NCBI RefSeq assembly: GCF_000226095.1
Contig: NC_016473.1
Coordinates: 4,278,001-4,342,000, forward strand
Direction: 5' to 3'
DNA: 64,000 bases
Source of the DNA: Thermothelomyces thermophilus ATCC 42464
Lineage: Eukaryota > Ascomycota > Sordariomycetes > Sordariales > Chaetomiaceae
Position numbers and translations under genes: made by a program
Part shown: positions 1-64,000 of the stretch, piece after piece
Numbering within the stretch: position 1 is the first letter of the stretch
Layout: each line of letters begins with the position of its first letter
Notes under the pieces: generated by a model
The model's database searches: none
The model's input: only the letters and a program-made list of their open reading frames with translations
Told to the model about the DNA's origin: nothing

Positions 1-78
1 TCCTCTCCTCCCCCCAACCAAAATACAACAGCGGAGCGACACCGCTAACCTGGCTGGCCTGGCCTGCAAAAGACAAAG

Positions 79-1176
79 ATGGCGATCACCACCATGACGC
101 TCGACCCGATCGAGCAGCTCAACGAGGAGGAGAAGCGCAAGTACATCAAGGGCAAGAAGCTGGGTGAGGGAACGTACGCCAACGTGTACCTGGGCCACTC
201 GCGGCAGGACCCGTCGCTGCGGGTGGCCATCAAGAAGATCAAGGTGCAGCAGCAGTACCGGGACGGCATGGCGCCCGACGCCGTGCGCGAGCTCAAGTAC
301 CTGCGGGAGCTGCGCCACCCCAACATCATCTCGCTCCTGTCCGTCTTCAGCTCCAAGGACCAGAACCTCAACCTGGTGCTCGAGTACCTCCCGCTCGGCG
401 ACCTCGAGATGCTGATCCGCGACGTCGACCACGTCCGCTACGGCGCCGGCGACATCAAGGCCTGGATGGGCATGCTGACCCGCGCCGTCTGGTTCTGCCA
501 CGACAACTACGTCCTCCACCGCGACATCAAGCCCAACAACCTGCTCATCGCCGCCGACGGCGAGGTCAAGCTGGCCGACTTCGGCCTCGCCCGCAGCTTC
601 GCCGACCCGGGCCGCCGCATGACCGCCAACGTCATCACCCGCTGGTACCGGCCGCCGGAGCTGCTCTTCGGCGCCCGCCACTACGGCGGCGCCGTCGACA
701 TCTGGTCCGTCGGCATGGTCTTCGCCGAGCTCATCATCCGCGCCCCCTTCCTGGCCGGCAACACCGAGGTCGAGCAGATCGCGCTCATCTGCAAGCACGT
801 CGGCACCCCGACCGAGGAGAACTGGCCGGGCGTCACCCAGCTGCGCGAGTACACCGTCCCGACCGAGGTCGTCCCCGTCTGGGGCAAGGACGCCTACATG
901 GGCCGCTTCGGCGCCGTCGGGGCCGAGGGCGTCGACCTCCTCGTCCGCACCCTCGCCCTCGACCCCAAGAGGCGCATCACCGCCCGCGAGATGCTCGAGC
1001 ACAAGTGGTGGCGCACCGATCCCAAGCCCACCCGCAAGGAAGACCTGCCCCGCAAGTCCGGCGGCGAGGAGAAGATGGGCGCCGACCTCAAGAGGCGCAA
1101 CGGCATCCTCGACGACGAGACCAACTCGAGGGGGGCAAAAGTGGCGCGGAGGCTGGATTTTGGACAGGGCAAGTAA
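79..1176 (+). CDS. KIN28: CDK7/Kin28-type cyclin-dependent kinase (TFIIH kinase)
   Basis: A 365-residue protein kinase in one uninterrupted frame. The glycine loop LGEGTYANVYLG lies at about residues 28-39, the catalytic lysine is Lys52, HRDIKPNN gives the catalytic Asp149, DFG is at 167-169, and the activation segment ends TRWYRPPE with the probable T-loop phosphothreonine Thr188. The helix MAPDAVRELKYLREL corresponds to the CDK7 cyclin-binding helix. Known for the family: with cyclin H/Ccl1 and Mat1/Tfb3 it forms the TFIIH kinase that phosphorylates the RNA polymerase II C-terminal domain, and in many organisms it also activates cell-cycle CDKs. The start is the first ATG of the frame, and the nine residues that follow precede a charged N-terminal segment. 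The C-terminal 45 residues are a basic low-complexity tail. The PPE in place of the usual APE is a small oddity. It converges on the recyclin gene. Confidence 0.96.
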   Translation: MAITTMTLDPIEQLNEEEKRKYIKGKKLGEGTYANVYLGHSRQDPSLRVAIKKIKVQQQYRDGMAPDAVRELKYLRELRHPNIISLLSVFSSKDQNLNLVLEYLPLGDLEMLIRDVDHVRYGAGDIKAWMGMLTRAVWFCHDNYVLHRDIKPNNLLIAADGEVKLADFGLARSFADPGRRMTANVITRWYRPPELLFGARHYGGAVDIWSVGMVFAELIIRAPFLAGNTEVEQIALICKHVGTPTEENWPGVTQLREYTVPTEVVPVWGKDAYMGRFGAVGAEGVDLLVRTLALDPKRRITAREMLEHKWWRTDPKPTRKEDLPRKSGGEEKMGADLKRRNGILDDETNSRGAKVARRLDFGQGK

Positions 1177-1220
1177 AAAACAAAAAAAAAAAAAAAAAAA
1201 AAAAAAAGGGAACTAGGTCC

Positions 1221-1251
<31 letters not shown>

Positions 1252-1700
1252 CCGATTCGACTCCATTTGACGGGCGTTGTTGGTTGGAGGGGGGTGGTGG
1301 GCTTGGTGCAATAATAAATGCGGCGCACTGGGTGGGAAAGAAAGGAGACTGGAAGAAAACAGAGCGAATCAATTTTATTCACCGGGAAGTACATAGGGAT
1401 GGGTACTGGAATTATGTTCTGGGAAGACGATTTTTTATTTTTATTTTTATTTATTTTTTTTTTACCCTTGCTATTATCATTATTCCCGGTTATTCGGACC
1501 ACCCAGAGAAGAGTAGTAGGGCTCATCATGATCTAGTTCAAGACAAATTTTCTCCCCCCTTTGTTTGTGCTGTAGCCTTGTTTCCCTCTTTCCCTCGTGC
1601 CCAAACCAACTTGGCTATATATAATTGTATATACGGAGTTCGTTGGTGCCTTCACCTCTCATATCCCTCAAAATGCATTCCACCTCCCCGCCGTTGGAAC
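1177..1700. other. Convergent intergenic region with A-tract and (TC)n
   Basis: This stretch between two convergent genes should hold both 3' UTRs. It contains a 26-bp A-tract at 1182-1207 just after the kinase stop codon and a (TC)n microsatellite at 1226-1251. No further gene is visible. Confidence 0.7.
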
Positions 1701-4700
1701 CTACATCAGACAGCATTCCAGACCATACATGGCCCGCTCGACATCCTTTCTGACCTGGTACCAGTCCGCCCTCCTCTCGGCGTATTCGTAGACCTCCTCG
1801 GCCCTGAAGATGCCGCCGAAGCGATCGCCGTCGGCAATGATGGTCGCCATCTCCTTGGCGTGCCTGGCGTCGATGAGGTAGATCTGGCTCAGCTCCCGCA
1901 GCGCCCGGAAGTAGGCCAGCAGGTCCTGGTTCTTGAGCGTCCGGATGTACTCAAAGTAGAGGTTCATGTCGGCGATCAGCTTGACGGCGCCCTCGGTGCT
2001 GATGCGCTGCCGCTTCAGGTGCTTGCACAGCGCCGTGAAGAGCCGCAGGCCGACCTCGCCGTTGAAGACGTCGAGCATCGACTTGTCGGTGCTGCCCACC
2101 AGCATGGACGTGTGCGACGCCACCAGGTCGCGGATGCGCTGCGCCGTCTGCGTCGGCCCGACATCCATGTCCACCGCCCCCGGCAGCGCGGAGGCGCGCT
2201 TCTCCAGCGACGACGTGGTCGTCGTTGTCGACGACGACGACGACGCGGCGTCCGGGGTGGTGGCCGCTCCCGGGTTGTAGTCGGTCGGCAGCTGCGTCGT
2301 CGCGCAGAGGTACTCTACCTCGTCCATGAGCACGTCGATGCCCTTGTTGAGGCCGGCGGCGACGCTCTCGTCGAGCATCTGCTCAAACTTCTTCTTGGCC
2401 AGCCCCGCCGGGTCCATAAAGTCGTTGCGGTCGGCGATCTTGGGCCCGGCGAGCTGCTGCTCGTAAAAGACGTCGATCATCTGCGAGATGAGGTCGCCCA
2501 CGTTGACTAGCTCGATAAAGGTCACGAGCGGCGCCACGCCGCCCTGGTGGTGCTCGCTCACCTCGCGCGGGTTGTACTGGGACAGGTGTTCCACGGCCCT
2601 GTCGAAGCCCGGCTTGATGTGCCTGTTGCCCAGGATGCGCAGCAGAGTGACGAAGATGGCGGCGCACTGCTCCCGTGCCTCGCCGCCGGCTTGCCCGCCG
2701 AGCTGGATGAACACGGCCACCCGTCCGAGGCTCGCCTTGGCTGCGTGCACCAGGCTTAGCGCCACTTCGATGCTGAGCAGGGTCTTAATGCCTTCCAGCC
2801 TGGACGTCATGAGGGCCGCCTTGGCCGCGAGCTCGTCGGTTGGCGCCTTGCCCGGCAGCGGGGGGCTGCTGCTGCGGTCGGTCGCCGACTGCGCCGAAGG
2901 CCCCGGCGACTGCGCGCGCGAACCTCCCTGCTGGCCGGGATCCTGCACCGTATTGCTGCTACTGCCACCGCCGCCGCCGCCGCCGCCGCCGCCGTTTGTG
3001 CTCGCCGCTGCGGACGGCTTGCTGGCGAACGGCGACCCGAGCGGCAGGCTCGGCAACGAGAAGGTAGTCGGAAGCACCGTAACGGGCATCATGACGACCT
3101 TCTTGAAGGACGTCAAGAAGTCCTTCTTGTCCGCTTGCCGATTCGCGAAGCTGCCCATGTAGAACGACTCGACGCTCGCGTCCTGCTCCGACAGCTTCTT
3201 CTCCCACTCGCCCACCTCCCTCTCGGCCTGCCTGGCGAATTCGTCTATCTCGTCCTGCAGGTAGAGGTCGAGGTGCGGTTCAAACGTCTTGAGCGCCAGC
3301 TCCTTGGCCCTGTCCTCCTGCTCTGCCTCTCCGCCCTTGGGAGGCGTCAGGGTCCGCAGGAAGTGCAGCGTCTGCTCAAAGATGCCCGACACGGCCCTCA
3401 AGTACGACGGTATGCTCCGCTCGTGGGTCTCGTCGAACAAGGGCGTGGCGTACTCCATGATGATGTCCTCCCTGACCTTGTCGACAAACGCCCAGAACAC
3501 CGGCCCCGGGTCCGGGAAGATGCGCTCGATGATGCCGGCCTGCTCGTTGACCTTGCGAGAGAGCACGTCGAAGAAGCGCCGCGACGGCTCGAGCGTGATG
3601 CTGTCGGCCAGCGCCTGGTTGACGCAGTCCATCGGGTTGGCCAGCACCTCGCGGTCCGAGAAGATGGGGTGTTTCTGGATGAAGAGCTCCACGGCGGCGT
3701 TGCTCCCGTTCAGCATGTCCAGCACGTGGGCGTACTTGTTCATCCGCCCGTCCACGTCCCAGAACTCGTAGCCCTGCTCGAACTCGCGCAGCACCGCGCT
3801 CTCGAAGATGCTCGTCATCATGTCCAGCTTCTCCTCCCTCCCGAGTGCGCCCTGTGCCCAGTCGCTCTTGGCGAAGATCCTCAGGTTGGCCAGCATCTGC
3901 GCCTGCCGTTCGGGGTCGCGAAAGACCTTGAACACCAGCGGGTCGGTATGGGATTTGGAGCAGACGAGGTCGAAATAGAAGGGGGCCAGTGCGCCGTAGA
4001 TCTTGCCGTACTCCTGCCTCGCGAGCCCCCGGATGCTGCGCGCGTTCTTAATGACCCCCAGCAGCGCCTCGGGGTCCGTCGACGGGTCGCGCTGCCCTGC
4101 CTCCGCCACGGCCGCGGCCGCGTCCGCGTGCCCCGTTGTTCCCGCCACCTTCATCGTCTCGAACCCGTCCCGAACCTCGGCCATCTGCCTCCCCTGCTGC
4201 CTCCTCTCCTCTTCCTCCGCCTCCTCCAGCGCCAGCCCGGCGTCGAACAGCAGGCTCTGCCGGGTCGCTCTTCCTTCCTCTCCGGCACTCGTCCCAGGCC
4301 CGGCTCCTCCCGCCCCCGCCCCCGCCCCCGCCCCCGCCGCAACCCCGACCCCCAACCGGCCGGGGGCCCCGGAGGCGGCCTTCCGGCGGCGGGCCAGCAA
4401 GACCTCCTCGAAGCGGCGGCGCGCCTCGGCCTCGTTCCAGCAGCCCATGCTCCGCAGGCGGGCGACCCACCGCGTGTCGTCGTAGACCATCTCGCGCATG
4501 CGGCGCGAGGTGCGGGCGAAGCGCAGCTGGTCGGCGACAGGGAGGTAGTCGAGGATCGTGGCGAGGATTTCTGCATGGTTGGGGCAAATCATGCATTGTC
4601 AGCTTGTTTCTTCTGAGCTCTTCTTTCATTATGTTTCTCTTGGTTTTATTTTTTTTTTCTTTCAAATTTTTTTTTAAATTTTTATCTTGGTTGCCCCTCT

Positions 4701-4773
4701 AGAAGAAAAAGGGAAGGGAGGATATGTAAGGTATGTATGTACCGGCTGGGAGAACGGGCTTGGTGTCTATCAT
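1701..4773 (-). CDS. RCY1: Recyclin-1 (F-box and Sec10-like domain protein)
   Basis: Proposed model complement(join(1701..4570,4743..4773)), 966 residues. A 31-bp first exon ends in a GTACAT donor. The intron has a GCTGAC branch site and a CAG acceptor at 4573-4571. Joining the exons restores a canonical F-box start, LPAEILATILDYLP, at about residues 8-21; starting at the in-exon ATG (4592) would lose the LPxE motif. The rest is a long helical region resembling the exocyst Sec10 fold, interrupted by low-complexity Gly/Ala and polyglycine stretches. Known for yeast Rcy1: an F-box protein that acts with Skp1 in recycling plasma-membrane proteins, such as the v-SNARE Snc1, from endosomes through the Golgi. 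The Sec10-like part is recognised by family resemblance only; the splice model is inferred. Confidence 0.88.
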
Positions 4774-5653
4774 CTCGGTAGCTTGGAGAGTCTGCAGAAT
4801 GCTGCTTGTTTTTGGCTTCGGCGCCGGCCCGCCGGCCGCTCTTCGCGTCGAGAGGGACATGGCGTGGTGATGACGACTGCGGCTGCGTGTGCTGCAAGTA
4901 TCGCTGCCCTGTGTCGGATTCGGTCCGAGTGAGGTGGGTTAAGAATGGCAGGATGAGCTAAGAGGTATGTACGGGGAGAAGTCGTCACGTCGTCACGTTC
5001 GTTATGCCATTAGTGGTATGTGGTTTTGCTGCGAGCCAGCGTGTTGCTGCGCTGATGAGGTATCGTTCCGGCGTTCTGGACTGTGCTGGGTTCTGAGCTT
5101 ATGGGCATTGCGCCGGCATTCGTGCTGTGGTCTCGAACAAAGGGGGTTACGAAGTAACTGATACGTACGAAGTACCTACTCGTTAGTTTATTAGGGCAGT
5201 AGATGGTGGAGACACCGAATGCTACTGCCGGAGGTTTAGTGTAATCCGTAGTGGTAATGGGGTTGGCATATCGTAACGTAACGAGAGCTTGGACCAAACA
5301 ACGTGAGTTGCCATACCGAGCAAGTACTATTACGTATGTACTGTCCTGTATGTATGTACATACAGATTACGGAACCTACAAGACAAACGCAAGCGAAGTA
5401 TTAAGGTAAATGATGCACAAAACATCACCAACCCTTGCGGCTTGTAAGCTTGTGTCATCAGCAGGAGTCCGTGAGCCACAATCCAATTTATGTTAAATAT
5501 TTTTTTTTTTTTTTTTTGGAACGGGAACTGGCTCGTAACTACCAGTGCTCACAATGTACTTCAAGGGGGGAAAAAGCTGTATCTTCCCTTGGAACACATG
5601 GATGCTCCTCTTGCTCCGTTCGGTTTTTCATCTTTTATCTACCACATCCGACA
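4774..5653. other. Intergenic region between RCY1 and the SHPRH/IRC20-like gene
   Basis: About 0.9 kb upstream of RCY1 and downstream of the next gene on the same strand. It carries tatgtatgtac-type repeats at about 5349-5360, one TAATCCGTA motif at 5242-5250 and a T-tract at about 5500-5517. No gene is supported. Confidence 0.6.
5242..5250 (-). repeat. Dispersed TACGGATTA motif copy
   Basis: Exact copy on the minus strand of a 9-mer that recurs at several intergenic sites in this window. Confidence 0.6.
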
Positions 5654-8600
5654 TCAATCACGTCTCCGCGCCTCTGCCGCCTCTGCGGCCAGAAACCGCC
5701 GTACGGGCAGGTTCGCCGGCTCCGTCCCACTCCGTCCCTGCCCCGGACGTAAATGCCCAAACAAACAAGTCCACAAGTCATCTTTGTCCACCGCCTCGCC
5801 CGAAATGCCGTCCTTCCCCATCAGCTTCGACAGGTGCGCCTGCTGCATCTCGAGTGCATTGGCCTCGTCGAGCTTGGCATCCAGCAGCTCGGGTGTCGAC
5901 TCTTTCGACTCGCCCTTCAGGTTACGGCCCATGTGCTCCATCCGCCTCTGCACCGACAGCTCGTAAATCGACTCCTCTACCGTGCCGTCGACAATGTACA
6001 GCCACACCGTCGTCTCGTGCTGCTGCCCGATGCGGTCGACGCGGGCGATGGCTTGGAGCTCCAGCGCCGTGTTGAGCAGCGGCTCGCACAGGAAGACGTG
6101 GCTGGCATTGACCAGGTTCAGTCCGCTGGCGTGGGCCCGCGCGTGCAGCAAGAAGACCTCGGTGCCCGGGTCCTCCTTGAAGTTGGTGATGCCGTGTGCC
6201 TTGTCGAACGAGGTGAAACCAATGCGGTACCTCCTGAACGCCAACGCCAGCACGTCCAGAAACTCCTTGTACTGCGAAAAGACGATCGACTTGGCACCCG
6301 GGTCCGACTCTCGCAGCCACACGAGGTGGCGTATAAGCATGTCCACCTTCGTTGTAAAGCTCGGGCCCTCCAGGTCGATGTTCTTTATTTCCGCCAGCTT
6401 CTCGGCATTGAACTCGGTGTAGATTGTTGACACCTTCTTCGTAGGGGTGACAGGCGCTTCCTGCAGGTCGCCGGCCCTTCCCTGGTGCGCTTCCGAATGC
6501 ACCTTCAGCTCTTGCGGCTTGAGCGTGATGTCGTGAAAGTTGGATTGGCTGAGGTGTCGTTTGCACACCGGACACGTGTGGTGTGCCCTGTACCAGAGAG
6601 TGATGCATTCCTTGCAAAAGATGTGGCCGCAGACCGTCAAGACACCCACCGTAAAGTCCGACTGGCAGATGACGCACATGCGCTGCTCCGGTGAGTCCGA
6701 TTCGGCCTCTTTGAGGAACATGACTGCGAATCGTCAGCCGAAGTCAATCAATGGGTTCCCTCCCCGGCACTTACGGTAGCGGTGTTTGGATTGAGCAGTG
6801 TTCAACTTCTCCTGCAGTTCTCTTTCTTGCCCAATCGTCCTCAACATAGCATTCTCTAGCGCATCGGGCTCCAAAGAGCCCTCGTACTCCCGAACCGTAT
6901 CTGAGACCTCCTGAAGCTGCCGGTAAAACTCGATTCGAGCGTTCAGGGTGTCCCTGAACCGCTCGATCTCCTTTTCCAGGGCCGTTGCGGCCTTCGTTTG
7001 CTCCGTCTGGTGACGGAGTGTCGACTTCAGCAATCCCGAGACAATGGCAAGCTCCTTTGTGGCTCGAGAGGAGCCCGTGCCGGCGTCAGTCCTGAGCTTG
7101 ACTGATAAGGCGCGCAACTCCGAGATGATTCCGCGCATCGAAGTCAGGGGGTCTCCCTCGACAAATGGCGGCCTAACGGATTCGCAAACCTTCAGCAGCG
7201 CCAGAAACTTCTCAGGAAACGGGCCTTCTCCTGCCGTGGCCATCCTAGACGCAACCTTCGTTTCGTGCTCCACCAGAAAGTTCTTCTGGCCCGTGATTGC
7301 GGCATGCCTGTCGGCACATGCTTTCCGGAGAATCTGAAGATAAACCAGGATTTCCTCCTGCAGTTTGGTCGATTGCTCGTATTCTTCTCCAGTGATTTCG
7401 CCGCTTTCCTCGTCAACGAGCGGCTTGAGAAGAAGTTGAATGACGTGCTCGCGCCAGTCGTCAATCCTGGCCGCTTGTTCATCTAATGCCACGTTGAGCT
7501 CCTCAATGGCGTCTCCAATCCTCCGACTCTCGATACCGTTCTTCTCCACGGATGTGAAGGTCGGAATGACCGCGAAGGCTTGTTCCGACGCTGCCTTGGT
7601 AAGCCGTTCCATCAGCTTCCTCGCTTTGCCGTTGCTCTGAACATTGTTAGTGGGTGCCGTTGATATGGCAAGGATATGCAGCCTACCTCCTGGAGGATTT
7701 CTTTTCTGATCTCCTTTGCTCGGTCATACGCATCAACCTCCATCTTCTCCAGAGATTTAAACTGATCCGAATCTGGCGGCGTCTCTTCCTCGTTCGATTT
7801 GATGGAGAAGTACGCGTTTGCGCAGAAGAAGACGGCGCGGTGTTGAATCTCGAGTGCCGACCGCAGCCGCCGCCGGGCTTCTCCCACCTGCGGTGACACA
7901 ACATCATCGGCATCGTCATCCTCCACGTCCTCGCCATCTTCCATCGCTGACCGAGTTTCGCTCGCTTTCGCTTTCTGGGCTTCTTGGACCTCACGATCAA
8001 GCTGCGCCCGGCTCTCGTCAACCAGCTCCGTGCTCTTGGCTAGAACCTCGCGCCAGACAGCGAGTGCGTCATGGACCCGTTTTTGACAGGCAAAGATCTG
8101 TCCCTTCACTAAGGTTGTGGAAAGAAGGGAACGTTGATCCGTCCTCATCGCGCTCTCGCTCTGCTCGAGCATCGCGTCAAGAACTTCCGTAACCGTCCTC
8201 ATTGGCCCAGCCTTGTGACCAAGAGCCCGCCGGTTCCGGTTTCCGACCTCGGGGTGCAAGACAGTCTGACGGAGCCGGTCCAGTGCAACGCGCATTGCGC
8301 GCTGCACAGCGGGGTCTTCAGGGTCCCAATCGCCTTGCAAGGGATTGCCACGGCCGTCTAAGCCACATGTCTCTGCTAACTCCTCAAAGAGACTTTGGTA
8401 ATGCTGTTCCTCGACGGCCGTGAACGGCATCGTAATGACGTATCGCTTCTGAGGCGGAATGGCGATCTCGCTCCTCACGAGGCTCTTGCTATGTCGCATC
8501 GAGATCAAGTTAAAAATCTTTTGGAAAGAAGTTTTGTCGAAGGTGGTGAGCAAATTCCAGATCTTTCTATCTGACGCATATGGCTCATGACGAAGAAAGA

Positions 8601-10256
8601 GGAGTAGGCCACGGAGATCTCAAGATTCAACGTCAGCATTCCCCCTTAGTAGCATGGAGGCTCGTCCGCACCTTTTTGCACATCATCTTTGACGGGCGTG
8701 CCCGTGACAGCCCAAGCATTGATACGAGGAATATTCCTAGCAAGCTTCGCCGCATTGTTCGTCCAATTTTCTACCATCTGGGCTTCGTCGATGCACACCC
8801 GCCACCACGAGAGCTGTACAAGCGGGGATTTGACTCGTTCATACTGCTTCTCGTTGCGCATCGAGCGGACCGGCTCATCCAAAGCCGCCCAAATATCTTT
8901 CCTGAGAACATCGTAAGTGGTGAGGACAACGTCTTGTTCAGCCAAACGTTCAGCGGATAGTTCATCCGGGTCCTTCGCCCTGGCAAGCCTCTTAACCCCG
9001 GGATAGACTATGACCTTGAGACTTGGTGCGTGGCGGTTGAGCTCCGACAGCCACTGGTCGAGGAGGGAAGAAGGAGCAACGATCAGAGTCGCCGAAGTTG
9101 CCAAAAGTTCGCGGCCCAGAAAGGAATCGTACACCATGACAGGAAACTCGGGTCGCCGATGCAGCAGTATCAATGCAATCACCTCCAAAGTCTTTCCGAG
9201 CCCCATCTCCTCTGCGAGAATGCCGCCGCGCAGATCCTGAATGGGTCGAAACAGCGACACATCTCTAGTAGCCGCCCCAAGTAAAGGGCTGACCCAGATA
9301 GGGTTGCCGACCACGTCTCTGGCTTCATAGAAGGAGATTGGTGGGTCTGACAAGTCCGACGGAACGTACGGTTGTATACCTGCTTGGCTGCTATCGGTGT
9401 TACGATGCCAGCACACGCCCTCCCGCCTCAGAAGCCATTGAACAGCTCTGCGTTGAAAGGGGTACAAGACTGATTCCAACCTTGGAACTTCCATTGATGA
9501 TACATCTGCTTCCAGCTTATCCTTGTCGGGGACACATGCGGCTTCGTAAAAATCTTGTGGAGACCACGACGGTTGGGCGTCGCTGCCCTTGGGCAGGTGG
9601 AGATTGGGAAACCAAGTCTCGAGGACTTCGTCTCGGAGAGTTTGCTGTGAGTTCAGTCTGGACCGCTCGCTTCCCCATATTGTTAGACTCTCGTTCCACC
9701 TCACTTCGATGGCGAGACTGAGTTGAATCGAACTCCCAATTTGCTCCACAGAGGCATCGACGGAAGCCCATATACAACCCTCTTCGCCGGGGTCAGAGGC
9801 CTGAATCTCCGCGACGTGCAAGGCTGTCCTTAACGACCGAGTCTTCTTAGCGTCGCCCAGAGGCAAATCGAGCCTAAAGTGACGGCCGCGGTAGTTGGGT
9901 CGAGGCTTTAGCAGCAATCGCCAGTTGCCAGGGTTTCGAGCCTCATCAGCTAGACGGGCATCGATAACATAGCCAACATCTTTCCGCGTCGTCATTGGAA
10001 GTTTTTGGGATGCCGCCGCCTCACCGCAGAAAGTGACTGTCAGAACTTCTCGCCCGATACATATCGAATCCTGGACTTTCGTTGTCTTGGCGCGCTTTGC
10101 CGGACGCGGTTGAACTTCCTGCCTCATCCCATCAACCGGCAACGAAATCGAATGAAGACATTCCAGAAAAGCCGCAACATTATCGTTATCTCCAATGTTA
10201 TCCTCGTCATGCTGCGTTCGTGCCCTTTGCTTCCTGTTTGCTTTCGCGCGAGGCAT
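5654..10256 (-). CDS. IRC20: SHPRH/IRC20-like SNF2 ATPase with RING finger
   Basis: Model complement(join(5654..6723,6775..7636,7687..8618,8672..10256)), 1482 residues with three 50-53 bp introns. Order of domains: a divergent N-terminus; SNF2 ATPase with Walker A GGILAEEMGLGKT at about 343-355 and a DEAQ box near 485; a long helical insertion; a C3HC4 RING (MCVICQSDF to CPVCKRHL) at about 1141-1182; and a helicase C-terminal lobe with QAIARVDRIGQ. A RING between the two helicase lobes is the hallmark of the SHPRH/Irc20/Rad5 group. Known for the group: DNA-dependent ATPases that are also E3 ubiquitin ligases, acting in DNA-damage tolerance or recombination control. The chosen start (MPRAKANRKQ) opens a basic, probably nuclear, segment; an open frame continues upstream. 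The first intron ends in an unusual GAG acceptor. The last 35 residues look poorly conserved. Confidence 0.9.
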
Positions 10257-10975
10257 TGTGCTGGTTGAAGAATTGGTTTTCGGCGACCTTAAAGTATCTG
10301 AAGAAAAAAAAAAAGAATCCGACAGCCGTACGGGATGTGTGACGAAGAAATCAACTACTGAATTGACTGGTGCCAATCCAAGTTCATAGGCGAAGTGAAT
10401 CTTGAGGCAAGACAGAACTCTCAAATATTTGAGGCTTTGGATGGTGCCCTCGGTGATTGGCGGTGGATGGCTGATGAGCTGATGACCGCTGGCGGAACAA
10501 CCTTCAACCTGAGGTTATACGGCACGCCAAACCGAAGGACTGAGAACGAAGATGCGTAGAGAGAGTTTGATGCAAAGAACTGGAAGGTGGTCAGTCGGCA
10601 GGCGGCTTACACAATTCACGGACCCCTGTTCTGGCCATTGCCGCCTGGGGAACTCCAAGTTGTGATTGGGTAGCGGCCGTGGCCCACTTCGCACGTCGAG
10701 CGTTGGGACTGCTATGCGGTCCCGGCGCTCTGGGATCTCGGCGCTGCGAAAACTTTCCCACTCTTTGTCAGTCCGTTTCGGGACACGCGAACAAGCTATC
10801 GAGGCGCAACAAGTCGTTTCGAATCGGGCATGAGCCTCGGTCACCGTCCGTTGAAGGAGGCAACCGATTAATAGGTAAGATTGATGCATCTGCTGCCCCT
10901 TGGGTTTCCGGCGTTCTGCGGTCAATTGGCCGCCCAACAGCAGCAACCGCTGACCACATCTTTCAAACAGCACAA
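10257..10975. other. Divergent promoter region (IRC20-like / mS41)
   Basis: A 0.7-kb divergent intergenic region that should hold both promoters. An open frame runs upstream of the mS41 start from 10679, but it contains no conserved sequence and I treat it as 5' leader. An A-tract lies near 10300-10313. Confidence 0.6.
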
Positions 10976-11695
10976 ATGAAGTCTCTACGGATACAGTCCG
11001 CCCTGGGGCTCTTTCTCCGACCCTGCGCCGCCCCGTCGGTCGCCATCCCGGGACTTAGGGCGCAAGCACGATGGGCGCATAATGGTTCACAGCAACAGAA
11101 GCAATCCCAGCTCCCATTAGTACCGGCACCGATTCCCTTTGTCCCCGATGTCGAGACCTTCCTCACCGTGATCGGCCGCGGCCTCAAACAACACGCGTCC
11201 AAGTTTCCTACGTGGGACGCGCTCTTTACTTTGACGTCCGAACAGCTCAGAGAACTCGGCATCGAGCCTCCAAGGACGAGGCGGTACCTGCTAAGGTGGA
11301 GGCAACGGTTCAGGGAGGGCAAGTTCGGCATTGGCGGTGACCTCAAGTACGTCGAGAACGGCACGGCGGAGCTGAGGGTCCACGAGATCGACAAGACGCC
11401 GCTGCTCCGCATAAGACGTGTTGTCAACGTGCCTCCTGGAAAGAAGATTGAGGAGGTCTCGCCCTCGGAAATGGTCCGCGCAAAAGGCTTCACGGTCAAA
11501 GGAACCCGCACCATTGTGGGCCCCTACGCGCTGCCCATGAAGCACGGCGGTGCACGTATCACGGTAACGGAGGGCATGTGGGAGGACAAGAGAGGACATA
11601 AGGTGGATGGCGGTGAGCGGAGGAGAGCCGAGATCCGCTTCAAGAGGCGCGTTGCGGAGCGGAAGGCGTTGAGGGAAGCGCAAGGCTACTATTAG
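10976..11695 (+). CDS. FYV4: Mitochondrial small ribosomal subunit protein mS41 (IGR motif)
   Basis: A 239-residue single-exon gene. The N-terminal 40 residues are rich in Arg, Ser and Ala with no acidic residue, like a mitochondrial presequence. The IGR domain follows at about 58-110: DVETFLTVIGRG, then FPTWDALFTLTSEQLRELGIEPPRTRRYLLRWRQ in two pieces, a SAM-like fold typical of Fyv4/mS41. The basic C-terminus fits rRNA binding. Known for yeast Fyv4: a component of the mitochondrial ribosome small subunit. The start at 10976 is preferred over the open frame beginning at 10679 because it places the presequence at the N-terminus. Confidence 0.88.
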   Translation: MKSLRIQSALGLFLRPCAAPSVAIPGLRAQARWAHNGSQQQKQSQLPLVPAPIPFVPDVETFLTVIGRGLKQHASKFPTWDALFTLTSEQLRELGIEPPRTRRYLLRWRQRFREGKFGIGGDLKYVENGTAELRVHEIDKTPLLRIRRVVNVPPGKKIEEVSPSEMVRAKGFTVKGTRTIVGPYALPMKHGGARITVTEGMWEDKRGHKVDGGERRRAEIRFKRRVAERKALREAQGYY

Positions 11696-14238
11696 CGGCC
11701 ACATCACGACTGGGTGGCCCGGCGTGCCAGGAGCAATGTGTTAAAATATGTAGCAGCGACGCATCGCGTGTAGAATCTGTACAATATTGGGACTTGGCGT
11801 CTAGACCTCAAACCAGCAGTTTCGAGTCTTGTCTGTCAGTCTTGCCTCTCAGTCACACCCACTTTTCTTACCGTGGGTGCTGGCCGTTGTTTTGCCTTCA
11901 ATCGTCCTTTTCATTTTTTTTTGATCCGTTCTCCTGCCCTCTATCCCTGCTTTCTTTCTCTCGTTTCGTCTTTTCTTCTTCTTTTCGTTGCCTAATTAAT
12001 CCAGGTTTTGGGACAAGAAGGAGAGGAAGGTCGCATCACCGAATGAAGATTTCGTAATCCTTATGAAGCTCGGAACAACATCGTGCGCCCATGAGCCCCG
12101 CTATCGGGCCTTTCCCTGTGCAACCTTCCGAATATGTGGCGTTCGGGCGTCGTCAGCATCCGCGTTCTGTCCAGTCCCATTACCCCAGGCTGTGTTGTCA
12201 GCGTTGACTAATTGGCGGGGAGGGTCGTGTGCAGCGCCCAAGTTCAGGAACAAAAACCGTGCTTCATTCCCAACTTTAAAAAGTTTGAAACAGCGACCGA
12301 AGTTTCTGTCCACTTTTTCTTGAGGCACAGAGAAGCTTCAGACGAATTGATGGTGCCCGTTTCAAGTTTCGAAACAGCGGTTTGCGGCGTTGGCAAGCGT
12401 GATGCACTGCCGAGGAATCCTTGGCCTCCACCAAAGCGGCGAAGCACCAGCTGCGATGCATCCCACGAGCAGGCAACAGCAAAACGCACCCTTTGCGCCC
12501 CAGCGAACTCTGATTCACGAGGAAGCCTGCCTCTTTCGAAGAGAAAAGAAGCGGATACTTAAAGTGTCTCATGTCGCATCCCGGACCTATCAATCATGCA
12601 CAACCCGACTTGACATTGTTGGACTCGACGATATCGACCGAAATGTTCAAGAATTTACACTGCTCTAGCCTGGTCGCCCTTTGCCCGAGAGTCGAGATGG
12701 TGGAACGCCAGACGCACCTCGTCACATACCGGCAGCTTGTCGAACAATCTTCTCCGACCCCGACTTGATGAGCTCGAAATGCGGGTGCCGAATGCTGTTT
12801 GGGTGCAGGTTTGCTGGCTGCGATATTGACATGCTGCAGGTGCCAAGGGACTCGGCGACTCATTGGCTGGTCTTGTGAGGGGACTTTTTCTACAAGGCAC
12901 TGAACACTGGGTGGTCCAAAACGGGCATGCAGTCCGAATACGATTTGACCTTGGGGGATACCACAGTCCATCACACCGATATCGCACTCGGCTAGGCGCG
13001 GAAGGGGCGGGTGGGATGCTGACAATTTGGGGCTTCATGAACTCTTGGCAGATCCAGGTCCTACGAACCTCGGTTTTGGAGGCCGGCCAGACCGATAGAG
13101 GCCTCGTTTAGGCTAATGCGTTCTGGTTTGGGTTCGAAGTGACGAAAGGGGAAGGTTGCAAGAATCGCCGATATCGACGACACGACACTCCACGACGACC
13201 ACCAGGACGATGCATAGGCTGCCAAACAGCGCCCAGGGTATTTGGCGATTGGGATACCAGACACTGAACCGAGCCGGGAAAGGAGACGCGCTGCTGCGAT
13301 GTTTTCGATGATCTTACGGCAGGGGACGGGACTTTCAGAGAACCCAAATCGTACCAAGCGCCTTGTGGCATGCGATGCATGAGGCAATGTTGGGGTAGCA
13401 CAAGCGATCCGGACGACTTCGATGGCGTTATGTGCGGGAGGGCGTGAAGAGACTTATGGTAGCCATGACAAAGTGGCTGCTTCTGGAAGGGCTGTCTCAT
13501 CGTTTGAGCGAGCCATAGAGAAACAGCACCATGGGGGACTTGGCCAGGATATCGATTCGATGCAGGAAGACGGCGAAGGCATCCTCCAATCTTCGATGCT
13601 GCTAAAGATAACCTACGGCTGATGATCCCCGACTGACGATCGACCATGGGCGCTGCCGAGGTCTGAACGTTGAATCCTTGTGGACAGTGGGGAAAGAGGA
13701 GACGGGAGCAATGAACAAGCCGCGGCCCGGCGAGAGTTCTGGGTGTGAGGCGAGCGGCAGGCTGCGCCGTTTTCGTCAAGTGTCAGCCGCCACAACCGTT
13801 GAGGGACATTGCACGCCTCGCGCGTCGCGCCACACGCACTCGTTCTTGGCAAGGCAGATTTCTGCTCGGCTGGTCTCGAACTCATATCCATGTGCGATGG
13901 TTGCACATGGCGGTTTGATGACGAGAAGCTATCTTCAAACGGATAGTCAGACCCTTCAAGTTCTGATCGCCAGTCCGCTAAATCGCTCAAGGCAAGAATA
14001 TTGGCTCCGCGCCTTCGACTCTAGGCTCGGCAAAGCACCCGAAGTATGGGTCCTCTTTATGCGGCGTAAGTGTATTTCTCATTCGTCAACGCTGGAACTC
14101 CGTTGCTGGCCAGTCGGCGTTGGCAAACGGAAGCAACTCGGATCCGGACGGACATTCGCAGGTCGATGACCGGTTCTCCCGAACACCATCAGTCTTCCAG
14201 GGTGTTTCCCGACTTAGCGTGCCACAGTACTATGTTAC

Positions 14239-14247
14239 TACGGAGTA
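14239..14247 (+). repeat. Dispersed TACGGAGTA motif copy
   Basis: Exact 9-mer in non-coding DNA, followed about 20 bp later by the perfect 12-bp palindrome TACACTAGTGTA (14270-14281). Confidence 0.6.
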
Positions 14248-15893
14248 CTCATTAGTGGGTATTTTGCACTACACTAGTGTAAAACTAGTATGTTCTGCAG
14301 TGTGCTATGGCGTAGTGTAGTCCGAGGCATGTCTTGGCACGAGTTAAATATAGTCACTCTTGCCAAACTGATTAGCGTCAATCTCCTTGGGCAAGAACAA
14401 GCTTTCCGCTTCTTGGACGCCACCAAAATTATTGCGCCAGTGAGGTCAAAGAACTTTGTAGCTGTCAATCAAGCGACCTAGAATTCGCGATTCAAACAAC
14501 CCCGGTAAAAGTCAGTGTCTGCTTCGATGCCAGGCATTGTAAACATCAGTCTCCGTTTCAATGTGCATAGAAAATGGAGTTTGAGGTCACCAAATCCACC
14601 AAGTCCTCTAATGCGGTGGTGAAGACTTCCTATTCCGTACGCAAGAGGGGTGCCATGTCATCCTGTTTTGCTCCGGCAGGTTTTGGGCGCTGTTAGTCGA
14701 CTGACGTGATGCCGTCGATAAACTTGGAAGCATTCGATACATGATACCGCAAAGCGGAGATCTGGGAACCCTTTCATTTTCCGGCGACCAATCGGCCGGC
14801 GCGGAATAATTAGCAGTCGCAACAAGCATTAGCTATGCGTGCCCAAAACTCCCACCATTGTCGTCTAGCAGCCAGCTGGTCGTTTCTTCAAACCCCAGCA
14901 ACTCGAACTGTCCGAGCACAAGCAGCAGACAGCCTCGCGGTCAGAAGGGGAAGCCCAGTGCAAGGGCAATTGGTGGGAACGAAAGCTGGAGGCGTGGGCC
15001 GGCATTCGGCGTAGTACACTAGCGTGATGTACACTACTGTACTATATCGGGCACGTTGTGGCACGAAAACTAATTGAGGAACAGCAACCCCAGCATAACG
15101 CAAGGCTGAAAATCTCATTGGCGCTTTCGCCTTAGCTGAAATACAACGGTCCGCCTGCCGAAGACAAATTCCCGAGCAGAACGAGCCTGTCTGACGGACC
15201 ATGCCGTCGGGCCCAGTGTTTTGTGCACACACAAGCTCTAAAAATAAAAATAACCTCAAGGTGGGTCGTTGTGCGGATCCTGGAGAATTCTCTGGGACTG
15301 TGATCGTCGTCCCCAGTGTGGGCACCAATGCCCGTTGGCTAAGTGTTTCGCGGGTCCAGTCACAGTGAAGAGTGTGGCGGTGCACGAAGCTTATTCCCCG
15401 GACTACCCGGGACGGGAGGCTGCACGGACCGGCAATGGCCAGCGACGGCATCCGGTCTAGCGAACGGAATACACGGACACTACAATAGCGTATCGAAGCG
15501 GCTTCAGGATTAGCTAGCACTATTTTTGATTTCGAGCCGAGTGCACCGGGATCTAAGACTTTTCATGCTAAGAACCTCTTCTCGAAACGGACCCGCGGGT
15601 CCCGCCGAGAAGCGGTCAGACGTGCTTGAACAGTCCGGAATAGGTTGGACGTCTTTGTCGTATGACCTCAGTGTAGTGGGCAACTAGCGACGATACATCA
15701 AGACTCAAAAGGATTTGCGAGTTGGCCTCTCCCTGCACCATGCGGGCGGATATCTAATCGTAACCTCTGGATGTAACGGACGAGAAAGCGGCGCGGCGAA
15801 AACCACGAGGTTGAGAGACAGTGATGTGGAAAGTCGCACAATGTGTAACCATTGCACAACTGTCACGGCCCACATTCCAGTAGTGAATGTACG

Positions 15894-15902
15894 TACGGAG
15901 TA
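15894..15902 (+). repeat. Dispersed TACGGAGTA motif copy
   Basis: Exact 9-mer in non-coding DNA, preceded by gtacg so that TACGTACGGAGTA is read. Confidence 0.6.
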
Positions 15903-16153
15903 AAGAGGTTAGCTGGGCGGCAAATCTCGATACATACCTTACGCTGCTAGCGTACCGTGACGGACCCCAAAAAAAAAGTTAAGGTTTTCAGCTGGTCATG
16001 AACCTTGCAATTCCGCGGTGGGGGGCGCTGGGCCCCGCTACCAGCAAGTGGAACAAACCACGAAATACACGAGACATGTTTGGGATTCGCTTAAACTTGT
16101 TTCTTCTCTTAGCCCTTCTCTATGTCTCTCAATTGCTAATACGTCGTGACCTG

Positions 16154-16162
16154 TACGGAGTA
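16154..16162 (+). repeat. Dispersed TACGGAGTA motif copy
   Basis: Exact 9-mer in the 6.4-kb gene-poor stretch. Confidence 0.6.
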
Positions 16163-16697
16163 GTGCGACCTCGATCAGGGGGCAGCGTTGTTAATGGTGC
16201 GAGAATCGGAAAACTTCCAGGGCCAAGCACTTCAACTGGGTATGTGCACTCGGAACCTGCCTCAAGCAATGAGGGACCCACAGGCTAGGCCGGGGCTGCG
16301 CGGGAAGAGCTAAAGTTCCTTCTAGCTTAAAGCAGTAAGCGGGGCCTGCTACACCAACAAGATCAGACGGCCATTGGTCGGTTTTGCACAGACCCAAATC
16401 TTGCAATGGTCCTTCCATTTTCATGAACCTGAGAGGAGGAAAGCCACCTGCGAGTTTGTTTGGGGAAGAAAGTCAATTCCTCTATTGACTTGAGCTACTC
16501 GTTACCGAGTTCGCCTGATCAGGTAACCACCCCTTCTCCCTCGTGAAAGACTCGGATGGTGCATCCTGCGATTCGCATGCTTACAGTCGATGTTCAGCCC
16601 TACACAACAACTGCCCAGGACAGTACGCTACACGACCAGTACTTGGAATAGCCTTGGGATCCTGCGGCGTTCGTGTGTGGTGCACATCCGAGGGATG

Positions 16698-16706
16698 TAC
16701 TCCGTA
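16698..16706 (-). repeat. Dispersed TACGGAGTA motif copy
   Basis: Exact copy on the minus strand (TACTCCGTA on the plus strand) in the gene-poor stretch. Confidence 0.6.
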
Positions 16707-17984
16707 CATCCGTCCAAATGCCCACTGGCGACCGAGATCGCGGCGCATTCGAACCATGCCTTTTCTGGGAGAAATTCGTCCATCCATTCTCCACCAAATA
16801 CGCCACCTCCCATGCTTGGGTTACATGCAGTTCACGGACAGCAAGAGCTTGCTCTCGCTTGCTGTTGTCGATGAGGCCTCGATGGTGGGCTCCCAGGTGG
16901 AGAGCGTGGGAGGGATCTTGCAACGACTGGCCTAAAACACTGTTTTCTCCGATTTATTTTTATCCTTGAGCTCCTCACGAAAGCTTACCTTTTCTTCATC
17001 GAGAGGGCAAGGCGAGTTCTTGGCACCAGTTTTAACAGACCGGGGTGGAGGTATACCGTATTGCTCGCTTTGACAAAGCCAGAGCGCGCGTCCCGACACT
17101 TGTGTTTAACCATCAACCAGTTAACTTACCTAATCGCGTCGCCGATCCAAACGTCGGCCATGACACACACATCAAGGCGCACTGAGGGAGAGGAGTGTGA
17201 CATCGAAGATGAGGCTGGGCTCGCCCAAGTGTACGGACTAATGAATTGCAGGTGCCGTGCCACTACCAATCCGCGTGCGCATGCGAGTGCATGCCGTGCC
17301 GGTGCACGCGAGGCACATCCGGGGATCAGCCAGTGATTTGGCTCAGCAAGGTGGCAGCAGTCGACAAGGGGGGTCCCGAGGAGGGGGCCCTCAAGGGAGC
17401 TCTCACCTCCCGCTCTGGTCCAGGATGCACTCAGAGACGCAGGCTCCGGGGCGGGTGAACGCACCGTCCACGATGCCCACACGCGGCGACGACCAGCCAT
17501 CCCTGCTCCCGTTCAGGCATGGGTCAAGGACGGGTGCGCCGCAAGCGCACCATCCCCACCCCACTAAGCCCCCTTGCCTTGTGGTCTTGAAGATGGAGTC
17601 ATGGAGTCCACTCCGTGGTGCGACTCATCGCCGCTCGTAGGGCAGCGACTCTGGACTTCGGACCAAGCCGCTCCACTGACAGACCCTGCAGACCCTCTCC
17701 CTCCCTCCCCCCTCACCGACATCAAGTCCAGCTCTCCAAATCGGGATTGCCCGTCTTATATCACGGCGTGGAGCTTTGTGTGTCACCTTCTGCTTCAATT
17801 CCCCGACTTATCTCTCCTCCGTACCACGCCAGCGCCGCAAATAACGGTCATCAAACTCCTCGACCAGTACCTTCAACGCTAAACCCCTTGTCAGTTCCAT
17901 CTTTGGCAAACGGTCGTTCCTGTCGACGAGTCGACAGGGCATTCTCCCAACGTTCAATCCGTCTAGCCTCCTCGATCCATATAG

Positions 17985-17992
17985 TATATAAG
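17985..17992 (+). promoter_or_regulatory. Candidate TATA box for the bZIP-like gene
   Basis: TATATAAG lies about 154 bp upstream of the ATG at 18146, followed by a pyrimidine- and A-rich leader. Position and sequence fit a core promoter; no transcript evidence is available. Confidence 0.45.
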
Positions 17993-18145
17993 TGATCAAG
18001 CTTCCCTAGTGGACACCACCCGTTCCCGAAGCAGCAACAAGCTCAAGCATCTTTCCCGAACTGGAACCCGAAAGATCAAGAGCATACAAGAAGAGCAGAC
18101 TTCGGCCTGTTAGTCTCGTCTTCCCCTTCTCTTTTCTCTCTCGAG

Positions 18146-19036
18146 ATGTCCTCATACCAACCCGTTGAAGAGCAAGGCTACATAGAGGTCCGCCATCCCC
18201 ACGACTCGCACAACGAAGAGTGGGACGACGCCGGGTTAAGGAGTAGGCACCAGTCCACCCCAAGGCAAAGCAAGCAGCCCCTCCCTTCTCCCCACTCAGG
18301 AAAGGGCCGCAGCAAGACCAAGGGCAGCAAGACAACCGCTGCCGCCCAGTCAGGCTCAGACACCGAGAGAGAGCCATCCAAGATGTCTTCCAGGTCGTCC
18401 AGGCTCTCGTCATCCTCGGCTTCAAGGAAAGACAAGGCCTCATCAACAAAGACCAAGAAGACCGACGACTGGACCGAGGTGACAGAACCAGACGAGAGGC
18501 GACGCATCCAGAACCGGATCGCCCAGCGCAAGTTCAGTACGTCGACGCCCACGAGCTCACCAGCTAGCCCATCCCTCTAACCGAGATGTACAGGGGAGAA
18601 GGCTCGCGAGCAGAAAGACCGCGCCGCCCGGGACGCACAGAACCAGCAATTCGCCGGCTCGGTCTACCACATCCCCGACCCAGAAGACTTGAGCTTGGAC
18701 GATGGCGGCGACCTGTCGGGCCTGCCCTGGGGCGGCCTCAACATGCGGCACGTCGTCGCCCGGGGGCACGCGTCCGCGAGCGCGGGCGGCCACAGCCGTT
18801 ACAGCGGCCACACGGGCGGCAGCAGCGTCATCCTCACAACAAGCGGCACACCGGGGCCTGTCGACCAGACGATTTACCAAATGAACCCGTACGGCTACGC
18901 GCCACCACCGCCACCGCATCCGCACGGGGGGATGGTGGACGCGAACGGGGAGGTCTATCACGGCTATGAATCGCCTTATGCCGGGGCATACTACGATTTC
19001 GATGCGGCAGCGGCGGATCCCGGGCATGGGATGTGA
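18146..19036 (+). CDS. Zipper-less bZIP-like protein with Pap1-type basic region
   Basis: Model join(18146..18536,18594..19036), 277 residues. The 57-bp intron has a GTACGT donor, CTAAC branch site and CAG acceptor, and falls inside the basic region. Joined, residues 120-135 read RIQNRIAQRKFREK, matching the NxxAQxxFR basic signature of the Pap1/Yap group of bZIP factors. Where leucine heptads should follow there is AREQKDRAARDAQNQ and then a turn-rich sequence, so no zipper is visible. The N-terminus is Ser/Lys-rich with a likely nuclear localisation signal; the C-terminus is Gly/Pro/Tyr-rich with a run of prolines. Role: a putative nuclear DNA-binding protein, but dimerisation through a zipper is not supported. 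A candidate TATA box lies 154 bp upstream. Confidence 0.82.
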
Positions 19037-21063
19037 TTCCCTCCCTCCGCATTTTTTTTATTCCATCTATGATGATTCTGATGTTATGATGAGTAAGTTT
19101 GTGCACATCGAGCCCTCACCCCCTCTGTTCTTTTCCAGTTTCTCTGCGATGGCCGCTCTCTCAATTTAGCACTGTCTGGAGATGTCAAGGCGAAACGTTA
19201 GCCTTTACAGGAAGGTGGAAGCACGTTACTGACGAATTAGCGTCTTAGGGGGAGATCGGGATGTGCCTTGTGTCGATCGAATTGAATGAACCTTTTTTTG
19301 AGGGCCTGAGACACGGGACTGGGCTCGTGTTCGAGACGGGGAATGATTTTCGCTCTTGGCCTCTCGTGGCGTCTGACGGCAGCGACTCAGGCGTTGATTT
19401 TTTTTCTTCTTCTTCACTTCACTTCGCTGGACCTTTTGCGGCTTTCCTCTCCTTTTTCTTTTCTTTCTTTTTTTTTTTTTTTTCAGCGTTGTCGCATGTT
19501 TGGGGTTCTGGTTGGTTGGGGAAAGCGAGCGTTGTGTGTGTGGCTGTGATAAGGGACTTGGATCGCACTGCACTACATTTTGGGACACACTGGGACTCAG
19601 CATCACTAGACGGTCTGCTTCTTTTTTTTTTTTTTTCTCTCTCGGGTTGGGGGGCGGCACGGGATTTTCCTTCTTTTGTCTTTTCTCATTTCCTTTCACT
19701 TCGGCATATACCCTACTCTCGTCGGTTGGATCTCGCGGGTTTTCTCCCCTCTTGTTTTTCTCTTTTTTTTTTTCTCCCTTCGTTTTTCCCTATGTTCCTT
19801 GAACACTTGGGTTGGGTCAAGGCTTGGGGCATACGGGATTGGTTGATAGGGTTCTGGGCTCGGGAGGCATTCTGGTTGCATTGCTTTAGCTGCCTACACC
19901 GCTCTTGGCTTCTCGTATCATGATGACGGCTAACAAAAAAGCATTCTTCGCTCTTCATTCAACTATTTCCCGCAAGGCTCCTTTCGCAGTCGTATCCGTA
20001 TACGTACAACAAGGTTAGCTTGTGGTTGTATCCAGGATTATTAATCGCGCCCTTGTTGTGACATTGTAACCGAATGCGGCTGCGACCGGGGAATGCTTGG
20101 CAAGGCAATTGCCCTGTTCAGATTCCCGGCACTCTGGATCGTCAGGTTGCCAGTGGTTACGCAACATCCCCATGGGAGGGTGACCACGAGGATCTTGCAG
20201 CCTACACTGTACACTGCTGCGTTGACGTGTTGACTGACGTAGGGCAGCGCGTTATCCGCAAGCATCGCTGGAGGAGTGGTTTCTGCCTGATTTCTGTTCA
20301 TCCAAGGCAAAGTGCAAGTGCCACGGTCTGGAATCGGTAAAGCAGCAAAACCCCCGCTATTGCCGACCTCGGACTCGGGTCAATTCTGCCCAGGCATGAC
20401 GGACAAGCTCATGCCAAAGGTTCCCTGCGGTCCCGCATGCGCGGCGTATCGTCGGAAGTACGTACAGTACACCATCTACGCGAGAAAACGTGACACACGG
20501 TCCTATCTCCCCCTCCAAGGGTGGCATTCCGCGACGAAACGTGCACTACGCACTCTTCTTCCCGGCTCGCCAGGAACAATAAGCGAGACGATCTCTTCAG
20601 CAATCCGTCCCCCGGCTGCATTTACAGAGACACAGGGACCGTGGAACCTTGGGTTTTAAGGGTGGCACAGCCACCGCCATTGCAGTCCATTTCCGTGCCA
20701 TCCAAAGTGCCTTTTTGGTTTGGGGGAGCATTGCCGCACGCTACTGCATGACCGCTTCACGGGCGAAGCCCGATGGTCGCCGATAAGATCTCGGTAATAA
20801 ATTTCAGCTCTCAAATGCGCACGCCAGACAGGAGATGGCGAGCGGTCCTACATATAGCGAAACCAGTTATTGGCGACTCCCACCTTGCCTAGGAACATAT
20901 ACGAATCTTGAGGAGGAGGGATTGGCACTTTGTATACTTTGTTTCCCCGCATCCCGCAGCCCGCAGCCCCGCGATTGTCAAGCCTGCGCGGGAGCAGCCG
21001 TGCCATCGGAGGACCGAAGGACTGCCGACTTGTTTCCATCCAAAGTTACAGGATGAATGAAAA

Positions 21064-21072
21064 TACTCCGTA
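21064..21072 (-). repeat. Dispersed TACGGAGTA motif copy
   Basis: Exact copy on the minus strand (TACTCCGTA on the plus strand) in intergenic DNA. Confidence 0.6.
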
Positions 21073-22812
21073 CTGGACGAGGGTTTTGGCGGCTGTTCGA
21101 TCAACGTTCGATTTGCATCATTCGTACCACCTAGAAAAAAAAAACACCAAAAAAAAACCGTCGATCGACTCACTCACTTCAAGGGTAACACAAGTCAAAG
21201 CAGGCAGCGTCTTCAGAGCGGGAAGACGAGCGTGTTTCCAATCCGAAAGACCGGCTCGAAACAAGCTTCGGCACTCAATGTCGGCTTTCGCCAACATTGA
21301 GTGTCGGTTCTGCTTGACCTGATAGATCTCTATCTACATAGTAAGGTGGGCGATCTGTGGCTTCGGGTTCGATGAGACGGACCGGTCAGGACACAGAATC
21401 CTTGTGAACAGGGTCGCCCGGTGCTCTTTGGAGAGAGGCTCGGCGAAGCCCGATGCCTCGGCTCACACCGGAGTTGCCTGTCGAAGAAGGTCGCCTTCTG
21501 CGTTCTGTGCCCCTGTGTTGTGGCTGTCGGAGACCAATGTCCCTTGTTCAAGGGCGCACACCCGATCGCCAGATACGGGAGGTTCCTGCATGCGAGCGGC
21601 ACGAGGGAGCAACCTCTCCGCTGTCCTTGCCCCGTTGTGGGTTAGTTACACCTGCTGCAATGCTGGTTGCGGTGTGCCGGGGTCGCGCGCATAAGTCTCG
21701 ACCGTTGCAGTGGCTGTCGAGCCGGCAAAGTGGCGCACAAGGGGGGGAGGGGATTGTGTAATCAGACACGGCAAGTCGAGATGCTCTGGCACGGCTGGGC
21801 GTAGTGTAAAGCGAACCCCTGCTGGACTCGGAATTTCTGGGTTCTCTCCCGCTGCAAGGTACAGTACAGGACGTGTACGGAATAGCGTACGAACGAACAT
21901 GTATCGAACTGCCTCCGGAAGGGATGTCACAAGGTCCCAATCTTGGTGTCTTGAGCCATGCGTGCCGTCTCAAGTTACCCAGACGGGGATGGTGCATGCT
22001 CCTTTCCTGCGTCGACTGCATTATTGTCACCCAGTGCTCAAGAGATTTGAAACATGCCTTCGGCTCCAAAGACAGGGGCACATCACTAGGACCATCAGCA
22101 GTCCACCTCTGTTGGCTGCCCATGTCGTGGGAGAAGAACAGCGAGACTTCTTTTGGCAAGCATGTCAGGTCAGCAAACACTGCAGCTCTTGAAGTCCCGG
22201 ATTGGCCAACGGACTGGAGAAAGACGCATAACGTCACCTGTCTCGTTGTTCGTAGCCAAGCAGCAACTGCAAGACTAACTATCCTACCGGATTGGCTACC
22301 CGTCCTTTCTCGCGGCAGGGGATTGCAGAAGGCCGCAGGACCTGTGACCAGCTTATGTTCCCAAGCCCGATGCCGATGTCCGAGCAGAGGTTGCTTCTTC
22401 AGGGGAGGCCTTTCGGATCACAGTTTCCACTCGGCAAATGTCGGAGCCAGAGCGGGTCAGGTGCCGTCCATATACTAGTAGGTTGAATCGCGACTTGTCC
22501 CGCTTTGGTTGATGAGAAGGGAGGAAGAAGCAAGTTTAGGACCGGCTGCGTGTCGGTATTGATAATGGCCGTGATGGGACCTGCAGAGAGAGAGGTCAGA
22601 ACTTTGAAAAGTCGGAGATTTGTCGCTCCGCCAATTCAGTTCATACGCAAGGTGCTTGCATGCAAGAGTGCCACGGCCACGCTCAGAGTACGACACTACG
22701 TTGGATGTTGTCTAATAGTGTAGATGAATTGGGGTCCAAAAAAAGGATGCCGTGGGGGCTCTGGGTCTATTCCGTATCGAGAACACTCCACTCTCCCCAC
22801 ATTTTGGTACTT

Positions 22813-22868
22813 GTAGTGTAATCCGTAGTGTACAGTAAAGTACGGATTACACTACTATGTACGGATTA
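22813..22868. repeat. Inverted repeat built from TACGGATTA motifs
   Basis: The left arm gtagtgtaatccgta (22813-22827) and right arm tacggattacactac (22841-22855) are perfect 15-bp complements around a 13-bp loop. A third motif copy follows directly at 22860-22868. It lies about 280 bp upstream of the glucosidase I start codon. Confidence 0.8.
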
Positions 22869-23035
22869 CTTCGTACATGCTCAAGAATGTGGGGATGATC
22901 TGAAACGGCCGGTCCACGGGATGCCGACGTTTTTTTCTAGCCCCCAATTGGAGCTTGTCAGCGTGAACGTGTTCGAAACCCGGATACGCCAAACGTCGAA
23001 GCTCCCTTGCCGACTAGTGTAGTGTAGGTTGTGTG

Positions 23036-23044
23036 TACGGATTA
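23036..23044 (+). repeat. Dispersed TACGGATTA motif copy
   Basis: Exact 9-mer about 100 bp upstream of the glucosidase I start codon. Confidence 0.6.
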
Positions 23045-23145
23045 CGGTCTGCGCGCTGCACCTTCCAAGACGCCATGAAACTCTGATTATCTAATTCTTT
23101 GTTTCTTCTTTTTTTTGTTAATCTGAACTTTGAAGGAGCACCGCC

Positions 23146-25873
23146 ATGGCGTCGGGACGCCAATTGAGCTTTCTGCTCACCCTCGGCTGGCTCAGTGCCC
23201 TCTTGACCGCCCTTGGCTTCGCAACTGCAGTATCAGCGAACGCGGCTACCGATGACGAACCGATCCTGCACCGCGAGATTGGGCGCCAGAATAATCAGAG
23301 TTTACTATGGGGCCCCTATCGCCCCAACCTCTACTTCGGGGTGCGCCCCAGGATCCCTCAGAGCTTGATGACGGGCTTGATGTGGGGCAAAGTCGAGACA
23401 TACACTGACTTCCAGCACAGTTCGTTGTCCCCTCCAACCCCCCCCCCCCTCCTTCCCCGCACCCCTGCTCTGCCGGGCGCCTCTTTTCGTGGTCTGACCA
23501 TTTTCCGTCACAGCGGTACGGTACACCTGCGAACAGAATGAGGGCATGAAGGGGTATGGATGGGAGGAGTACGACCCCCGGCGGGGCGGTATCCAGACCA
23601 TCCACGACATCCAGAACGGCCTCGACCTCACCACCTCGTTCGTCAAGGTACCCGGCGGCACGCACGGGGGCAATTGGGCGGCACGCATCAAGGGAGTGCT
23701 CAACGGTGATGCGCCCAAGGACCAGAAGACTATCGTGGCCTTCTACGTCACCCAGGAAGGGGCCGACTCGGAGCTGCAGGCGCTTCCCGGCGAGGATCAG
23801 TTTGGATATGAGGGGGACGTCACCCTGAAGGGGCACTCGGAGTCGCTTGGTAACTACAAGCTTGTCGTCACGAGAGGCCAAGGGGTCCAGCCCAAGAGCG
23901 ACCATGACATCTCGCGAATCCGCGGTCCCGGCCAGACCGTCGTCCAGTCCTTGACCTACCCCGAGGAGCACATATGGCAGGCGAAGCCGATCCTATTCAG
24001 ACAGCTCAAGGAGGGCGTCGACTGGTTGGTCGAGAACAAATACGACGTCCAGGACCCCCCGCCGCCATGGCAAGTGTACTTGCTCACCAACCGACCCGGC
24101 GCCGGAAACGTGCATATCGTGCAGAAGGTCTTTGAAGGCGACTTTGAGTTCGATGTGCTCTTCTCTAGCGAGTCGGCAGGCAAAGAGCTGACGAGCGCCG
24201 ATCTGTCGAGGGAGATCAAGGAGACGACCGAGTCCTTCGCCGAGCGCTTCTCGAGCGTGTTCGCCCCGAAGGCTCCCTTCAGTGCTGACAGGTTCAAAGA
24301 GTTTGGCCGGAGCATGTTCTCCAACCTGATCGGCGGCATCGGCTACTTCTACGGACATGCCGTCGTGGACCGGTCGTACGCGCCCGAGTACGATGAGGAG
24401 AACGAGGGTTTCTGGGAGGAGACTGCCGAAGCGCGGGCCCGCAACCAGCAGGCATTGGAGGGGCCGTACGAGCTGTTCACGAGCATCCCATCCCGGCCGT
24501 TCTTCCCGAGGGGCTTCCTGTGGGATGAGGGGTTTCACCTCCTTCCCATCGCCGACTGGGACATGAACCTCACTCTCGAGATTGTCAAGAGCTGGTTCAA
24601 CCTGATGGACGAGGACGGCTGGATCGGCCGCGAGCAGATCCTCGGCGCCGAAGCACGCAGCAAAGTCCCCCCCGAGTTCCAGACACAATATCCCCACTAC
24701 GCCAACCCGCCGACCCTCTTTTTCATCATCGACGCGTTTGTGGAAAGGCTCGCCGGGGCGGCAAATGGCAGTCTAGGAGACTCGGGCAAAGAACGACTCG
24801 CGCAACAGCACGACGAGTCCCTCCCCGCCACCGCCTCCCTCGATAACCCGGAAGTCGGCCTCGAACACCTCCGGCGCCTGTACCCCCTCCTGCAGCGCCA
24901 GTTCAACTGGTTCCGCAGGACCCAGGCCGGCGACATCAAGTCCTACGAGCGGGAGGCCTACTCCTCCCAGGAAGGCTACCGCTGGCGCGGCCGCACGCCC
25001 ACGCACTGCCTGACGAGCGGGCTGGACGACTACCCGCGCCCGCAGCCGCCGCACCCCGGCGAGCTGCACGTCGACCTGCTGTCGTGGGTGGGCGTCATGG
25101 CGCGGTCGCTGGCCAACGTTGCCGACGCGCTCGGCCTCTCCGCAGACGCGGAGCAGTACAAGAAGGTCCTGACCGCCATCGAGCGCAACCTGGACGACCT
25201 CCACTGGTCCGAAAAGGACGGCTGCTACTGCGACGCGACCGTGGACGACTTTGAGGAGCACACGCTCGTCTGCCACAAGGGCTACATCTCGCTCTTCCCG
25301 TTCCTGACGGGCCTGCTCAAGCCCGACAGCCCCAGGTTGGGGAGGCTGCTCAAGCTGATAGGCGACGAGGAGGAGCTCTGGAGTCCGCACGGCCTGCGCA
25401 GCCTGAGCAAACAGGACGAGTTCTACGGCACGGCTGAAAACTACTGGCGCAGTCCGGTGTGGATCAACATCAATTACTTGGCGATTGTCCAGCTTTACGT
25501 ACGTTCGGATCCCATCCCCCGCCCTCCTCCCCCTCTTTGCCTCTTTTATTTATATTTTTTTTCTTCCCTTTTATCATGTTACTGGGCAGAGAGATACTGA
25601 CCCTGGCGGAAACAGAACGTGGCCACACAGGAAGGTCCCCATAGGGAGACGGCGCGAGACCTGTACTCGCGCCTGCGCAAGAACATTGTCGACACGGTCT
25701 ACCAGAGCTGGGAGGAGACGGGCTTCGCGTGGGAGCAGTACAACCCCGAGACGGGTAAGGGCCAGCGCACGCAGCACTTCACTGGCTGGACCAGTCTGGT
25801 GGTGAAGATCATGGCCATGGAGGACTTGCCAGCGGCCGAGGCGGCAGCGGGGCATGTGAGGGACGAGCTGTAG
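23146..25873 (+). CDS. CWH41: Mannosyl-oligosaccharide glucosidase (ER glucosidase I, GH63)
   Basis: Model join(23146..23419,23514..25498,25616..25873), 838 residues. An N-terminal signal anchor (LSFLLTLGWLSALLTALG, about 8-25) puts the catalytic part in the ER lumen. The GH63 N-terminal beta-domain contains NLYFGVRPRIP, and the spliced YTCEQNEGMKGYGWEEYD; the (alpha/alpha)6 catalytic domain has RGFLWDEGFHLLPIADWD and the conserved C-terminal AENYWRSPVWININYLA, which runs across the second intron into QLYNVATQ. Known role: removes the outermost alpha-1,2-linked glucose from Glc3Man9GlcNAc2, the first trimming step of N-glycan processing and calnexin entry. Intron 1 has a GTTCGT donor and CTGAC branch. 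Only two introns are seen; no defect is evident. Confidence 0.95.
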
Positions 25874-26183
25874 ATAGTTTCTAATATCTTTGTTGTAGAT
25901 CTCTTTGTCAACGGGCTAATAATTAGAACATAATCCTGTCTCATGTCGACGTAAACGAGCCTCATAACCTGGGCCCCCCAACTCAAAATGAGATGTGGTG
26001 ACGAAGGTGCTTTGACGAAATCGTGCGTGCCTAGCGGACACGGATTGGCCCCCTCTTGCCCTTAATTATACCATCCCTTTCCTTAGTCATAAAAAACCAC
26101 CCAAAAAAAAAAAAAAAAAAAAACCTAATTGGTGTAGAGATACATGAGACATCGCGGTTGTGCAGATCCCTCGCTCAGGACAT
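25874..26183. other. Convergent intergenic region with A-tract
   Basis: Between convergent genes; it should hold both 3' UTRs. It contains an A-tract of about 20 bp near 26104-26123. Nothing else is recognised. Confidence 0.6.
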
Positions 26184-26679
26184 TTACCTTCCCTTAGTCC
26201 CCGCTATGCCATCCCCCTTCTTTGCCGCGTCCTTCCGCGGCAACACCTCGACCTGCCGACTCAACAGCTTTCTCAGCTCGGGTGTGATTACCTTTTCCGG
26301 CTGCTTCTGCTGCTCTTGCTGCTGCTGCTGCTGCTGCTGCGGTTGCGCGGTGGGCGACTTGCTGCTCGTGTCCCTGCCGCCACTGGCACCAGCTTGGGCT
26401 CCCTGGCCGGAAGCAGGACCGGGCCCAGACGAAGAAGCCTGCTCGAGGACCGGCCGCTGCCTGGGCGCGGGGAAGTTACCCTTCTTGTCGACGGCGTCCA
26501 CGAGCCGGCGGAAGCGCTTGAAGAGGGCCTCGGCGCGGATGAGGGTCGAGTCGAGGTCGATCGTGCTGGAGAGCTCGTTGACTGTGTGGTGTTTTGAAAG
26601 GACGACGTCAGATTTGATGCGTGGTAATAAACCACACAGGGAGGTGTGAAAAGGGGGATAAAGGAAGGGGGGGGGGGGG

Positions 26680-26739
<60 letters not shown>

Positions 26740-29205
26740 TACCGTACTTCAGGACCTCGTCAAAGTGCTTGAGATGCGTCATGATCACGTCCCTGTGCTT
26801 CTCGAGGATGGCGAGGGCCACAAACAGGTGGAAGCTGCTGGTCAGGTAGTCGGTCCAGAGCACCTCCCAGAGATGCAGCACGTCGGGCCAGTCGAACTCG
26901 CGCTTGTACCAGACGAGCAGCATGCGGAAGAAGAAGAAGAAGTTGGTGCTGTCGGCCGACTCGAGGTGGGCGTACAGCTTGGGATCCATGAACTGGACGA
27001 GGTGGTCTAGAGCGCGCAGCTGCGAGCGCATCCCCGACTGGTCCCGCAAGAAGTTGCGCTCCATGCGGTCCATGAAGGACTTGAAAGCCCAGAAGGCCAG
27101 CGCGTCGTCCTGGAGGACCGCGTAGATGGGCGCGAGCAGGTCCGACATGCCCTGGACGTAGCCCAGGTCACGGTTGTACTCGTTGTACGTGAGGAGCATG
27201 TCTTTGAGCTGCTCCATGTGCACGTTGGTGCCGACGCTGGCAAAGGGAGAGTCCGGGTCCGGGTGAGGGATGTCTTCGCCGGCGAAGATGGGGACGTTGC
27301 GGTCGGTGCGATGAACATCTTTCTCTGAAGAAGGTGTGTTGTTTAGTCGCCACTCGTGTGGGGAAGGAGATGAAAATAAAGTCAAATAAACTCACCGATG
27401 CGTCCTCGCTCTTCCCGCCACCACTCGCCCTCTTCGCCCTCTCCGCCCCTGTCGATCTGACGCTCCCACCAGGCGCCCTTGAGCTTGATATAGGCGTCTC
27501 GGAGGGAGGCGGCCAGGGCCTTGCGCTCGTCGGCCGTGCTGTACCACTCGTACACGCCGAGGAGGAACAGCCAGGCCTCCTTGCGGACGCCGTCGTCCGG
27601 GTCGAGGCCGCCGTGGAAGACGCGCTCCTTGACCTCGTCCACCGTGACGGACAAGCGCCCCGTCCGCGGGTCGAAGAACGAGTTCCACTCCTTGAGGGTG
27701 ACGGGCTTCCGGAGCTGCTCGAGCGTCAGGCTGCTGGTGCTGTCGAGCAGCTCGAACTCGCCCACGTCCGTGTCCTCGAGTTCCATGACCTCCCGGGCGG
27801 TCCATATCCTCTGGTTCCTGTCGCGCTCGCTCTGCTCGGCGATGCCCATGGCCCACCGCGCCAAATAGATGCGGGCGCTGTCGAACTCCTCCTGCAGCGT
27901 CTGCACCTCCGGGTTCCGCAGCAGCCTCCGCACCTGCGGCGGCAGGCGCGGGTTGTCCAGCACGTCCTGCGCGGCCTGGCGCGTGAAGGTGGTCACCCTG
28001 CTGAACTTCTCCATGATGTTCCACCCGGTCTCCTTGACAAACTTCATGAACGGATCCATCCCGCCATCCCTACCCCCCCCGGAGCCACCACCACCAGCAG
28101 CAGCAGCAGAAGGAGCAGTACGGGAGGCCGCCGCCCTCGAAGCGCCCGGCACACCCACGCCCCTGCCGCCACCGCCGACGGCGGTCTTGACGTTGGCGCC
28201 GACGCCGCTCTTGCCGCCGAACGCGAGGCTGTCCTCCTCGCTGGGCTCGACCAGGTACACGTTGGGCTCGACGGCGCTCCGCTCGACGGTGACGTAGCGC
28301 TTCAGCCAGCGCAGGACTTCGTCGCCGCCCCAGAACATCTCGCCGGTCTCGTCGAAGGGGTCGAAGGAGTCCCTGGCGCGGCGGTGCTTCTGCAGCATGG
28401 TGCTCTGGCACTCGTTGTCGTGGAAGAAGAGGGGCGGGAACGAGTCGCCGGCGCGCGAGTTGATGATGACGCTGCCGTACCACCAGCCGACGCTGGGCGG
28501 GCGGACGAGGAGCGAGTAGATGGCCGAGAGGGGCACGGCGAAGGCGTAATGGCCGACGCCGGCGGTGGCCGGGTGGCTGGTGACGGTCGGCGGCGGCGGG
28601 ACGAGGTAGGACTGCTTGGGCGGCGAGTCGGTGTCGCAGAGGTCGACCTTGACGTAGATGGACGCGGCGTCGCCGAGCTGGGACTCGGGGACCCAGGCTA
28701 GGAGGAGGTCGGAGGAAACCGGGTGGACGCGGGAGGAGGGATGGCCGCTCCTGCTGCTGGTGTTGGCGGGACGGTCATTGTTGTCGTTATAGTTGTTGTT
28801 GCTGGTGCGGCAGCTCGTCGAGATATGAGAGGAAGGAGGGTGCTTCTGCTGCAGCAGGGCAATGTAGCCGGGGATGTTGTCGCGCGCCGAAGGGGTCGGG
28901 TGGACGTAGACCTTGGACTTGGAAAAGAGCAGCTTGACGCCGCGGCCGGTCTCGGTATGGGTGATGGTGTCGTAGTCGCCTTCCTCGTCGTCGCTCATGG
29001 CGTAGAAGCTGCCGGCGGGAGAGGGGGGGCGAGGAGGATGGGAGATGATGGAGAAGGAAGAAGCGGCTGTCGTGGTTGTTATCGGCTGCGACGATGACGG
29101 CGGCGGCTGTTCCGAATTTGGATTCGAATTCGGGAGAGTCGACTCGGATGCCCTTGGCGGCGACAACGGTGACGACGACGACGTCATGTTCGAGATGCGC
29201 GTCAT
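26184..29205 (-). CDS. GYP7: Gyp7-type Rab GTPase-activating protein (TBC domain)
   Basis: Model complement(join(26184..26581,26743..27324,27396..29205)), 929 residues. The N-terminal domain (about 70-330, including GVKLLFSKSKVYVHPTPSARDN) is the Gyp7 N-terminal lipid/PH-like region. The TBC domain starts around residue 505 at FFDPRTGRL, has the arginine finger in IEKDVHRTDR (split by intron 1), the glutamine finger in YVQGMSDLLAPIY, and ends near 790. The tail is Gln-rich, with an eight-glutamine run from a CAG repeat. Known role: accelerates GTP hydrolysis by Ypt7/Rab7 on endosomes and vacuoles. The first ATG of the open frame (29205) is used; the next Met, six residues on, is an alternative. 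Intron 2 carries a 58-bp homopolymer tract. Confidence 0.93.
26667..26737. repeat. G13/A58 homopolymer pair inside a GYP7 intron
   Basis: Thirteen G (26667-26679) are followed by 58 A (26680-26737) on the plus strand. In transcript sense this is a T58 tract starting right after the GTAAG donor, then C13. Confidence 0.85.
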
Positions 29206-29923
29206 GTCGTCGGTCGCTCGCAACTCAAACTCCCGCCAGTTGTTCCGAGGTTGGCAATTGCTCGTTGCCCTGCAGACAACCTCGCGCTGCGTGTCTGGCG
29301 TGGTGGGAAGCGTCTGCGGCGCATGCCTCGTGCAGGTCGTGCGTTGGTGTCAGCTGGGCCTGGAACCAATGCATGCATGTGCTGATGAGGTGTTAACAGC
29401 CTGGGGAAGCCCCGCGGTTGATGATGCGGGTGTGGAGGGGAGGGGAGAGGATGCTGGATGAGGTAGCAGTACCCGCTCAACATGCATAAACTTGCGGAGA
29501 ATTAAGTATCTCTACGTGCTATCGGCAAGCCACGGCCAAAACTTCGCCCCTCTTGACGCGTACGCCGCCGAAAGGCGCCATCGTCGTCATCTCGGCCTCA
29601 ACACACGCGAGCTTGTCGATGACAACCTCAGCACGCTAGATCTGATTTTCGTTAGTTCGAAAAAAAAAAAAAAAATAGGGCGGTCATTATCCTCGTTACA
29701 CAGACAGACGTCAGCATAGGCGCTGGTCGATTATTAACGGTCCTGTTCTCTTTTCATGTTTCCGATCCTGCCTGTCGTGCTCCCGTAGTAGTGGGCCTCA
29801 AAGCGCTGTCGTGCTGGCCAGCCAGACATCCAAATATATCCAGACACAAAACAAAGAAGCGCCAATTCCAAAAAGTCCCATATCTCCCCCCCCTTTCCCC
29901 ACCCCAAGTGCATGCTCATATCG
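29206..29923. other. Intergenic region (GYP7 promoter side)
   Basis: The stretch between GYP7 and the 3' end of the Mso1-like gene, both on the minus strand. It contains an A-tract at about 29661-29675. No gene is recognised. Confidence 0.55.
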
Positions 29924-30757
29924 TTACCGTGGCCGTGGTCCGCTAGGCAACCCCGACCTAGGGCCGCTCGGCAGTCCGTAGCTCCTTCCCCCCCCTTGGC
30001 CCCCAACGCCTCCCGCTCCCGAGCTAGAATAACTCGGCCCTCCATCCGACGACCACGGTGCGTTCGCGCTCATCACCGGCCGCTCCGTGTGTCTCGTGCC
30101 GGGCAACCCGTCACTCCCCCCGGCACCCCCCTGACCGCTCCAAGCCCACCGGTTCGCCGACGGTTGCGCCGGTGGCGGTTGCTGCTGCCCCGGCGGCTGG
30201 AACGGGCCTCCTCCCGAGCCGGGGCTCGTCGTCCTCGAGCCGCCCCAGAGCCTCTGCTTGAGCTTCTCCTGCGCGCTCACCCCGGACGACCCGGTCGGGG
30301 CCGGGCTGACCGTGCCCGGCCCCCCGCTCCCGGCCGCCTGGTAGCTCCCCGCGCGCTGCCCGGCATCGCCTCCGCCAGCGAAAGGATTCCGGCTGTTCAC
30401 GAACGGCCCCGGCCGCTGCGCTTGCGCCTGCTGCCCTGCGCTGTTGCTGTTGCTATTGCTGTCCTCCCACAGGCTGCTCAACCCCCCGCCGGCCGCACCG
30501 GTGCTGCTGCCGTACCTGCTGCCCCCGCCCACCCCCTGGGCCGCGAAGACGGGCTGCTGCGGCGGCGGCGCCTTGGGATCGGGCGGCAGCCAGCTGGGCA
30601 GCGGCTGGCCCTTCTCGGCGTAGTAGCCGCGCAGGACGCGGCAGACGTGCGTATCATCCTCGGTGTCGCCGTCCGACTCGCCGCCAAAGTAGGTGCGCTG
30701 CAGCTTGGAGATGTTGGAGGATGCGTTGGTGAGCAGGCCTTTGTACCATGAGGCCAT
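29924..30757 (-). CDS. MSO1: Mso1-type Sec1-binding protein
   Basis: A 277-residue single-exon gene. Residues 1-60 carry the Sec1-binding domain of Mso1: an N-terminal amphipathic stretch WYKGLLTNASSNISKLQRTYF, then DGDTEDDTHVCRVLRGYYAEKG and LPSWLPPDPKAP. The remaining 215 residues are low-complexity Gly/Ser/Pro/Gln sequence with a short conserved-looking EKLKQRLWGG. Known for yeast Mso1: binds the SM protein Sec1 and takes part in SNARE-mediated fusion of exocytic vesicles. The start is the only ATG ahead of the domain. The symbol is by domain homology only; the disordered C-terminus cannot be compared. Confidence 0.85.
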   Translation of the reverse strand: MASWYKGLLTNASSNISKLQRTYFGGESDGDTEDDTHVCRVLRGYYAEKGQPLPSWLPPDPKAPPPQQPVFAAQGVGGGSRYGSSTGAAGGGLSSLWEDSNSNSNSAGQQAQAQRPGPFVNSRNPFAGGGDAGQRAGSYQAAGSGGPGTVSPAPTGSSGVSAQEKLKQRLWGGSRTTSPGSGGGPFQPPGQQQPPPAQPSANRWAWSGQGGAGGSDGLPGTRHTERPVMSANAPWSSDGGPSYSSSGAGGVGGQGGGRSYGLPSGPRSGLPSGPRPR

Positions 30758-31226
30758 GGTGGGCGACTTTTTTTTCTTCTTCTTCTTCTTTTCCTGCTTC
30801 TTTATCCTCCTATTTTTTGGTGGCCAATTGGGAACAACCTTCTTTTCGTTCTTTCCTTCCTTCGTTTGTTGTTTGGTTGGTGACTTGGAGGTGCGAGAGA
30901 GCGGCGGTGTCGAGCGATGATCGGCGATTTGGCGACTGAGCAGTGGGCGAAGGTCGAGGAATCGAGATTCAGAGAGGGATGCGGAATGTGTTTCCGCAAA
31001 GAAAATAAGTACAGTCTAGAGCGCAACAGAATCGGTGCTTCGATCCGTGAGCTAGCACCTATCTGCTGCTTGCGCTCGACGATGCGTGCTGACGCCGCCG
31101 CTGCTGTGGTGGGGGGTTTGATGCAAGATGGTATCCGTAGTTTGTGGTGCTCCCGCTGCAAGAGGCGCCCCATTCGTGGGCCTGATGCCGAAACATGGCT
31201 CTCCGTAATTTCTGGTATGCCGTAGT

Positions 31227-31235
31227 TACTCCGTA
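31227..31235 (-). repeat. Dispersed TACGGAGTA motif copy
   Basis: Exact copy on the minus strand, 38 bp before the full palindromic copy. Confidence 0.6.
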
Positions 31236-31272
31236 CAGAACATGTAAAATACAATACATGCACTACCTTACC

Positions 31273-31288
31273 TACTCCGTACGGAGTA
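31273..31288. repeat. Perfect 16-bp palindrome TACTCCGTACGGAGTA
   Basis: Two inverted copies of TACGGAGTA sharing their central bases make a perfect palindrome. It is the most complete member of the motif family in the window. Confidence 0.8.
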
Positions 31289-31896
31289 CATTCGGGGGAA
31301 TCCATTCATGTGTAGAGTCCTCCATGCCTACATGATCCGACGACAAGTGGGCAACAGGTTCATTTTACCACATTCCTTGGTCTTCCGGCCTTTGGGGCGT
31401 TGGTGATATGCTCACTCTGACAGGGTCGCTTGGTATGGAGCCTCGATTTTTGGCCCTCCGTAAGAGGTACTTGAATGCTCTCGTTTTACCCAGCTGTTGC
31501 CTCGATTTCAGGACATCTTGACGCCCATGACATGCAAGGTCAAGGGCTTGCGTTCGTTCGGCAATAGTGGTGAAATTGCGGGCATAGTAGCTTCCTTGGG
31601 CATCAGAGTATAGCTCCGACACCAAGATTGAAAGGGAGCTCGACGGAGACGCAATCCAGCCGAAGGATTACTCGCTTGAGTCACCGTACGCCCTTGTAGG
31701 CCGATCACAAAGATCACGATGATGAGTGACCCCTCAAGCCCCCCATCCCGGTCGTGCTGGAGTAGATGCTGACTTGGGACACGGTCTTAGCAGCTGAACC
31801 CTACCTTGATCTCGCATTTGAGGTGTATCAGCTTAGTCCTGCGCCCCTCGCATGAGGACGACGACCGAAAAATCATACATAACGCCCCTGCGCACT

Positions 31897-33159
31897 CTAA
31901 AATGCGAGTAGTTTTGCCCTCTCCGTCTCCCTCTCCACTTCGATCTCCTTCCGTTTCCGCGCCGCAGGCTTGACCGCGCGGCCTCTCTTCCGCTTGTCGC
32001 CGGCCTTCTTCTTCTTCTTGACCTCCTCCTCGTCGTCGTCCTCCTCACTGTCCTCGTCGTCGTCGTCGTCGCCATCATCATCGTCATCCTCGGCGTCGTC
32101 TTCGTCGCTCCCCAGCCAGTCCTCGATATCGGCCAGCTCTTCGTCGTCGCTCTCGTCAAAGTCCGACACGTACTCCACCGCGCCGTCCTCTTCCTCCTCG
32201 TCCTCCTCTTCCGCTTCTTTCTCGAGTTCCGCCTCAGACTCGCCCTCCTCCCCGTCCTCCTCGATCCCCTTGTCCATGTCCTTATCCCGAACTCCCTCGC
32301 CCTCCGCCTCAAGAGCATTCAACACCTTCTTCCAGATGTTGGCGTTACAGTTGAGCGGCATGTCGCCATACGCGCCCTGCCGCAGGCGCTCGAGCAGCTC
32401 CCGCTCAATGGTGCGCTCGAGCTTGGCGGCCGCCAGCGCTTTGCGCTCGCGTGCCTCCTCGCGGTGCTTGATCTTTGGCGCCATCTTGGGCACCAGCCTC
32501 TCGCCCAACCGCGCCTCCTCGGCCGCTATCCTGCGCATCCGCGCCGCCACCTGGACGAGCCGCGTCAGGCGCTGCTTGCACTTGTGGATGAGGAACTTGG
32601 GGAAGAATTGCAGCCGGCTCTCGATCTGCGCGAGCGCTTCTTGGTAGTTCTTGGAAAGCTTGATCTTCTCCCACCATTTGGACGGCATGTGCGATCGTTC
32701 AATCTGAGGAACGGAGAAGAGTCTTAGGTTAGAGATTGCCACACTCTAGGAACTGTCTCACTCTGCGAAGGGGCAGGAAGGGAATGCGGGAACGCACCGT
32801 CTTTATGTAGAGATATATTGTCCCTTTCGGCGATGTCCTGACCGTCGCATACCGGCTGTTGGCGAGAGGGCAACTTTGGCGGTTGCACAAACCGCTAACC
32901 TGTTCCGTCGTAAGCAAAACGGCCACGCAGCACCGGAGAGGCGACGTACAGAGTATTCATTTCGGCAAAAGTTATTTCCCTTGTTTGTTCTAGGCCGAGT
33001 TAGGATCAGCAGACGACACAAGAGGAGCAACAAGCAATTCTTACTTGAGCTTGAAGGCACAAAACTGTTCTGCAGAGTTGAATTAGCATGGAGCGCTTGG
33101 TCGAGTTGGGCAATCGAGTGCTCACGGTTTATAATCTGCCAGACGATTTCGTCAGACAT
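31897..33159 (-). CDS. MAK16: Ribosome-biogenesis protein Mak16
   Basis: Model complement(join(31897..32703,32798..32899,32950..32989,33045..33069,33126..33159)), 335 residues in five exons. The first four exons together encode only 67 residues: [20 protein letters not shown], then [33 protein letters not shown] and YLYIKT, a near-perfect Mak16 N-terminus with conserved cysteines. Exon 5 continues [20 protein letters not shown] and the [15 protein letters not shown] motif. The C-terminal third is extremely acidic (Asp/Glu runs) and ends in a Lys/Arg-rich nuclear signal. Known role: a nucleolar factor needed for early 60S pre-ribosome assembly and 25S/5.8S rRNA maturation. All four introns have GT...AG borders. 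Confidence 0.96.
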
Positions 33160-33570
33160 CGTGCAATGTTGGCGGCAGGCGTATCAAAATAGGCTTGGCT
33201 CCAGGTCCGCCTCGGAAGAGGGGTGAGATAGTCTCGAAGAGAAGCCGTTCTTCTCTATGATAAATAACTTGGAGGGGCTGCAAACGCGATGCTGAAAAAA
33301 AGCTCTGGGCTCTCGAAGTTTTGGTCCAGGGATTGGCCAGTGCATGCGCAATCTTGTCTTATCGGAGTTGGGCCAGTTCTAGCCAATTAAAGCTTACTCT
33401 GTTTACTTGGCAGTACAGTTGTTACTGTAATCCGTACTCTGTACGGAATACATACACACTCTAACTCGTACAGGAGCTGCTGATGCGTCGAGCACGGCGC
33501 GTACTTCACGGACGCTGCGCCAGTCGAAACACCTTGCACCTGCACAGCTTATAGTTGTGTACCAAAGTCA
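33160..33570. other. Divergent promoter region (MAK16 / MSS1)
   Basis: A 411-bp divergent intergenic region between two ribosome- and tRNA-related genes. It contains TAATCCGTA (33428-33436) followed by the variant TACGGAATA in inverted orientation (33442-33450). Confidence 0.6.
33428..33450. repeat. Inverted TACGGATTA-type motif pair
   Basis: TAATCCGTA and the one-base variant TACGGAATA face each other with a 5-bp spacer in a divergent promoter region. Confidence 0.6.
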
Positions 33571-35431
33571 ATGTTCCGATATGCGCTGAGGAGCGTCTTG
33601 AGACAGCAGCCGCGGGGATTTGGAGCCGCACCTGCGCTGCTTCGGCTCCAATTACGGCATCATCCTCGCCATCGCATTCACAGTCTGAGCAGCAGTGGCT
33701 TACCGACGATCGATGAGGCTCCTTTCATCAACAACGATACCATTTACGCCCTGTCATCGGGATCTGGAAGGGCAGGCATAGCCGTGATTCGAATATCCGG
33801 CCCTGATTGTCTTAATGTGTGTTACCTTCAACCGGTTTTTTTCTTTTCCTTTTTTACTTATTTGCCTGATTAACAGAGATCTGTAGGTATACCGTGGACT
33901 GTGTCCAAGTCGGGCTGTGCCCAAGCCAAGGTTTGCCGCAGTGAGGACACTCTTTGAACCCGGGCCGGTCGATGGGTCTGGCGCGAATGTTGTCGACTCT
34001 GATGCGCTTGTTCTGTACTTCCCTGGGCCCAAAACAGTCACTGGAGAAGACGTGCTTGAGCTCCACGTTCATGGAGGTCCCGCAACCGTCAAGGCCGCTC
34101 TCTCCGCCATCCGGAAGTGCTCTTCATCCGGGAAGATACGCTACGCTGAACCGGGAGAATTCACGAAGCGTGCCTTCTACAATGGCCGATTGGATCTCGC
34201 CCAGGTCGAGTCCCTCGGCGATACGCTTGCTGCCCAGACCGAGCAGCAACGCCGTGCAGCGGTTCGAGGCAACTCGGGCATCCTGGGCAAGACGTACGAC
34301 AGCTGGCGCGAGCAGTTGTTGCTCGCCCGCGGCGAGATCGAGGCTCTGATCGACTTTTCCGAGGACCAGCATTTCGACCAGTCGCCTTCCGAGCTCCTGG
34401 CCAACGTTACTAGGCTGGTCGAGGATATCGTTCGACAAATCCAAGTGCACAAGCTCGGCAACCAACGGAGTGAACTGCTCCGGAACGGGATCCGCATAGC
34501 CCTCCTCGGTCCGCCCAACGCTGGGAAGAGTTCGCTGATGAACCTGATCGTCGGCCGAGAAGCCTCGATCGTCTCAGACGAGGCAGGTACAACCAGAGAT
34601 ATTGTCGAGGCCAGTCTTGATATACGGGGGTACCTTTGCTCCTTCGCAGATACTGCTGGAATCCGGACGAAGACATCGGAACCCATGGGTCACCACGACG
34701 GAACCTCGGCTTCCCCCATTGGCGCCATTGAGGAGGAAGGCATTCGGAGAGCGCGACAGAAAGCCCTGGATTCAGATGTCATCATCGTCCTGGCATCTGT
34801 CGAGGCGACGGAGTCATCCGGCGCCGCCTGGATAAGTTATGATGCTGAGACTCTCAGATTAGCAGCCGGTGCGAAGCAGTGCCTTGTGGCGATCAATAAG
34901 ACCGACGTCGTCAGCCCGGAGTTGCTCAAGCAGCTCGTCCAAGATTTCAAGTCGTCCGCGCTGGCGGATGTCGACGGCCTACGCGATGTCGAGCCGCTGA
35001 CCATCTCCTGCAAGGCTGCGGCCTCTCCGGCAGCTGCAGGGCTGACTGATGCAGGCGGCGTAGGTGCACTCACCGAAGCGCTGACCCAAGCATTTTCGAA
35101 CCTGACCTCGTTGCCGGATGACATGCAGCATCTCCTCGGTGTTAGCGAGCGACAAAATCAACTGCTTTCCGAGTGCGAACGGCACCTGGAAGATTTCATG
35201 ACTGAAGCTGAAAGATCCGACTCTGGTGATGATGAGCCGGATGTCGTCCTGGCCGCTGAGCACTTGCGACTCGCCGCCCTCCGGTTGGCCTCTATCACCG
35301 GGCGTGGCGAGTCTGGAGACGTGGAAGAGGTTTTGGGTGTCATCTTCGAAAAGTGAGTCAACTTGAGTGCGATCTCTTGGGCACATTCCCGCTAACTTAA
35401 CAACTGAGCAAGATTCTGTGTCGGGAAATAA
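33571..35431 (+). CDS. MSS1: Mitochondrial tRNA-modification GTPase MSS1/TrmE
   Basis: Model join(33571..33816,33887..35352,35413..35431), 576 residues. The N-terminus is Arg-rich and lacks acidic residues for about 45 residues, like a mitochondrial presequence. The TrmE N-terminal folate-binding domain follows (DTIYALSSGSGRAGIAVIRISGP, ... VHGGPATVKA, PGEFTKRAFYNGRLDLAQVE), then a G domain with P-loop GPPNAGKSS near 290 and DTAGIR near 330. A 19-bp last exon supplies the conserved C-terminal FCVGK, which carries the Cys essential in the MnmE family. Without that intron the frame stops after IFEK. Known role: with Mto1/GidA it installs the carboxymethylaminomethyl-type group at wobble U34 of mitochondrial tRNAs. 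Confidence 0.95.
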
Positions 35432-35864
35432 TGATGATGTAACAGTAGTAGTACAGTACATACAAGCAACGTTGGACCTTCCGACCGTTCCCGGCGAAAA
35501 GTCCACGCATCTCAAGATCATCAAGTCAGCATCCGAACGCCCCTCCGTCTAGTGGCCCCTTCCGAGCCTGAAGTCTATATCGTCGAGCCCTGGAATTCGG
35601 CCACCTAACACCCGCCACACCGATTGGGCTTGCGCCCACCGTCAACCAGTCTATATGCCATAGTCGCACAGTCTATTGCCGTACCAACTCCTTTGCGATG
35701 CGCGCTCAAAATGATGAGAGCCCCCAGCAGTGCGCCGGGAAAGGAAGAGGGAAAGAAAGGAAAAGAAGAAGAGATGGCATGACCCTCGTCCTCCGTGAGC
35801 CACCGGCAACTCAAGAATTAAAAGCCTGAAACGAAAACGATGAAAGAGAGGTCAAAAGGATGAT
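35432..35864. other. Convergent intergenic region
   Basis: 433 bp between the stop codons of MSS1 and the repeat-protein gene. No recognisable feature apart from purine-rich sequence at about 35740-35775. Confidence 0.55.
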
Positions 35865-36311
35865 CTAGTGATGGTTGTCATCCTCGTCGTCCTTGTCATC
35901 TCTGGTCGACCTGTCAGTTCCCAACCCGACTTTGCTTCTCACTTTTTTCTTTTCCTTTCCCCGAAGGGAAGAGGGAGATGGTCGTCTGGGGCCGACTCAC
36001 TTGTTGTAGCCAGAACGGCCACGGTTGACAAACTGGTTCTCCTCATCATCATCCGAGTTGCCCCTAGGTTCCAGCATTAGTGCCCTCTTCTCTTTGCAAA
36101 ATCTGCTCAGAGGAGACACTACTCACTTGTTGTAGCCGGAACGGCCAAAGTTGGCAAACTTGTTCTCGTCGTCGTCGTCCGAGTTGCTCCTGGGTTGCGG
36201 TGTTAATCTCTCGGTCGTGAGGATGTTGTCGCTGGGGGTTACTCACTTGTTGTAGCCGGAGCGGCCACGGTTGACGATGGAGCTGGTGGCGAAGAAACCG
36301 GTGACAGCCAT
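35865..36311 (-). CDS. 78-residue repeat protein made of duplicated symmetric exons (function unknown)
   Basis: Model complement(join(35865..35910,36001..36063,36127..36189,36247..36311)), 78 residues in four exons. Exons 1-3 each end with the same coding unit, G-R-S-G-Y-N-K, cut at the same point (phase 2, inside the Lys codon) and followed by the same GTGAGT donor. Exons 2 and 3 are both exactly 63 bp and read (K)SNSDDDDENKFANF- and (K)GNSDDDEENQFVNR- before GRSGYN. Exon 4 supplies STRDDKDDEDDNHH. The three introns are 57, 63 and 90 bp. There is no signal peptide, membrane segment or dibasic Kex2 site, so a secreted processed peptide is unlikely; a small, soluble, acidic repeat protein is the neutral description. 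I do not recognise the family. A good TATA box lies about 235 bp upstream and suggests real, possibly strong, transcription. Confidence 0.85.
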
Positions 36312-36479
36312 TGTGAATGTTTTACTTGGAATTGGATGTTCGACTGCTTCGACTGCTGTTGTATGAGGGTTGGTTGGGAAGGTGGAAGGCTTGAGTGGTG
36401 GGAGCTGGTGCGAGAGCTGCGGTAGAGGTTGCTGGTGAGTGAAGGTTTGAAGCTGATCTGCGTGATCTGCTGGTGTGTT

Positions 36480-36504
36480 GATGATGATGATGATGATGAT
36501 GATG
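36480..36504. repeat. (GAT)n microsatellite in the leader of the repeat-protein gene
   Basis: Eight GAT units between the TATA box and the start codon of the minus-strand gene, so probably in or next to its 5' UTR. Confidence 0.7.
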
Positions 36505-36544
36505 CTGATGGACACAGGTCTTCTCCCCCGGATCTGAGCAGGTC

Positions 36545-36552
36545 TTATATAG
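36545..36552 (-). promoter_or_regulatory. Candidate TATA box for the repeat-protein gene
   Basis: CTATATAA on the minus strand lies about 235 bp upstream of the ATG at 36311. The intervening leader is pyrimidine-mixed and free of in-frame coding sequence. Confidence 0.5.
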
Positions 36553-38936
36553 GCCGACGGCCGTGAAGATGCCATGTCTCCTGTTGACCTATGTCTCGTG
36601 CCATCACCAATCCGCTTTCGAGCAGCCTTGTCGGCGAAGGCGGCGATGCCTCAGGGCTCCCGAGCTACGGATGACCTAAGCCTGATCACGCCCATCCCCA
36701 CAACGCAAAGACACTTCGAGATCCTACCAGCAGGGGCATCTCAAGACGAGGGTGTTACAGAGCACGATACGTATGCACATACATGCAACCACGCCCAAGG
36801 TGTGACTGGAGTTAGTAGCATCCGAATGGGTTTCCCAATCTGGTCGAGGACGAGTGGCGTGGGCCTTTGCAGGTGCACTTTGACACGACCAAAAGCACGC
36901 AAAGCAACAGAGCACTTCCGGATACCGAACCCTCCTTGGATGTTACGACACGGCCAATACGGCCTCTTGGAGGGGTGTGAAGAACTGTGCAGCGCCCCTA
37001 AGCCGCGAGATCCGGACGTTTGGCTTTTGGCTATGCACCGTCTCCGATCGAGGTTCTGTCGGGCAGGCCAAAGACGGCGCTCCGGGGGCTGAGTCTGGCC
37101 TGGACTTGGACTTGGTTTGTATGCCTGGGGCTGCTTCCCGTAAGGCTGAGCCGCACTACTGGGTCAAAAGATGGATGGATGCCTGGCGCCCTGTGTAAGC
37201 ACCAGGTAGGGGTCGGACAAGTCGCTTTGGCGGAGCCGCCCGCTTGCGGCACGAACAAGCGACCATTGGACCAGTAGAAGAAATTCTCCCTCCCACCAAT
37301 CCGGTTCCGATTCTCACGCGCCTTGCTGACAAAGTCGAGGACTAGCCACCCTACTTTTTTCTATTTATTTTTTTTTAAAAAAAATAAAAGTTTCTTTTCA
37401 TGGAACAGAAGGTCTTTTTGCAAGGGCCTTCAGCTCAACGCCTAGTGAACCCTTCTCATCCTGGTGTGACAGGGTTGATATCGGAATTTGCAGTTCATCA
37501 ACTTTCGCATCGAACGATCACGGCAAGCCCGGCCTCGGGGTTTGTGGTAGATGCACCGTCTCTAGAGAGCAGGCGGTCCCGGAGGATCCGCAAGGGCCCG
37601 GAACCCCCCTTCCCGGTGCAAGGGCTCTGCGGCTCGGCCATCGCACGTGTCGCAACCAACCAAACACGGCGCAAACGGATTGACTCAACCAGGACTTCTT
37701 CTTTCGCCGGTTGGTGGGCAGATCCTTGTGTACTTTGTACGTACATAATCCGTGCAACCATGTACGTCACATCTTACTAGTACGCTCTGCGATGGAATAA
37801 GCGCGATTGCGTACCTGGCCGGACCGGAAATGGAAGGTACTCAAGGGGGGGCTATGGTAACCAACGTGATGTCTCTCTTCGGGCCGTTGAGCCGTGAGGA
37901 AATACGCGCCAGGATTCCTGGCGATCTGTTTGTTTGTCTGGACCGTTCGCCTGGTTCCTGGTCGTCCCTCGTGGAAGTTTCGCCGGTGTGTAACTTGGAC
38001 CAGATGCAGCTCAACGGCCCTGTGTTGCAGCGGTGCCGCATGCCACGCGCTAGGCAGCGGAGACATCGGATGACCATGTGCATGCACTTACATGGTAGGT
38101 AACGTCTATACAGATTATACAGATACGGGTCTGTGTAATGTACCACCTACCCGAGCAAGCGCCCACGCATGCTCTTCCAGGCCAACCCCGTACGGCGGTT
38201 CGCTATTGCCGAGCCTCATATTACACACTCACCGACGAGACTCATGAGCGGTGTGAGATGTCATGAAGGCGCTGCGGTCGATGCTGCTCGTCGACCTGTT
38301 GCTACAATGCCACGAGCGTGCTTGCTGACTAGGAGGGAGGCCTCATGGCCTTCGTCAAGTGCATCGGGAGGATCCGGCGGAGCGGCACGGTTGTGGCTAA
38401 CCCAGGACCGCGGGTTGATGCCGGTTCTCCTTCCGCCCCCGGGGAGTTGTCCCGGGCACGACGATCCAGCAAGGGGTTACGTCCCTCCCGCGTCTAACTA
38501 AACCTTAGCGCTCGCTGCATACATCCCGAGACTTACGTACTACTATTGTACATATATACAGACAGGTAACATATGTGCACACCGTGCTGTGGTGGTGTAA
38601 CAGTATAACGATGTGGTTTTAGACACGAAGATACGTCTTTAGTTGTAGACTTATCTTTAGGACCCCAAGGCTTTTCAGAGTATGTACCACAGCTATCGGC
38701 GCTTCTACGGCTCTCTCTATAGCCACCCGGCCGTATGTGACACCGGGTCGGTAATCAGAGAACTAACTTTTGTAATGGAGGGAGGGACGGAAGGTATCAC
38801 TTAACTGGTGCCGCCACGTGCCGGCCGGCCATTTTCGAAACCGACAGAATGGCGAGCTGAAGCACTATGCCGTCCCCTGCCTCGTCCTACCCTCCATTAA
38901 CTTCTGCACACTTGATACACTAGAGACAGAAACACA

Positions 38937-38940
<4 letters not shown>

Positions 38941-38976
<36 letters not shown>
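38941..38976. repeat. (CA)18 microsatellite
   Basis: An uninterrupted CA run of 36 bp, flanked on both sides by imperfect ACACA sequence. Confidence 0.9.
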
Positions 38977-38981
<5 letters not shown>

Positions 38982-41736
38982 ACGTGCGCGCGCATATGTG
39001 TAGTCACGCGAATCCTATGCCGCCGGGGTTGTCTGAATGCTTGACGTGGAGGCGCACTCTAGCCCCGAGATCAAAGAGGGGCCGCATCTTGTTAGGCCTT
39101 TCTTGTTGCAGGCTGCCTACCGTTAATAAGGGAGACTGGAACAAATACAATCTTTTCGCCTGTTAGCGTTGCTGCAGGTCCCTCTCATATCTCTTCTTAG
39201 ATTGGCTAACGGAAGGATGCCGACCCGAAACTATTTAGCGTGCGTTACTCATCAACCTTCATTTTTGTTTCGAGACTAAGTGGCTCGGTCTATCCGCCAT
39301 AACGACTTTGGACTACCTCGTTTAGTCGCGCCTTAGAGTTGTACGGCACTCTGCGAGTTGTTAGGGGCCGAGGTTTGACTCATCGCCGAACTCTACTCTT
39401 ATCACCGAAACTCTCCTCTTTTGATCTTTCTCACAAAAAAAAAAAAAAAAAAAAAAACCACGATTGGGCAATTCGTTCATTCCGCCACTTCTGTCTTTCC
39501 ATTCGCCGGTCACCAAGAATCCTTACTCTGACATGCGTCGCTCGCTCAGTCACGCCGTCGTTCGATAGCGTGCTCCTCTTCGGCACCCATGCGAACCTGA
39601 AGCTCGACTTCTCCTTCGGGATGACATGTCAGCAAACGAGATGAGTGTGCTGCGAGGCCTCAGAACAAGCGTTAGAGTTGCAGTCTCAGATTCGGCATCC
39701 AAAGGACTCACTTACACGCGATGTCTATCATTCAGCCCTGCCAAGGCACTTTACCACTTCTGGAAGCCGGTCCAAGGTTGTTGTCATCATATTGTCCGGA
39801 TCTGGTAACGTTCATTGATCATAACCGCAGAGACCTCGCAGCTACCCCATCCTCAGCATGTCAGACCCCGACTAACACCCCTCGGTTCCCCTGGTTGCCG
39901 CCCTCACGCTAATGCAAGGTTCTATATCCAAAACCCCAAGAAGGCAAATTGATGAACAGTTCCTGCTCACGGGAGGGGTGACTCGGGTGTGTTCTCGCCA
40001 ACCTCCAAGCTGCCGCTATCAGCGTCTAGTTCTTCGTTGATTCGATTTATCGTGGGAGATTGACTGAACCTGCAAAGAGACTCGGTTGCCGAACACGGGC
40101 AGTGGAAATAATACGTCTTCTACGGTCTAAAGGAGACGTCCTTACAAATAACAGATGTAGCGACGCTGCTTCGTACTTTTGTCATCATAACGGTTGAAGA
40201 TGACGGTCTGGTGGGAGCAGCATCGAGCCTTCGAGGATTGGACTGGTTGCGTACGTGGGACCATTTTCGAATTTTGGTATTTTGGCAAGCACGGAGGCTT
40301 GATGCCAGAACACCATCGCCAAAACCCCTATGGCATTCCCTCCCTCCTTGAACAGTCAGATGTCTTGTTTTGTAGACATGGCCGATCTGCATGGTTCTTT
40401 TTCTTTCCCTATTTATTCTCTTTATCTTTGTCCACCCTCTTTTGCCCTTGTCCCACGCAAATCGGCCCGCCTTGTAAACTTCAAGTCATCACCTGACGAC
40501 TTCTCGTACTGGACTTCATCTTATAGTGAACAAATAAGGCTCACCACATCCGTGTTGTGCCTGTCTCATCTCACTTCCTGATGACTATTAGCCACAGCTG
40601 CCATACAAGTCAAAGCCACAAAACCGCTCTCCGCCACTCCAACCTTGTACAGTGCATTAAGGCCGTGTGTGAAACCCTCACACGGCTATGGAGAGCTCGG
40701 GCCCTGCAGCAAAGTTTCCACCACCCAAAGCGGCTCCCTTCGTCCCTGATTGAGCCTCAATTCGCAAAGCGGAAGCTCAATTTACTTCTTTCCCCAGAGT
40801 CGCGCGCCTTTGACCCCGTGGCCGGATGATGGCCAGTGTTTGTTGTTGACCAACTCCAAGTCACTCATTGAAAGAGAAACCCCCCTTGTTCACTTCTTTC
40901 GCCCTTTTTACGTCAGTTTGACCGTTCCCGCTTAACTATCCGACCTAACCTGCGTTAACACTTTTGTTCGCGTGGGCCCTCCGCATTACCCATTGCGCGC
41001 GCCAGTTTCCCAGTGCAGGCTGGTCGGTTTCTTCCAGTGCTCCACCACCAGAGTTCTGGCCCTCGCAAGGCCGCAGACGGGAGACCCCAGTTTCCCAGGT
41101 TCCCAGGCCTCAGCCGCGCGGGAGAGAGAGAGAGAGAGCAGAGAACTTGCTGCGATTGTTGTGGGACCCATCATCGGTCTGGTTAGCCCTTCACAATGCC
41201 GAGTAAGTCCAACAGCGGTTTCTTCTCTCTTTCCTATTCTAGCTCCCTCCTTTATTGTCACTGCCCCGCCCTGTCTACACCAGGGCAGCCGCCACTCTTC
41301 ACACGCCCGCCAGATCATTTTTGGTTCGCCCCGTGCTGCTCGAGCTGTTTGCGACAAAAGGGGGGAGGAGGGGTAACCAGCGCATTTCGCCGCACGGGTC
41401 CGCTCCCTCGTCAGTTTGTTTCCAACGGCCAGGAACTATCCCTCTCTGGGCCTTCAAACCGCCGAACAACAACGCCCAACGGCCTACATTTTTTTTTTTT
41501 TTTTTTTGCCTCGCCATCCCCCCCCGCCAGCGACTTGCATGCTTGCCGACGAACGGATTCAGCGGGGACGCCTTCCTCGGAGTGACTGGCCGTGCGGAGG
41601 AATTGGCGACTCGGTGGTGGCATTCTGAGCTGCGGGAGCTGGGTGGACGCCCCGATCCTCGCTGGATTCAAACGCAACTCCCGCCTATTCGCTCTTCTTC
41701 TCTGCGACGCCTCTGATTGATATACTAACGAGCAAA

Positions 41737-44196
41737 ATGGAAGACCTCATCGGGGACCCCTTCATCTACAACCAGGCTGTGTACGTGACTCAATTCTTCC
41801 GAACCTACCCTCTTCCCCCTCCGCCCCTCGCCTTATCCCCGCGGATCCCAGGCCGCTGGCTGACTTCTTCTTTGCTCCCAGAGCCCATCCTCTGAGCGAA
41901 CTTGAAGACACTGCGATCGCCGTCGACGCTACATACTACCTCCAGCTGCATCTCGATGTCCTCCCGGGCAACGAGCCCCTCCTCCCGGCCCTCGGTGGCC
42001 TGACGGGGATCCAGGGCCGTATCGAAAACGAATTGGATCATTGGAAGGCCCATAAGATCATCCCTTTCTTCATCTTCGATGGCCAGTCCGTGGCTGGCCA
42101 AGACGAGGCGGCGGTCAAACGCGGCCTAGCCAACTGCCTGAAGTTGGACATTTCGTGGGACCTGTACTTCAATGGTCGCGCCGACGAAGCCGTGTCCGCC
42201 TTCGGCCAGAGCACAAGTACGTTCTGTCATGTGTGCCCGCCGACTGCACCGTCTGGCTAACTCTCGGTAGGCGCCTTTCCCGCCAGGGCCCTCTATCCCC
42301 TTCTGCAGTCCATCTTGAAAAAGCGCGGCCTGCACTTCCTTGTCCCTCCGTTCAACGCCTCTGCGCAGGTGAGCCCGCCCGCCCCGGCCTGACCATTTGA
42401 CGGTCGTCTAATCTCGAGAGCAGATCGCATACTTTGACCTGATCGACTCGGACCAGTGTGCCGGAGTGATGGGCTCCTCGGAGCTCCTGCTCTATCCGAT
42501 CCGAGACTGCGTCATCCGCACCATCGACTGGGAGAACAACCTGGTCTATGCAGTTTCGAAGAAACACATCCTCAAGGCTCTGAATGTCAGCGAATCCCTC
42601 TTCGTCGACGCGTTCCTGATGACGGGGACGTCCTTCCTTCCGCCTTTTCCGCCCCTGGCCGACCAGACCATCATCAAGACACAGCCGCACACGGTAGCTG
42701 ATGCGGTTAACATGCTGCGAACGGCAGAGAAGTCGGTGACGCTGGTCTGCAGCAGCTTCCAAGACATCCTGAAGAGCCAGGATCCCGATTGGTTGGACAA
42801 GTACCGCAAAGCCCGCATGGTCGTTGACCACTTCGTTTACATCGCCGAGAACGGCGAAGTCAAGGTTCACGACTACGAGCACTTGACCAACGATAATCAC
42901 GAGTATCTCGGCCTCCAGCTCCCCTCGGAGCTCTTTCATTACCTGAACACTGGCCTCATCGGTCCGCGATTCCTCACATGGATCACTCACGGCCAGTTGC
43001 AGGTCTTGCCAACCCTTGACGGGGTCGCTTCGGAAGAGTACAAGAAGTTGGTGACGACCCAGTCCGTCCGAATCAAGGAGGCTGCCCTAAGCCTGGTCAT
43101 ACCTCGCCTGAATCGAGGCATTGGATATAAGAACATCAGCATGAAGGTCTGGTACGACCGAAACTACTCCTCCACGGTCTGGGATCGCCAGGAGGCTAAA
43201 GCCAACTTTGGCCCGCAAGTCGACAGCTGGAACGTCCGGGAGGTGTCCATCACGGAGCATTTCCCACAGTTCGCCCACGGCTCCATCTTCTCTGAGGTTC
43301 TTGCGCTCAAGAATGCCAAGTTTGTCCCCCTGACGCGCTCGAACCCAAAGGAGAAATTGAGGGGCGTTGAGTCTGGTGCGCTCATCAAGTCGATTTGCCT
43401 CTGGCGGTTCCTGCACGTCCGGGGTTACGTCGATGACCAACATGAACTCACCAACTGGGGCTCTGCACTCGCCACTGCCCTGACCGCCCTCGAGCCGACG
43501 GTCAACAAGTATCCCGATTTCCCGCACCTATTCGAGTCTGTTCTTGTCGCGCTCGAGTTGGTCCGCTTCGAGCTCCTCAACGCCAGAAACCCGCATGAGG
43601 AGCTGCGCGGCCTTCCTCTAAACGGGACCGAGACCGACCAAGCGAGTCTCCTGTTAATTAGCAGATGTGCCAGCCTGCTGAAGCTCAGGCACCAGGCGAA
43701 TGGCTACACCGGGCCCCTCAGCAAGAACCTACTCGCTTTCCGCTCGCTCGTGTCCGAGGTTCGGTCGGCCGACCGCGATCTTATCGAGGCGATCCTCGCC
43801 CACATGTTTATGTACGCCCAGGCGAAGCGGCAGCGGGACGATAGCTGGGAGCTGAGCCATCAGTATGTATCCAGGTGCCTAACGGCTTTGACAGGTGGAC
43901 GCTAACCGGTTCATAGGCTTCCCTTCCTCTACGATCCGGATGTTGCTCTCGGAATCGCCGTCAAGACGTATCTTGACGACCTCCTGCCGGACGACCCGCA
44001 CAAGGAGCAGAAGCTGAAGCAGTTCCCCGGCGTGTATGTGCCGTACGCCGTGTCCTTCAGCGAAGATTTCGGCATTGCCTGCAACTTTTTCGATGCCCTC
44101 TATGCTGGCATCAAGCAACTGGGCGCCAATGATATCCCTGCTGTTGACCGCACCGCCTGGGACAACGCGGCTCAGTACCTCGCCACCAGGCGATAG
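41737..44196 (+). CDS. MKT1: Mkt1 post-transcriptional regulator (XPG-like fold)
   Basis: Model join(41737..41780,41882..42216,42271..42368,42424..43862,43917..44196), 731 residues in five exons. The XPG-N-like region has AIAVDATYYLQLHL and KIIPFFIFDGQS; the XPG-I-like region has FLVPPFNASAQIAYFDLIDSDQCAGVMGSSELLLY; the Mkt1-specific middle and C-terminal domains follow, ending FDALYAGIKQL. The fold is nuclease-like, but Mkt1 proteins are not known as active nucleases. Known for yeast: Mkt1 works with Pbp1 to regulate translation or stability of mRNAs such as HO. An alternative first exon, ATGCCGA at 41196-41202 with a GTAAGT donor spliced to 41744, gives a protein of the same length whose first three residues differ at positions 2 and 3 (MPN instead of MED). 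Confidence 0.93.
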
Positions 44197-44936
44197 AGCG
44201 ACTTAGATGTAACTGTGGTCGTATGAACAGGTCACTCGAGCCATCGCTTGATAGCGCGTGTAACGGCACCGCAGATCGGGGCTCCCTAAATCCATCCTCC
44301 TTGGCACAGAAGAAAAGCCAAGCAGATAGCCAGCTTTGCCGGAAGTAGTTGATGAACTGCGGCATCAAAAATCATGACAAGATTCTAAGGTTCTCGTTCA
44401 GATCGTGTTTTGTGCGTAAGTTGAGTGATTGTCGAGTGCATGACACGTAACCACCACCCTTTGGAACACTGGTTGCCGAAGGGCCACAACACACATCCGG
44501 AAGCATACACACGCATACCCCGTTTATTTAGGTAAAGAGCCCGCCTGGGCACGAGTTGGGACCGCCGAAACAAGAACATATTGAATCCTTTACAATTGCC
44601 CCTGTCGGCAAATGATTAAGTTTTGTAAAATGCCCAGCTCTCCAACTGGCACATGGATATCTTGCGCCGCCCGTCCGTCGTCCATGCTCATCCCATCCGC
44701 CCACTGCGCCCTGAAGATTTAGCATCCCGTTCGTAGAAAAGTCTCGTCAACCCGTTGCACCTTGTCCAGAATTCGGCAGGAAGGATCCAAGGTGCTCGCT
44801 CGCGTTTCCCGCTTCTCGTCGTCGCCTGCGGGTTGGAGTTTCGCCATTCTTTTTTTTGCCCTCGCCTCTCCAACTTTCAGCCCTAATTCAGCAACACGGC
44901 GCCTCTGCCTGTTTTGTGCTGTGCTGGTTTGTAGGT
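44197..44936. other. Convergent intergenic region (MKT1 / SSS1)
   Basis: 0.74 kb between convergent genes. No repeat or RNA feature is recognised. Confidence 0.5.
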
Positions 44937-45460
44937 TTACGCGCCGCCGACGAGGATGTTGTTCAGGGGAACATGGACTAGCGAATGGGTTAGCCTTGGC
45001 AAGTTCCTCAACCCGTCGTCCAATGGATTCCGGATCGATCGGATGGATCTGGATCGAGAGGAGATTGGACTGAACCGGGCGGAGGGAAGGGGGCGAGGGG
45101 GGAAGACCGTACTGAGCTTGACGAAGTACCCGACAGCGCCCATGACTGTAGCGTGGCCTGTTAGCACGCGCGCACAAACATATACTTGTCTTCCAAGACT
45201 GGGAAGGGGGAGTAAGGGCAAACGTACCGAGGAAACCGACGCCCACGGCCTGGGAGATCTTGATGAACTCGCGGCGGTCGGCTGTTTCTAGCGTGTCAGT
45301 GATTTTGTACCTCACAAAGCATGATGTCGCTTGCGAGCACAGTTTTTGTACAATCCGGAGGGAGGGAAGACGTACGCTTCTGCGCCCGGTTAATGAATTG
45401 GACGCCGTCCTTGATGAACTCGCGCGGCACGTCGAGGAGCTCTTGGATTTGGTCGGCCAT
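44937..45460 (-). CDS. SSS1: Sec61 translocon gamma subunit Sss1
   Basis: Model complement(join(44937..44977,45113..45145,45228..45281,45376..45460)), 70 residues in four exons, the longest only 85 bp. The assembled protein begins MADQIQELLDVPREFIKDG, continues FINRAQKPDRREFIKISQAVG and ends with one membrane segment and FVKLIHVPLNNILVGGA, all canonical SecE/Sec61-gamma signatures. Each junction keeps frame, and family conservation confirms every one. Known role: the essential small tail-anchored subunit that clamps the Sec61 protein-conducting channel in the ER membrane. Introns are 94, 82 and 135 bp, so non-coding sequence exceeds coding sequence. Confidence 0.96.
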
Positions 45461-45919
45461 TGTGACTTTGTGCGGAAGGAAAGGAAAGTGCTGGTAGAGA
45501 GGAAGGAAAAGAAAGGAGAAAGGTGGGGTGATGGCCAGCTGGTTCGAGACGACGAAAGTGGTTGTGTGTGGTCTCGCGAGAATGAAAGCTCGGGGGGAGA
45601 GAGTTACCGTCGCGTGAATTGGAGAGCTGTCAATTCGCTGAACCCTTGGCGCTGCCAAACGTGCCACATCGCCTGAACAAGTCAAACAGGTCCAGGCCTC
45701 AGCTTGGGGGCGCCGTCCAGAGTGGCTCGTGCGTCAATTTCAGGGGCTGAGGTGAGGCGGGAGCTGGACGGAAAATGACCAGGCTTGGTGGCTTGCCCCC
45801 CCGGAGTGTGGAGCCCCGCCTGGGCCGGGTTCCGTCTGGGAAGTCAGGCTGGTTAGTTATTGGAACCGACCCACAAATCCAGACAAGCGGGTTACTCAAA
45901 CTTATCGACCAAAGTGATG

Positions 45920-45958
45920 TACGGATTACTTCTATCCTACTTCCATACTTACGGAATA
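45920..45958. repeat. TACGGATTA motif plus TACGGAATA variant
   Basis: An exact motif at 45920-45928 and a one-base variant at 45950-45958, followed about 18 bp later by a degenerate inverted copy (TGATCCGTA). Confidence 0.6.
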
Positions 45959-46233
45959 CTACGCTACGCAATATGTGATCCGTATATTCACTACGGACAA
46001 ATACTTGACTGCTCGAGTGCTCTACTGGAATGCGACTAGACTGAAAATCGACTTGATGGCATTCACCACCCTAGTCTCCAACCGACAAGCTGGATCGCTC
46101 GCACCTGATCTTGGTCAGACCGCATAGCATTATCATCTTGGAACATTTCCATACTTTTTTTTTTAAAAAAAAGTGCGGGCTTGAGGACGATGTGGCTTGC
46201 CCTGTACAGCTTCTACATCAGTGTGCAAAGATG

Positions 46234-46242
46234 TACGGATTA
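46234..46242 (+). repeat. Dispersed TACGGATTA motif copy
   Basis: Exact 9-mer immediately followed by GTACGG, a partial second copy. Confidence 0.6.
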
Positions 46243-46281
46243 GTACGGACTGAGCCCCGCATTGAGAACGGCAGGACCGAA

Positions 46282-46322
46282 TTTTTTTTTTTTTTTTTTT
46301 TTTTTTTTGGGGGGGGGGGGGG
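46282..46322. repeat. T27/G14 homopolymer pair
   Basis: A 27-bp T-tract is directly joined to a 14-bp G-tract in intergenic DNA. Confidence 0.85.
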
Positions 46323-46816
46323 AAAGATTGATATCCGCCGGCCGCAAAATCTTGGCCTGCACTGAGACTTGCAGCACTCACCGATTGGTTCGAGATTCGA
46401 TGGAAGAATGCAATGTTGCGTAGGTCCGATTTTTGGCCGGGCCATCCGCCTGGCCGGCCTTCTCACCCGGTCCGTCGGAGACGATGGCGATGATACCGGA
46501 CTCAAAACTAACCATCTTCTTTTTTTTCCTTCGCAAAATAGGGAGAAAGGAGGCCACCTGCAGCACTCGCCTGTTAACGAGCAAATGTGAGAGCGGGCTG
46601 GTCAACCAGCTAGAGGATGGAACTTTTCAAACTCGAAGACGACGACTACAATAACTATATATCGTCTGTAGCACCATGTGGTGCGCAATGCAGCCCGCAC
46701 CCCATCTTAGCTAGCATGGTCACCAATAGAAACTCGACCGATCCATGACGAGCCGTTTCTGCACAGCATCCGTTGTCCGGTGCTTGCCGGCTGAGCCGTC
46801 TTGCATACACTACATG

Positions 46817-46825
46817 TAATCCGTA
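46817..46825 (-). repeat. Dispersed TACGGATTA motif copy
   Basis: Exact copy on the minus strand (TAATCCGTA on the plus strand). Confidence 0.6.
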
Positions 46826-47848
46826 CTGCGTGCAGAGGCGACTTACTGTGTAATTAGTTGCGCAATCAGCGGCGAATTCCTTCCAGTTCCGGGGTCGTTT
46901 TAGCCAGAGGCTTACGGGCTCCTGCAAGTTTCTTCAAAAAGCCGGTTCACCCGCTCAACGCCCGTCCGCGACCCCTCACACCTCCTCTGTTCTGCCGTAT
47001 ACCAGGCCACAAGGGCCATTGTCCGATCGTCCAAGTAATTATTAGGTCGCCGAGTCGAATTGTCTTGTCAAAGCAGGGCCTTTTGTCTGGCCACTGGCCA
47101 GCGCCGAAACAACAAGCGCCTGATGATCGATTGGCCGGCGCTGCTCGGCCTGCCGCGCGCCTGAATTCGTCACCGCGTGGGGCTGAGTGCCCCACATTTT
47201 AAGCTTCGACCGAGGTGAGAAGTCATCTCTCATCCACCGCTTCGCCTTCGCCTTCGCCTGCCCATCTCGAGACCAGAGCCACGCGTCGAAACGTCCGGGC
47301 CATGCGACCACATCGCGGTCGAGGCTCCGGTATCGTGGCTCTCGTCTCTCCAAGACCACGGTTCTCAATCCAGGAGGGGTATAGTTACATAGTTATGGGC
47401 TTTTATTTTTTTTCTTTTTCTTTGGCTGCCCAGTGGCGGCCACAACCCCGACCTAATAATCAGTGCATCAAGCCAAGGATTGTCTGATCTCTCAATGGGC
47501 CTTTGTCCGGGCAGCCTCTCATAAGACCGGGGCCCTCGGAGCCTCCCTCTGGGTTCTCTCGCACTCACTGCCCCAGATGATGGAGATGATGGCGGGCCCT
47601 TGTAATGTCTTTTCCCTTTTGCTCTAATTTGCCTAATTTCGTTCCGTACTGGATATTTCTGCCCCCTCGTTTTCTCGACGTTGGTCCTTGTCTGTCAAAA
47701 CACCCATTCTTGGCTCCGACAGAGCCACAAAGAGCCCGGTGCCGGTCTTGCGAGCTCGACGCCGAGCCCGCTCGACAAAGTCATCCTTCTCAGCAGAATA
47801 GGGCGCCGAGGAAGCTGCAGAGAATTCTCGTATTGAATCTCGCCCGAC

Positions 47849-48488
47849 ATGCGCAGGCCCAAGTTCCGCAGGTCTCTCTCCTCGCGATACAGCGACCCGG
47901 AAGACATGATGCCGCCTATTCCACAAAGCCCGACACGGATGTCGCTCCGGCATAGGGACACCGGCTTTCCCGAGTCGTTTTGTGGCAGTGAGTCGGGGCA
48001 GGTTAGATTTCGTCGTCGTCGACCCATACAGCTAACCACGCGCAGGCCGGAACACAACCCTACCACACCCTGAAGCGGTTCTTGGCCCGGATGCCTGCAT
48101 CACCGAGGACGACGTCAACCCGGTGCGGGCCCTTCTCAGGTGCCGCATGTCATATATGGCCCAGCTTCGGTCCGACAGCCGGGCGTCTACCTTCGATGAC
48201 GGAAGATCCGGCGGGTTATCCGAGGAGGGCACGCTCTCTGCCCTCGGTTGGCTCGCCATCAACTCGCTCCGAACGGCCGAGCTTCCTCGCCTCGACGCCT
48301 TGCTCTCGTCCAAAGACGCCGATGGCGTCGAGTCATCGGACGGCATGAGCAGTAGTGACCCGGACTCGCCGGTACACCGCGGGAGAGAGTTCAGCGGCCA
48401 TCCCAAGACAGACGCCCGAGAGGCGATGGGAAACTCCCGGCGCGAGCGACGCAGGAGCAGCTTCATCAGCAGGCTGATGCACAGATAG
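47849..48488 (+). CDS. Unknown 193-residue protein, two exons
   Basis: Model join(47849..47987,48046..48488). The 58-bp intron has a GTGAGT donor, GCTAAC branch site and CAG acceptor; splicing joins two frames that are each closed on their own. The protein is basic at both ends (MRRPKFRRSLSSRYS and RRERRRSSFISRLMHR) with a more ordered middle, LPHPEAVLGPDACITEDDVNPVRALLRCRMSYMAQLRSD, that looks like helical conserved sequence. It has Ser/Asp-rich linkers and no signal peptide or membrane segment. I do not recognise a family. Splice signals and composition make a real gene likely, but an upstream exon cannot be excluded. Confidence 0.65.
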
Positions 48489-49443
48489 GCGCGGCACGGC
48501 CGCCGTCAGGCGGAGGACATTGCTTGGAGGCTCGTCTGTGGGCTTTCCAAGTCTCCGTTATGATTTGGCTCTCGCGTGAAGTCATGTTTCATTGGTGGCA
48601 TTTTATACGCCATTTGATTTGAGCATAGGGCGTTAGGGTTTACACTGCATAACTGGGGGGATGGGTTATCACGACTATGGCGATTCAATTCTTGGGCGGT
48701 AGACGGGGCGGGTGGGCTCTGCGCTGGCTCCGTCATACGGAGCTTATTGGGGAAAAGGGGGAGAGATCACAGTCATTCGTTGCTGGTTCCGGCCCCGCGG
48801 CATCGTCTCCTACAGGATAGGGTCGAGCATACATGTGCAGAGAGAGAACCCCACGGCCGGGAGCCTGGACGAGAAGCATATCATCGGCGTTTGGCGATGC
48901 GGACTGAAAGGTTTGTTTGATGACGGCACTTAAAAGAATGTCAATCCTCAGAAGCAGATACTATGCTACTTGAATTGTGTACCCTTAGCGACGAAATTCA
49001 AGCTCTTCTTGGCTTGGCCAGGTATATTCGGCGTCCTGACACAAATCTCTCATCCACACATGCGCATTGCTACCCGATGATTCCCTTGCTGTTCTGCCGC
49101 AACAGACCCGAACTGCTTACACTCTTTCCCGGCGCTGCAATCTTCTGCTGGTCAGTTGCTTGCGCGTGTGCCATGGGCAGTTTGAATGTTTGATTCAACA
49201 CAATGCTTAAAAGACGGCAGATCAAGACAGGAAAAGGAAAGTACATACAGCCGGAGATCGTTCCGCAAGACAGTTGTGGCCTCCCTAGCCCCCTTCCAGC
49301 CCTCTCAAGCAACTACAGCAGTAGCCTTCCAAAGCAGCCTGTTTCCGCGACCACCGCACATCACTCAAGGTAAACTTAATAGCAGCATTCTTACCCCCCC
49401 TCTCTAAACCTTGTTCCCCCTCCGACAACCCGCTGCTCAAGGC
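48489..49443. other. Convergent intergenic region
   Basis: 0.95 kb between the unknown gene and the hydroxyisourate hydrolase gene. No recognisable feature. Confidence 0.5.
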
Positions 49444-49872
49444 TCAGCTCCCCCGGTAGGTCGAGTACCCATAGGGGGCCAGCAGCAGCGGGACGTGGTA
49501 GCGCTCGCCCTCGCGGACGGTGAAGGTGACGTCGACCTCCGGGTAGAAGGTCTTGTCGGTGCCGCCAAAGTAGGCGGCGCTGTCGAAGCGCAGGGTCCAG
49601 CGGCTGGGGCCGCGGATGCCGCCGAGCACGTCCTCGAGCGTGCACACGGGCACCTCGCCCGACGAGGTGGCCGAGCTGTAGGGCAGCCAGGCGCGGACGC
49701 GGCCGTCGTCGTCCGTCTGCGACTCGAACACGCGATGCGGCGGCGGCGTCGTCGGCGCCACCTCGGTCGAGATCAGCTCCAGCTTGACGCGCACGTTGCG
49801 CGCCGGCCGGCCGAGCGTCGTGTCGAGAACGTGGCAGGTTATGCGGTCCTTTGCCTCGGCTGGGCCAGTCAT
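49444..49872 (-). CDS. 5-hydroxyisourate hydrolase (transthyretin-like)
   Basis: A 142-residue single-exon gene. N-terminal ITCHVLDTTLGRPARNVRV carries the conserved His of the HIUase active site; RVRAWLP and the TFYPEVDVTF segment follow; the protein ends HVPLLLAPYGYSTYRGS, the C-terminal YRGS signature that separates true HIUases from transthyretin. Known role: hydrolyses 5-hydroxyisourate to OHCU, the step after urate oxidase in purine breakdown. No C-terminal PTS1 (SKL-type) signal is visible, so a peroxisomal location is not supported by the sequence. Confidence 0.95.
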   Translation of the reverse strand: MTGPAEAKDRITCHVLDTTLGRPARNVRVKLELISTEVAPTTPPPHRVFESQTDDDGRVRAWLPYSSATSSGEVPVCTLEDVLGGIRGPSRWTLRFDSAAYFGGTDKTFYPEVDVTFTVREGERYHVPLLLAPYGYSTYRGS

Positions 49873-51280
49873 CTTGGAGGTTTTTTATTTTTTTTATTTT
49901 TTTTCCCTTTTTGTTTGCTTCTCACTTTTAGGTCCCCCCTCTTTTTCCCCCTTGTTTTTTTTTTTAATTTTCTCTCTTCTCTTCAAAGTTTTGGTGATGG
50001 TCGGCCTCTGGTGTTGCGGGGTGTAAGTTTACAAGTTGGGCTCGACGGGCGAGGGGTAGAGGGGCAGTGGCTTGGGTGGGTAGAGGGGGGTATGGGAGGA
50101 TGCTGCAACGAAATATCGAATAAAAAGAGACGAACACTAATGAGCCAGGCAGTTGACTTATCGACACTCTGGCTGTTTGTTGATGGGCGTATCTAACGCT
50201 GTAGAGCTCGGCGGCGATGACTGCGCCGGCTTGTCGCAATGGTGGGGGATGCCGGGTGAGGGGTTACGATCGAGTGGAACCTCTGACGAACTTCCAAAGA
50301 CAACTGCTTACTTGGTTGGGCAGAGCGCGATTGGATCCCTGAGAGCCTTGCCCGAAGTGAACTTATTTCAAACAAGGAGCAGGGACTACCGCGATCTTAT
50401 ATGCAGTTTAGGCGAAGCTAAGACCGGCGGGCAGCGGCGATTTCCACGGGGTGCATTCACAGTCTTCTGCCCCGTTGCCTGGCTTTGTAGCACGCTCTTT
50501 CCCACTACGCTAGCTGAGGTGAAGGTAACCTTGGAACTCTCAGCCCCACGTTCGACATTTGAGCGATCGACTTCGTATGGCGCACCGTCGCTGTCATTCC
50601 ACCTCGCAAAATCGTGAAATCGATGGTGATGTTTTGATGTTCTGGTCAGCAAGAGCAGCGGTCAGAGAATCCTCATCACAGGTGATCTGCATCACGAGAA
50701 ATCCAATTGATTTATTGGTATGCCTGAGTGCGGCGAGCTGAACATAACATGGCCCAGGACTGGTTCACTTTCCAGGGTTCCGAGTAAACGTCTCTCAGCT
50801 CTGTCCCATTGGAGGTGAAAACCTGCCATTCCGCTGCTACGCAAACTGGAGGTTCAGCTGAGGGGTGCCGAGCGTGCTAGTGTACAATACTGTGAACAGC
50901 CGCACATCGGCCGGAGAGGTGGATACAGGAACCCCGCCAACCCCTCTGCTGCCCCTGTCCGACTGCCCCACCACGCCCGGTGACGTTGCTGCAGCGCCTG
51001 GCCAGACCACACGCACACACACGCACACGCACACAGACCGTCTGAACCCTGAAGTGACTTTGCGTTTCGAACAGTTTCCAAAGGCAGTATCAACAGCCAT
51101 TGCTGCCAAACACCACGAGTTGTCGCTCTCTGCAAAGCGTACACCGAACATACGACGTGTCTTCACATTTTCACCCCACAGGCGACTAAGAACCATCGAC
51201 CTTCACTCCTCGACCTCGCCTTGTGCGACCCCGCGAATCCCGAGTAGAACCCGACCAACCCGCCCGAGGGAGGAGGCAAC
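49873..51280. other. Divergent intergenic region (HIUase / GET3)
   Basis: 1.4 kb that should hold both promoters. T-rich tracts lie just upstream of the hydrolase start (about 49880-49970). A short ACGCACAC repeat lies at about 51010-51035. A 154-codon frame at 50153-50617 shows no family resemblance. Confidence 0.55.
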
Positions 51281-52400
51281 ATGTCCGCCGCGCTGGTCAA
51301 CGTCGACGATGGCGACGCCATGGAGCCGACGCTGCAGTCGATCCTCGACCAGCGATCGCTCCGCTGGATCTTCGTCGGCGGCAAGGGCGGCGTGGGCAAG
51401 ACGACGACATCCTGCTCGCTCGCCATTCAGTTGGCCAAAGTTCGCCGCTCCGTGCTGCTCATCTCGACCGATCCGGCCCACAACTTGAGTGACGCCTTCA
51501 GCCAAAAGTTTGGCAAGGAGGCCCGCCTCGTCGACGGCTTCGATAACCTGAGCGCCATGGAGATCGACCCCAACGGCAGCATCCAGGATCTGCTAGCGGG
51601 GCAGGCTGATGGTGACGCCGGGGCCGACATGGGCGGCATGGGCGGCATGATGCAAGACCTTGCCTTTGCCGTAAGCACCGCTGCCTTTCCCTTCCCTTCC
51701 CACCTCCCATATATTATTCTCCGCGCGCCCGCCGCGAATCCGAACTAATCAAATGGCCGATCCGCAGATCCCCGGCATCGACGAAGCCATGTCCTTCGCC
51801 GAGGTTCTCAAGCAGGTCAAGTCCCTGTCCTACGAGACCATCGTCTTCGACACGGCACCGACAGGCCACACCCTCCGCTTCCTCCAGTTCCCGTCCGTCC
51901 TCGAGAAGGCCCTCGCCAAGGTCTCCCAGCTCTCCAACCAATACGGCCCCCTCCTCAACGGCTTCCTCGGCAGCAACGGCACGCTCCCCAACGGCCAGAA
52001 CCTGAGCGAGATGATGGAGAAGCTCGAGTCCCTGCGCGCCACCATCTCCGAGGTCAACGCGCAGTTCAAGGACGAGCGCCTGACCACCTTTGTGTGCGTG
52101 TGCATCCCCGAGTTCCTCTCGCTCTACGAGACGGAGCGCATGATCCAGGAGCTGGCCAGCTACGGCATCGACACCCACAGCATCGTCGTCAACCAGCTGC
52201 TGTTCCCCAAGCCGGGCTCCGACTGCGACCAGTGCACCGCCCGCCGCCGCATGCAGAAGAAGTACCTCGACCAGATCGAGGAGCTGTACGACGAGTTCAA
52301 CGTCGTCAAGATGCCCCTGCTCGTCGAGGAGGTCAGAGGCAAGGAGCGGCTGGAGAAGTTCAGCGAGATGTTGATCAAGCCCTTCGTGCCACCTTCGTAA
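51281..52400 (+). CDS. GET3: GET3 ATPase, tail-anchored protein targeting factor
   Basis: Model join(51281..51670,51768..52400), 340 residues, the usual length. The deviant Walker A P-loop GKGGVGKTT is at 34-42, switch [13 protein letters not shown] follows, then switch [17 protein letters not shown] and the zinc-binding CxxC (Cys283, Cys286) that bridges the homodimer. The methionine-rich segment near [16 protein letters not shown] belongs to the client-binding groove. Known role: receives tail-anchored membrane proteins from Sgt2/Get4-Get5 and delivers them to Get1/Get2 at the ER. The 97-bp intron has GTAAGC and CAG borders. It converges on MPE1. Confidence 0.97.
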
Positions 52401-53361
52401 AGTGCGACGGGGGGCAAGATCAAAGCAGAAGGTGAGAGGAGCGCAAGCGACAAGTGAGGAGAAAATAGAACCCAGCGACGGGCCGAGATACCCTCCTGCG
52501 TCTTCGGTTAGTTGCAAAACTAATACTACTACACATTCTATGACACGGCGTCAACGGGCACACAAGCCTCGGAGCGTATGTACAGCAGGCACAAAGTGTA
52601 TGCACTCCTGTTGCTTTCACATGAATTCAAGAGCTACGAAATATAACTCCAACCGTAGGATTCGGGGAAGCAGACACTCTTGGTTCACCAATAGATGCTT
52701 GCGCAACAATTTACATACCTCCATTTCTCTCTGTAATAAAGTGCTAGGTATCGACATGGCATATGTACACGCCCACAGCAGAAGAAGCAACCAACAAACA
52801 GGCCGCGAACGATCCCAACGTTATAGATTCAATGTATCGCTTGTCCCAAGCCGTCCAATCCCTCTCTCCTTTCCTCCTACCCTCCCTTTCCCTTGTTCCT
52901 GAAAAATTTCTATTCTTGGCCATGGTCGCTCACCTGCGCATCCTGTTCGACTTCTCAATCGCTGGTGAAAGAAAACAAGATCTTGGAAATAAAACAAGCA
53001 ATGAACTGTTCCCTGCCATAACCAACACCAAAACCCCGACGCCAAGTAAAAAATGCAATGAACTCCTTTAAATGAGCCAGAGACTCCTCCGCTCTTGTCC
53101 CAATAGTAATGATCTCGCTCCATAACTGACGTAGAACACAAGAACGCCATTTTGACATGGACCAGTGAACGGCCACGTGAACTCCCGTATGTGATATGTC
53201 CCGACGATCTTCGAAATACCCATCGAGCTAGGGCGCGGAATGGCTATATACGATGGTGCAGGTAGAGTTGACAGCCGGTCATGTGTCGAAATATGTACGA
53301 GATACCAAGGTGGCGAGGGAACCAAAGTACTACCGTAGGCGAATACGGAAAATACGCTCTC
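52401..53361. other. Convergent intergenic region (GET3 / MPE1)
   Basis: 0.96 kb between two convergent genes; 3' UTR and spacer sequence, nothing else recognised. Confidence 0.5.
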
Positions 53362-55418
53362 TCAGAGTTCCCTGTAATCGCTCGGCCGGATGCGGCGCTG
53401 CCGATTCTGATGCCGGTGCGGATTCACCGGCTTTCGGAAGTAGGCGTCTTCCTCCTCGGTAGGCTGATACCCGTAGTTATTATTGTTGTGGTTGTAGTTC
53501 CCGAATTGCTGTTGCGCTCGGCCTTGGCCCTGCTGCGACTGCTGGAATTGCTGTTGTTGCTGAGCGCCGCCGCCGAATCCGCCACCCATCCCCATCCCCA
53601 TCCCCATCCCCATCCCGTTCATCCGCGCAGCGCCGCCCATATTCGCGCCGCCGTTGCCGCCGGGACCGCCCCAGCTGCCGTTGAATCCGCCCGCACCACC
53701 ACCCATGTTGTTCATGCCGCCGAAGCCGGCCCCCATGGGCCCAGCCATCATGGGGTTCATCATGGGGTTCATCATGGCCATGTTCATCCCGCCCATGGGG
53801 CCAAAGTTGCCGCCCATCATGGGCATGCCACCGTACATCATGGGCATCATGCCGTTCATGCCGGGCATACCGGGCATGCCGCCTGCCATGTTTGGCATCC
53901 CGTTCATCATTGGCATCATGCTTTGCTGCTGAAGCTCCTGTGCCTTCTGCATTGCCTTTGGTGCCTTGGGGATTTTAGGGTTCTCCAAAATGTCATCGGC
54001 GGGCCGCTTCTTGGAAGGTTGATTCTCGCCCGTGGCGGGTGTCGACGCGGCGATCCCCGCTGTTGAGGTTGACGACTGGTTTGCTTGTGTGGTGGCCGGG
54101 GCTGCGGGCTTCGGTGACGGCGATTTCGATTTTGCTTTGCTCGTGTTGGTCTTGTCGGTTTCATCTCCGGCAGCAGCGGCAACTGGTGATTTCGACTCCA
54201 CAGGACTTTTAGGCCCTTCCTTCTTACCATCCTTTTCAGCGAGAAACTCCTTGATCTTCTCCACAGCCCCTTCGTCCGTCTTTAGATCATCGATCAGGAC
54301 GCCCTCGGCTTTGCACGCCGGGCAGACGAAGTCGCTCTCAATGAGAGCATTTGTGATGCAATCATTGCAATACGTCTTCTCACAACATGGAGTCTTCATT
54401 GGCTCTATGAACATTTTCTTGTCGATGGGGCACTCCAAGCCTCGCTCCCGGACATCCTTGTCCCCCTCGGCAGCGGCCTTTTGTGCGGTAGGGTTGGCCT
54501 TGGCCTTGGCCTGGAACTGCTCCCAGGATGCCTTGTCAGGCTCAGCAATCACGAACTCCCCGTCCGCATTGACCATGATGCCGGAAGGCGGCTTCGATTC
54601 ACTGCCGTCGGCATTCTGGCCCAACGCTGTTGCCTTGTCCACCGTTTTGAGGAAGGATCTGGGAATGCCCGTAGTTCGCTTGACGCGCGGACGGTTGTCG
54701 TACTCCGGGTTGTCGTTCGTTGGGCATAGCTGGATCCAGTGCCCCTTCTCACCACAACGATAGCAGATGTAACCCTGAGGAGGGTCATGATCGGGGACAT
54801 TGGCTGGCTTCTTGGGGCCTCCCTTTGCTACGTATTGCTGGCTGCATTGTGTTAGCGTTCGATGTCCCATGGACGGGTTAAAGGGAACGTACGTGGCCAT
54901 CTCTTCTTCTCGAGAAGTAAAGTTCTCAGTCTGTGCCTGAAAGACTGCTGCCATCTTTTCCTCCTCTGTCATCGCACTGCTAAGTTGCGCCAGGGTATTG
55001 GACTGTGCCTTGGTGGCGGGTTTCACAATTTGCTCCCGCCGTGACGAGTTCTTTGCGTGCACTGGCATCTTGCCAGACACATAGCGGGCAGCCCCTCCTC
55101 TACCGGGGACCTTGGGGGGCATACGTCGGGCAATGACCGTGGTTGACCGGGGGATGATGGTCGTATCATCATCGTATACTACGCAGTTGTTGTCAGCACG
55201 TCAAACAAATTGCGACATGAGTAAAGACGGCTAGAATACATACCCTCCTTCATGCCCTCATCGGCACATATCACGAGGTCGAAGTCGGTTCCATCGCCGA
55301 GTCCGCTCCGTAGGATGATTTCACGCTTCAATTCAAAGACAGAAATGCCTGTTCCGTCGAACTCCACGCGAGTGGGCTCCTTTTGAGATTTGAACTTGAA
55401 AAAGACTGAGGACGACAT
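53362..55418 (-). CDS. MPE1: Cleavage and polyadenylation factor subunit Mpe1 (DWNN/RBBP6 type)
   Basis: Model complement(join(53362..54841,54893..55178,55244..55418)), 646 residues. The N-terminal ubiquitin-like DWNN domain (about 1-80) is joined across intron 1: VFFKFKSQKEPTRVEFDG, then YDDDTTIIPRSTTVIARR. A CCHC zinc knuckle (Cys180, Cys183, His188, Cys193; YRCGEKGHWIQLC) and a RING/U-box (from CPIDKKMF at 291 to about 335, CPAC) follow. The C-terminal 250 residues are Met/Gly/Asn/Gln-rich low-complexity sequence ending in a basic RRIRPSDYREL. Known role: an essential subunit of the 3' end processing factor CPF. Intron 2 is 51 bp with no in-frame stop. Confidence 0.95.
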
Positions 55419-57162
55419 GTTGATGGTATCGAACGTGCGCTATACTGGGAGATGTTGCTGGAGTGCGCGGGGGTGTTGAAGCTTGCCGGAGGAAGCAGCG
55501 CGTCCGCACTTGGGACTGTACGTGAGATTAGGTGCTCTCGAGGCCTGTTTCGCACAACGTGAACAGAGAGAAAGTGATTTCCTGATCTTTGGTAGAGATT
55601 CCCACGGCCACAGGTGTGCTCGTCTCTTCAACTCAAAGAGTTCAATTTTGATTTGTTCTCAAGGCGAGACAAAAAGCGCTTTATGAATGGAGGTTAAGGA
55701 AAAGAAAATTGCAATACAAAGACCCCTTGCGAAACCTCTGTGTCTATTGAAAAACTGGTCAATAGAGAATCGCAATTGATCCCCTCCTGAATAGCACCAC
55801 TTCCACGGCCAGCAATTCAGAGACACCTTTGAGCGAGGATTCGGGGGACAAATGTTGCTGGATGCAGTTGGTAAATGGGTTTTTAGTGTGAGGGCCACGA
55901 CGATCTGCAATGGATCAGGTTCGAGTCTCGAATGTCGTGCGTACTTCTGCGAGTCGCTCTCTCGATTCGTCGTTGTTCAATCTGCGGTGGCGAAAACGAA
56001 ATCAAAAAAGTGCATCTACAGTCGTCGTCGGAAAATGCCCCTAGAAGGGCTATCCAGGAGACGCGATGCTGGTGTTCGGCGCGATCGGGTGCCGAGCGAC
56101 GTTTGTGCGAAATGAGGAAGAAAATGGGAAGAGGAGTGAGTTTGCCTGCGAAGATCGAGGGGTGGCCTGTTGAAAGAAGTACTTGGTCAGCCAATGTGGC
56201 TGGCGTCGGTGACTAAGCAGCTTACTCCGTACAGATTCAGTTGCGGCCTGATCGGATGTGGCTTGGTTAAGGCAGCATCGTAGAGAACCCGAGGGAAGCT
56301 CTCCAGCCCCACATTACTTTATAACCTGAGCGACCTCCAGTACTATCTCTTGAGCAATCAGAAACTTGACCCAGAGCTTAAATATTCAAATGTGAACGGG
56401 GAAAGAGATATCATATATCTTGTACTCTGTAATGTGTATTGAATAATGGCTTTAATAACAACGAGGCTTGTGGTATTAGGAGGTTATTATAGACAAAACC
56501 AAGTTGACCGTTAGGAGACGGAGTCTCTGCCGATGATCTCGTGACGGTGCATCTCCGGCTGGTTTCCTTATACGCGGCTTGCCCAAAAAGTTGCAGCAGA
56601 AGCTCTGCACCTTAGCTCATGATCGTCAGAGTTGCGTCCCCCCTCTTGTTGGCTGTTTGGCCACCCGATTCCTCCGGGACACTCCTCAATCAGGTTGATG
56701 CAGAGGCTTATTTGATCTCATCCCTCCTGGTTGCTGCACCAGTGTGTTTCATCAATTCGGGATATCCCGAGCGAACTTTTTCTCCGGAGCACGCTCTTTT
56801 CCCGAGAACGCTCCCGAATCAAGGAAGAAGAGATTGACGGGGCACTTTCTACGCGGAACCGCAACGACAACGACCAATGTCCAAGCTGTAACCCATTCAA
56901 CCGTGGGCTACGCGTCTCGCACGAACCGCCTCCGCATTACCCAAGCCGTCGTCGCATTGTTACTCAATTCCACCCAATCGAGCCTGTGTAACACGACCCT
57001 TCGCCTCCCCCGCGCCAAAGCCAGGATCCAAGCTCCTCGGCCTGACAACCACCCCCCCCCCCTTTTCTCTCCTCCCCTACCTTACCTTCTTCCATCGCCA
57101 GCTCCGGAATCCCATGCGGTCGGCTTGAAACATTTCAAAACTCGGAAGGCGAAGCAGACACC
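55419..57162. other. Divergent intergenic region (MPE1 / UPS gene)
   Basis: 1.7 kb with both promoters. It contains one TACTCCGTA motif at 56223-56231. No gene or RNA is recognised. Confidence 0.6.
56223..56231 (-). repeat. Dispersed TACGGAGTA motif copy
   Basis: Exact copy on the minus strand in a divergent promoter region. Confidence 0.6.
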
Positions 57163-57897
57163 ATGGTCCTCACGCACACCACCAACCACACCTACTCTCA
57201 CCCGTTCCCGACCGTCACCCTCGCCTTCTTTCTCCGCTACTGCTCCCCGCAGCTCAATCCATTCGCCAACCATGTGCTCAGCACCGACACCATCGACTCG
57301 CACGTCGACCCGGAGACGGGACGCCTGCACACGACGCGGATACACCTGAAGAAGTCGCGCCTGCCGCCGAGCGTCATGAAGCTCCTGCCTTCATCCCTAA
57401 CGGGTGGCACGTCGGACAAGGCGTCGTACATTCTCGAGACGAGCGTCGTGGACATGCGGGAGGGGTGGATGGCGACCGAGAGCCGGAACCTCAACTTCGT
57501 CGGCGTGCTGTCCGTCGTGGAGCGGCAGCTCTACACGGTGCCCAAGAACAAGGCATCGGCGGCGGCGGCGGCGGCGGCGGCGGAGAGCACGGACGTGGAG
57601 ACCAGGGTCGTGTTCCGCTCCCGGTTGGGCGAGCGCATCCGGGACCGGCTGGGCCAGGCGCAGGCGCAGGCGGAGGCGGCCGTGAGCGAGGGGGGCAGCG
57701 GCTTCTTTGCGCGGCTGGGCGCGCGCGGCATCCAGCGCAGCATCGAGACGCTCGCGTCGACCAAGACGCAGGACCAGCTCGGCAAGAGCCGCGAGGGCAT
57801 GCGCATGATCCTGGAGAGGCTGCGCCAGACGGGCATCATGGGCGTGCTCGAGCTGCGCAAGATGGCGAGCCAGCGCGCGATGGAGCGGGCGCATTGA
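57163..57897 (+). CDS. PRELI/UPS-family mitochondrial lipid-transfer protein
   Basis: A 244-residue single-exon gene. The PRELI/MSF1 domain fills residues 1-190: YSHPFPTVTLAFFLRYCSPQLNPFANHVLSTDTIDSHVD is visible in pieces, then GRLHTTRIHLKK, ILETSVVDMREGWM and ESRNLNFVGVLSVVE. An alanine run (AAAAAAAA, from GCG repeats) interrupts the fold near 138. Known role: Ups proteins with Mdm35 carry phosphatidic acid (Ups1) or phosphatidylserine (Ups2) across the mitochondrial intermembrane space. The divergent sequence suggests the Ups2/Ups3 branch, but I cannot assign it firmly. The C-terminal helix is Arg/Glu-rich. Confidence 0.88.
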   Translation: MVLTHTTNHTYSHPFPTVTLAFFLRYCSPQLNPFANHVLSTDTIDSHVDPETGRLHTTRIHLKKSRLPPSVMKLLPSSLTGGTSDKASYILETSVVDMREGWMATESRNLNFVGVLSVVERQLYTVPKNKASAAAAAAAAESTDVETRVVFRSRLGERIRDRLGQAQAQAEAAVSEGGSGFFARLGARGIQRSIETLASTKTQDQLGKSREGMRMILERLRQTGIMGVLELRKMASQRAMERAH

Positions 57898-58625
57898 GCG
57901 GCGCCGCGTCGCCTTCGGTCGTGATGCCTCGTTCCTACTCGGCAAGCAGTCGAATCTCTGTTTCACCCGACAGCTCGGTCTCGTCGGTTGTCTGCCTCGC
58001 CGCGCTCCCGAGTTGAGCTAGCTTACAACCCTGGCTCACGTCGTCGCCATATTGTCGGCCGTCTGCGCAAGATTCCGCTGTTTAGCGGGCTCGATGAATC
58101 GACATCTTTTCACTCCTCCTCAATTCTCAGTTTTCCCCCCGCCAACACCGACAAGGCAAGGCGGGCTTCTCAGAGGGCAGCCAGCCATCGGCTGCTCCCG
58201 TGTTGTACTTTTTCTCCACCCCTTTCACCCTGTTTTATCTAGTTCTCGAGCACGGCGTACGGAAACTTGTTTTGATATCAACGGACATTATTTTTACGAA
58301 GGGGCTACGCTCATGATCACCAAGGCTGGAAGGACGGGAGAGAAAAAAACCAAAACCACCGGAGGTCTTGGTAAGACGGGAGGCATGTTGCCTAATTCCA
58401 CTCTCTGCTGTGCTTGTTGTATGATAGCGTTGTAGCGTCGGTCACTAGGACTGATGTAAGGACTGGCGAAGGGACATGACAGGCGGAGGAGGGCTGGATG
58501 GGACAAGTTAGGATCACAGTCATTACCTACCCGCCATTAAATTCGAAGCCGGTTTCCTTATGGTTTCAGTACTGATTAAATTTCTCTATGCAGTATCAGC
58601 TCTCTAGCGACCGCCCCTCCCCCCT
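57898..58625. other. Convergent intergenic region
   Basis: 0.73 kb between the UPS gene and the carboxypeptidase gene; nothing recognised. Confidence 0.5.
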
Positions 58626-60558
58626 CTAGGCTCTAATCCTTCTTGGACCATTACCCTTCCCGTGCCCACTCGCATTGCTCCATCCCTGCGGCGCTGTGCC
58701 CTTGCCCAGTTTCCCTTTACTCTGCGGCGTGAAGGGATCCGTGGTGAACGGCTTGGTGCAGTTCATGCAGTCCACGCGGCCCAGCATGTACTCGACGTGC
58801 CTGTAGGCGGCCGAGGGGGCGTACTGGGGCACCATGTGCCCGGCCAGGTCGACGCCCACGTACGTCAGGCCGCGCTCCGACACGAGGCTGCCGAAAACGC
58901 CGGCGGCGGCCAGGGTGGACAGGGTGGTGATGTTGTTGAGGGGCACGTAGAAGGGTTGGTCGGGCCGGCTCTGGAATCCGCGCTTGCCGCCCCAGGTCAT
59001 GTTCTGCAGGGCCAGCAGGGTGCCGTTGGCGAGCAGGATCATGTCGAGGGCGCTGTGGCCGATAATGACGTTCTTGGTGCCGTCGATGACGCGCGGGAGC
59101 GCCCGAACGGTCGAGGGCACCGAGTGGTCCGTGCCGTTGACGAAGACGTCGCGGGACGAGCACTCTTCCCAGGTGGCGTTGACGGGGGCGTGAATGGCGC
59201 GCTTGACGTCCTCGCGGTCGAAGTAGACCTTGGTGCCCTCGGGCAGGTACGGCATCGATCCTGGGAAGCCGAGGACGTCCCAGAGGAGGGGGCAAGTCGT
59301 GGCGACCTGGTAGATGTCGAAGCAGGGATTGAGGACGGAGATGGCGTCGAAGATGTCCCAGTAGATGTTCCAGCACTCCTCACGCGTGGTGCCGTCCCGG
59401 TGGGTGCCCGGCAGGCGGGACGGCAGGGGCCCCTTGGGCGGGTAGACGAGATACTCGGCCAGGAAGTCGGCGTAGCCGCACTCCTTCTCGCGGCGCTTGA
59501 TGTCGGCGCGGAAGGTGTCGTTGAAGGGGAAGAGGCCGCTCCAGTATTCGGTGAAGGCCACGACCGGGATGGGCTCTTGGATCTCGTCGGGTGCGAGAGA
59601 GGGGTTGTAGATGGTCATGCCAGACATGTCGTAGTACGTCTTGTCCTCCTCGTCGAGGAAGGCGGCGGCGATGTAGGGGCAGTAGTAGCCGCTGGACAGA
59701 GTCAGCGTTGAGTTCCGGAAACGAGCAGCGAGAGAGGAAAAGGGTGGAGAGCAAGCGTACGCGTAAGACTCTCCGGCAATGTACACCTTGTAGCCGTGCA
59801 GGCCAAAGGTGTCGACAAAGTTCTTCCAGAAGCCCATGAATTCGGCCGCGAGCTCCTCCTCGTTAGTGATGGTGGGCGTGCCCGTGGTGAAGCCAGTGCC
59901 GACGGGCTGCTCGACGTAGACGATGTTGGTCAGGGTGTGCCAGCTCCACGGGTTCTGAACCGGCTTGTAGGTGCCATACTGCCACAGGAACGGCCCGTTC
60001 TCCTGCAGCAATCCCTCAAAGGACGAGCAGCCGGGCTTTATGTTTTTGTATTTTTCTCAACGGTCAGCGAAAGCGTGCTGGTGGGATGGACGGCTTACGC
60101 GGGCAGGTACTTACACCGCCATTGAGCCAGATGAGGATCTCCTTCTCGGCCGCTGGGTTGGTCGAGGGGAAGAACCAGAAAAACAGGTTCTTGTCGTCGT
60201 TGGGGTCGCTGCTGAGGGGCAGCAGGCCGGCATAGGACTCGCCGACGTCGAAGTCGACGTCCGGGATGCCCTTCCCGTCGACGGCAAATTCTAGGATTGC
60301 CAGTTAGCAGCGTCTTCCAACCCAATCGGGCATTCCCCCCACCAAACTGGGGCACCCACTCTCTGTCTTCGGGGTCAGGAACTTGGGCGCCTTCTCTTCC
60401 CGCTCGATCACGGGGTGATAAGGGCCCGCCGGCATGATGGGCTTCGCCCTCTTCGCGGCGTGCTCGACATGGCGTTTTCCAGCATGCGCTATGCTGCGCC
60501 CGGCGGCTTCGGCCGTCCCCGTCAGGAGGAGGGCCGAGAGAAGGGTCGTCCACAGCAT
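58626..60558 (-). CDS. Secreted serine carboxypeptidase (S10 family)
   Basis: Model complement(join(58626..59691,59761..60035,60115..60290,60360..60558)), 571 residues. The signal peptide [18 protein letters not shown] (1-18) is followed by a basic propeptide-like stretch. S10 motifs: [25 protein letters not shown] (split by intron 2), [13 protein letters not shown] with catalytic Ser215 (intron 3 falls two residues later, in the Ala codon), and by position Asp433 (HSALDMI) and His502 ([11 protein letters not shown]) complete the triad. Several NxT/NxS sites suggest N-glycosylation. Expected role: removes C-terminal residues from peptides outside the cell or in the vacuole at acid pH. Introns are 69, 79 and 69 bp. 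Confidence 0.95.
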
Positions 60559-61661
60559 CTTGACGGAGGGCGGGAGGTGGTGTGTCGGTTGTGCTGCTGC
60601 GAACTCGAGCGGCGCCTTGCCGTGGGGGGCGGGAAAGGACCCCAAATGTTATACTTTGTAACGACAGCGACCTCGGGTCAACCTAGCGCATCAACTCCAC
60701 CAACCCCCTGCGGTTCTTGTCCCCATCCTCAAGCAAGACGGGCACGGATGGAGCAGCCCGGGGGGAGCAGGGTACCACCACATGGTCGAATGGCAATCGG
60801 AGAGGAACTGGAGGCAGGCCCAATGGGAATCAGAAGGTGGGCTCAGCAAGGTGAGCCAGCAGCAGGCAGGTGCGATAGCAGGCTTGCAGGCCTTGAGAGG
60901 GGTTTGGGCTCTGCACCTACCCGTCCGGGAAGCTGTGTGGATGAGCAGTGCCCGGTGTGAGTAATGCGACGGGGCAACCGGAGGAGCCGGGGATCCGGTC
61001 ATAGTTGTATTCAGACATGACCAAGTACTGCATAACCTGCACATGTATGTATGTACACAGATTTGTACTTGCTTTTGACGCAAGAGGGTGAGCCATGCCT
61101 GCTTGCTTCCCTGTTTTTCTGTCTTGTTTCTTTTTGATTCTTTGCTAAGCGAGGGACTGAATGATGGCTTCGCAAACCAAGGTCTTAATCCAGGGCCTCG
61201 AGATGCAGCCTGAAGGGGCTCCCCCGAGATTGCGCAGGGAGCGAATGAATGTATCGCGCCGATCCCTAGCGGCAGCTAGACGGGGAGAGAAGGTGCCGGG
61301 TCCTTGCCAGTGCCAATAAGGCGTCCGAAAGCTGTGCCGAAATAGGGAGGTGCGAGAGCTAGGCTCGAGCCCTGATTGGGCCAAAGCCCCTTGGGGGACA
61401 GGAGTGGGTTGCAGGTCGGTATGTACTGTACGGAGTAACCACACTACGGAGTACTATGTACATACATACATACATACATCCACGAGTAACAATCAGTTCG
61501 GTAGTGTAACCAGAATTGGCGTCCTATTACTGCTAATAAGATGCAGATGGGGGAAAAAATGATTTTGACTGATACAACTGCTATTCTATTGGGGTATACC
61601 ATTATCTAGCTCCCTGTGTTATACAAGTTTCCAGAGTTAATACACGAGAAGTGGAAAGCAT
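60559..61661. other. Intergenic region with two TACGGAGTA motifs
   Basis: 1.1 kb with the carboxypeptidase promoter and the MRF1 3' flank. Two direct TACGGAGTA copies (61429-61437, 61445-61453) stand next to a (TACA)n tract at about 61456-61480. Confidence 0.6.
61429..61453 (+). repeat. Two direct TACGGAGTA motif copies
   Basis: Exact copies at 61429-61437 and 61445-61453 in the same orientation, 16 bp apart, followed by a (CATA)n stretch. Confidence 0.65.
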
Positions 61662-63016
61662 TTACTTGCTCCCCTTCCCGGATTTGGCAGCCGCTTCCTC
61701 GTCGGCAATGAGCGCCTGGATGTCTTTGTTAATCAACCAGGTTTGGACGCTCTTCATGACTTTCTCCAGGGTCTCGCCGCCCCGAAGGACGTCCGGAAGG
61801 TTGTGGGTGTTCAACCCGCTCCTATGGTCCGTACACCGGTCCTGCTGGTACTGGTATGTCCGGATCTTGTCTCCCCGGGTGATCTGGGAGTTGGGCAGCA
61901 CGCTGCTGCGCAGTTGGCGCGCCGCCTCCTCCCTGGCCTCGCGCCGCTGCTGAGCAAGCCTGGATCGCAACAACCGCCACGCGGCCTCGCGATTGCGATG
62001 CTGCGACCGCGAGTCTTGCATGCTGACCGTCGTGCCGGTGGGAATGTGGGTCAGGCGGATGGCCGACTCGGTCTTGTTGACGTGTTGCCCGCCAGCACCG
62101 CTGGCCCGCATCTTCTCGCTACGCACCTCGCTCGGGTCGACGTAGAAGTCGCTCTCGGGGTTATCCCAGTCGGCCTCCGACTCCGAGGTGCTGTTCTCCG
62201 GAAAGGAAGGCAGCACCCAAACCGCGACGGCGCTCGTGTGGGTGCGCCCGCTCTTTTCCGTGGCCGGCACTCGCTGAACGCGGTGCATGCCCGCCTCACC
62301 GCGGAAGATGCCGTAGGCGCCCGGTTCCTGGACCTCCAGCACGGCTTCTTGCAGAGGGATCTCTCCCTCGGAGCCCGTGGAGCCGTCGCTGTCCGATGCC
62401 TCATACTGCACGACTCGTGTGCGGTAACCCTTGTTGGCGCAGTATGCCTTGTACATGCGGAATATCGTGTCGGCGAAGAAGCGCCCCTCGGTGCCGCCAG
62501 GGCCGGGCCGTACCTCGAGCAGGCAGGGCATGTCGGCAAACGGGTGCTTGGGCGTCAGGGCCGCCGAGAGGTTGTGGCACGACTCCTCGAGCTGGGCGTT
62601 GGTGGCCTCGAGGTCGTCCCTCGCCAGCTCCCGCATCTCAGCATCGTCTGACTCGAGCAGGCCCTGGAGCTCGCTGAGGGCAGCCTTCGCCTTCTCGAAC
62701 TGCTTCAGCGCCTCGGCGACCCTCGAGATCTCGCCGGCGCGCTTGGCCTTCTTTGGGTCAAAGCTTTTTTCCAATGCGGCGCTCAATTGGTCGTGCTCGG
62801 CCGTGAGCCTCCGGGCGCGTTCGAGAAGGGCGGGCGGGAGCTTAATCGTAATGTCTACTTGGCCAATGCCGCTGTCAATGGATTGAACACTGGAGCTGCG
62901 ATCGCAGGACGGGAGAGAGCGGTAGTACCTGTGCTGGCTCGTCGAACGAAATGGATGAAGCCGGCGCGTCTCAAGGACCGCACACAGCTACGGCACACCC
63001 ATGGTGCTGCCAACAT
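61662..63016 (-). CDS. MRF1: Mitochondrial peptide chain release factor 1
   Basis: Model complement(join(61662..62857,62929..63016)), 427 residues. The N-terminus MLAAPWVCRSCVRSLRRAGF is a basic presequence. A helical domain follows, then the central RF domain with EVRPGPGGTEGRFFADTIF, and the peptidyl-hydrolase loop GAGGQHVNKTESAIRLTH with GGQ at 285-287. Ends with HRSGLNTHNLPDVLRGG as in class-I bacterial-type factors. Known role: recognises UAA/UAG and releases the finished peptide from the mitochondrial ribosome. The two frames do not match without splicing; a 71-bp intron (GTACTA donor, TTGAC branch) restores them and runs into VDITIKLPPALLERARRL. The acceptor AAGTAG offers two sites three bases apart (exon 2 starting at 62857 or 62854). 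Confidence 0.92.
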
Positions 63017-63385
63017 GGTCGCGAGGCGCCGGGTGCTGTCGCAGGACAAGCATCGGCGCAGAAGAACATCGGATTGTGGAATCGTCGCATCCTTCCCGCA
63101 GCCGCAGGGCGGAAAGGACCCCTGGGGAATTTCTCTCGGCGGGCATGATTCTGCCGCCAGTTCCCGCCTCCCTCCCCCCCGGCACGCCAAGACCCTGTAA
63201 GTGCCCCTCCCCCACCATGCGGGCACTAATTAACGGAATATCCGTACTTGCAGCGCTTGCTTTCCCCGTTCACGGCCTTGACTCACCAATTCACGCCGTG
63301 GACCCTTCTTCAGGTACGAGAGCCTCCAGAGCCCGAGATTGCCGTAATTCGGTTTCCGAACGAGACTACAAGACGAATCTTGACC
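63017..63385. other. Short divergent promoter region (MRF1 / WRS1)
   Basis: 369 bp between two translation genes. A GTAAGT...TTGCAG pair at 63197-63253, with a TTAAC sequence between, could be a leader intron of the tryptophanyl-tRNA synthetase gene. Confidence 0.5.
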
Positions 63386-64000
63386 ATGGCGACGAATGTC
63401 GACGCCGCGGCCCTTGACGAGACGCCAATTTCCGAGAGCGTGCATAAACCGAGCAAGCAGACCGTCGACCCCTACAATGTTGGTGATCTCCTGCGGGCGA
63501 GCGGGCGGGGAACTTGAGCATCTGACAGAGCCTGATGCCGTTTTCTTATAACAGGTCTCGGGCGAAGTTGGCGAGGACGGCGTGGTCAAGGCCATCGACT
63601 ACAACAAGTTGATCGACGAGTTTGGCACCAAGAAGATCGACGACGAGCTGCTTGCCCGCTTCGAGCGTGTGACCGGCAAGCGCCCGCACCACTTCCTCCG
63701 ACGAGGCATCGTCTTTTCTCACAGGGACTTTGAGCTCATCCTCGACCGCTACGAGCGCGGCGAGCCCTTCTTCCTCTACACCGGTCGGGGGCCCTCGTCC
63801 GACAGCGTCCACGTCGGGCACACGATCCCGTTCGAGTTCACCAAGTGTACGCACAAAACCATCACCGCACCAGCGTGCCAGTTGTTGGGGACCCCGGGGT
63901 GGTAGACTCTGGAGGCCGTGTGAGGCAGGGGCTAACGCAACCGATACAGGGCTCCAGGATACCTTCGATGTCCCCGTACGTTGGTTCGGATGGGCCAAGA
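63386..64000 (+). CDS. WRS1: Cytosolic tryptophanyl-tRNA synthetase (5' part, runs off the window)
   Basis: Visible exons 63386..63478, 63555..63846 and 63950..63975, followed by a GTACGT donor at 63976; the rest lies outside the window. The 135 residues seen include [13 protein letters not shown], the region [19 protein letters not shown], the substrate loop [22 protein letters not shown] with the class-I HIGH-type motif HVGH at 117-120, and WLQDTFDVP. This is the eukaryotic cytosolic TrpRS type. Known role: attaches tryptophan to tRNA-Trp. Intron 1 has a weak GTTGGT donor; intron 2 has GTACGC, GCTAAC and CAG. An open frame upstream of the ATG has no further ATG. Divergent from MRF1. Confidence 0.93.

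Follow-up and report, generated by a model that had tools for sequence, protein, structure and literature searches.

Hydrophilins are small, glycine-rich proteins, which in a screen of Alternaria brassicicola were selected by a GRAVY below -1 and a glycine content of at least 8%; 210 of 12,456 Alternaria proteins passed both composition cut-offs, and the definition of Garay-Arroyo et al, as cited in that work, adds induction by water stress (PMC6730492). A hydrophilic, dehydrin-like fungal protein, TbDHN1, is described for Tuber borchii (PMC1550403). Repeats within a gene can arise by tandem duplication of phase-matched exons, a general mechanism that leaves adjacent homologous exons of equal length and equal phase with duplicated splice signals. 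All of these features are found in the locus analysed here, which is in its case a four-exon fungal gene of about 75 codons; among the titles retrieved by a literature search on tandem exon duplication and fungi, none was on a fungal gene.

The locus lies in a 64,000-nt window (bases 4278001–4342000 of contig 2) of the genome of Thermothelomyces (Myceliophthora) thermophilus ATCC 42464, a thermophilic saprotroph among the Sordariomycetes. The small gene runs on the minus strand from 36311 to 35865 of the window, and its anatomy of four exons and three introns, as predicted from the sequence, is as follows:

Exon 1, 36247..36311, minus strand: 65 nt; start codon, MAVTGFFATSSIVNRGRSGYN plus 2 nt of the next codon; ends in GRSGYN
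Intron 1, 36190..36246, minus strand: 57 nt; GTGAGT ... TTAAC ... CAG; branch A 13 nt from the 3' end
Exon 2, 36127..36189, minus strand: 63 nt; K-SNSDDDDENKFANFGRSGYN
Intron 2, 36064..36126, minus strand: 63 nt; GTGAGT ... CTAAT ... TAG; branch A 13 nt from the 3' end
Exon 3, 36001..36063, minus strand: 63 nt; K-GNSDDDEENQFVNRGRSGYN; identical to exon 2 at 53 of 63 nt
Intron 3, 35902..36000, minus strand: 99 nt with the favoured acceptor at 35902; an in-frame AG at 35911 would give 90 nt
Exon 4, 35865..35901 (35865..35910 with the other acceptor), minus strand: K-DDKDDEDDNHH, stop TAG

With the three introns removed, the 75-residue reading is MAVTGFFATSSIVNRGRSGYN / K-SNSDDDDENKFANFGRSGYN / K-GNSDDDEENQFVNRGRSGYN / K-DDKDDEDDNHH. 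The ATG of exon 1 stands in the context TTCACAATGGCT. All three donors read CAA/GTGAGT and all three junctions are in phase 2, being cut after the second base of a codon. The initial annotation had placed GRSGYN at the ends of exons 1–3, with phase 2 and GTGAGT donors, and had given exons 2 and 3 a length of 63 bp; both descriptions were borne out on the minus strand, to which we add that exon 1 contains exactly 21 complete codons.

A length of 78 residues had been proposed for the product, and here our reading differs. Exon 4 is preceded by two in-frame acceptors 9 nt apart (35902 and 35911). The sole branch-site match in intron 3, CTGAC, has its A 12 nt from the intron end if 35902 is used, as against 3 nt for 35911, the acceptor that the longer protein implies. 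Because the spacing at 35902 resembles that of introns 1 and 2, the predicted protein most likely has 75 residues. In Trichoderma longibrachiatum the distance from branch to acceptor peaks at 11–14 nt (16.5 ± 7.0, median 15), and the distances quoted there for Aspergillus nidulans and Neurospora crassa are 15 and 20 (PMC4324775). Since very short distances are used by some hemiascomycete yeasts (PMC2483917), we regard 35911 as disfavoured and no more.

The proposal that an exon cassette had been duplicated with matching phases was supported by the comparison of exons 2 and 3, which are adjacent and homologous, equal in length, both in phase 2 and furnished with common donors. Their 10 differences over 63 positions are distributed 3, 2 and 5 by codon position. 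The repeat in the DNA is longer than the exon, extending over 85 nt at 82% identity, through six donor bases on one side and 16 nt into the upstream intron on the other. As a control, ungapped 63-mers were compared at all lags of 80–199 throughout the window (7,656,000 placements by the script's count, places within 150 bases being merged). The exon 2/3 pair was the strongest such repeat (54/63), and a score of at least 46/63 was reached at this place alone; the exon repeat pattern exceeds chance. Taken from the acceptor at 35902, exon 4 aligns with the acidic half of exons 2 and 3 at 19 of 34 nt to each. As its repeat score was equalled in 7% of 20,000 codon shuffles (p = 0.07), this alignment weakly suggests, and no more, that exon 4 is what is left of the acidic half of another copy. 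The last 20 nt of introns 1 and 2 agree at 12 positions and the first 20 nt at 9, the latter count including the common GTGAGT. Beyond the splice signals they have no clear likeness, suggesting either an old duplication or introns that have drifted. Another possibility is that the repeat was at first intronless and gained its introns later.

Judged from its sequence, this small fungal gene is probably genuine. Donors, branch sites and acceptors are consensus-like, and the four exons lie in one frame that, once spliced, has no premature stop. Codon use is clearly frame-specific, with a log-ratio score of +0.104 per codon in frame compared with -0.774 and -0.971 in the shifted frames. As yardsticks we used leave-one-out scores over whole pieces, with frames taken from stop to stop and some including intron or UTR sequence. 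Scores ranged from -0.29 to +0.208 in five pieces of EF2- and Hsp70-type genes, for which good expression is expected, and from -0.459 to +0.205 in 14 other frames, MnmE included. When 75-codon stretches were compared, the small gene was within the range of two of the five well-expressed pieces (EF2a, SSAb), just below two (SSAa, SSB) and above one (EF2b); stretches scoring above it were found in four of the 14 ordinary frames (L020, L021, L026, L042). The yardstick discriminates poorly between well-expressed and ordinary frames, and the codon score is a weak pointer to high expression. That these are chance exons in non-coding DNA, or the remains of a decayed gene, we consider very improbable, given the strongest 63-base repeat at those lags in the window, the consistent phases and splice signals, and a spliced, stop-free frame with codon use of its own. 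An RNA explanation gained nothing from Rfam, which gave no match at the gathering threshold across 33000–43000, or from a tRNA search, which gave none in 30000–46000 (bacterial-code setting). Folding of the unspliced RNA was slightly more favourable than that of shuffled sequences (z = -1.59), 7 of 100 of which did at least as well.

Upstream of the coding region two elements were recognised:

TATA box (TATATAA), 36545..36551, minus strand: 240 nt upstream of the ATG
Presumed 5' leader, 36312..36520, minus strand: 209 nt, no ATG; 39% C, 32% A, 11% G

The leader start assumes that transcription begins about 30 nt below the TATA box. Just below this box, the presumed leader contains a trinucleotide run at 36479–36510 (TGA x 10.7 on the plus strand, CAT-type on the gene strand), the length of which could vary from strain to strain. 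The 1089 upstream bases contain, by raw count, four AGGGG/CCCCT sites. An upstream in-frame extension (ORF 36243–36575) was also considered; we infer that it is to be rejected because the TATA box falls within it.

The surroundings of the small gene contain the following frames:

MAK16, 31900–32742, minus strand: Pfam match
MnmE/TrmE, 33917–35356, plus strand: Pfam match; convergent neighbour
ORF, 36574–37092, plus strand: no Pfam match
ORF, 41255–41716, plus strand: 150 aa or more
MKT1, 42466–43905, plus strand: Pfam match; upstream of the small gene
Frame 27385–29223, neighbour of ORF 26288–27385: PH_RBD match (Pfam)

The stretch upstream of the small gene (36575–42465) measures at most about 5.9 kb up to the MKT1 open frame, the true start of which may lie further up, and holds only two ORFs of 150 aa or more, plus one antisense to MKT1. 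It is possibly a long regulatory region, or a place of unannotated small or non-coding genes. GC skew turns negative in 38500–42500, reaching -0.19 at 40500–41499, and GC content is about 0.49–0.51 from 38500 to 41000. Elsewhere in the window, ORF 26288–27385 contains a long run of phenylalanines encoded by a poly-T/poly-A tract, which probably belongs to an intron or UTR that the ORF listing did not separate from coding sequence; the part before the run resembles what we take to be the catalytic part of a Rab-GAP.

No family had been recognised for the protein initially, and database searches led to the same result, with no credible match in Pfam, NCBIfam or PDB. Against Pfam-A up to E 10, in a scan whose HMMER filters discard most weak matches, only SPT2 appeared (E 0.74, 10.8 bits against a cutoff of 24). 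NCBIfam gave a single antiporter match that is not credible (E 0.057, 13.1 bits against a cutoff of 165), and PDB gave none at E up to 10. The small gene is single copy in its own genome (38,744,216 bases, 7 contigs), where the 78-residue query produced four matches at E up to 10, all four at the gene's own place. A GRSGYN-like DNA pattern occurred there at 12 places, compared with 11 for the reversed control. Three of the 12 are the small gene, and among the remaining nine only L011 carries an exact GRSGYN; no second copy or acidic spacer was found in roughly 66 residues. Searches for relatives covered viral or prokaryotic collections, where blanks are uninformative about fungi. In viral contigs none of 74 pattern stretches was confirmed, and a second search gave no matches; in prokaryotic genome contigs none of 173 was confirmed, and a second search gave nine pattern matches, all bacterial by title, with no second GRSGYN and no SDDDDEN-like spacer over about 90 residues. 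One of these nine (L055) has NRGRSGYNK in an open stretch, nine residues identical to the small gene, a likeness that we take as coincidence because the search pattern itself selects most of the peptide. In the literature, a search for the string GRSGYN gave no match; the string GRSGY occurs in PMC2789693. The initial annotation had called the protein the best candidate in the window for an undescribed one, and in that respect it is still no more than a candidate.

We then compared the repeat units within the gene. GRSGYN is unchanged in all three copies, its codons differing only synonymously. In their last eight complete codons, exons 1 and 3 show two changes, both synonymous, and exon 2 differs from either by one synonymous and one nonsynonymous codon; over their entire length, exons 2 and 3 are separated by four synonymous and five nonsynonymous codon changes. 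GRSGYN thus looks constrained and the spacer not, small as the numbers are. The main rival to a hydrophilin-like protein builds on this pattern and sees a multivalent protein of short linear motifs, in which each GRSGYN copy would contact one specific partner, the acidic spacers would control this interaction, phosphorylation being one way, and stress protection would not be the function. The identity of the hexapeptide and the varying spacers of exons 2 and 3 are what this would predict, but neither a partner nor a known motif came to light, the Pfam search yielding SPT2 alone and far below its cutoff, and the sample consists of three copies within one gene; we regard the partner-binding repeat as possible but doubtful. 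NSDDDDE and NSDDDEE fit the CK2 site S-x-x-D/E.

The composition of the protein points to the hydrophilins. The 75-residue form has a GRAVY of -1.69, 10.7% glycine, a pI of 4.5 and a net charge of -7, and the 78-residue form a GRAVY of -1.70 and 10.3% glycine, so that both forms lie below a GRAVY of -1 and above 8% glycine; the original definition is said to use 6% glycine. Basic-aromatic blocks (GRSGYNK) alternate with acidic ones (SDDDDEN) in the repeat, and charge over seven residues swings from +2 to -5 along the 75-residue chain. The mean hydropathy of this form (0.313 against a Uversky bound of 0.447) puts it on the disordered side, by charge-hydropathy position only. Small size, richness in glycine, a GRAVY below -1 and a disordered-side composition are common to the predicted protein and the hydrophilins described (PMC6730492), but such composition is weak evidence of function because 210 Alternaria proteins pass the same cut-offs. 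The likeness to TbDHN1 (PMC1550403) concerns hydrophilic composition only. In Pfam-A, up to E 10, the predicted protein matched no model of the CON6, CON10, HSP12, LEA or dehydrin families. HSP12, CON6, CON10, LEA and dehydrin-type families are represented in Pfam-A.

The absence of a secretion signal, asserted in the initial annotation, agrees with hydropathy, which shows no signal-like stretch: at the N-terminus the 9-residue mean is at most 1.5, and basic residues come after, not before, the most hydrophobic part. It bears on the idea that the protein is cut into several small peptides, in the manner of a dikaritin-type RiPP or a pheromone-like precursor, with a GRSGYN-containing core set free from every repeat. 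Tandem repeats, an identical tyrosine-containing core and variable spacers would suit such a precursor, but a dikaritin depends on a signal, on Kex2 sites and on UstYa. Besides the missing signal-like stretch, the predicted protein contains no dibasic KR or RR, and of at least seven exon-level matches in a UstYa search the sole one on the same contig is about 0.95 Mb away; none of seven lies within 900 kb, among the matches listed. We consider a peptide precursor extremely improbable. Import into mitochondria, with the acid-free first 25 residues (Arg15, Arg17, Lys22) acting as presequence, seems improbable too. The first acidic residue is Asp26, and the convergent neighbour is by family MnmE, which acts in fungal mitochondria, but the N-terminal segment contains a GRSGYNK unit, just as the internal repeats do, and a targeting signal is not needed to account for it.

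The phases have consequences for splicing. As calculated earlier for the 78-residue form, skipping exon 2, exon 3 or both keeps the frame and gives 57, 57 and 36 aa; from the 75-residue form, 54 and 33 aa follow by subtraction. Of 10034 alternative splicing events in Trichoderma longibrachiatum, 9369 left an intron in place (PMC4324775). Fungi are also documented to skip exons, as in rtnA of Aspergillus niger and, to judge from a section heading, in that of Neurospora crassa (PMC6616335). Isoforms of the small gene that lack an exon are arithmetically possible, but they are probably minor because retention of introns dominates alternative splicing in fungi. Retention of any intron leads to an immediate TGA, because phase 2 followed by GTGAGT reads xxG TGA, and the translations give 22, 43 or 64 residues ending in GRSGYNK. 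These products are a mechanical outcome of phase and donor and require no special function.

Taken together, we put at about even the chance that the gene grew by tandem duplication of an exon cassette and that its product is a 75-residue, intracellular, disordered, hydrophilin-like protein with a protective role. The duplicated cassette would comprise the 3' end of an intron, the 63-nt exon and its donor, and each copy would enlarge the gene by a 21-residue unit made of an acidic, CK2-site-like block (NSDDDDEN) and a basic-aromatic block (VNRGRSGYNK). Expression, location, disorder and protective function are what we infer for such a product. Its flexible, alternately charged blocks may form a water-retaining shield during drying, heat or sporulation, and under the same conditions their alternation could allow weak multivalent binding of other macromolecules. 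An extension of the hydrophilin-like reading, which we consider unlikely, is that of an exon-counted disordered protein, in which duplication or loss of the symmetric cassette sets the number of GRSGYN units, so that valency and protective or condensing strength would vary among strains, species and perhaps splice forms.

As it stands, this is one more small gene, likely of a stress-protein type, without a known family and mainly of value for annotation; it is a tidy example of growth by exon copying, not a startling one. If exon number varies among relatives, it would provide a very compact natural series for the tuning of a disordered protein by repeat number, and a chance to watch exon duplication in a fungus.
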